The notes beneath the pieces were generated by a model. It ran no database searches. It was not told the origin of the DNA and saw only the letters and a program-made list of their open reading frames with translations. A DNA stretch of 32,727 bases from Microcoleus sp. MP8IB2.171. GTDB lineage: Bacteria; Cyanobacteriota; Cyanobacteriia; Cyanobacteriales; Microcoleaceae. Below, in pieces: positions 1-32,727 of the stretch (position 1 is its first letter; every line of letters starts with the position of its first letter). The stretch spans positions 1 through 32,727 of the forward strand of contig JARCMA010000261.1 of assembly GCA_030248405.1 (NCBI GenBank), read 5' to 3'. Position numbers and translations under genes: made by a program.

Positions 1-162
1 GTAGCGAAACAGTATCGGATTACTCAAATTGTGATCGGTGAAAGCCAGCAATCCCGCTGGAATTTGCTGCTGCGGGGCTCTTTGACTCAACAGTTAGTGC
101 GATCGCTCAAAAACGTAGATTTGCACATCATCGCTACCGAAAAAAGTGGGGTTCCTAATTAG
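1..162 (+). CDS. KdpD-like / universal stress domain protein, C-terminal end (partial)
   Basis: The window opens inside a gene; the last 53 residues are visible and end at TAG. The stretch ITQIVIGESQQSRWNLLLRG, followed by a Leu/Val-rich helix and DLHIIATEK, resembles the end of the universal-stress-like domain that follows the N-terminal KdpD domain. In many cyanobacteria KdpD is a short protein made only of these N-terminal domains, without the kinase part, and this protein ends just after the domain, which fits that form. The known role would be regulation of potassium uptake or turgor. The start and most of the gene lie outside the window, so the assignment rests on about 50 residues. A heptamer repeat array starts right at the stop codon. 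Confidence 0.6.
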   Translation, partial: VAKQYRITQIVIGESQQSRWNLLLRGSLTQQLVRSLKNVDLHIIATEKSGVPN

Positions 163-212
163 TCAGTTGACAGTTGACAGTTGACAGTTGACAGTTGTCA
201 GTTGGTAGTTGT
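161..212. repeat. Heptamer tandem array (TTGACAG)n
   Basis: Four clean and two degenerate copies of a 7-base unit (TTGACAG) start directly at the stop codon of the first gene. The same unit recurs at 13574-13616 (reverse complement), 19086-19178 and 31001-31035. This matches the short tandemly repeated repetitive (STRR) sequences known from filamentous cyanobacteria. Confidence 0.85.
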
Positions 213-273
213 ATAAGTAAGTCCACCTAATTAAACGTAAAATACAGATCGCTCTCCAGCTTGCTGTGTATAT

Positions 274-317
274 CTTCTCCCTTCTTCCTTCTTCCTTCTT
301 CCTTCTTCCTTCTTCTT
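274..317. repeat. Heptamer tandem array (CTTCTTC)n
   Basis: A pyrimidine-only array of period 7 (unit CTTCTTC, about five to six copies). It lies in front of the antiporter gene and is readable in the antiporter frame as a Ser/Phe/Leu-rich peptide, which makes the open reading frame look longer than the gene. A shorter degenerate relative occurs near 9915-9935. Confidence 0.8.
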
Positions 318-425
318 AACAACTGTAACTTTCGGAGGATAGCAGACTCTAGCTGGTGGCGGATGCGCCAGAAGCTTTTACCTGTCAAGATCGCACTTGT
401 TAACCAGCTCAAAAGTGCGATCGCT

Positions 426-1664
426 ATGGTGGATATTTACATTCTCGACTTGCTAGCAATTGGCATCCTCCTGCTGACAGTCACCTTGGGTTCGGGATGG
501 ATTTCGCGATTGCCACTGTCTTATGCCTTAATTTATCTAATTGTCGGTATCGGATTGGGGCCCTACGGTGTCAACCTAATTCAATTGCGGCCCGAAGCTC
601 AATTTTTAGAAAGACTTACAGAATTTGTAGTGATTGTTTCTCTATTCAGTTGCGGCTTAAAAATGAACCGCCCGCTGCAATTTTGGGCCTGGAATTCCAC
701 AGCGCGACTGATAGGTTTTTTAATGCCTATTTCGATTTTTGGGGTGGCCGCAGTCGGTCATTGGTTTGTGAAATTAGATTGGGGCCCAGCAATTTTATTG
801 GGAGCAATTCTCGCACCCACCGATCCAGTTTTAGCCTCAGAAGTTCAGTTAGCTGATATTCACGATCGCGATGAATTGCGTTTTGGTTTAACATCGGAAG
901 GCGGTTTGAACGATGCTTTAGCTTTTCCCTTTGTTTATTTCGGCATTTATGCGCTAAAAGATAACCACTGGCCGAACTGGTTTTCGCAGTGGGTAGTAGT
1001 TGACTTGATTTGGGCGATCGCAGCAGGTATCGTTATGGGTATTTTAGTAGCTAAAGCCGTCACCTGGATCGATCGCCAACTCCAACGCTACCGACCAGCC
1101 GATGAATTAATGGAAGATTTCATCGCCCTCAGCACAATTCTGCTCACCTATTCCCTCACAGAAGTAGTCAACGGCTACGGATTTCTGGCAGTTTTTGTAG
1201 CAGGAATTGTGGTGCAGCGGAGTTACCGCGATCCAGAAAAACCACTTTCCCAACTGCACTTTACCGAGCGCATAGAAAAGTTAATGGAAGTAGGAACAAT
1301 TTTAATATTGGGTTCCCTGTTGCGCCTAGAAGCTTTGGTGGCACATGGCAGTTACGCCCTCTTAATAGCTGGATTGTTAATCTTTTTCATCCGGCCTGTG
1401 GGAACTTGGATCAGTACGATCGGCAGTCGATTGCATCCCGCCAGCCGCTTGCTGTGCGGTTGGTTTGGCATTCGTGGCGTGGGTTCAATCTATTATCTTA
1501 CCTATGCTTTCGGTCACGGATTGAAAGGCGAAATCGGCGAAAAAATTGCCTGGATTACTTTTACAACTATCGTAATTTCTGTGATTTTGCACGGCATTAG
1601 CGCCACCCCGTTAATGAACTGGTATGAGCGCCGAATTAAACCAAAAGTCCCAGATTTAATTTAA
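426..1664 (+). CDS. Na+/H+ (cation:proton) antiporter, CPA1/NhaP type
   Basis: A 412-residue integral membrane protein with about 12 hydrophobic segments over its whole length. The hallmark is the segment with APTDPVLAS, which matches the cation-binding Asp-containing motif of NhaP/CPA1 exchangers, followed by SEGGLNDALAFPFV, also typical of the family. The known role is exchange of Na+ (or K+) for protons across the plasma membrane for pH and salt balance. The frame stays open upstream to an ATG at 261, but those codons run through a CTTCTTC array and give low-complexity sequence. The ATG at 426 gives the usual antiporter N-terminus, MVDIYILDLLAIGILLL, and the usual length; an ATG at 363 is an alternative. 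It converges on the methyltransferase gene across a hairpin. Specific ion preference cannot be read from sequence. Confidence 0.85.
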   Translation: MVDIYILDLLAIGILLLTVTLGSGWISRLPLSYALIYLIVGIGLGPYGVNLIQLRPEAQFLERLTEFVVIVSLFSCGLKMNRPLQFWAWNSTARLIGFLMPISIFGVAAVGHWFVKLDWGPAILLGAILAPTDPVLASEVQLADIHDRDELRFGLTSEGGLNDALAFPFVYFGIYALKDNHWPNWFSQWVVVDLIWAIAAGIVMGILVAKAVTWIDRQLQRYRPADELMEDFIALSTILLTYSLTEVVNGYGFLAVFVAGIVVQRSYRDPEKPLSQLHFTERIEKLMEVGTILILGSLLRLEALVAHGSYALLIAGLLIFFIRPVGTWISTIGSRLHPASRLLCGWFGIRGVGSIYYLTYAFGHGLKGEIGEKIAWITFTTIVISVILHGISATPLMNWYERRIKPKVPDLI

Positions 1665-1702
1665 TTTAGCCACGCATCCTATACAGATTGTATGTGATTT
1701 TT

Positions 1703-1731
1703 GTAAGGACACGGCACTGCTGTGTCCTTAC
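1703..1731. terminator. Hairpin between convergent genes, likely bidirectional terminator
   Basis: Perfect 10-bp inverted repeat, GTAAGGACAC at 1703-1712 and GTGTCCTTAC at 1722-1731, with a 9-base loop. It lies between the stop of the antiporter (plus) and the stop of the methyltransferase (minus). There is no strong T-run on either side, so the terminator role is inference from position. Confidence 0.5.
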
Positions 1732-1743
1732 CCATACTTACCG

Positions 1744-2379
1744 CTAAACAGGTTTCACCCCAATTAATAAAGCGAGTTCCCGCCACTTCCAATAACCATC
1801 TACCTCACCAAAACCAATTTCTCTAAACCAGCGCAGTTGCGTTTCCACATCCAGCAATTTATTAGACGGATCGTCGGGTGAATCGCTAATACCCAGCGCC
1901 ACTCGAAACTTCTCGTGTAAAGCCGGAGTTGCGGACGCTACGTGTTCCAAATTGCAAAAAATGCCTCCGGGCTCCAAGAGCTCGAAAATCTCGGCGTAGA
2001 GGGAACGTTTGCGATCGTCCTTTACGTGATGAATCGCAAAACTAGAAACGATCGCATCAAACTTGCCCAAATCCGGTAGCGGTTCGTCAAAATTGTGCTC
2101 GATTACCGTGACATTCTTGTCATCAGCAAAGCGAGTTCTGGCTTTTTCCAGCATTGTCGGCGAAAAATCGATCGCCACACACTCAACATTCGGGCGATCG
2201 CACTTAAGCAAACCCAACAACCGCCCATCACCCGTACCCACATCCAGAATACGGCGCACAGTTTTCGGCACCTCCTCCAACAAAACCGCCTCACCCTCAG
2301 TGCGGTGAGGAATACCATCAGCCTTAGCAAGATACCACAAAGCGTGTTCCGCCGAACTCCAAAGATTGACTTGACTCAT
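1744..2379 (-). CDS. Class I SAM-dependent methyltransferase
   Basis: A 211-residue soluble protein. Motif I, ILDVGTGDGRLLGLL (about residues 44-58), is the S-adenosylmethionine-binding glycine loop; VECVAIDFSPTMLEKAR follows as the acidic motif that holds the ribose; FDAIVSSFAIHHV and LLEPGGIFCNLEHV match motifs post-II and III of class I methyltransferases. The substrate cannot be told from sequence. The gene lies 6 bases downstream of the cupin gene on the same strand, so the two are very likely co-transcribed. The start region (2361-2394) is repeated upstream of the cupin gene at 2866-2899, which suggests that the cupin gene was placed between a promoter/start region and this gene. Confidence 0.85.
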   Translation of the reverse strand: MSQVNLWSSAEHALWYLAKADGIPHRTEGEAVLLEEVPKTVRRILDVGTGDGRLLGLLKCDRPNVECVAIDFSPTMLEKARTRFADDKNVTVIEHNFDEPLPDLGKFDAIVSSFAIHHVKDDRKRSLYAEIFELLEPGGIFCNLEHVASATPALHEKFRVALGISDSPDDPSNKLLDVETQLRWFREIGFGEVDGYWKWRELALLIGVKPV

Positions 2380-2385
2380 AAACTT

Positions 2386-2847
2386 TCAACCCTCATAAAT
2401 TTCGCCATTTTTGTGAGTAAAAATCCAACCATTGCCGCTAGCTTCGGCAATTAGATCGTCATCGGGATAATTCGCTGAATCACCAGGAGTGCGATCGCCA
2501 ATTTCCAGATAAACAACATCAGCATTCGAGCGGTTAACCAAATGATGCCCATCAGCATCACCAGCCCGAAAACCCGCCGCCATACCCGGTTGCAGCACTT
2601 CCTCACCCGCATTAGAAATCAGAGTAATCTCCCCTTCCAGAACATAGACTAACTCATCTTGACGAGAGTGCCAATGTCGGAGAGCAGAACAACTTCCCGG
2701 CGCCAGCCTCACCAAATTTACCCCAAAATTCAGCAATCCGGTGGCATCACCCAAGCGTTTTCTAGCTCTTCCCGCAACTGCAGATTTGAATTGTTCAGGA
2801 TAATTTGAGCCTGTACTTTCCGGGACATTTTCAGGATTGACAATCAT
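2386..2847 (-). CDS. Cupin-domain protein
   Basis: A 153-residue protein with one cupin fold. The first cupin motif appears as SALRHWHSRQDELVYVLEGE (about residues 55-75), with the two His and one Glu expected to bind a metal ion. The second is GHHLVNRSNADVVYLEIG (about 101-118), with a His in the usual place. The final part (PDDDLIAEA, then GWIFTHKNG) resembles cyanobacterial cupins annotated as sugar-binding or of unknown role. It is followed after 6 bases by the methyltransferase and is probably in one operon with it. Metal and substrate are unknown. Confidence 0.8.
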   Translation of the reverse strand: MIVNPENVPESTGSNYPEQFKSAVAGRARKRLGDATGLLNFGVNLVRLAPGSCSALRHWHSRQDELVYVLEGEITLISNAGEEVLQPGMAAGFRAGDADGHHLVNRSNADVVYLEIGDRTPGDSANYPDDDLIAEASGNGWIFTHKNGEIYEG

Positions 2848-2865
2848 ATAACTGTCCTAAATAAA

Positions 2866-2899
2866 AAAGATGGACTTGACTCATAAATTTTTAACTCTC
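2866..2899. repeat. 34-base direct repeat of the methyltransferase start region
   Basis: Bases 2866-2899 match 2361-2394 over 34 positions with 4 mismatches by my alignment. The copy at 2361-2394 holds the ribosome-binding area and first codons (MSQV) of the methyltransferase. The second copy sits just upstream of the cupin gene and on the minus strand starts the same MSQV reading, which then runs to a stop after about 17 codons. The cupin gene lies exactly between the two copies. Confidence 0.7.
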
Positions 2900-2978
2900 C
2901 AACCTATCCTTACAAACTACTCAAGTCAGATATTACTTTCTTGGAGATTCCAATAGCTATTAATGCAATACCGGATAA

Positions 2979-3287
2979 TCACGGTACTGCATCGTCATAA
3001 TCTACTTTTCGGCGATAGCTTCGCAAATACCTCAAATTTTCTGCTATTTTCTTGCGAGTTCGATCAGGACTGATAGCGAATTGTTGCTGAACGTATCGGT
3101 GAGCTTCTCCTGTCTTTGGAATAGAAAGCCCTTCGCTATCCCGTAAATAGTTTCGCGCTTTAATGAAAGCTGCATAGTAGGCTCTACTGATAGCAGCACG
3201 CAATTTGGCTTCTTGATTTGCAGGTGCAGTTGCTTTACCTGCAAGTTCTCTAGCTAAATTAAGATATTCTAACCATTCAAAAGTCAT
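2979..3287 (-). CDS. HEPN-domain (UPF0332-like) protein, copy 1
   Basis: A 102-residue helical protein. AISRAYYAAFIKARNYL (about 32-48) is the conserved helix of the HEPN/UPF0332 superfamily, and YRRKVDYDD near the end (91-99) corresponds to its C-terminal signature; the His of the classical RX4-6H nuclease motif is replaced here (R93-K-V-D96-Y97). HEPN proteins are often the toxin half of toxin-antitoxin pairs, acting on RNA, but the changed motif leaves activity open. The start ATG overlaps the stop of the upstream RHH-like gene by 11 bases, so the pair is translationally coupled. A paralogue lies at 3967-4305. The gene is the last of a minus-strand group. Confidence 0.7.
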   Translation of the reverse strand: MTFEWLEYLNLARELAGKATAPANQEAKLRAAISRAYYAAFIKARNYLRDSEGLSIPKTGEAHRYVQQQFAISPDRTRKKIAENLRYLRSYRRKVDYDDAVP

Positions 3288-3768
3288 CGGGATATTCTAA
3301 GATAGGACAAAGTGGCTGTCGTATTTTATCTGATAGATTTAACCACCAATCATCTTGAAATTGATTAAGTTTTTCAACTGATTCATCTGGATTTAGGTTC
3401 ATGCAAATGGCTAATTCTAACATAGCATCATCGACAGTTTCTGGGTCAGTCACCAATTCAAGAAATAACTCAGCATCAGGGAAGTAATGGCAAATTTTGT
3501 CTGGTGCTTCCAGCAATATGGGAATCAAAAAATCATTTATTTCCAGAAACTCCAATATTTCAGTTTTTCCTCGCCAACTGTACAATTTTTCCAGGGATTC
3601 AAGATCGGCCAAAGAAACAGGATTCCGCTCGGTTAAGCTTTCGTGCAGCAGCATTAGGGCTAGGCTGTCAGCATCAACTCCACGGCGTTTCGCTTCTGCC
3701 AAAAGCTTTTCGCCGTCTTCATGGGACAGTTGGATGGTCAGGGTTTGAGAATTGCTCGCGGTTTTCAT
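3277..3768 (-). CDS. RHH/AbrB-like antitoxin candidate, copy 1 (intact)
   Basis: A 163-residue protein. The N-terminus (SNSQTLTIQLSHEDGEKLL, then AEAKRRGVDADSLALMLL) has the strand-helix-helix look of ribbon-helix-helix or similar small DNA-binding antitoxins common in cyanobacteria. The acidic C-terminal part (about 65-163), including LLEAPDKICHYFPD, is not a domain I recognise. I choose the ATG at 3768 rather than 3816 because the duplicated copy starts at the equivalent codon (MQTASNSQ) and similarity is strongest from there. It overlaps the HEPN gene by 11 bases. The paralogue at 4308-4798 is frameshifted. Antitoxin role is inference from gene order. Confidence 0.55.
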   Translation of the reverse strand: MKTASNSQTLTIQLSHEDGEKLLAEAKRRGVDADSLALMLLHESLTERNPVSLADLESLEKLYSWRGKTEILEFLEINDFLIPILLEAPDKICHYFPDAELFLELVTDPETVDDAMLELAICMNLNPDESVEKLNQFQDDWWLNLSDKIRQPLCPILEYPDDF

Positions 3769-3790
3769 GTAAATTGTATAACCTAACGAT
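3769..3790 (-). promoter_or_regulatory. Candidate -10 region of the intact antitoxin-HEPN pair
   Basis: On the minus strand TTATACAA (3774-3781) ends 5 bases before the ATG. The stretch TTAGRTTATACAAYTTAYATG-like (written with ambiguity codes) is conserved in the duplicated copy. A -10 box this close would give an mRNA starting at or next to the start codon (leaderless). No clear -35 box is visible. Confidence 0.3.
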
Positions 3791-3966
3791 TTTTTTCCGA
3801 AATGGTAGCTCCCCACGTTTCGAGAGCCGCCGCCTTGATAAAGCAGGCTAATCTTAATTTTACACCCGCTGAAATTAAGAAAATAATTGTCGGAACAGTG
3901 ACTAGATCAGGCTTAAAATTTGACTGTTTATAGGTTGCTTAACTGAGAGATTACCCGCTGCGCTCG

Positions 3967-4305
3967 CTAGACTGCTATTTTGCTAATCTTGAACAGTTCT
4001 GGTACACTATTGTTATAATCTGCTTCGTTTCGATCCCTTCTCAACTTTTCCAAGTTCCTCCCTATATTTTGACACTCGGCTTCAGAACTCTGTTTGAACT
4101 GCTGCACAACATACTTCTGAGCATCTGCCGTTTTCGGAATAGAATGCCCTTCTGTTTCCTGCAAGTAATTTCTAGCACTGATAAAAGCTGCATAATATGC
4201 CCGACTGATAGCCGATCGCATTTTTGCTTCTTGATTTGCAGGAGGAGTCGGTTGACCGAGAAATTCTTTTGCTAGATTCAGGTACTGCGACCAGTCAAAA
4301 GTCAT
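3967..4305 (-). CDS. HEPN-domain (UPF0332-like) protein, copy 2
   Basis: A 112-residue paralogue of the HEPN protein at 2979-3287: both share MTF-W--YLNLA, AISRAYYAAFI-ARNYL, SIPKT and the closing ADY/VDY motif. Here the motif reads RNEADYNN (R92 to D96-Y97), the form usual for UPF0332 proteins. It carries about 10 extra C-terminal residues (ELFKISKIAV). I choose the ATG at 4305; an upstream ATG at 4323 lies inside the preceding gene. It starts 2 bases after the stop of the frameshifted antitoxin copy. If the HEPN protein is toxic, its survival beside a broken partner implies control in trans by the intact copy or inactivity; this is inference. Confidence 0.65.
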   Translation of the reverse strand: MTFDWSQYLNLAKEFLGQPTPPANQEAKMRSAISRAYYAAFISARNYLQETEGHSIPKTADAQKYVVQQFKQSSEAECQNIGRNLEKLRRDRNEADYNNSVPELFKISKIAV

Positions 4306-4307
4306 TA

Positions 4308-4798
4308 TTAGCGCACGCCACAACTAAAAACTCGCCGCACCTCATACGGCAGAGGTAAATACCAATCCTCTGACAATTTTTCTTCTTTGTCAAGTGCCTC
4401 GTCTATGATTTCATCGGCGTCACCATCAATAATAATAATATCCAGAAATAGCTGCGCGGAGTTAATAAATTTAGAGTCTGCCTCAACTTCAAGGCACAAC
4501 TTTTTACCGGGGAAGTAATTGAAAATTTTGTCTGGTGCTTCCAGCAATACGGGCATCAAAAAATGATATTTTTCCAGAAACTGTAATATTTCTGTTTTTC
4601 CCGGAAGCTGTACAATTTTTCCAGAGATTCAATATCGGCACCAGCAACAGGCTTTAGCTCAGTTAAGCTTTCATGCAGCAATATTTCAGCTAGGCTGTGG
4701 GCATCAAGTTGACGACGTTTCGCTTCTGCTAAAAGCCTTTCGCTGTCTTCAGGAGACAGTTGGATTGTCAGGGTTTGAGAATTGCTCGCGGTTTGCAT
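4308..4798 (-). pseudogene. RHH/AbrB-like antitoxin candidate, copy 2, broken by a -1 frameshift
   Basis: Two adjacent minus-strand frames (4556-4798, 80 residues; 4308-4559, 83 residues) together match the intact 163-residue paralogue. Between the shared GTTTTT and CTGTAC blocks (plus strand) the intact copy has 9 bases (around 3566-3578) and this copy 8 (around 4599-4606). Putting one base back restores SFRGKTEILQFLEKYHFLMP running on into VLLEAPDKIF, colinear with the paralogue, and the restored length would be 492 bases, exactly that of the intact gene. As it stands, the N-terminal binding part is made with a short foreign tail. Natural decay, a sequencing error or programmed frameshifting (there is an A5 run, TTTTT on the plus strand, at the site) are all possible. 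Confidence 0.75.
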
Positions 4799-4820
4799 AT
4801 AAGTTGTATAATCTAAGGTT
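4799..4820 (-). promoter_or_regulatory. Candidate -10 region of the frameshifted module copy
   Basis: The minus strand carries TTATACAA (4804-4811) at the same short distance from the ATG at 4798 as in the intact module, with TTAG just upstream. Conservation between the two duplicates is the only evidence for function. Confidence 0.28.
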
Positions 4821-4844
4821 TGTTTTTCCTGTTTCCATTCTGCC

Positions 4845-5324
4845 TTATTCTAACGGTTTTAAAGTCGTGGAATTTTCCCGAATCGGTTTAATAAAACGGC
4901 TGTTAGCCCGCACAAAACAATTACCCTTATCCGTGGAAATCGGCAGCCAAGGCTTGCCCTGAGAATCAGAAATCATAATTTGATTAGCAAGATTTCCCGT
5001 CACCGCTTGCAACCGTTCTCCCCGCAAAAAAGTAGTCACCACAGGCCACTGCGAAACATTGTGTTTATTCCTTTCAAATAACTCATAGGGCGCATTAAGA
5101 CCATCTACAGAGATCGATCGAAATCTGTGAGCCATCCGGCAATTTAACCCTTGAGAATCAGAGTCAACAACCATCCAATTTACCTGCCTGTTGCCCCGCT
5201 GTCTTGCAGGTGGCACCGGATAATCACCTTGCTTGTTAGCAACAGGTATTGCTGAGGCTAAATTAACCCCCATTCCTAAAATCTAAGCCACTGCCAGAGA
5301 GACAATTCTAATTTCTGTTTTCAT
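4845..5324 (-). pseudogene. Exported cyanobacterial protein of unknown function, signal peptide broken by TAG
   Basis: The open part (4845-5273) encodes 142 residues from an internal ATG. Reading further upstream in the same frame gives an ATG at 5324 and the codons MKTEIRIVSLAVA, then TAG at 5283-5285, then ILGMGVNLASA. Joined, this is a classic signal peptide with a charged start, hydrophobic core and ASA cleavage site, interrupted by one stop. TAG is one base from CAG (Gln) or TGG (Trp). The mature part has two or three Cys residues and short strands ending in GKPWLPIS and CFVRANSRFIKPI, which look like a small SH3-like cyanobacterial exported family; I do not know its function. Unless the stop is suppressed, the product would not be exported. 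Confidence 0.65.
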
Positions 5325-5472
5325 TGCTACCGACAATCCTTTAATTCGAGCTCATCACAATTTTATAGTACCTGCCACCTCCCCGGCACTTTCGCATCCC
5401 ACCTCCGACAGTTCCCGCAACCCATTAAGAATGTGTTATAAATATTGAGATTCATTAAGAAATATTGCTCAA

Positions 5473-6933
5473 ATGCTCCTTTCACCCTCTGGCGCCAGCA
5501 AACTCAAAGAATCTTTAAAAGAAAAAGTATTCTTCGGGAATGAGCCAACCCCCGAACTCATAGCCATCTTACTGATTTACTTCGTCCAAGGCATTCTTGG
5601 ACTAGCCCGCTTAGCTGTCAGCTTCTTTCTCAAAGACGAACTCGGCATGAGTCCGGCAGAAGTCTCGGCAATGCTGGGCGTCGTAGCCCTGCCTTGGATT
5701 ATCAAACCCGTGTTCGGCTTCATGTCGGACGGCTTGCCGATATTCGGCTACCGCAGACGCCCTTACATCGTCCTCTCCGGGCTGCTGGGAACGTCAGCAT
5801 GGGTGGGGCTCGCAACAATTGTACACACGCCGTTAGCCGCTACAGGGGCGATCGCCCTGAGTTCCCTCTCCCTCGCCGTCAGCGACGTAATCGCCGACTC
5901 CCTGGTAGTCGAAAGAGCCAGAAAAGAATCCGTTACCGACGCCGGTTCCCTGCAATCCTTGTCTTGGGGCGCTGCAGCCCTCGGCGGACTAATTACCGCC
6001 TACCTCAGCGGTTCCCTGCTGCAACACTTCAGCACCCACACAATATTTTTAATCACCGCATCTTTCCCGCTAATTGTATCAGCAACAGCTTGGTTAATTG
6101 CCGAAGAAAAAACCAACAAAAGAACAGACTTTGAAACAGTCAAAGACCAACTAAAAAAACTACGGCAAGCTGTTACCCAAAAAACAATTTGGCTGCCCAC
6201 CGCCTTTCTCTTCCTCTGGCAAGCCACCCCAAGCTCAGACTCCGCCTTCTTCTTTTTCACCACCAACGAATTAGGCTTTCAACCAGAATTTCTCGGTCGA
6301 GTGCGCCTCGTTACCAGCATTGCCGCCCTCGCCGGCATCTGGCTGTTTCAGCGCTTCCTCAAAACAGTTCCATTTCGAGTAATTTTTGGCTGGTCAACAG
6401 TCATTGCGACTGCTTTGGGCATGACTACTTTATTATTAGTAACTCATGCCAACCGAGCTTTAGGAATTGACGATCAATGGTTCAGCATCGGAGACAGCCT
6501 GATCCTGACAGTAATCGGACAAATTGCTTATATGCCGGTGCTCGTACTCTCCGCCAGATTGTGTCCCCCAGGCGTCGAAGCAACTTTATTTGCCGTGTTG
6601 ATGTCAGTCACCAACTTAGCAGGACTTATTTCCCACGAAGGCGGCGCACTTTTAACCCACTTGCTAGGAATTACCGATCGCAATTTCGATAACCTCTGGC
6701 TGCTAATTGTCATCACAAACCTCTCCACACTTCTGCCGCTACCGTTCTTAAATTGGCTGCCCGCCGACAGTACAGAAAGCGCCGATCCAAATTCTCAAAA
6801 GTCTCTTCCCGTATTAGAACCAGAAATGGGCAGTTCCAAACCAGGCGGACAGCATTTCATGCCCGAATACTTTCCCGACTTAGTACCGACAGTAAGGTCA
6901 CAAAGCCGCACCGCAGAAAACAAACTCAGCTAA
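5473..6933 (+). CDS. Folate-biopterin transporter family (BT1/FBT) membrane protein
   Basis: A 486-residue membrane protein with about 12 hydrophobic segments of major-facilitator type. Segments such as YFVQGILGLARLAVSFFLKD, KPVFGFMSDGLPIFGYRRRP (about 77-96) and AVSDVIADSLVVERAR (about 136-151) are hallmarks of the FBT family, whose cyanobacterial and plastid members transport folates or pterins. The C-terminal 50 residues are polar and not conserved in appearance. The ATG at 5473 follows an AT-rich leader; no strong Shine-Dalgarno sequence is seen. The carotenoid oxygenase gene follows after 66 bases on the same strand, so the two could be co-transcribed. The substrate is inferred from the family only. 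Confidence 0.85.
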   Translation: MLLSPSGASKLKESLKEKVFFGNEPTPELIAILLIYFVQGILGLARLAVSFFLKDELGMSPAEVSAMLGVVALPWIIKPVFGFMSDGLPIFGYRRRPYIVLSGLLGTSAWVGLATIVHTPLAATGAIALSSLSLAVSDVIADSLVVERARKESVTDAGSLQSLSWGAAALGGLITAYLSGSLLQHFSTHTIFLITASFPLIVSATAWLIAEEKTNKRTDFETVKDQLKKLRQAVTQKTIWLPTAFLFLWQATPSSDSAFFFFTTNELGFQPEFLGRVRLVTSIAALAGIWLFQRFLKTVPFRVIFGWSTVIATALGMTTLLLVTHANRALGIDDQWFSIGDSLILTVIGQIAYMPVLVLSARLCPPGVEATLFAVLMSVTNLAGLISHEGGALLTHLLGITDRNFDNLWLLIVITNLSTLLPLPFLNWLPADSTESADPNSQKSLPVLEPEMGSSKPGGQHFMPEYFPDLVPTVRSQSRTAENKLS

Positions 6934-6999
6934 TCCCAATTCATCTGCGTTTACCTGCGTTCATCAGCGGTTAAAAAATTCGCTCCCATACATTTACCA

Positions 7000-8496
7000 A
7001 TGCCAAACTTACAGCTTTCCAAACCTCAAACAGCCGCCCCAAACTCATCATACGATCGCACAGACTGGCAGCGCGGCTACGAATCCCAACCCAACGAATC
7101 CGACTACTGGATTGACGACATAGAAGGCGAAATCCCCGCCGACTTGCAAGGCACATTCTTTCGCAACGGGCCCGGATTATTGGATGTCAACGGCCAGCGC
7201 ATCCACCACCCCTTTGACGGCGATGGGATGGTTTGTGCGATCGCAATTTCTCAAGGCCGCGCCCATTTCCGCAACCGATTCGTGCACACAGAAGGCTATC
7301 TAGCCGAACAAAAATCCGGAAAAATCCTGCACCGAGGCGTTTTCGGCACACAGAAACCAGGGGGCTGGCTAGCCAACATCTTTGATGTCAAAATCAAAAA
7401 CATTGCCAACACCAACATCATTTATTGGGGCGACAAACTGCTAGCACTTTGGGAAGCGGCACAGCCCTACAGACTCGACCCCCGCACCCTAGAAACCCTC
7501 GGCTTAGACACCCTAGACGGCATCTTAGAACCCGGTGAAGCCTTCGCCGCCCACCCCAGAATAGAAAAAGGCAAAAATGGCAAAGGAGACAGATTAGTAA
7601 ACTTTTCTGTCAAGCCCGGTTTGTCGAGTACCATCACCATTTACGAACTCGATGCAAGCGGCAAATTATTGCAGAAACACGCCCATGCAATACCGGGTTT
7701 TGCCTTCCTGCACGACATGGTAATTACCCCGAATTACTGCATATTCTTCCAAAATCCCGTCAGCTTCAATCCGCTGCTTTTCTTGTTAGGATTTCGGAGT
7801 GCCTCCCAGTGCATTCAATTTTCGCCAAACAAGCCAACCCAAGCAATTTTAATTCCCCGCAACGGCACTGACGAGGTGAAGATATTAGAAACTGAACCTT
7901 GTTTTGTCTTCCACCACTGCAACGCATGGGAAGAAGGAGACGAAGTTTTTGTAGATTCAGTTTGTTACGAATCATTCCCAACGGTAGAGGCGGACGGCGA
8001 TTTTCGCGAGATTGATTTTGACAGCGTTCCAGCGGGCGAATTGTGGCGGTTTAAGTTAAATTTGCAAGACAAAACGGTGCAGCATCAAGTTGTTGAAACT
8101 AGGTGCTGCGAGTTTCCGACTCTGCATCCCAATAATGTCGGACAACCTTACCGATATCTTTACATCGGTGCTGCGGATTCTCCCACTGGGAATGCTCCTT
8201 TGCAAGCTATCCTCAAAATGGATTTCGTGACTGGTGAAAGGCAAATTTGGAGTGCGGCACCGCGTGGTTTTGCGGGGGAACCGGTGTTTGTTACCCGTCC
8301 CGATGCTGTTGCTGAGGATGACGGCTGGCTGCTGGTTTTAATGTATGATGCAGCTAATCATCGATCGACCTTAGTGATTTTAGATGCTCGTGATATTACC
8401 AAAGGCCCTGTAGCGCGCTTGCATTTAAAACAGCACATTCCCTACGGTTTGCACGGCAGTTTCACAACAAATGTATTGCTTCCTATCGGTTCGTAG
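7000..8496 (+). CDS. Carotenoid/apocarotenoid cleavage oxygenase (RPE65/ACO family)
   Basis: A 498-residue soluble enzyme. The family's iron is held by four His residues; here they fall at H185 (FAAHPRIE), H238 (FLHDMVIT), H305 (FVFHHCNAW) and H485 (YGLHGSF), almost the same positions as in the Synechocystis apocarotenoid 15,15'-oxygenase. Early motifs GTFFRNGPGLLDV and HPFDGDGMV are also family signatures. The known reaction is oxidative cleavage of a double bond in (apo)carotenoids with O2 to give retinal-type aldehydes. The cleavage site and substrate of this member cannot be fixed from sequence. It lies 66 bases behind the FBT transporter; no functional link between them is known to me. 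A repeat-rich spacer follows. Confidence 0.9.
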   Translation: MPNLQLSKPQTAAPNSSYDRTDWQRGYESQPNESDYWIDDIEGEIPADLQGTFFRNGPGLLDVNGQRIHHPFDGDGMVCAIAISQGRAHFRNRFVHTEGYLAEQKSGKILHRGVFGTQKPGGWLANIFDVKIKNIANTNIIYWGDKLLALWEAAQPYRLDPRTLETLGLDTLDGILEPGEAFAAHPRIEKGKNGKGDRLVNFSVKPGLSSTITIYELDASGKLLQKHAHAIPGFAFLHDMVITPNYCIFFQNPVSFNPLLFLLGFRSASQCIQFSPNKPTQAILIPRNGTDEVKILETEPCFVFHHCNAWEEGDEVFVDSVCYESFPTVEADGDFREIDFDSVPAGELWRFKLNLQDKTVQHQVVETRCCEFPTLHPNNVGQPYRYLYIGAADSPTGNAPLQAILKMDFVTGERQIWSAAPRGFAGEPVFVTRPDAVAEDDGWLLVLMYDAANHRSTLVILDARDITKGPVARLHLKQHIPYGLHGSFTTNVLLPIGS

Positions 8497-8850
8497 TTGC
8501 GCTACTATGGGCGGGCAGGATGCCCACCCCACAAGAAAGAAAATTGAACTCTTGTGGAACAGCCCGGAAAGCCTGTTCATGAAAATAGTGCAAGATGTCA
8601 GTATTAACTGAGATGTTGCACCATTCCCAATAAGCCTTTTATGAGCGGGCTCTGGGGCCTGTCTCACAAGAAATTCACTCTTTGTGGGACAGGCCCGAAA
8701 GCCTGTTCATGAAAATAGTGCAAGATGTCAGTTTTCACCGATTTTAGCTATGAGACACAAGTTTTAACCCCTGACGGGCAGACGGACTGGCGGACTGGCA
8801 GACTGCGGGAAATACTAACAACAAATCAAAATATAAAATATCCATAATAA
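8497..8850. repeat. Repeat-rich spacer with two hairpins and a 50-base direct repeat
   Basis: No gene seen. Two related hairpins follow the oxygenase: an 8-bp stem CCACAAGA/TCTTGTGG (8529-8536 / 8550-8557), and a near-perfect stem of about 15 bp, GGGCCTGTCTCACAAG at 8655-8670 pairing with 8682-8696. The right arm of each leads into a direct repeat (8553-8602 and 8683-8732, offset 130) containing TTCATGAAAATAGTGCAAGA. Bases 8746-8777 match 27880-27911 at 27 of 32 positions. The hairpins may end transcription of the oxygenase gene; the rest looks like dispersed intergenic repeat. Confidence 0.65.
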
Positions 8851-9753
8851 ATGCAAACTGTCAACAATTTTAATCTCAAAAAAATACTTATTTTAATTTG
8901 CAGTCTGGTGGTAATTTTGGCAATTATCTTATCTATTTACTCTCACAATGCTAACGCCCAAGAGCCTTACAAACCAGATCCAGAAAGCACTGTAGCCCCC
9001 AAAAGCTTAGTTGAGGTCAAAATGACGGTAATTGGGGTAGACCCGATTAAAAACGAATTAGAAGCCCGCTTGCAGTTTGAGCTCAAAGGTATTTATAAAA
9101 AAGGGCCAACTTACCCGGCTCAAGACTTGTTAATGACAGTTAACGGCGCAAATATACAGGATTCGGAAATTAGCTTTAAAGAAGGCAAACCGATGATTGT
9201 CCCTGCATTAAAGTTTAACTTAGTTAAAGGAAAAATTAATAATTATCCGTTTGATAGGCACATTGCTAAAGTAGCTATTTCGATTGACCCGCTGGCTTCA
9301 ATTGGTAAAAAATTTGCTCCATTTGAACTGAATCCCGTGCCGCTGGAATTTAATTTTCATGCCGATGTTCCCGGTTTTGACATCAGTTATAAGCCGATGG
9401 AAGAGAATTCATCTATCTTTATTTATATCGATGTTTCTGCAACTCGCTCGATTCCGGTGAAATTCTTTGCTTTAGTGATTATTGTAATTATGTGGGTGCT
9501 GTCAATTATGGCGCTGTTGCTAGCATTAAAGGTGATGAAATCTGGCAAGTTACCGGAAGTGGGAATGCTGAGTTGGACTGGTGTGATGTTGTTTGCTTTT
9601 CCCGCGATTCGTAATGCTCAACCGGGAGTACCACCAGTAGGAACGGCTAGCGATTTCCTGTCGTTTTTTTGGACTGAAATTATTGTTGTGGTGGCGTTGG
9701 TGATTATTGGTAGCTGTTGGTTGAAGCGGTATCATCCGCCGATTGATGAGTAA
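8851..9753 (+). CDS. DUF4436-like membrane protein
   Basis: A 300-residue protein of unknown function. It begins with one hydrophobic segment (about 11-30, KILILICSLVVILAIILSIY), followed by about 170 residues predicted to lie outside the membrane with short strands, including NNYPFDRHIAKVAISIDP. It ends with about three hydrophobic segments (roughly 204-226, 238-250 and 271-290). The YPFD motif and the order signal/anchor, beta-rich domain, three C-terminal segments recall the DUF4436 family, whose role is not known. It stands alone: repeat DNA in front, an octamer repeat behind and a gene on the opposite strand after that. The start at 8851 follows an AT-rich stretch and has no strong Shine-Dalgarno sequence. 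Confidence 0.65.
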   Translation: MQTVNNFNLKKILILICSLVVILAIILSIYSHNANAQEPYKPDPESTVAPKSLVEVKMTVIGVDPIKNELEARLQFELKGIYKKGPTYPAQDLLMTVNGANIQDSEISFKEGKPMIVPALKFNLVKGKINNYPFDRHIAKVAISIDPLASIGKKFAPFELNPVPLEFNFHADVPGFDISYKPMEENSSIFIYIDVSATRSIPVKFFALVIIVIMWVLSIMALLLALKVMKSGKLPEVGMLSWTGVMLFAFPAIRNAQPGVPPVGTASDFLSFFWTEIIVVVALVIIGSCWLKRYHPPIDE

Positions 9754-9765
9754 GCTTGCGGGAAG

Positions 9766-9791
9766 TTGGGAGATTGGGAGATTGGGAGATT
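9766..9791. repeat. Octamer tandem repeat (TTGGGAGA)3
   Basis: Three exact copies of an 8-base unit just behind the DUF4436-like gene. It is followed at about 9825-9870 by a degenerate copy of a Cyanobacteria-style spacer repeat (ACCGCAGAT / GCGGATAAACGCAGAT), a relative of which lies at 6942-6975. Confidence 0.7.
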
Positions 9792-9940
9792 AGACTTATT
9801 GCATAAATCTTTGATAGAGCCGGTCAACCGCAGATAAAAGGCAGATTGACGCGGATAAACGCAGATATTTTCAAGATAGGAAAGCTTGGGAATGCAATTA
9901 AGTCTTTTCTTCACTCTTCCTTTTTCCTTCTTCCTTCTAA

Positions 9941-10795
9941 TTAATTTTTCACCTGCAAATTCTCAATATCCTTTGCGGGTACGCCCAAACCGCGCAAAAT
10001 AGTAAAAGCCATAATTCGATACCCCGACGGATTCGGGTGAACTCCATCTGCAGCCAACAAATTCAGAGTTTTGCCCGCGTGCTTTTGATAAGTGCCAATA
10101 ACTTCCCGAAAAGGTGCATTCAAATCGATAAACAAGCACTGATTCTGCACCGCAATTTCTCGCATCGCGGCAATATACTCTTGCAACCGGCGATTTTCTG
10201 GGCCGTCGAGAATTTCGCCTATTGGAGTAGGAGAAAGCAGTACAACTCGAATTCCTGCGGCTTTTGCGGCCACCACCATTTGAGTTATTTTCTCCCGATA
10301 TTGGGCCAGTGGCACTCCTGTGGGCAACTTTCCTTGCGGATAAAAGCGCAGGCTTTGGAAGTCAAAGAAAGCGTGCCAAACGTCGTTGACTCCGACATTA
10401 ATCATCACTAAATCTGGCTTTTGGTCGATCGCATCTTTCTGGAAACGCGCTTGCATATCAGTCGCCTTGTTACCGGAGATTCCGGCGTTGACGATTTCGA
10501 TTTTGCGATCGGGATAAAGGGCATTCAGATAGCGTTGTAGCAGCCAAACGTAACCTCCGGGGTATTTCCCGGCTTCGGTGATGCTGTCGCCCACAGTCAC
10601 AATTTTGCGCTTACCGGCGAGCACGTTCTGGATTTCTGGCGGCGGACTAGCTTCGGATACGGGTGTTGTAAACACGGGAAATAACGAGTGAGGAATGTTG
10701 AAGGCAATAATAGCAGCAATTACGGCGAGGGCAATTCTGATTAAAACTTGCTTCAGGGGGGATTTGGGACGGGGCGATTGCACATTTGGAGACAT
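9941..10795 (-). CDS. SGNH/GDSL hydrolase (lipase/esterase-like), membrane-anchored or exported
   Basis: A 284-residue protein. A hydrophobic stretch at about 17-36 (VLIRIALAVIAAIIAFNIP) acts as a signal or anchor, so the enzyme probably works in the periplasm. The catalytic blocks are in order: block I VTVGDSITEAG with nucleophile Ser71, block II NAGISGNKA with the conserved Gly, block III NVGVNDVWH with Asn, and block V DGVHPNPSGY with the Asp-x-x-His pair (near 262-265). The family hydrolyses esters or removes acyl groups from lipids, sugars or cell-wall polymers; the substrate here is unknown. It is divergent from the nucleotidyltransferase operon, with only 38 bases between the starts, so both promoters must share or overlap that gap. 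Confidence 0.85.
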   Translation of the reverse strand: MSPNVQSPRPKSPLKQVLIRIALAVIAAIIAFNIPHSLFPVFTTPVSEASPPPEIQNVLAGKRKIVTVGDSITEAGKYPGGYVWLLQRYLNALYPDRKIEIVNAGISGNKATDMQARFQKDAIDQKPDLVMINVGVNDVWHAFFDFQSLRFYPQGKLPTGVPLAQYREKITQMVVAAKAAGIRVVLLSPTPIGEILDGPENRRLQEYIAAMREIAVQNQCLFIDLNAPFREVIGTYQKHAGKTLNLLAADGVHPNPSGYRIMAFTILRGLGVPAKDIENLQVKN

Positions 10796-10833
10796 TACGC
10801 AGTTTGTATTAAATTGATGCTTGAGGACATTCT

Positions 10834-11157
10834 ATGATGAAACTACAACAGTTATTACAATCCAAGCGCGAGGATGTCCTGCCGGTGGCGCTGCGACATG
10901 GGGCGTTTAATGTACGGGTGTTTGGTTCGGTGGCGCGGGGTGTTGTCGATGAGAGTAGTGATATTGACCTTTTGGTGGATTATGATTTACAGAAAATTTC
11001 GCCTTGGTTCCCAGGGGGGCTATTGATGGATTTGCAAGATATACTAGGTTGTAAGGTAGATATTATGACGGAACAAGGATTAAGCCGTTTGATTAAGGAT
11101 CGGGTTTTGGCGGAGGCGAAATATTTCGTCATTTTTACTTTAAAGGAGGCTGTATGA
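10834..11157 (+). CDS. MNT-type minimal nucleotidyltransferase
   Basis: A 107-residue protein with the minimal nucleotidyltransferase fold. GSVARG (31-36), then SSDIDLLVD with D43 and D45, and the third carboxylate in KVDIMTE (D75) form the GSX10DXD active site. MNT proteins are often antitoxins of HEPN toxins and, as shown for MntA, can transfer AMP to the toxin. No HEPN gene is adjacent here; the nearest are at 2979-4305. Instead the stop overlaps the next gene by four bases (ATGA), linking it to an antitoxin/RelE-like pair. GAGGA lies about 5 bases before the ATG at 10834, and a second ATG follows directly at 10837. Whether it forms one system with the next two genes is open. Confidence 0.8.
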   Translation: MMKLQQLLQSKREDVLPVALRHGAFNVRVFGSVARGVVDESSDIDLLVDYDLQKISPWFPGGLLMDLQDILGCKVDIMTEQGLSRLIKDRVLAEAKYFVIFTLKEAV

Positions 11158-11369
11158 TGACTTTACAAGAAATTATCGATCAGGTTCAAAGTTTATCAAT
11201 AGAAGATCAGGATCAGTTGTTTGAGTTGATCCGCAAGCAACGGATTGAAAATCGGCGGGCTGAAATTTTGGCGAATGCTCAAGAGGTTTTTAAGGCTGTA
11301 GAGACGGGAACAGCCATGAGAGGAACTTTTGAAGAGTTGAAGTCATATTTATTGGAGGAGGAGGAATGA
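11154..11369 (+). CDS. Small antitoxin candidate of a RelE/ParE-type pair
   Basis: A 71-residue, mostly helical and acidic protein (MTLQEIIDQVQSLSIEDQDQ, then a helix to EEEE). It has no DNA-binding motif I can name. Its position directly before a RelE/ParE-like toxin, overlapping it by four bases (ATGA), is the usual place for the antitoxin, and cyanobacterial antitoxins of this short helical type are common. A strong Shine-Dalgarno sequence, AAAGGAGG, lies inside the end of the nucleotidyltransferase gene. The ATG at 11157 is an equally good start, one codon shorter. Confidence 0.6.
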   Translation: MMTLQEIIDQVQSLSIEDQDQLFELIRKQRIENRRAEILANAQEVFKAVETGTAMRGTFEELKSYLLEEEE

Positions 11370-11647
11370 TTTTAACAACCGATCCGAGTTTCAAAAGAAG
11401 TTTTAAGCGATTAATCAAAAAAAATCAGCAATTACAAGACCAGATATTAGAGGTTTTAGAATTGTTGGGCGATGATCCTTTTAATCCGGCTTTAAAATCT
11501 CATAAGTTAACGGGGAAATTGAACGGTTTATGGTCTTGTTCAGTGGCTTATGATTGTCGAATCATTTTTGCTTTCAAAAAAGATGCTACAACAGGTGATG
11601 ATTTAATTGTCTTGGTTGACATTGGAAGCCATGATGAGGTTTATTAA
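11366..11647 (+). CDS. RelE/ParE-superfamily toxin (YafQ/YoeB-like)
   Basis: A 93-residue basic protein. The order FKRSFKRLIKKNQQLQDQI (helix), FNPALKSHKLTGKLNGLWSC, AYDCRIIFAF and VDIGSHDEVY is the usual layout of RelE/StbE-type toxins, with the C-terminal SHDEVY block typical for cyanobacterial members. Known relatives cut mRNA on the ribosome or block gyrase; which applies here cannot be decided. The start overlaps the antitoxin stop (ATGA), and GGAGGAGGAGG within the antitoxin end serves as a strong ribosome-binding site. It is the last gene of the three-gene operon. Confidence 0.8.
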   Translation: MILTTDPSFKRSFKRLIKKNQQLQDQILEVLELLGDDPFNPALKSHKLTGKLNGLWSCSVAYDCRIIFAFKKDATTGDDLIVLVDIGSHDEVY

Positions 11648-11751
11648 TATGTAGCTGCGCCTTGACCCTATGCCCTACGGCTCCAAGCCCCTTGATTTCG
11701 ATTACGATAGAAACAGGACTTACGCATTTCAAAGTAATTCTTTTTTGGCCC

Positions 11752-12297
11752 ATGAGTTCCGACTTAGTTCCCATCCTGCCCAAAGTATCGATCGGCCGTC
11801 GCGCTGCGGCCTTCTGCATCGACGTGAGCGCAGTTGGGTTGCCCAGCTTGCTTCTCGGTACTAATTTTATCGTTAAAGCCATAATTTTTGTCCTGCTGTG
11901 GTTAATAATGCGCGTAGCCATCGTCAGAAAAAACCAAGGTCAAAGTCTCGGGCGCTGGCTATTGGGGATGAGAGTTGTTGATACCAAATACCAACGGACT
12001 CCCGCAGTGCAACAACTCTGCAAGCGCGAGGCATTACTGGGCATTTGCACGGCATCATACTTGGTAGGTTTGTGGGCAAGCTCACATTACAACGAATATA
12101 TCGATCGCCCGGTTATGCTGCTAATGCCCTTGCAGTTTGATGCTATGTTTGCCTCCGTCTCCCAAAGCAAAAGGTTTCCCCGAGCTTTGCACGATCGACT
12201 CGGCCAGACGATTGTAGTCGGAACCCGCCGCGGCTACTGTCTTCACCTCAAAGTTAGAAGATTGCTTAATCAACAGCAGAGTAATATAAGCAAATAA
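11752..12297 (+). CDS. RDD-family membrane protein, tandem copy 1
   Basis: A 181-residue protein. The RDD pattern is seen as RRAAAFCIDVSAVGLPSLLLG (two Arg and an Asp in the first hydrophobic segment), QSLGRWLLGMRVVD and ALHDRLGQTIVVGT near the end. RDD proteins are small membrane proteins, some linked to ion transport; the role here is unknown. The frame is open from 11662, but I start at 11752, where similarity with the second copy begins (MSSDLVPxLPKVS). It is the upstream half of a tandem duplication that also carried the beginning of rpmG. This copy diverges more in the central part (residues about 100-135) and is probably the less constrained one. Confidence 0.7.
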   Translation: MSSDLVPILPKVSIGRRAAAFCIDVSAVGLPSLLLGTNFIVKAIIFVLLWLIMRVAIVRKNQGQSLGRWLLGMRVVDTKYQRTPAVQQLCKREALLGICTASYLVGLWASSHYNEYIDRPVMLLMPLQFDAMFASVSQSKRFPRALHDRLGQTIVVGTRRGYCLHLKVRRLLNQQQSNISK

Positions 12298-12341
12298 TAG
12301 ATTGTGTTTAAATTAGTCTTAGTCAAAATCTATTGAAAATT

Positions 12342-12432
12342 ATGGCTAAAGGCGTCCGCATCATCATTACTCTATAGTTTAGTGAGTGCTTAGCAAACAC
12401 TCAAACAGCGTGTCTTGCTACAACACAAAAAG
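12342..12432 (+). pseudogene. rpmG: rpmG remnant (5' part of ribosomal protein L33)
   Basis: The first 11 codons ([11 protein letters not shown]) are the same peptide as in the intact rpmG at 13279, with only synonymous changes, then TAG at 12375-12377. Recognisable similarity, with a gap and many changes, runs on to about 12432 (GTGTCTTGCTACAACAC against GTGTCTCGGTACACCAC). Both copies start about 40 bases behind an RDD gene, so the remnant came with the tandem duplication. No zinc-binding Cys codons are left downstream of TAG in frame. The rest of the spacer to 12706 shows AT-rich sequence and a small hairpin near 12555, but no gene. Confidence 0.8.
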
Positions 12433-12706
12433 TCTAATTATTTTTGAGGTAAAGCAATTATATCCGTTTTTTATGGTCTTTTTTACTTGATTAAAAATTG
12501 CGAAAAACCAGATTTTTCAGAGAAACAAGAAGTTTGGCATTCTATCTATAGGCTGCGGACTCCGCACCTTGGACATCTAAGTCGCGCGTCCAACCATTTT
12601 TTCGTAATTCCTGAGTAAAAGCGGGTTTTGACGTTGATTTAGACCGATCGACCGGCTCCACAGTTTAAGATTGAAAAGTAGCTAATGGCGATCGCGCTTT
12701 TGACCC

Positions 12707-13240
12707 ATGAGTTCCGACCTAGTTCCCCTCCTGCCCAAAGTATCACTCGAACGTCGCGCTGCTGCTTTCTGCATCGACGCGATCGCAGTTGGGTTGCCCA
12801 GCTTGCTTCTCGGCACTAATCCGATCGTCCAAACCATCTTTTTTGTCCTACTGTGGATGATCCTGCGCGTACCCATCGTCAGGAAAAACCAAGGTCAAAG
12901 TATCGGGCGCTGGGCGTTGGACATGAAAATTGCCGATGTTAGATTCCAACGGATTCCCGGAGTGCAGGAACTTTGCAAGCGCGAGGGATTGCTGGGCATT
13001 TGCGCCGCCCTAGCCTTTGCCGGTGTAGCCCGACTCACATCTACCAACGCCGCCGTCTTGCTGCTGATACTGCCGCTGGCGATCGACTGTAGCACCGCCT
13101 TCATCGACACCGCCCGGTTTCCCCAAGCCTTTCACGATCGACTCAGCGGGACGATGGTCATCGGAACCAAGCGCGGCTACTCCCTCGACATCAAAGTTAG
13201 AAGATTGCTTGACCAAGTGCAGAGCAATGTGAGAAGATAA
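12707..13240 (+). CDS. RDD-family membrane protein, tandem copy 2
   Basis: A 177-residue paralogue of the gene at 11752, with the same motifs: RRAAAFCIDAIAVGLPSLLLG, QSIGRWALDMKI and AFHDRLSGTMVIGTKRGY. It has about three or four hydrophobic segments; the function is unknown. The ATG lies in TTTTGACCCATGAGTTCC, matching the other copy. The intact rpmG follows after 38 bases, so this is probably the ancestral position. A HIP1 site (GCGATCGCG) lies just upstream of the start. Confidence 0.75.
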   Translation: MSSDLVPLLPKVSLERRAAAFCIDAIAVGLPSLLLGTNPIVQTIFFVLLWMILRVPIVRKNQGQSIGRWALDMKIADVRFQRIPGVQELCKREGLLGICAALAFAGVARLTSTNAAVLLLILPLAIDCSTAFIDTARFPQAFHDRLSGTMVIGTKRGYSLDIKVRRLLDQVQSNVRR

Positions 13241-13278
13241 TAAATTGTGTTTAAATTAGTCGAAATTTATTTAGAATT

Positions 13279-13467
13279 ATGGCTAAAGGCGTCCGCATCA
13301 TAATTACCCTAGAGTGTACTGAGTGCCGAACCAACGCGAGCAAACGCTCCAAAGGCGTGTCTCGGTACACCACCACCAAGAACCGTCGCAACACGACGGC
13401 GCGGCTGGAACTCAAAAAGTTCTGCCCTCATTGCAACAAGCACACTGCCCACAAAGAGATCAAGTAG
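13279..13467 (+). CDS. rpmG: 50S ribosomal protein L33
   Basis: A 62-residue basic protein, the usual length. It starts [19 protein letters not shown] and has the pairs CTEC and CPHC, so it is the zinc-binding (C+) form of L33. It sits on the large ribosomal subunit near the E site. rpsR follows after 160 bases, an order often seen in cyanobacteria and plastids. The spacer between them carries AGTCATT and GTCAACA heptamer arrays. Confidence 0.95.
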
Positions 13468-13573
13468 TCATTAGTCATTAGTCGTTGGCAATTGATATTG
13501 ATCCGCAAAAAGCAGATAACTAACAAACGCTTTCCTGACGGCTAGCAACTAGCGGCTAATAACTAAAAACTCA

Positions 13574-13616
13574 CAGTCAGCAGTCAACAGTCAACAGTCA
13601 ACAGTCAACAGTCAAC
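13574..13616. repeat. Heptamer tandem array (GTCAACA)n
   Basis: Six copies of a 7-base unit, the reverse complement of the TTGACAG arrays elsewhere in the window. It ends about 12 bases before the rpsR start, so it lies in the leader of rpsR. A short (AGTCATT)2-3 stretch begins at the rpmG stop (13466-13486). Confidence 0.85.
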
Positions 13617-13628
13617 AAACAACAAACC

Positions 13629-13844
13629 ATGACTTACTTTCGCCGGCGCGTTTCGCCCATCAAACCAGGAGACCCGATCGACTACAAAGATGTAGATTTG
13701 CTCAAAAAATACGTCACAGAACGCGGTAAAATTTTGCCCCGCCGGATTACCGGTTTGACGGCAAGACAGCAGCGCGACCTGACTCGTAGCATCAAAAGAG
13801 CAAGAATTGTAGCTTTGATGCCCTTCGTAAACCAAGAAGGTTAA
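13629..13844 (+). CDS. rpsR: 30S ribosomal protein S18
   Basis: A 71-residue protein that matches S18 over its length: [35 protein letters not shown] and [20 protein letters not shown], the conserved rRNA-binding core, followed by PF. It binds S6 and 16S rRNA on the small-subunit platform. The gene lies between rpmG and an RNase II/R family gene. No Shine-Dalgarno sequence is seen; the leader is built from heptamer repeats. Confidence 0.96.
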
Positions 13845-13884
13845 CTGGATTTGGGATTTGAGGTTTTAGATTTTGGACTGGAAA

Positions 13885-13978
13885 TAAGACTTACGCGAAA
13901 ACAACGTCTTTTTGTCGCCAGCGATGGTCGCTAATCGATCGCAATATTTTGTATTTAGTCGCTGCTGCGTAAGTCTTA
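13885..13978. mobile_element. MITE-like element with 12-bp terminal inverted repeats
   Basis: TAAGACTTACGC at 13885-13896 is matched exactly in reverse at 13967-13978 (GCGTAAGTCTTA). The ends carry TA, as for IS630/Tc1-mariner-type insertion at TA. The 94-base element has no coding capacity and contains a small hairpin (AGCGATGGTCGCT). The rest of the spacer 13845-14146 is AT-rich with ATTTTAG-type repeats. A related single end, GGACTTACGC, occurs at 11716-11725 in front of the first RDD copy. The transposase family is inference. Confidence 0.5.
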
Positions 13979-14146
13979 GTCAAAATCTCAAAAGTTAAAA
14001 ATTAAAGCATGAAAAGCATAACTTTTTAGATGTTATTTTTAACAATTGATGTAAAAGTTGTCAACATCCTAAATCTAAAATCCCACATCGTAACCAGATA
14101 AATGGTAATAGTAAAAATATCAAATATAAAATAATAAAGCTGCCAA

Positions 14147-16159
14147 GTGGAGAAGGGAACGTTAGTAGAATTTAGAGTGCACGGCGACCGTCGTCTGGCA
14201 GTTGCCGATCGCCCCGACGGCAAAAAAAACTGGGTTGTCGTAGACGAAAACGGTCAACCGCACAGCATACCGCCCAAACAAATCAGCTACGAAACAGTCG
14301 GAGAAACTTACAAACCCTCCGACATTTCCAAATTTCTTAAAGAAGTAGAAGGTTACTCAGATCCATCGAGTCTTGAAGTGGCTTGGGAACTGCTAGTGGA
14401 TGACGGAGAAAATACAGACCCCGAAGCCCTGGCAATGCTGCTATTTTCCGATCGCACTGCGGCCCAGTGTTACGCAGCTTACTGTTTGCTGTCAACTGAT
14501 AAACTGTATTTCAAACAAAAGGGCGATCGCTACGAACCGCGATCGACAGCCCAAGTAGCCGAAATCAAACACCAGCAAGAAGTAGAACAGCAGCGACACC
14601 AAGAATCCCAAGGATTTTGGGATCGAGTCAAACAGCGACTGGCTGGGGAAAATAATGTAGATTGGCTTCCTAGCGATCGAACTCGCCTCGACGCCCTAGA
14701 ACGCTTTGCCACCCTCGGAGAAGAAGCAACCCATCGCACGCCGGCATTAGAAACTTTAGCCAGCTTACAACGTCCAGAAAACCCCGAAGCAGCATTTGGG
14801 CTCCTAGTCGATCTCGGCCTGTGGAGTCCCCACGAAAACCTGTTTTTGCGGCGCAGCCAAATTCCTCTACAACTATCGGCAAAGGTATTAGAAGTGGCGC
14901 AAAGCTGCCTAAAAGAACCCTTAACCGACTCCGACACAGATAGTCTCGATTTAACTCACCTCAAGGTTTACACGATCGACGACGAAAGCACCACCGAAAT
15001 CGACGACGGACTCAGCTTAGAATTCCTCGAAAACGGCCAGCAGCGCCTGTGGATACACATCGCAGATCCCACCCGCTTGCTTACCCCCGGAGACGAACTC
15101 GACCTCGAAGCCAGAAAGCGCACCACTACGGTTTATCTGCCCACAGGCATGATCCCGATGTTTCCCCCAGCTTTGGCAACCGGGCCCATGAGTTTAATTC
15201 AAGGTAAAGAGTGTAGCGCCCTCAGCTTTAGCGTCACCTTAGACGAAACAGGCGCCGCCCAAGATGATTACAGCATCCACATCAGCAAGATCAAACCTAC
15301 CTACCGCTTAACCTACGATGATGTAGACGAAATGCTGGAGTTGGGAATCGAAGCAGAACCGGAAATAAGCGCGATCGCCTCAGCAGCAAAACTGCGCCAA
15401 AAATGGCGAGAAGCCCAAGGCGCCATCAGTATTTTCATGCCCGAATCCGTCATCAAAGTCAACGGCGACGAGATCAAAATCCACGTCATCGACGACTCCA
15501 CCGCCCGACTTCTAGTAGCTGAAATGATGATTTTAGCTGGCGAATTAGCCGCCCGCTACGGTCAAACACACAGCCTACCAATTCCCTACCGCTATCAGCC
15601 GCAGCCAGAACTCCCCCCAGAGGAAGAACTGCTAGCCGTACCCGCAGGCCCAGCCCGCGCTTGCGCCGTGCGACGTTGTATGCCCCGCAGCGAAATGGGC
15701 TTGACCCCCGGACGGCACGCAGGCTTGGGTTTGGAATCCTACACTCAAGTTACATCTCCGATCCGCCGCTATACCGACTTGCTGACTCACTTCCAAATTA
15801 AAGCCCATCTGCGCGACGAGCCCCTGCCTTTTTCGGCCCAAGAACTACAGGATATTGTGATGTGTCTCGGTACCGCAGTTAGAGAAGCCTCTACCGTGGA
15901 ACGCCAAACTAACCGCTATTGGGGATTGGAATATTTGCGGCGCAATCCTGATGAAGTTTGGGAAGCTTTGATGCTACGTTGGCTGAGGGAAGATAGCAAT
16001 CTTGCTTTGATTTTGTTGGAAGAGTTGGGTTTGGAATTGGCGATGCGATTTGGTCGATCGGTCGAAATTGGCGATCGGCTAGAAGTCAAAGTCACTCACT
16101 GCGATCCGCGATCGGATGTGATTAACTTCCAAGAAGTGATTCTGGAAGCCGCACAATAG
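14147..16159 (+). CDS. RNase II/RNase R family 3'-5' exoribonuclease (RNB domain)
   Basis: A 670-residue protein. The RNB catalytic signature is at about 277-288, YTIDDESTTEIDDGLS: D278, E284, D286 and D287 correspond to the four metal-binding acidic residues of E. coli RNase II, with Glu in place of the second Asp. SPIRRYTDLLTH (R540, R541) is the conserved Arg block. The N-terminal 200 residues have no clear cold-shock pair, and the C-terminal S1 part is short, which fits the cyanobacterial/plastid branch that trims and degrades RNA. The start is GTG at 14147 (GTGGAGAAGGGAAC), with no ATG before the conserved region. It follows rpsR after 302 bases that hold a MITE-like element, so it probably has its own promoter. 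Confidence 0.88.
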   Translation: MEKGTLVEFRVHGDRRLAVADRPDGKKNWVVVDENGQPHSIPPKQISYETVGETYKPSDISKFLKEVEGYSDPSSLEVAWELLVDDGENTDPEALAMLLFSDRTAAQCYAAYCLLSTDKLYFKQKGDRYEPRSTAQVAEIKHQQEVEQQRHQESQGFWDRVKQRLAGENNVDWLPSDRTRLDALERFATLGEEATHRTPALETLASLQRPENPEAAFGLLVDLGLWSPHENLFLRRSQIPLQLSAKVLEVAQSCLKEPLTDSDTDSLDLTHLKVYTIDDESTTEIDDGLSLEFLENGQQRLWIHIADPTRLLTPGDELDLEARKRTTTVYLPTGMIPMFPPALATGPMSLIQGKECSALSFSVTLDETGAAQDDYSIHISKIKPTYRLTYDDVDEMLELGIEAEPEISAIASAAKLRQKWREAQGAISIFMPESVIKVNGDEIKIHVIDDSTARLLVAEMMILAGELAARYGQTHSLPIPYRYQPQPELPPEEELLAVPAGPARACAVRRCMPRSEMGLTPGRHAGLGLESYTQVTSPIRRYTDLLTHFQIKAHLRDEPLPFSAQELQDIVMCLGTAVREASTVERQTNRYWGLEYLRRNPDEVWEALMLRWLREDSNLALILLEELGLELAMRFGRSVEIGDRLEVKVTHCDPRSDVINFQEVILEAAQ

Positions 16160-16594
16160 GATTTTAGATTTTAGATTTTAGATTTTGGATTGCAAAAATC
16201 TGTGTTGAAGGCTGAAACTGAGGATAAATCTCGTTTTTAGTCGAGTTCCTGACCCCCTCGCATCCCCCTTGTCAAGGGCAGGGGGGTAAAAAATATCATG
16301 GTTTCATATCTAGTCCTGTAAAATAATCATAATTCTTGTCAGGGCTAGTTCAGCCCCGATCTGTAATATAAGCCAGAAATCCCCTAAACCCGCCCCGATC
16401 AAAATATTGTGGTCGATCGACTGGACATGATATCCGATCCAAGACGGGTAATACTTTTGACATTAAGTTGACACGCTTTGCTATCTCCTCTGTGTCCTCT
16501 GTGTCCTCTGCGGTTAATAAAAAAAACTTCAGCATTGTAAAAAAAATTGGAAGTTTTTACCGCAGCCTAGTAATCTAAAATTTAAAATCGCAAA
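16160..16594. other. Spacer with ATTTTAG heptamers, a C/G-rich hairpin and a dispersed repeat
   Basis: No gene seen in 435 bases. Period-7 ATTTTAG copies lie at 16161-16195. A hairpin (CCCTT at 16266-16270 with AAGGG at 16274-16278, flanked by C- and G-runs, then TAAAAAA) may end rnr-type transcription. CCTCTGTGT direct repeats at about 16487-16520 lead into CTCTGCGGTTAAT, a spacer repeat common in cyanobacteria. An open frame on the minus strand here only translates that repeat. Confidence 0.5.
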
Positions 16595-18040
16595 ATGCCC
16601 AATTCAATTAGCCAAGTTCAGCCGCCGCTGGAATTCATACCCCCAGCCTACGACCCCCTAGTAGTCCAGGGTTGTCAGCAAATACTCCCTTGGTGGCTGC
16701 GATTTAAGACGAATATCAGCCACATTCAAGCCGAAAACGTCGAAACCCTCGCCGAATTATTCCACCAATTTCAAAATCAGAAAGTTCGTTTCTTGCTAGC
16801 CTTCCGCCACCCCAACTGCGACGATCCCTACTGTTTGGGACAACTGGTTTGGAAACTCGTTCCCCAGGCGGCGCGCGCCAAAGGCATTCCCCTGCAATTC
16901 CCCGTACATTCGCACTTTATTTATGATCGCGGAATTCCGCTGTGGGCCGGTTCTGGCGTCGGCTGGCTGTATTCTCGCCTCGGTGGTACTCCGATTGTGC
17001 GCGGTAAGATCGATCGCGCCGGATTGCGATCGGCCCGCAATTTATTTGCTAACAGCCAATTCCCGATCGCCGCAGCCCCAGAAGGCGCCACCAACGGTCA
17101 CAATGAAATAGTTAGCCCCCTCGAACCGGGAATTGCTCAAATGGGCTTCTGGTGCGTTGAAGACTTGCTGAAAGCCGGACGTATTGATGAAAAAGTGTTA
17201 ATTGTGCCGATCGGCATTCAATACCGCTATGTCAACCCGCCTTGGGAACCCCTAGAAAAACTTTTAACTCAATTAGAAATTGATTGCGGACTGCCACCCT
17301 TAGAACGCACCAATCTCGCCAATCTAGAGGCAGAAAATTCCGCTACCGAAGACCAAAATCACAAATTTCAATATCTGCGCCTGATTCGACTTGGCAGCAA
17401 CTTATTAACAGTAATGTCAGAGTTTTACAGCCGTTTTTATCATAAAAAAATACAACCAGAAATATCTATTTTAACATCATTGTCGTTATCAGAAAAAACG
17501 GCTAATAATTCGGGTAATGAAGTAATGATAGCTCGACTGAAAGCACTGTTAGACGTGGCTTTGCAAGTAGCAGAAGAATATTTTAACTTAAAGCCCAAAG
17601 GCAGTTTGATAGACCGCTGCCGCCGTCTGGAACAAGCAGGTTGGGACTATATTTATCGAGAAGATATCAAAGATATTGCAGCCCTTTGTGCCTTAGAAAG
17701 AGGATTAGCCGATCGCCTCGCTGAAGAAGCAAGTCTTCGGATGTGGCACATGAGACTGGTAGAAAGTTTCGTGTCCGTCACGGGCAGGTACGTCGCAGAA
17801 CAACTGACAGCAGAACGTTTGGCAGAAACAACTTTGCTGCTGTGGGACGTACTGGCTCGCATCAAAGGGGGAAATCCTTTCGGCAGACCGAAGTTGGGCA
17901 AACAGCAAGTACAAATGACCGTGGGCGAACCCATATCAGTGAGCGATCGTTGGGATCGATATCAAACCAGTCGCAGGTTAGCAGTTGCCGAACTCACTCA
18001 AGACTTGCAATCAGCTTTAGAAGCAATGATTAAATCTTAA
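16595..18040 (+). CDS. PlsC-like 1-acylglycerol-3-phosphate acyltransferase family protein
   Basis: A 481-residue protein. The acyltransferase HX4D motif is at H72-D77 (FRHPNCDDPY), and the second block is at 162-167 (PEGATNG, matching the family's PEGxxS). Between them, RLGGTPIVRGKID and SARNLFANSQFPIAA fit the PlsC fold. Relatives add an acyl chain to lysophosphatidate in membrane lipid synthesis; cyanobacterial long forms with an extra C-terminal helical domain (here about 300-481) are of uncertain substrate. There are no clear membrane segments. The start follows CTAAAATTTAAAATCGCAAA, a dispersed spacer motif, without a Shine-Dalgarno sequence. Confidence 0.75.
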   Translation: MPNSISQVQPPLEFIPPAYDPLVVQGCQQILPWWLRFKTNISHIQAENVETLAELFHQFQNQKVRFLLAFRHPNCDDPYCLGQLVWKLVPQAARAKGIPLQFPVHSHFIYDRGIPLWAGSGVGWLYSRLGGTPIVRGKIDRAGLRSARNLFANSQFPIAAAPEGATNGHNEIVSPLEPGIAQMGFWCVEDLLKAGRIDEKVLIVPIGIQYRYVNPPWEPLEKLLTQLEIDCGLPPLERTNLANLEAENSATEDQNHKFQYLRLIRLGSNLLTVMSEFYSRFYHKKIQPEISILTSLSLSEKTANNSGNEVMIARLKALLDVALQVAEEYFNLKPKGSLIDRCRRLEQAGWDYIYREDIKDIAALCALERGLADRLAEEASLRMWHMRLVESFVSVTGRYVAEQLTAERLAETTLLLWDVLARIKGGNPFGRPKLGKQQVQMTVGEPISVSDRWDRYQTSRRLAVAELTQDLQSALEAMIKS

Positions 18041-18196
18041 TTAGTCAGATAAACAAGAGCTTCTAGGGAAGAAGGAATATATATTTTTCTTGACTATTTT
18101 TTTTGTGGTGAATTATAAACAGATTGTTATAGACTTTTGGAATAGGTCTAATGAACCGCCAAGCCTCGCTCGACAATGAACCAATAAAAATTAGCG

Positions 18197-19084
18197 ATGA
18201 CTAACAAACCTATCGATTTGTCTACTAACTCAATTAAGGTAAAACTGCTGAATTATTTAGCGCAGGAATTGCTCACACCGCTCACTTCTGTCCTCGGCAT
18301 GGCAAGCGTGTTGAAACAAGAAATTTATGGCCCCTTAACGAGCAAGCAAAAAGAATATATTGACGTGATCCAAGACAGCAGCCGCTCTTTGCGATCGCTA
18401 GTTGAAGAAATTTTGGAACTCGCAGACCTAGATGATTCCGCTTTCACCTTGAAGCGAACCGCAGTCGATATAGAAACTTTGTGCCAGCAGGTTGTGACAA
18501 TCCTGTCGCCGGCGGCAAGTAGACGAGAGCAAGAAATTAATTTGTCGATGGGGCCCGGGTCGCGCATCTGGTTGGTGGATAAAGATAAGGTTCAGCAAAT
18601 GCTGCACCACTTAATTTTTAGCATTATTCAATCTGCTGGGGCAGGCAGCGTGATTCGAGTCCACGTTTCTCGGAAAGAAGACGGTATCAACATCGGAGTT
18701 TGGGTTTTTCATCCTTGGTTAGGGGAAAGTTTGCCCCATGCTAAACTCTACACCGACTACTTGTTGAAGGCCGGATCTGTTAGCGGTTCGCCATCGCACT
18801 CCGAAACCGACTCCCTCGGAGTCGAAGCGCAACTCCCGACACAGGGTTCGCAGCGATTAACGCTGGCGTTTTCTGAGTTGGCGGCTTTGGTGGCCCAGAA
18901 TGCAGAGGATAGCGCACCTGTTTTAGCTGGTTACGGGGCGCGGGAACGCTTGGGGCTGCTGCTTTGCTGCCAATTGGTGGAAATTCAAGGCGGTCAACTC
19001 TCAATTCAAGGAGCCCCGGAATCTGGATATCGCTACGTGCTCTGGCTGCCCTGCACAAATGCTACGGAATTGTTGGAAGGATGA
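18197..19084 (+). CDS. Histidine-kinase-like protein lacking the phospho-acceptor His
   Basis: A 295-residue soluble protein with HisKA and HATPase layout. The H-box, normally SHELRTPL, reads AQELLTPL, so Gln23 (codon CAG, 18263-18265) stands where the phosphorylated His should be; the rest of the dimerisation helices (LTSVLGMASVLK to EILELADLDD) is well kept. In the ATPase part the N-box Asn is missing (QQMLHHLIFSIIQSAG) and no DxGxG G1 box is seen, while the last block (ERLGLLLCCQLVEIQGGQL, then GYRYVLWLP) is recognisable. It is therefore probably not an active kinase but a dimerising or regulatory relative. No response regulator is adjacent. The function is unknown. Confidence 0.7.
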   Translation: MTNKPIDLSTNSIKVKLLNYLAQELLTPLTSVLGMASVLKQEIYGPLTSKQKEYIDVIQDSSRSLRSLVEEILELADLDDSAFTLKRTAVDIETLCQQVVTILSPAASRREQEINLSMGPGSRIWLVDKDKVQQMLHHLIFSIIQSAGAGSVIRVHVSRKEDGINIGVWVFHPWLGESLPHAKLYTDYLLKAGSVSGSPSHSETDSLGVEAQLPTQGSQRLTLAFSELAALVAQNAEDSAPVLAGYGARERLGLLLCCQLVEIQGGQLSIQGAPESGYRYVLWLPCTNATELLEG

Positions 19085-19085
19085 A

Positions 19086-19178
19086 GTTAGTTGACAGTTG
19101 ACAGTTGACAGTTGACAGTTGACAGTTGACGGTTGACGGTTGACAGTTGACAGTTGACAGTTGACAGTTGACGGTTGA
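19086..19178. repeat. Long heptamer tandem array (AGTTGAC)n
   Basis: About 13 copies of the TTGACAG/AGTTGAC unit with a few ACGGTTG variants, starting right after the stop of the kinase-like gene. It is the longest array of this unit in the window. Confidence 0.9.
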
Positions 19179-19225
19179 GCGAAGGAATAAGGAATAAGGA
19201 AGAGGGCTAGAGGGGGATAATTGCC

Positions 19226-19290
19226 CGATTACCTATTACCAATTACCGATTACCGATTACCGATTACCAATTACCAATGCCCGATTACTA
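19226..19290. repeat. Heptamer tandem array (ATTACCG)n in front of ictB
   Basis: Unit ATTACC plus one variable base (T, A or G), about seven copies, then a degenerate tail. The array is in the ictB frame and would add ITDYRLPITNY-like residues if an upstream ATG were used; the ATG at 19311 avoids it. Confidence 0.85.
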
Positions 19291-19310
19291 AGTACAAATC
19301 TAAAATAGCA

Positions 19311-20774
19311 ATGAATTCAGTTTGGCAACAGTTAACTCTGGCAAATTTGCCGCTCTCTCAGTGGCAAAGTAGAAGTTATTTATTCAATTTGGCGATCGGC
19401 TCTTTACGCAGTTGGCGACAAAGTAGCTGGCTGATGCAGTGGGCAGAACCCTTGGGTTTTGTTTTGCTGGCCTTGACTTTCGGTTTTGCGCCGTTTGTAA
19501 GCAATGCCTTGGTGGGGGTGTTGATGGCGGCTAGCGCTGCATTTTGGGTGCTGCTGACTGTTTCGGACGATCGCGCGATCGCCTTGAGCCCGATTCACTT
19601 GCTGGTACTGCTGTACTGGGGCATTGCCACCGTCGCAACGGCGATGTCGCCGGTGAAAGTCGCCGCTGCTACTGGTTGGAGCAAGCTAACGCTGTATTTG
19701 CTGTTTTTTGCGCTGATGGCTCGGATATTGCGATCGCCCCGTTGGCGATCGTGGTTAATTGCCGTATTTTTGAACGTCGCTCTAGTTGTCAGTTTCTACG
19801 GCGTGCGACAGTGGATTGACAAAGTGCCACCATTAGCTACTTGGAACGATCCGACTTCTACTCAAGCCAATGTCACGCGAGTTTACAGTTTTCTGGGAAA
19901 TCCTAACTTGCTTGGTTCCTATTTACTGCCAGCCATTGCATTGAGCGCCGCCGCACTTTTTGTGTGGAAAGGATGGGGAACAAAAATTTTAGCGCTGACG
20001 ATGCTGGTGGTGAATTGCGCGTGTTTGCGCTACACGGACAGCCGGGGTGCTTGGATCGGTTTTGTGGCTCTACTGGTGGTATTTTTAGTGCTGCTGTGGT
20101 ACTGGTACAGCCCTTTGATGCCTCGGTTCTGGCGAACTTGGGCGCTGCCGTTAGGGTTAGGAGGTTTGGCTGGGGCCTTAATTTTGGGAGTGGCTTTAGT
20201 GGAACCCCTGCGCGATCGAGTTTCGAGTATGTTTATCGGCCGAGGTGACAGCAGCAACAATTTTCGGATTAATGTTTGGACGGCGGTGGTTGACATGATT
20301 CGCGATCGACCAATTCTCGGAATTGGCCCGGGAAACACTGCTTTTAATAAAGTTTATCCGCTTTATATGAAGCCGAAATTCACTGCTTTGAGCGCTTATT
20401 CCGTGCTGTTGGAAATTGCGGTGGAAACCGGTTTTATCGGTTTAATGTGTTTCCTGTGGCTGATGACTGTCACCATCAATCAAGGTTTGTTGCAGATCAA
20501 ACATCTGCGGGATTCACAATTTAACATCTCTAGTTTAGAGTCGGAATCGCAAAATCCCAAATCTAAAATCCCAAATCTAAAATCGAATCAGGGGTTTTGG
20601 TTGATTGGGGCGATCGCAACTTTAGCCGGCATGATGGCCCACGGTTTTGTCGATACAGTTTGGTACCGGCCGGAAGTTAATATGCTTTGGTGGTTGATGG
20701 TGGCGATTATTGCTAGTTTTTACAGCAACTCGCATCAGCAGCAGCAAGATTCAGCTTTGACGGAGGGCGAGTAG
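19311..20774 (+). CDS. ictB: IctB family protein (putative bicarbonate transport / O-antigen ligase-like)
   Basis: A 487-residue membrane protein with about ten hydrophobic segments. The start MNSVWQQLTLANLPLSQW, the loop SFLGNPNLLGSYLLPA, the stretch CLRYTDSRGAWIGF and GIGPGNTAFNKVYPLYM are marks of the cyanobacterial IctB family, which belongs to the Wzy_C/O-antigen ligase superfamily. IctB was first linked to inorganic carbon accumulation in Synechococcus; its exact activity is disputed. The frame is open from 19221, but those codons are a heptamer array, so I start at 19311. Residues about 405-427 (SQNPKSKIPNLKSNQ region) are coded by AAATCTAAAATCCC-type DNA, the same unit as in nearby spacers, and look like an insertion in a loop between two membrane segments. 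Confidence 0.82.
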   Translation: MNSVWQQLTLANLPLSQWQSRSYLFNLAIGSLRSWRQSSWLMQWAEPLGFVLLALTFGFAPFVSNALVGVLMAASAAFWVLLTVSDDRAIALSPIHLLVLLYWGIATVATAMSPVKVAAATGWSKLTLYLLFFALMARILRSPRWRSWLIAVFLNVALVVSFYGVRQWIDKVPPLATWNDPTSTQANVTRVYSFLGNPNLLGSYLLPAIALSAAALFVWKGWGTKILALTMLVVNCACLRYTDSRGAWIGFVALLVVFLVLLWYWYSPLMPRFWRTWALPLGLGGLAGALILGVALVEPLRDRVSSMFIGRGDSSNNFRINVWTAVVDMIRDRPILGIGPGNTAFNKVYPLYMKPKFTALSAYSVLLEIAVETGFIGLMCFLWLMTVTINQGLLQIKHLRDSQFNISSLESESQNPKSKIPNLKSNQGFWLIGAIATLAGMMAHGFVDTVWYRPEVNMLWWLMVAIIASFYSNSHQQQQDSALTEGE

Positions 20775-20785
20775 ATAGAATTGCT

Positions 20786-20806
20786 GGCGGGGATTTTCTC
20801 CCCGCC
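20786..20806 (+). terminator. Hairpin behind ictB
   Basis: Perfect 8-bp stem GGCGGGGA/TCCCCGCC with a TTTTC loop, 12 bases after the ictB stop. The strong G/C stem and position support a terminator; there is no T-run after it. Confidence 0.55.
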
Positions 20807-20955
20807 CGGTGTGGATTCCAGCAATAGCCGATACAGCAATGATTAAGAGTTATATCAGTGCCAAAAAAAAATGCAGCTTTATGCAAGCTGCAAACCATTA
20901 TAGCCATAAGTTATTTCCAATTCTTCAATTCTTAATCTCACATCTCAAATGCTAT

Positions 20956-20976
20956 AAGGTGCGGACGGCGCACCTT
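20956..20976. repeat. Short hairpin repeat (AAGGTGCG / CGCACCTT)
   Basis: Perfect 8-bp stem with a GACGG loop in the spacer behind ictB. A related stretch, GCTGCGGACTCCGCACCTTG, lies near 12550-12570, so it is probably a dispersed palindromic element. Confidence 0.5.
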
Positions 20977-21056
20977 GCATACTACTACTACATACTACAT
21001 ACCTGTTGCTGTAAAGTGGTGATGGTACACTCTACAAAATTTATTGAAAATAACTC

Positions 21057-21284
21057 TTATTCTTCGCTCTCCGGAGTCATGATGAATCTCGGACACGCAT
21101 ATTTTCCACCATTTCTATCTCTGCACTGTCGCATCGACTGATTCGAGTTGAACAGCATTTTGACTGATTCATTAACGGCAGGGTTAACAGTCGCAGGAGT
21201 TGGGAGTGCTTTTGAGGCTTGACTTAGCTCCAGTACCGTTATAATTGCCAGTATGGTTGATGAAAGCAAAACTGTGCGTTTCAT
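21057..21284 (-). CDS. Small exported protein of unknown function
   Basis: A 75-residue protein. The first 26 residues (MKRTVLLSSTILAIITVLEL then SQASKA) form a signal peptide with a likely cleavage after the ASKA site. The mature part is about 49 residues with two Cys (QCRDRNGGKYACPRF), enough for one disulphide or a metal site. I do not recognise the family. Its ATG overlaps the stop of the TPR gene (ATGA), so it is translated together with that gene and may be its partner. Confidence 0.55.
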   Translation of the reverse strand: MKRTVLLSSTILAIITVLELSQASKALPTPATVNPAVNESVKMLFNSNQSMRQCRDRNGGKYACPRFIMTPESEE

Positions 21285-22006
21285 TTATTTGTTTTTTCCT
21301 CGTTTAATCGTTGACGTGCCATCCCTATCCATATATCCTCATCGAATTCTTGAGAATCCGCATACTTTAGACAAATTTTCCACTGCGGTAGCGCTTCCTT
21401 AGTATTTTTCATCTTTTCTAGGACTTGCGCTTTTAAGCAGTAAGTTGCTGGTCCTTCACTATCAAGTTTAATCGCTTCATCCAGATGTTGCAATGCCTCT
21501 GAATATCGACCCTGTTCCAGGCGAGCCCATCCCAAATTTTTGAGTAAAGAATATTTGACTCGATCGTCCTCAGCTAATTTCCAACCTTGCAACAGGAAGT
21601 GAACGGCAGCCGGATAGTTTTTTTGATCAACTATATATAATCGAGCCAGATTGCTGTAAGCAGCAGGCAGACCGAGTTTGGCAGCTTGCAGATATTTTCC
21701 TCGGGCACATTGTAAATCTTGCACCTCTTCGCAAAGCCATCCTAAATTGTAAAGAGCTGTTCGGCTTTTTGGATCTACCCAGAGCGCTAACTCATATGCT
21801 TTTTGAGTATCCGCCAATCGATTGGCTTTGTAGTTTTCAAACGCAATATTATTAAAAAAAGATGCCAGTTCCGGCAAAGCAATTTTCCAGCCGCCAAAGC
21901 CTACTGCTAGCATCAGCAAAAAAGCTCCCCACTTGGAGTTATGATGCTTTTTTACTGGCTCTTTCATGGCATTGAAAATGTTAGCTAATGATGTCATTTT
22001 TAGCAT
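21281..22006 (-). CDS. TPR-repeat membrane-anchored protein
   Basis: A 241-residue protein. One hydrophobic segment (about 26-45, KWGAFLLMLAVGFGGWKIAL) anchors it, followed by about five tetratricopeptide repeats: LADTQKAYELALWVDPKSRT, AAYSNLARLYIVDQKNYPAA, LKNLGWARLEQGRYSEALQH and YCLKAQVLEKMKNTKEALPQ are repeat cores. TPR domains bind other proteins; the partner is unknown. It could start at 22006 or at the next ATG, 21997. The small exported peptide gene follows with a four-base overlap. Confidence 0.75.
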   Translation of the reverse strand: MLKMTSLANIFNAMKEPVKKHHNSKWGAFLLMLAVGFGGWKIALPELASFFNNIAFENYKANRLADTQKAYELALWVDPKSRTALYNLGWLCEEVQDLQCARGKYLQAAKLGLPAAYSNLARLYIVDQKNYPAAVHFLLQGWKLAEDDRVKYSLLKNLGWARLEQGRYSEALQHLDEAIKLDSEGPATYCLKAQVLEKMKNTKEALPQWKICLKYADSQEFDEDIWIGMARQRLNEEKTNK

Positions 22007-22697
22007 TTTTTAACTTGAGAGTTGGGCGATATTTTGTTTGCCAGATTTAATTGCCACCCTAATGGCATCATAATCTTACGAAATGACTCAGGTTTGAGCC
22101 CATTTCTCATAAGAGTTTGTCAGTCCAAAGCCGAATGCTTGGGTAATGCTCCCACTACCCAGATGTATTCGAGCATAGGTTAATCATTCATGAGGCTCCA
22201 CAAGCAATCCGGATATTTTCAGAAAAAAGGAAGCGGGAAGCAGCAAAAAGGTAGAACTGTTGCCTTTTCTAAGTAATAATACTTAGTCAGCGGTCAGTCG
22301 ATCGACAGTATGCGACTGTATGAGGAGATACAGCGTATTCCAGGTTTATGAAGTGTAGGGACTTACCCTGGGCCGTTTCCCTACGGGGATGGAACGAGCT
22401 GGGGTTTAGTTCCTCAACATAGAATCTGCTGTAAGATGGACTCCGGTGAAATAACTCTAATTAAGTTTGTAGTGACGATGGAATTCCTCAAAATCTTCAA
22501 AGGAGGATTTTGAAAAATCTTATGATGAGTAATTAACAGAACTCGATTTAAAATAGCCAATCATTAATGAGCAATCACCAATCATGAATCACTAATGACT
22601 CCTGACTAATAAACATCTCCATAAATTAACTTTCAACCTTCGAGTAGCAAAGGTTTTAGTTTATTGTTCGGAGATGTTTAATGACTAATGACTCTGA
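22007..22697. other. 690-base spacer with a possible structured or mobile-element remnant
   Basis: No confident gene. Bases 22352-22513 form a short plus-strand frame without a start (about 53 codons, ending FKIFKGGF) in a GC-richer stretch with foldable parts: GTTTCC pairing with GGAAC around 22375-22393, and TGGGG with TCCTCA around 22398-22417. This could be the end of an IS200/IS605-type tnpB with its 3' RNA, or a non-coding RNA; I cannot confirm either. A 28-codon basic frame lies at 22191-22277. CTAAGT/ACTTAG pairs at about 22268-22286. AATGACT-like heptamers fill 22560-22610. Confidence 0.35.
22610..22680. repeat. 71-base element with 11-bp inverted repeat ends
   Basis: TAAACATCTCC at 22610-22620 is matched exactly in reverse by GGAGATGTTTA at 22670-22680. 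Inside is a smaller hairpin, AACCTT/AAGGTT. AATGACT-type repeats flank both sides. The element sits 17 bases behind the smpB stop, so it may also act as a terminator; otherwise it looks like a small non-autonomous element. Confidence 0.5.
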
Positions 22698-23165
22698 CTA
22701 AAATTGCTTCATCGCTCTTTCCATATCCCGCTTGTCTTCGCGTTTCTTCAAATCTTCGCGCTTGTCGTACAGTTTTTTCCCTTTACCCAAACCGATATCA
22801 AGTTTTACCCAGCCACCTTTCAAATACATTTTTAATGGCACTAAAGTCAAACCTTTTTCTTCGACTTTGCCGATTAATTTGCGAATTTCCTGCTTGTGCA
22901 TCAGCAATTTACGGGTGCGGCGGGGTTCGTGATTAAAATAGTTGCTAGCACTTCTCCAAGGCGAAATGTGAACGTTGATGAGCCACAGTTCGCCGTTCCG
23001 AACTAAGCCATATCCGTCCCGCAAATTGGCTTTTCCTTCCCGAATTGATTTGACTTCGGTGCCCTTCAACTCGATTCCCACTTGGTATGTCTCTATAATT
23101 TCATAGAGATGGCGCGCTTGTCGGTTATCGCTAACAATTTTGTATCCTGGGCTTTTTTCGCTCAT
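22698..23165 (-). CDS. smpB: SsrA-binding protein SmpB
   Basis: A 155-residue protein with all SmpB marks: YEIIETYQVGIELKGTEVKS, IREGKANLRDGY, WLINVHISPW, HEPRRTRKLLMHKQEI and the basic tail GKKLYDKREDLKKREDKRD. It binds tmRNA and brings it to stalled ribosomes. A clear Shine-Dalgarno sequence, GGAGG, lies 6 bases before the ATG. I saw no tmRNA gene in the window. It is divergent from the exosortase gene, with 127 bases between the starts for both promoters. Confidence 0.96.
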   Translation of the reverse strand: MSEKSPGYKIVSDNRQARHLYEIIETYQVGIELKGTEVKSIREGKANLRDGYGLVRNGELWLINVHISPWRSASNYFNHEPRRTRKLLMHKQEIRKLIGKVEEKGLTLVPLKMYLKGGWVKLDIGLGKGKKLYDKREDLKKREDKRDMERAMKQF

Positions 23166-23292
23166 TTTTACCTCCGCTAAAATTAATTATTATAACGCTA
23201 GCTTCTCTGTAGAGAAAATCGAAGCTTGACAAAACTTAAATAATCGGTCTAGGCATTACCCATTTGGCTGAGCTAAGATGTCACCAACGTGA

Positions 23293-24846
23293 ATGTCAAG
23301 CGGTATCATGCAGCGCACAAATATTCCCAATTCTGACCTTCCAGATGCTGTCAGTCCCAATTCGGCGGTTAATTTGGTTTGGCTGGCTCCTTTTTTGCTG
23401 GCGCTTGCTTGGTTTTGGGCCAATATCTCGGCAGTTAAGTGGCTGTTATCCTCGTTTGTTGAGATACCCACACTATACAAGATAGTAATTGGCTTTCTGA
23501 TTGTAGCATTAGTAGTGCGATCGACTGGGAAGTGCGATCGCCCGCCCGGATTTTCGCCAAATTTCGTTTTGAGGCGATATCCGCTGCTGTTGATGTTGGG
23601 TGCGGGTATTTGCTCGATCGCCCTTCAGTGCATAATTGATATCAAACAAATTACTGTCCTACTGTTTATCCTCGGAACTTACGGGCTGTGCGGCTTAATG
23701 GTGGAGCCGAACTTTTGGCGAAAAAACTTACCAGTTGCGGGCTTGCTGGCTTGTATTTTACCATTCAATAGTCAGTTTAATAGCGGCTTAGGTTTGCCGG
23801 CGCGAGTGCTCACTGCTCAGATAGTAGAACAGTTGCTCTCTCTGCTGCACATTGGGGCTATTTCTTCTTACGATATTATCGTTTTGGAAAACGGCATCGC
23901 TCACGTTGACGTGCCTTGTAGCGGCATTAAAACCCTCTTAGTCGGAACGCTATTTTTGCTTGCCGCTACCTGGCTAGAATGCCGCAAATTGAGTTTAAAA
24001 TGGCTGGCAGTGTGCGCTGCTAACTTCTTAATGTTAGTGTCTGCTAACGCTTTGCGAGTTGCCGTGCTAGTGCTGGTTGCCCAAGTTTTTCAACAGCCAA
24101 CTTATGCAGCAATGCTGCACGTACCCCTAGGAATTGTGGGTTTAATCGGCGCTTGCTTTTTAAGTTGGTTAATGCTGCAAAAAGTTCCGAAATTTCAAGA
24201 AACAAAACAAATTGATTTTAACTCGCAACGGGATTTAGAAATACTCAAAAATCAGCCTTTTGCCAAACCGGGACTAATTGTGGCGGTGGCTGTTTTGGCC
24301 GTAATTTCTCAATTGTATCATGTAGAAAGTGAAAAATTAGCGATCGCCCCCCTGAAATTTCCCGAACCGATTGTGTCCGAATCAATCCCGCTGAATCCCA
24401 GCGAACAAAAATTCTTTGGCAATTACCCCGGCACCCAAACAGAGAAAAAGAGATTTGTGTCAGGCAACTTGCGCGGTTCCATGCTCACAGTAGCCAGCAC
24501 ATCTTGGCAGACTTATCACGCACCGGAGCTGTGTTTTGTAGCCAGCGGCATTCCAGTCAATCGCATAGAAAAAAAACAACTAACTCCTGAAATAACAGCG
24601 CGCTGGCTGTCTCTCAAAGACAACCAATTATCAGCAGTATACTGGCTGCAATCTGCACAGCTAACTACAGATAACTTCATGTCCCGTATCGGCAGCGACC
24701 TCACTAACAAAAACCATACTTGGGTGCTAGTTTCCATTTTATTTGACAGTTCGCTACAAGCCGAAAATCATGAAGTAAAAGAGTTTGCTAGTCATGTATA
24801 CGATACCGTCAAACAAAGCTTACAAGGACAAATGAATGAAAATTAA
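23293..24846 (+). CDS. Exosortase with C-terminal EpsI-like domain (XrtO-type)
   Basis: A 517-residue membrane protease/transpeptidase. The N-terminal 300 residues have about eight hydrophobic segments. The catalytic residues of exosortases are visible: C209 in DVPCSGIKTLLVGTLFL, R255 in NALRVAVLVL and H276 in MLHVPLGIVG. After a last membrane segment (about 333-345), residues about 350-517 form an EpsI-like domain (LRGSMLTVASTSWQTYHAPE, with a Cys in LCFVASG). Exosortases recognise C-terminal PEP-CTERM signals and cut or transfer the protein at the membrane. The next gene starts inside this one (11-base overlap) and ends with such a signal, so it is the likely substrate. To my knowledge cyanobacterial exosortase O pairs with this family; the exact subtype needs a model search. 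Confidence 0.88.
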   Translation: MSSGIMQRTNIPNSDLPDAVSPNSAVNLVWLAPFLLALAWFWANISAVKWLLSSFVEIPTLYKIVIGFLIVALVVRSTGKCDRPPGFSPNFVLRRYPLLLMLGAGICSIALQCIIDIKQITVLLFILGTYGLCGLMVEPNFWRKNLPVAGLLACILPFNSQFNSGLGLPARVLTAQIVEQLLSLLHIGAISSYDIIVLENGIAHVDVPCSGIKTLLVGTLFLLAATWLECRKLSLKWLAVCAANFLMLVSANALRVAVLVLVAQVFQQPTYAAMLHVPLGIVGLIGACFLSWLMLQKVPKFQETKQIDFNSQRDLEILKNQPFAKPGLIVAVAVLAVISQLYHVESEKLAIAPLKFPEPIVSESIPLNPSEQKFFGNYPGTQTEKKRFVSGNLRGSMLTVASTSWQTYHAPELCFVASGIPVNRIEKKQLTPEITARWLSLKDNQLSAVYWLQSAQLTTDNFMSRIGSDLTNKNHTWVLVSILFDSSLQAENHEVKEFASHVYDTVKQSLQGQMNEN

Positions 24847-27736
24847 ACAGGTATTTAATGGAGTTTTTCAAACAATTTTTTGGGTATGGAATTTGACTTT
24901 TTTATCGATTGTTTACTTGGGAATTTTGCCGATTATAGGAGTGCCATTAATTAGGGCGACAATCGATGGCATCATCCCGCTAGAGTTTTCTTTGACGATG
25001 GCAGCTACGATCGCAGTACCCACAGTATGTACAGTAATAGGAGCTAGGCGTTTTAGCAAGCAACCCCTACAGCTAATGCGTTGGTTTTACGGCGTAGAAG
25101 CACCGCTATTTTTGCTGTGTTTGCTCCGCTTGTTCCTGCTGCGAGAACTCACCCCAGCTAGTTATCAAATCATCGCTACTATTGCTTTGTGCATTGCAGC
25201 ATTTTTAGTGGAAATGCTGTACGGATATCTGGGTAAAAGAGAAAATGTTCAAAATATCTCAGATTCTCAAACTTCCCATAATAAACAGCCTCGTTTTTTA
25301 AGATTAATCGGAGAAAAGCGAAGTGCGTGGCTGCAATTAGGATGCCACAGTTTAATGCTAGTAGTGGGCATTTGGGCGGCAACATTGCTGATGTATTACG
25401 CTGTACCTGTGGCATTGTATACACTTTATGGATTCTTCACTGTAGTCATTGAATTTTTCAAGTTTACATGGGTATCAGCATTTTGGGATATCTTTAGATA
25501 CGGGGAGTGGATCTGGGGTTTAATTTGGGTACCGCTATCGTTTATATTGTTTGGTTTAACCTGTAGCTTGTTCGTTGTCATGCCTTCGCTGTATGGCTTT
25601 CTTAACATTCATTCCGGGCGGAAAATATGGCAGAGTTTTGCTGCACAATACGGGAAAAATAAAGCGATAATTGGAAGTTTGGGAGTCATAGCAGCTTGGC
25701 TGGCTATTTTCGTCGCTTTGCAGCAGCAGCCACAAGTTGCAGCACTGAAAATGCTGGCGACTCCCCCCGCAAATGACACGGTTCGCCAAACTTTATTAGC
25801 CAAGTCTGATATAATTCGGTCCGGCTTAGTTAACGCTTATTTGTCCCCTTACCGCTACCTCAGCACTGTGAGAGAAAACAACCACATTTATGAGATATAC
25901 AAAAACACTTTGAATTTACCTGACCAAGCGGCTCAAACGGTGCAGAATAGCTATAATTTTTTAATGTCGCCGTTTTTGTATCAAGGCTCTAGTGCTGATG
26001 CGGAAAAAGCCGAAAAACTCTACGGCGAATTCTTCGATACGGAACTGCAAAAAGGCGACACAGAAGCAGTAAAACACGCGGTACAGTCAACATCAAATCG
26101 GGAAGAAGCAAAAGCCGGTTTGCTGAATGTCAATCAAGAAAAAGTATGGTTGCAGTCGCAAGAAGTGACAGTCAAAGAAAACGGCGACTGGGCTGACGTT
26201 CAACTCTACGAAGTTTACAAAAATCAAACGCCCAACTTGCAAGAAGTATTTTACTACTTTTCCTTGCCGGAAAGCGCCGCAGTTACAGGAGTTTGGCTGG
26301 GCGATACTGGCGATTTGAAAAAGCGTTTTGCATTTACTGTATCGCCTCGCGGTGCGGCCCAGCAAGTCTACAACCAACAGGTAGTAGAAAGAGTCGATCC
26401 GGCTTTGCTAGAACAAATTGGTCCCAAACAATACCGTTTGCGGGCTTTTCCAATCCCGGCCAAACGAGAATTCACCCAAACTGATGGGCCAACGGAAATG
26501 CACCTGTGGCTTACTTACAAAGTCATGCGCCAGCCGCAGGGTTGGGTGATGCCTGTTTTGGCTGAGAAACGCAACATTTTTTGGAACCAAAATACTCGCC
26601 GCACGATCGCCGGAAAAGAGGTAAAATACAGCGGGAAAGAAGCAAGAGAAACTTGGCTGCCACCATTTTTGCCCGCAGTCGCACAGCAACCGCTAACAGC
26701 GCAGCAGGCGGTTCTACCGGGAGCAAATATTATTTCTGCTAAGCCGCTGGCTGATGCAAATTACTCGCTACCGCAAGGCAAAAAATTTGCAGTTATTCTC
26801 GATACTTCCCGCAGCATGGCGGCGGAAAAGAAGGAAGTAAAAGAGACTTTTGAATGGTTGAAAGCTAATGCAGCAGGCAAAAATGGTGTTGATTTGTATG
26901 TCGCTAGCGCTGCGGGAATGCCACCTAAGTTTGTGGAAGATGTACGCAATTTCGATGCGGCAAAGGTGACATTTTACGGTACGATTCAGCTCAAAGATAT
27001 GCTGCAACAGTTTGCACAGTTGCGGGGCGATAAAAGTTACGATACTGTATTTGTGGTGAGCGATCGCCACAGTTACGAATTATCGGACGATCGCAAACCT
27101 AAACTTTCCATCTCTGCACCCCTATGGACAGTGCATTTGGGTGCTTTGCCCCCCGGCTACGACGACGCAACTTTGAAGGTAATTCAAGATAGTGGCGGCG
27201 GAGTTGCTACGGATATGAAAGAGGCGATGCAGCGAGTGGCGACGACAGCAGCTTCGGGCAAATCTACAGTTAGCGTTGTTGACGGCTATGTTTGGAGTTA
27301 TGCCAAAACCCCGCCCTCGAAAAAAACCGCAAAATCGGCGGCAGTTGCAGAGTCAAAAAATGCCGGAAATGAAGGCTTTAAACCCATAGCTGCGCGGCAG
27401 TTGATAACGGCACTTAGCAAGCAGAAAAGTTCAAATCAATTGACGCAACTGGATGCAATGCACGCGGTGGCTAAAAATTTCAAAGTGGTGACTCCTTATT
27501 CTTCGATGATTGTGTTAGTTAATGACGCGCAAAGGGAGCAGCTAAAAGCAGCGGAAGCTAAGAATGATCGATTTGAACGCGAGGTAGAATCGGGTAAGGA
27601 GGAGTTAACTAAGCCGAATAATCCTCTGAATGTTTCGGGGGTTCCTGAACCGGAAGAATGGCTGCTTTTGGCGGTAGGTGCGATCGGGCTTTTGGTGATT
27701 TTTCTCCGTCAGCGGCGCGCGAAAATGGTAGGTTGA
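24836..27736 (+). CDS. PEP-CTERM family integral membrane protein with VIT and vWA domains
   Basis: A 966-residue protein. Order: six to eight hydrophobic segments (about 10-315), a helical linker, a VIT-like domain (about 420-570, LLNVNQEKVWLQSQEVTVKE to YRLRAFPIP), a vWA domain whose metal site is D656-T-S658-R-S660 (VILDTSRSM), a Lys/Ala-rich linker, and at the end the sorting signal VPEPEEW (936-942), a hydrophobic segment and the basic tail RQRRAK. The layout fits the PEP-CTERM integral membrane family (TIGR02921 type, from memory). Most PEP-CTERM proteins are exported and have no other membrane segments, so this one is unusual. It overlaps the exosortase gene by 11 bases and has CAAGGA before its ATG. 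The vWA and VIT parts suggest protein binding; function is unknown. Confidence 0.85.
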   Translation: MKIKQVFNGVFQTIFWVWNLTFLSIVYLGILPIIGVPLIRATIDGIIPLEFSLTMAATIAVPTVCTVIGARRFSKQPLQLMRWFYGVEAPLFLLCLLRLFLLRELTPASYQIIATIALCIAAFLVEMLYGYLGKRENVQNISDSQTSHNKQPRFLRLIGEKRSAWLQLGCHSLMLVVGIWAATLLMYYAVPVALYTLYGFFTVVIEFFKFTWVSAFWDIFRYGEWIWGLIWVPLSFILFGLTCSLFVVMPSLYGFLNIHSGRKIWQSFAAQYGKNKAIIGSLGVIAAWLAIFVALQQQPQVAALKMLATPPANDTVRQTLLAKSDIIRSGLVNAYLSPYRYLSTVRENNHIYEIYKNTLNLPDQAAQTVQNSYNFLMSPFLYQGSSADAEKAEKLYGEFFDTELQKGDTEAVKHAVQSTSNREEAKAGLLNVNQEKVWLQSQEVTVKENGDWADVQLYEVYKNQTPNLQEVFYYFSLPESAAVTGVWLGDTGDLKKRFAFTVSPRGAAQQVYNQQVVERVDPALLEQIGPKQYRLRAFPIPAKREFTQTDGPTEMHLWLTYKVMRQPQGWVMPVLAEKRNIFWNQNTRRTIAGKEVKYSGKEARETWLPPFLPAVAQQPLTAQQAVLPGANIISAKPLADANYSLPQGKKFAVILDTSRSMAAEKKEVKETFEWLKANAAGKNGVDLYVASAAGMPPKFVEDVRNFDAAKVTFYGTIQLKDMLQQFAQLRGDKSYDTVFVVSDRHSYELSDDRKPKLSISAPLWTVHLGALPPGYDDATLKVIQDSGGGVATDMKEAMQRVATTAASGKSTVSVVDGYVWSYAKTPPSKKTAKSAAVAESKNAGNEGFKPIAARQLITALSKQKSSNQLTQLDAMHAVAKNFKVVTPYSSMIVLVNDAQREQLKAAEAKNDRFEREVESGKEELTKPNNPLNVSGVPEPEEWLLLAVGAIGLLVIFLRQRRAKMVG

Positions 27737-27762
27737 AAGCGACTCCCTCTATGGATGGTTCG

Positions 27763-27909
27763 GCGGTTGAAACCGCTCCTTGTCAAACAAAGTCTGCCTC
27801 CGCAGACTAAGAGAGTGAGGGGGTATTTAAGCCGGACTTGATATCAAATATTAATCTACAGTCGTCTTGAGACGACTTCAGCTATGAGACAGGGGTTTAA
27901 ACCCCTGTC
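27763..27909. repeat. Cluster of four short palindromes
   Basis: Hairpins in a row behind the PEP-CTERM gene: GCGGTT/AACCGC (27763-27776), AGTCTGC/GCAGACT (27791-27808), GTCGTCT/AGACGAC (27861-27876) and a perfect 22-base palindrome at 27888-27909 centred on TTTAAA. The last belongs to a repeat also seen degenerate at 8746-8777. They may stop transcription between the convergent genes; the sequences look like dispersed cyanobacterial spacer palindromes. Confidence 0.65.
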
Positions 27910-27931
27910 GGACTTAGCTAATAACGAATAA

Positions 27932-28234
27932 CTAATCTATTTCTACAAAAACGCGATCGCCCTCAATCTTTACCGGATAAGATTCCAGGGAATCGGCGGG
28001 TGCATTTAAACATTTACCAGTATCTAACTTGTACTGATATTTGTGAAAGGGACAGGTAATGATACCGCTGCTTACCTTACCCATGTCGATCGGATATTCT
28101 AAATGAGTGCAAGCATTGCGGTAACAAGTGACATTCCTGCCTTGACGATTCAAAATCACTGAAGTACCCTCAACTTTTACCTTCAACACACCCCATTCGG
28201 GAACTTGATTGAGCCCTGTTATCTCTACCCACAT
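27932..28234 (-). CDS. Rieske [2Fe-2S] ferredoxin-like protein
   Basis: A 100-residue protein that is a single Rieske domain. The cluster ligands are C42 and H44 (ACTHLEYP) and C61 and H64 (CPFHKYQY). The length and the ending (DSLESYPVKIEGDRVFVEID) resemble the stand-alone ferredoxins of dioxygenases or the NirD-type subunit. It carries electrons; its partner is unknown and no oxygenase is adjacent. The gene is followed by palindromic repeats. Confidence 0.88.
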   Translation of the reverse strand: MWVEITGLNQVPEWGVLKVKVEGTSVILNRQGRNVTCYRNACTHLEYPIDMGKVSSGIITCPFHKYQYKLDTGKCLNAPADSLESYPVKIEGDRVFVEID

Positions 28235-28332
28235 ATAATCTTTCTCGGTTTAAATAAATTATTGCAAATTAATGCGCGATCGCCCTTAAATGCAGGACAA
28301 TGATAGGTGCGACACTCTCCACACCTGAGAAC

Positions 28333-28569
28333 CTAACCGTTTTCCTCGCCATCTCCCAGGTACAACCTGACGAATTCATCAGCCGCCTCCCGATTGAATG
28401 TCTGCAACGCTTGCTTAATCGCAAATACCGCCTCGGCGGACGGATCTCGTTCTTCGCTCACCCAACGGCTAACGTTTGAGCGATCGATTTCCATCTTTGC
28501 CGCCAATTGATATTGACTGATATCGTATGCCTCCAAGATTTGTCTGAGGGCTTTACCTGCTTTTCCCAT
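28333..28569 (-). CDS. XRE-family helix-turn-helix regulator
   Basis: A 78-residue DNA-binding protein. The helix-turn-helix is ISQYQLAAKMEIDRSNVSRW (about 17-36), followed by ERDPSAEAVFAIKQAL, typical of Cro/C1-type regulators. There is no second domain. It lies downstream of xisI and the protease gene on the same strand, about 100 bases from xisI. Repeats in that spacer could be its own binding site. Confidence 0.85.
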   Translation of the reverse strand: MGKAGKALRQILEAYDISQYQLAAKMEIDRSNVSRWVSEERDPSAEAVFAIKQALQTFNREAADEFVRLYLGDGEENG

Positions 28570-28599
28570 GTTCCCGATTGTGTCAGAGAGTCACGATCC

Positions 28600-28640
28600 T
28601 GTAAACGTTGCTGATTGTCACAAAGTGCGGTAAACTTTGT
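28600..28640. promoter_or_regulatory. Candidate operator of the XRE regulator
   Basis: Two related 11-mers, TGTAAACGTTG (28600-28610) and GGTAAACTTTG (28629-28639), and a 7-bp inverted repeat, ACAAAGT/ACTTTGT (28620-28626, 28634-28640), lie 31-71 bases upstream of the regulator's start. The arrangement fits an autoregulated promoter, by inference only. Confidence 0.3.
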
Positions 28641-28672
28641 AGATTAAGTGCGATCGTTTTTTCCCTCTCAAT

Positions 28673-29053
28673 TTAATTGTATGGCTCGTCAAATACCAGA
28701 GTTGGGCTGGGGCGATCGCCTAGCCCGCTGCTAACCGGCGTAAACTTACGCATATAAGGAGACCTGTACCCTAAAACAATATCCGACTTGGGTACTCCGA
28801 CTTCAATTAACTCATTAGCAATTCCTACTTCAGTTCCATCTCGCTGAATCCAAATCTTGTCCTCTTTAATATCGATGTGAATAACGCAACCATAAACTCG
28901 TCTTTCTCCACGCCATCCCACATGAAACATCAAATAGCGATCGCGTTTGATGTCACAAGCAATTTCAGTTTCTATCTCCCCATTGTCCGAACCGCAGCTA
29001 GAGTGTTTTTCAATGATTGATTGAATGAGCTGCCTATACTTTTCTATTTCCAT
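28673..29053 (-). CDS. xisI: XisI family protein (element excision controlling factor-like)
   Basis: A 126-residue protein. YRQLIQSIIEKH, DRYLMFHVGWRGERRVYGCV, HIDIKEDKIWIQRDGTEVGI and ANELIEVGVPKSDIVLGY are the conserved blocks of XisI. XisI was described with XisF and XisH as needed for excision of the fdxN element in Anabaena; most copies in cyanobacteria lie away from any such element, usually beside xisH, and their role is not settled. The ATG lies 10 bases before the stop of an xisH remnant. The last 15 residues are not part of the usual family end. Confidence 0.88.
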   Translation of the reverse strand: MEIEKYRQLIQSIIEKHSSCGSDNGEIETEIACDIKRDRYLMFHVGWRGERRVYGCVIHIDIKEDKIWIQRDGTEVGIANELIEVGVPKSDIVLGYRSPYMRKFTPVSSGLGDRPSPTLVFDEPYN

Positions 29054-29184
29054 ATAACGATCGCCTCTCTCGCAGGATTAAACACAATCAAGTTTAATTG
29101 CATCCGCGTCACTGACATTCGAGCTAAACGCCGTGTAAAAAACTCTTCATAAATATCTTCTGGAATTACCAGATACAAGATTAA
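29044..29184 (-). pseudogene. xisH: 5'-truncated xisH remnant
   Basis: Directly upstream of xisI the minus strand is open for 46 codons without a start. It reads LYLVIPEDIYEEFF, then TRRLARMSVTRMQLNLIVFN and PAREAIVIWK, colinear with the C-terminal part of XisH (LYLAVPEDVYE...IKLIVFN...EVIVQW). A TAA at 29185-29187 closes the frame upstream, and the stop of the protease gene lies only about 12 bases further. About the first two thirds of XisH are gone. The stop (TAG at 29044-29046) overlaps the xisI start as in intact xisHI pairs, so this junction is original and the loss is on the other side. Confidence 0.75.
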
Positions 29185-29196
29185 TTAGGATCGTTG

Positions 29197-30036
29197 TTAC
29201 TCCTCAGTGTAAAAAATATTATCATTTTTTATCTCTTTAACAGAAAAAGCATAACCAATTCCTACATTCGCAGATCTTTCTATTTCGTAAGTCAATTGCA
29301 ATATCTGTTCCTGATTAGCTACCATCCCTTGTACTGGATTGAATTGACCTATAAAGATGGCACCTTGGGAATTTTGATGGTGTAAAAATTGTATATTTTC
29401 TTGTATAATTAAACGTAATTTTTTAAACATTTGTGTTAGTCCCGTTGCTTTGCGAGTGATTATTCCAATAACTTCAGATGTTTCCAGGTCAATGAGTGGC
29501 CCGCCGGAGTTGCTAGCATTCACGCTTCCGTCAATTTGTATAATATCAACCATTTTACTTTTATAAAAAGATGAAATGATTCCCATGTGACAGACCAGAT
29601 TCAAGTGATCTAATGGATATCCTAAAAATAAAACAGAGTCTCCAATTCGTTGTTTGTGAGGATTGCCAAAAGAAAAGTTATAAAGTTCTTTTTTTCGTAA
29701 ATCCGGAATATCAAAAACAATGTAATCGTAATTTCTTTCATCTGAAGTCGTTGTTACAGTATTTAGAAAATCTTTACAAGTTAATTGAATTCCATCCAAG
29801 AGAATCTGATCGCTATCATAAGTTCTTAGTAAAACAATAGAATCACGAGGAGCCTGATAAGCGACATGATAATTAGTTACTAAATAACCATTTACCATGA
29901 AACCGGTTCCCGATGCTGCACGCTCTCCATTGATAGTATGCACGATATGAACAACACCAGATTTTACTTTTTCTACAAGCTCGGCGGTAGACTTTGTAAC
30001 AGAAGTTGGAGGGGAGTTTGAATTAACAATTTGCAT
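29197..30036 (-). CDS. Trypsin-like serine protease, cytoplasmic form without PDZ
   Basis: A 279-residue protein with the S1/HtrA-type catalytic triad: H57 (VTNYHVAYQ), D104 (NYDYIVFDI) and S177 (NASNSGGPL). No signal peptide and no PDZ domain follow; the C-terminal 80 residues are helical with no family I recognise. Stand-alone cytoplasmic trypsin-like proteases occur in cyanobacterial accessory regions, some in conflict systems, but I cannot claim that here. A+T content (many AAA, ATA and TTT codons) is clearly higher than in neighbouring genes, which suggests transfer. Its 3' end lies against the truncated xisH, so its arrival may have removed the xisH start. Confidence 0.82.
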   Translation of the reverse strand: MQIVNSNSPPTSVTKSTAELVEKVKSGVVHIVHTINGERAASGTGFMVNGYLVTNYHVAYQAPRDSIVLLRTYDSDQILLDGIQLTCKDFLNTVTTTSDERNYDYIVFDIPDLRKKELYNFSFGNPHKQRIGDSVLFLGYPLDHLNLVCHMGIISSFYKSKMVDIIQIDGSVNASNSGGPLIDLETSEVIGIITRKATGLTQMFKKLRLIIQENIQFLHHQNSQGAIFIGQFNPVQGMVANQEQILQLTYEIERSANVGIGYAFSVKEIKNDNIFYTEE

Positions 30037-30325
30037 AAACCCTGATGATGAAAATAAGTGAAGAACTAATTAACCTTAGCGTTAGGCAAAAAGCTCAGAT
30101 TACGGACAACCGAACCCAGCCAGTCGTAATTACTGAACAACTTCACGACCATCAGCGCTCGATCATCACCAACGAGAAGACAGTAAAAGAAAAGATAGGA
30201 GCAGCATCTGTGGATCTCTGTTAGCGATCACACTCAGTCACCGCGACCATGCTGGTTTTTGAGCTTGTGACTCCTAGCCTGACGGTTGCTTAGACTTAGA
30301 CGCATGGTTGGAGTGATGGCGATGC

Positions 30326-30994
30326 TTAAGGATGAATCTGACTCAAAATCAACCGCAACCGATCGTAATCATCCTTCAGCAAAACACTCAAACTCCTCCC
30401 CGCTTCCACCAACCAAGATCGATCGCGCATCCGCAACTGATAAATCTCCCGAATCGCCGCCGCCGTCAGCGCATCCACTGGCGCATTAGCCACCCCCAGC
30501 AGCGTCCTCAAAAAATCCAACTGCACCGTAAAATCAATCACCTCATCCGGTTCGCAGCGATAAACCGCCTGGTGAATTTGCGGCGGGCGCGGCGGCAAAT
30601 ACTGATAAATTTTACCCCGCGATGGGCCGTGACCGTTCAACCTTTCCGGCGCAGTCTCAAACCCCACAATCGCCACTCGAAACTCGGTTTTGAGCATCGC
30701 AAAAATCTGCGGTTGTTCTTCCCGCAACTCTTCCAGCGACAAACCCAAAGCCCGAGCTCGGTGCACCGAGTCGATCGGGCTAGTCGTCGCGTAATAAACC
30801 ACACCGTAGATTTGATTTTTTGACTCTTCATCCAGCGCCTTAACCCAACTTCCAAAAGGCGGCATCACCGGAAAACTCAAGTCATCCGGTTCCAAACATT
30901 GAGCCATAAATTCCGAAGTTGCCGTCTCGATTACCTCAGCAATGCGATCGGGATGGCGCTCTTTTGTAGCAAATTGGGGTAAAGGTAAACGCAT
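30326..30994 (-). CDS. Conserved cyanobacterial protein, HAS-barrel-like
   Basis: A 222-residue soluble protein. The N-terminus MRLPLPQFATKERHPDRIAE, then VIETATSEFMAQCLE and PPFGSWVKAL, with YGVVYYATTSPIDS, resembles cyanobacterial proteins carrying a HAS-barrel domain, the small beta-barrel found at the start of HerA-type ATPases. There is no ATPase part. The rest is helical and Arg-rich. The function is unknown. The 289-base spacer before it, 30037-30325, holds only a weak 59-codon frame (30045-30224, plus strand). Heptamer arrays lie just upstream of its start. Confidence 0.6.
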   Translation of the reverse strand: MRLPLPQFATKERHPDRIAEVIETATSEFMAQCLEPDDLSFPVMPPFGSWVKALDEESKNQIYGVVYYATTSPIDSVHRARALGLSLEELREEQPQIFAMLKTEFRVAIVGFETAPERLNGHGPSRGKIYQYLPPRPPQIHQAVYRCEPDEVIDFTVQLDFLRTLLGVANAPVDALTAAAIREIYQLRMRDRSWLVEAGRSLSVLLKDDYDRLRLILSQIHP

Positions 30995-31000
30995 AGTTTA

Positions 31001-31112
31001 GTCAGTTGACAGTTGACAGTTGACAGTTGACAGTTATTATTTTTGAATCTATTCCAATAATCAGTAACCAATAATTACTGACTACTGACTACTGACTATT
31101 GACTACTGACTA
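31001..31112. repeat. Two heptamer arrays: (TTGACAG)n and (ACTGACT)n
   Basis: Four to five TTGACAG copies at 31001-31035, then an AT-rich gap, then about five ACTGACT-type copies at 31075-31112. They fill the spacer between the HAS-barrel-like gene and ndhS, so they lie in the 3' trailer of ndhS. Confidence 0.85.
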
Positions 31113-31116
31113 ATTA

Positions 31117-31308
31117 CTATTTCGCGCGGCCAGCAGTAGCATCCACGAGATCCAACTGCGAAAGGCGGAACGTGATCAGCTTGTCCCAATTGCCACCTTC
31201 AAACAGTACCGCGACTTTCCCGTCGGTAACTCGCTGGACAAGTCCTTGAAAGCCGTAGTAAATCTCGCCCTTATCTTTAACTCGAACTGCCGAACCTGGA
31301 AAAATCAT
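31117..31308 (-). CDS. ndhS: NAD(P)H-quinone oxidoreductase subunit S
   Basis: A 63-residue protein. The sequence [20 protein letters not shown], then [20 protein letters not shown] and [11 protein letters not shown] matches NdhS, the small SH3-like subunit of the photosynthetic NDH-1 complex that helps dock ferredoxin on the stromal/cytoplasmic arm. The length is usual for cyanobacteria. It lies 132 bases downstream of the mrp gene on the same strand. Confidence 0.9.
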
Positions 31309-31440
31309 AATTGTTTGAAAGTTAAGTTTGACTGTTTATAGTTTACCGTTTCTCGTTTCTAGTTCCCAAGCAGAGCCTGAGAACTAGGCAAATCTTCGTC
31401 AACCGGAAGACACGAGGCAAAGCCCAGAAACGAGAGTTTG

Positions 31441-32511
31441 TTAGGCTAAAGCTGCTACGGAAACTTTACCGGCAATCCTACCCGCGATCGCCCGCAACTC
31501 CCTTGCCGAAGCAGAACCCGGTTGTCCCACCACGATCGGCACCCCCGAATCGCCACCTTCCCGCAGCGGAATTTCCAGCGGAATGCGGCCTAACAGCGGC
31601 ACTCCCAACTCAGCAGCAGTCTTTTCCCCGCCACCAGAACCGAAAATATCGTATTGCTTGTCAGGCATATCCGGTGGCACAAAATAGCTCATGTTTTCCA
31701 CAATTCCCAATACCGACACTCCCAACTGCTGGAACATCTTCAACCCCTTGCGGGAATCCAACAAAGCCACCGTCTGCGGCGTCGTCACGATCACGACACC
31801 AGCCATCGGCACCGCCTGCGCCATTGTCAACTGCGCGTCTCCAGTACCCGGAGGCATATCGACAATCAGATAGTCTAAATCGCCCCAATTCACCTGATAG
31901 AGGAATTGCCGGATGATCCCGTTCAACATCGGGCCGCGCCAAATCACAGGTTGGTCTTTCTCAATTAAAAATGCCATCGACACCAATTTGACACCGTAGT
32001 TGAAGGCTGGTTCGAGGCTTTCCCCGCTTTTTCCGTCCCTAACCATCACTTTCGCGTCCCCCAAACCCAACATTGTCGGGTCATTGGGCCCATAGATATC
32101 CGCATCCAGCAAACCCACCTTAGCGCCGGTTTGCGCCAACGCTACTGCCACGTTTACCGCCACCGTGCTTTTGCCGACGCCGCCTTTACCGCTGGAAATT
32201 GCGATAATATTTTTCACGCCTTCAATGCCTTGGCGATCGACCACTCCCTTCTGCTGCGGCGTCTCGGCTGTCACCTCCACTGCCACTTTTTCGACTCCTG
32301 GCAACTGTTTGACCGCTTTTTGGCAATCTTCGACAATAAATTCTCGCAGCGGGCAAGCAGGCGTTGTCAGCACTAAAGTAAAACTGACGACACCGCCGTC
32401 AATTTTTATGTTACGAATCATGTTCAATTCCACCAAACTCTTTTGAAGTTCGGGGTCTTGCACAGGTCGCAGAATTTCTAAGACTGAACTAACATCGAGT
32501 GTATTGGGCAT
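31441..32511 (-). CDS. mrp: Mrp/NBP35-type iron-sulfur cluster carrier P-loop ATPase
   Basis: A 356-residue protein. Residues about 5-85 are a MIP18/DUF59 domain (VLEILRPVQDPELQKSLVEL, with Cys53). The P-loop is deviant Walker A SSGKGGVGKST (about 106-116), followed by DADIYGPNDPTMLG and VDMPPGTGDAQLT. Family members carry Fe-S clusters to target proteins. I did not see the C-terminal CXXC pair of NBP35; SYFVPPDMPDKQYDIFGSGGG stands at that place. Start: the ATG at 32511 has GGTGGAGA 5-12 bases upstream; the ATG at 32526 lies inside or before that ribosome-binding site, so 32511 is preferred. Confidence 0.9.
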   Translation of the reverse strand: MPNTLDVSSVLEILRPVQDPELQKSLVELNMIRNIKIDGGVVSFTLVLTTPACPLREFIVEDCQKAVKQLPGVEKVAVEVTAETPQQKGVVDRQGIEGVKNIIAISSGKGGVGKSTVAVNVAVALAQTGAKVGLLDADIYGPNDPTMLGLGDAKVMVRDGKSGESLEPAFNYGVKLVSMAFLIEKDQPVIWRGPMLNGIIRQFLYQVNWGDLDYLIVDMPPGTGDAQLTMAQAVPMAGVVIVTTPQTVALLDSRKGLKMFQQLGVSVLGIVENMSYFVPPDMPDKQYDIFGSGGGEKTAAELGVPLLGRIPLEIPLREGGDSGVPIVVGQPGSASARELRAIAGRIAGKVSVAALA

Positions 32512-32701
32512 TGTGTTCTCCACCATAGCTCTGCAATTGGGTTAGCGAATTTTCGATCGCAGGTTTAAGTATATTTTTATTGCTATTTTTTAATGTAACT
32601 TCATAGCGATCATTTGCAGACCTACGGTGGCATAATTACATGGCAACTGGATTTGGGAATCATTGCCCATCTAAGACTAAAATCTGACAACAGAAAATTT
32701 T

Positions 32702-32727
32702 ATGACAGTTTCTACCACACTTAAAAC
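32702..32727 (+). CDS. Start of a gene running off the window (unknown)
   Basis: An ATG at 32702 opens a frame MTVSTTLK that is cut by the window end. It is divergent from mrp with 190 bases between the starts. The short Ser/Thr-rich start is compatible with several cyanobacterial enzymes (for example coproporphyrinogen oxidase HemF), but eight residues are not enough to name it. Confidence 0.35.

Follow-up and report, generated by a model that had tools for sequence, protein, structure and literature searches.

The window analysed here is a stretch of 32,727 nucleotides from Microcoleus sp. MP8IB2.171 (contig JARCMA010000261.1). Two overlapping genes on its + strand form the subject of this work. 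The first ORF (517 aa) is exosortase O (XrtO), a member of the curated family TIGR04489. The second (966 aa), referred to below as the target, is a multi-pass PEP-CTERM protein of the family TIGR02921 with VIT and vWA domains. The ATG of the target lies 11 nt upstream of the end of the XrtO gene. This 11-nt overlap was read at the junction, and the second gene does start inside the exosortase gene, as a preliminary description of this DNA had stated. The features of the pair are as follows.

23293-24846 (+), exosortase O (XrtO), 517 aa; TIGR04489, 624.6 bits (cut-off 250), and PF09721, 75.1 bits (cut-off 25.7)
23404-24177 (+), exosortase membrane core of XrtO, residues ~38-295, with C209, R255 and H276; PF09721 match and invariant residues
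24373-24828 (+), fused EpsI-like alpha/beta domain of XrtO, residues ~361-512, with HxPxxC; modelled domain, invariant residues and a weak EpsI match (E 0.05)
24836-27736 (+), multi-pass PEP-CTERM protein of the TIGR02921 family, 966 aa, starting inside the XrtO gene; TIGR02921, 1052.5 bits (cut-off 200)
24842-25720 (+), predicted N-terminal membrane region of seven helices, residues 3-295; structure model (mean pLDDT 80.0) and averaged hydropathy
26150-26476 (+), VIT domain, residues 439-547; PF08487, E 9.8e-12
26783-27253 (+), predicted vWA domain, residues ~650-806, with D656, S658, S660 and D743; VIA-align Z 11-13 to solved vWA domains and invariant residues
27641-27733 (+), C-terminal sorting tail of VPEPEEW, hydrophobic helix and RQRRAK, residues 936-966; sequence

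The closest targets in named records, among the best 80 of 228 relatives, belong to Microcoleus vaginatus and other Microcoleus, with 92-94% identity. Within the genus, XrtO scores above its cut-off in all 29 genomes searched. A scan for promoters and terminators gave nothing beyond the level of shuffled sequence. Elsewhere in the window (5473-8496, +), an RPE65-type carotenoid oxygenase (7000-8496) adjoins a BT1-family transporter (5473-6933).

Exosortase O

The match of XrtO to TIGR04489 is full-length, spanning positions 1-450 of the 451 in the model. The preliminary description had proposed that the pair be assigned with exosortase subtype and TIGR02921-type models, and these place the enzyme in TIGR04489 and the target in TIGR02921 at the scores listed above. 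The catalytic set of C209, R255 and H276, which it had described as intact, is present in full and is invariant in 14/14 aligned XrtO-type proteins and in 21/21 of a second set.

The C-terminal part of XrtO contains an HxPxxC signature, which resembles the EpsI motif. Its residues H409, P411 and C414, together with G419, are invariant in both alignments. In the structure model (mean pLDDT 65.4) this part appears as an alpha/beta domain that follows an additional helix (324-341). The best score to a curated EpsI family is 12.9 bits against a cut-off of 228 (NF045608). The term “built-in EpsI-like domain” is thus apt as a description of the signature and the modelled fold, and does not extend to membership of the EpsI family. 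No claim on the fold of XrtO is made, since the model is weak and its matches in the PDB all fall below Z 8. A search of the PDB for sequence relatives at E <= 0.1 found none for the XrtO profile and none for the target profile.

The target protein

Read from the N-terminus, the structure model of the target shows seven helices, then a helical stretch, the VIT sandwich at 437-540, the vWA domain at 650-806 and, at the very end, a helix at 939-965. The several N-terminal membrane segments noted earlier correspond to seven helices predicted by both the model and hydropathy, which also agree on the C-terminal helix. The VIT domain was likewise recovered, by its match to PF08487.

No vWA model of Pfam matches the target at E <= 0.1, and the vWA domain proposed in the preliminary description is predicted from the structure model, through Foldseek and VIA-align. 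Residues ~647-806 align with solved vWA domains at Z 11-13, mostly with an rmsd of 3-4 over ~150 residues. The metal-site residues D656, S658 and S660, described earlier as intact, are invariant along with D743 in 19/19 and 37/37 targets. D743 is probably part of the vWA metal site (DxSxS, Thr, Asp), and T716, a position that varies across the alignment, would be its usual Thr. The best solved match of the target model in Foldseek is inter-alpha-inhibitor heavy chain 1 (PDB 6fpy, E 1.1e-13), and VIA-align gives Z 11.8 over 418 residues with an rmsd of 7.5.

The C-terminal tail has the make-up of a PEP-CTERM sorting signal, with a PEP motif, the helix 939-965 and a basic RQRRAK end. The VPEPEEW, hydrophobic segment and basic tail of the preliminary description can all be read in the sequence. 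Two residues of the PEP motif, P937 and E938, do not vary in either target alignment. The tail scores 13.7 bits to the general PEP-CTERM model TIGR02595, below its cut-off of 16 bits.

Distribution, gene order and co-inheritance

A set of 386 genomes of the phylum was searched with the TIGR04489 and TIGR02921 profiles, at cut-offs of 250 and 200 respectively. XrtO was found above cut-off in 13 of these genomes and the target in 26. The target adjoins XrtO in 13/13 of the former. In the genome G360 XrtO is divided between two contigs, and its second part adjoins the target. Three distant genomes of ~2 Mb (L110, L111 and L112) encode an XrtO relative that stays below cut-off at 140-150 bits and, next to it, a target that scores 263-294 bits; here the gene order is reversed with the adjacency kept, and with the longest frames the two genes overlap. 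An adjacent target thus accompanies XrtO or its distant relative in 16/16 genomes. The dependence is one-sided, as 10 of the 26 target genomes are without XrtO: in this set the enzyme was never found without the target, and the target does occur without the enzyme.

These counts leave aside weaker matches. TIGR04489 at E <= 0.001 matched 21 genomes, five of which (G038, G231, G296, G314 and G370, at 17.8-30.6 bits) were set aside as other exosortases. TIGR02921 matched 32 genomes, and the six below cut-off were set aside, five of them being limited to the VIT region. The sixth, G320 (L108:6862-7038), has a short stretch similar to the C-terminal region of the target, lacking both the PEP motif and XrtO, which is probably a relic. 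Another genome, G229, encodes a second, longer TIGR02921 protein (L105:6640-9849, -) beside an ORF of ~1000 aa, and its tail reads PEPGLIIGL. In a metagenome-assembled genome (L142:4420-6020) the XrtO matches lie over two overlapping frames, through a frameshift or an assembly error.

The junction between the two genes was measured at 42 loci with start codons guessed by script, 12 others being unmeasurable. The genes overlap at 25 loci and are separated by 0-50 bp at 11, by 51-200 bp at five and by 1.3 kb at one (L165), the widest gap measured. Neighbourhoods were compared at 20 XrtO-bearing and 15 XrtO-less loci, chosen for diversity and some ending at contig ends. Only the target (35/35) and XrtO (20/20 and 0/15) recur widely in them. 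A third conserved gene was sought in these 35 neighbourhoods, and the next ORF family occurs in just seven loci.

Polysaccharide genes are not a conserved part of the locus in the same 35 neighbourhoods. The statement that there are no polysaccharide genes nearby stands in this sense for the locus type. It is inaccurate for the window itself, because an O-antigen-ligase-like Wzy_C ORF (19221-20774, +) ends 2.5 kb upstream of XrtO.

Pairwise distances of XrtO and target, compared over 26 pairs, correlate at 0.98, and at 0.94 when the distant pair and the extra Microcoleus are removed. The two trees share 13 of 23 splits; the other 10 differ, several with support of at least 94. Joint inheritance of XrtO and target therefore appears to be the main pattern, and is not proven throughout.

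Other exosortases and the dedication of the pair

The genome of the window encodes two exosortases besides XrtO, namely cyanoexosortase B (CrtB, 439.8 bits) and cyanoexosortase A (CrtA, 296.2 bits). Apart from the target, PF07589 has six matches at E <= 1, three of them above cut-off; at the same threshold it also matches in 6/14 control genomes, never above cut-off. TIGR02595 gives seven matches at E <= 0.1. The six other tails read PEPSTWFG, PEPTTIAG, PEPMTMTG, PEPMTAMG, PEPMTVGG and PEPGTAIA, whereas that of the target reads PEPEEWLLLA. The preliminary description had asked for such a genome scan, and had named many other PEP-CTERM proteins with no further exosortase gene as a finding that would speak against dedication. 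This situation does not apply, with six matches of another tail type and both CrtA and CrtB present.

XrtO or an XrtO relative is the sole exosortase in four genomes (G280, G086, G188 and G359). These were scanned with TIGR02595 at E <= 10, a threshold at which 12 of 14 control genomes also match, two of them above cut-off. The target is the best match in G280 (17.8 bits, above cut-off), in G086 (14.3 bits, below cut-off) and, among intact frames, in G188 (14.3 bits, below cut-off); in G359 the scan misses it. No match other than the target exceeds the cut-off in any of the four at this threshold, and two weak ones lie in long frames of G280.

A different reading is that the pair is not exclusive. 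CrtA or CrtB may also process the target, or XrtO may also process general PEP-CTERM proteins, and adjacency would reflect co-expression only. It is consistent with the 10 of 26 target genomes that are without XrtO. In six of these an exosortase could be typed, each time as CrtB (in five as the sole exosortase), and the other four also have exosortases, of unassigned type. The general PEP-CTERM model points the same way, matching 8 of 10 tails from other XrtO loci, six of them above cut-off. Of 10 tails from XrtO-less loci, nine score above cut-off. Scores of the two groups overlap, the XrtO maximum of 20.9 bits being exceeded by five of the ten XrtO-less tails. Against this reading stand the genomes that have no exosortase besides XrtO or its relative, as they hold no second PEP-CTERM match above cut-off, and the tail of the target, which is consistently different where XrtO is adjacent. 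A non-exclusive pair is considered unlikely.

The interpretation as a dedicated enzyme-substrate pair appears largely supported by these comparisons. In terms of the definition of single-target systems (PMC3237569), the single-exosortase genomes and the tail type in the window genome give support to a single target, for which XrtO would be specific. The notion of “one enzyme and one substrate” is supported in so far as the other PEP-CTERM tails are of a different type and single-exosortase genomes show no further match above cut-off, and it does not hold as a mutual dependence, with the target occurring on its own in part of the genomes.

Association of the sorting tail with XrtO

The tails were surveyed in the best 80 of 228 relatives in named genomes, of which 75 were usable. 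The absence of XrtO was judged from the flanks at 36 loci, and from a whole-genome search in the 10 XrtO-less genomes. Among the 75 usable loci, the pattern PEPxxW[LMIV]L occurs in 39/39 with an adjacent XrtO, against 0/36 without; 24 of the 39 XrtO loci are a close Microcoleus group and many loci are closely related. PEPxxW without the hydrophobic pair is found in 7/36 of the XrtO-less tails in this sample. The XrtO-less tails among these best relatives include PEPSGGW, PEPSSGAAL, PEPGMxxGL, PESSNG, PEASGGW and PEPHQWVGM. The three distant genomes with an XrtO relative have the tails PEPEQWAMI or PEPEDWIYI. One exception was seen in the whole genomes, as G280 has XrtO and a tail reading PEPPLVILVG.

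PEPxxW alone was also considered as the mark of an XrtO substrate and was rejected, as it is found in the 7/36 XrtO-less tails and in the general tail PEPSTWFG. Since a W after PEPxx is thus shared with XrtO-less and general tails, the XrtO pattern needs the hydrophobic residues that follow. The XrtO-less loci L167, L168, L171, L172, L176, L179 and L186 keep the W after PEPxx, but G or S occupies at least one of the two positions that follow it; these are possibly in-between tails.

A search at the DNA level for PEPxxW followed by two hydrophobic residues gave 42 places in 29 genomes, compared with 21 for the reversed control pattern. Among the 31 places that were read, the only ones close to the end of a frame of at least 100 aa are eight targets. 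Of the 11 other places, four are targets by position.

A tree of 70 targets was built with the tail left out, by a quick method and with long-branch warnings from the program. On this tree, PEPxxW with two hydrophobic residues is present in 26/27 rows with XrtO and in 0/43 without. The comparison across cyanobacteria suggests that the tail of the target is matched to XrtO. This tail-enzyme association is apparently unreported, and its independent support is limited.

The association could alternatively stem from shared ancestry, the tail having drifted in a small number of target clades that the presence of XrtO happens to track. The tree allows for this, as it contains at least five changes in XrtO presence, of which well-supported (starred) branches force one. 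There are at most five independent pairs, one of them on starred branches. Because of this number the association cannot reach significance, and shared ancestry alone is not rejected statistically as its cause. The spread of the pattern argues in the other direction, since its 26 rows extend to distant targets whose overall identity is 24-27% and whose gene order is reversed, and none of the 43 XrtO-less rows has it. Ancestry alone is accordingly regarded as a rather improbable explanation.

Proposed mechanism

XrtO is likely to be dedicated to the processing of a single membrane protein, the one whose gene overlaps its own. The basis of this model, consisting of families, residues, fold, pairing and the tail-enzyme association, was computed. 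The topology of the arm, cleavage and the point at which it occurs, the acceptor, the way in which work is shared with CrtA and CrtB, and the hand-over to CrtB are what we infer.

The seven N-terminal helices would hold the target in the inner membrane, with the VIT-vWA part in the periplasm. According to the general model for PEP-CTERM proteins, the PEP motif is located where the membrane meets the periplasm, and the basic tail lies on the inner side (PMC1569441). The last helix of the target may similarly set VPEPEEW at the periplasmic face. Cys209 of XrtO, together with Arg255 and His276, would attack the chain at the PEP motif or just beside it, which would cut off the basic tail along with the last helix. 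The new C-terminus would then be freed or handed to an acceptor, which may be a lipid, a glycan or water. The outcome would be either a free periplasmic VIT-vWA arm or an arm tied to a new partner. The target would keep its seven N-terminal helices; cutting therefore could not release it from the membrane, and only the hold on its C-terminus would change. The freeing or anchoring of this C-terminus, as put forward in the preliminary description, seems a reasonable reading.

XrtO may pick the target from the other PEP-CTERM proteins by PEPxxW with hydrophobic residues directly after it. The other PEP-CTERM proteins of the window genome are presumably served by CrtA and CrtB. Where XrtO is absent, processing of the target may pass to cyanoexosortase B, a suggestion drawn from the XrtO-less targets, whose tails still contain PE and are of a more general type. 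As P and E are kept in these targets and CrtB is present in six of the ten genomes, processing seems worth keeping and CrtB could carry it out.

A further alternative is that no cleavage takes place, in which case the last helix would anchor the target permanently and XrtO would help to insert or assemble it. This is highly improbable given the invariance of C209, R255 and H276 in both XrtO alignments and of P937 and E938 in both target alignments, even if the CrtB study also did not directly observe the removal of a PEP-CTERM tail, neither of its strains having yielded any tail peptides (PMC12188702).

A more specific version of the model of dedicated processing is that XrtO joins the new C-terminus of the VIT-vWA part to an envelope glycan or lipid. 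The target would then be held at both ends, as a counterpart of the inter-alpha-inhibitor heavy chains, and where XrtO is missing the tail would have been rewritten so that CrtB does the same coupling. This version is speculative and thought very doubtful. If true, the coupling of the target to a glycan or lipid by XrtO would be a bacterial counterpart of the attachment of heavy chains to hyaluronan.

Comparison with known systems

The XrtO-target pair is already known and is not new here, as both of its members are in curated families (TIGR04489 and TIGR02921). Searches of the open-licence literature turned up neither a study of XrtO nor a report of the tail association, nor any functional data, and nothing was found tying the inter-alpha-trypsin inhibitor heavy chain to a bacterial sortase.

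An exosortase with dozens of substrates is hard to dissect. A 2025 study of CrtB in Nostoc punctiforme describes one exosortase for 35 putative PEP-CTERM proteins at a polysaccharide-associated locus (PMC12188702). CrtB belongs to the same superfamily as XrtO and also has PEP-CTERM substrates, but differs in its many substrates and in the polysaccharide association of its locus. The present pair brings together a single enzyme, one likely substrate and a difference between tails that the exchange of some few residues could probe, and among natural genomes some have XrtO and others lack it. With a tail apparently matched to XrtO, the pair is suited to the testing of exosortase recognition.

The closest solved relative of the VIT-vWA fold of the target is inter-alpha-inhibitor heavy chain 1 (PDB 6fpy). 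It differs from the target in being a secreted animal protein, with 11-12% identity, and in being put on hyaluronan by another enzyme; the heavy chains are covalently bound to hyaluronan (PMC7170535).

The exosortase N systems, MSEP-CTERM and exosortase T systems are single-target systems. Exosortase N with its VIT-domain target (TIGR04476 and TIGR04477), MSEP-CTERM (TIGR04286) and exosortase T (NF033770) show weak sequence similarity to this enzyme and target (E 1e-18 to 4e-5), and the pair lies far below the cut-offs of those families. A target that has a VIT domain and ends in a C-terminal sorting tail is a further feature in common.

Haft and Varghese described in 2011 both pairs of a dedicated enzyme and its target and VIT/vWA homologues that end in LPXTG, GlyGly-CTERM or PEP-CTERM tails (PMC3237569). 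The VIT/vWA proteins in that paper are of the same domain type as the target, some are single targets of an adjacent dedicated enzyme, and tails are swapped between homologues. Those tails belong to unrelated enzyme classes, whereas the tail types of the present case lie within the exosortases. The XrtO pair would be an added case of VIT-vWA proteins as single targets of C-terminal sorting enzymes.
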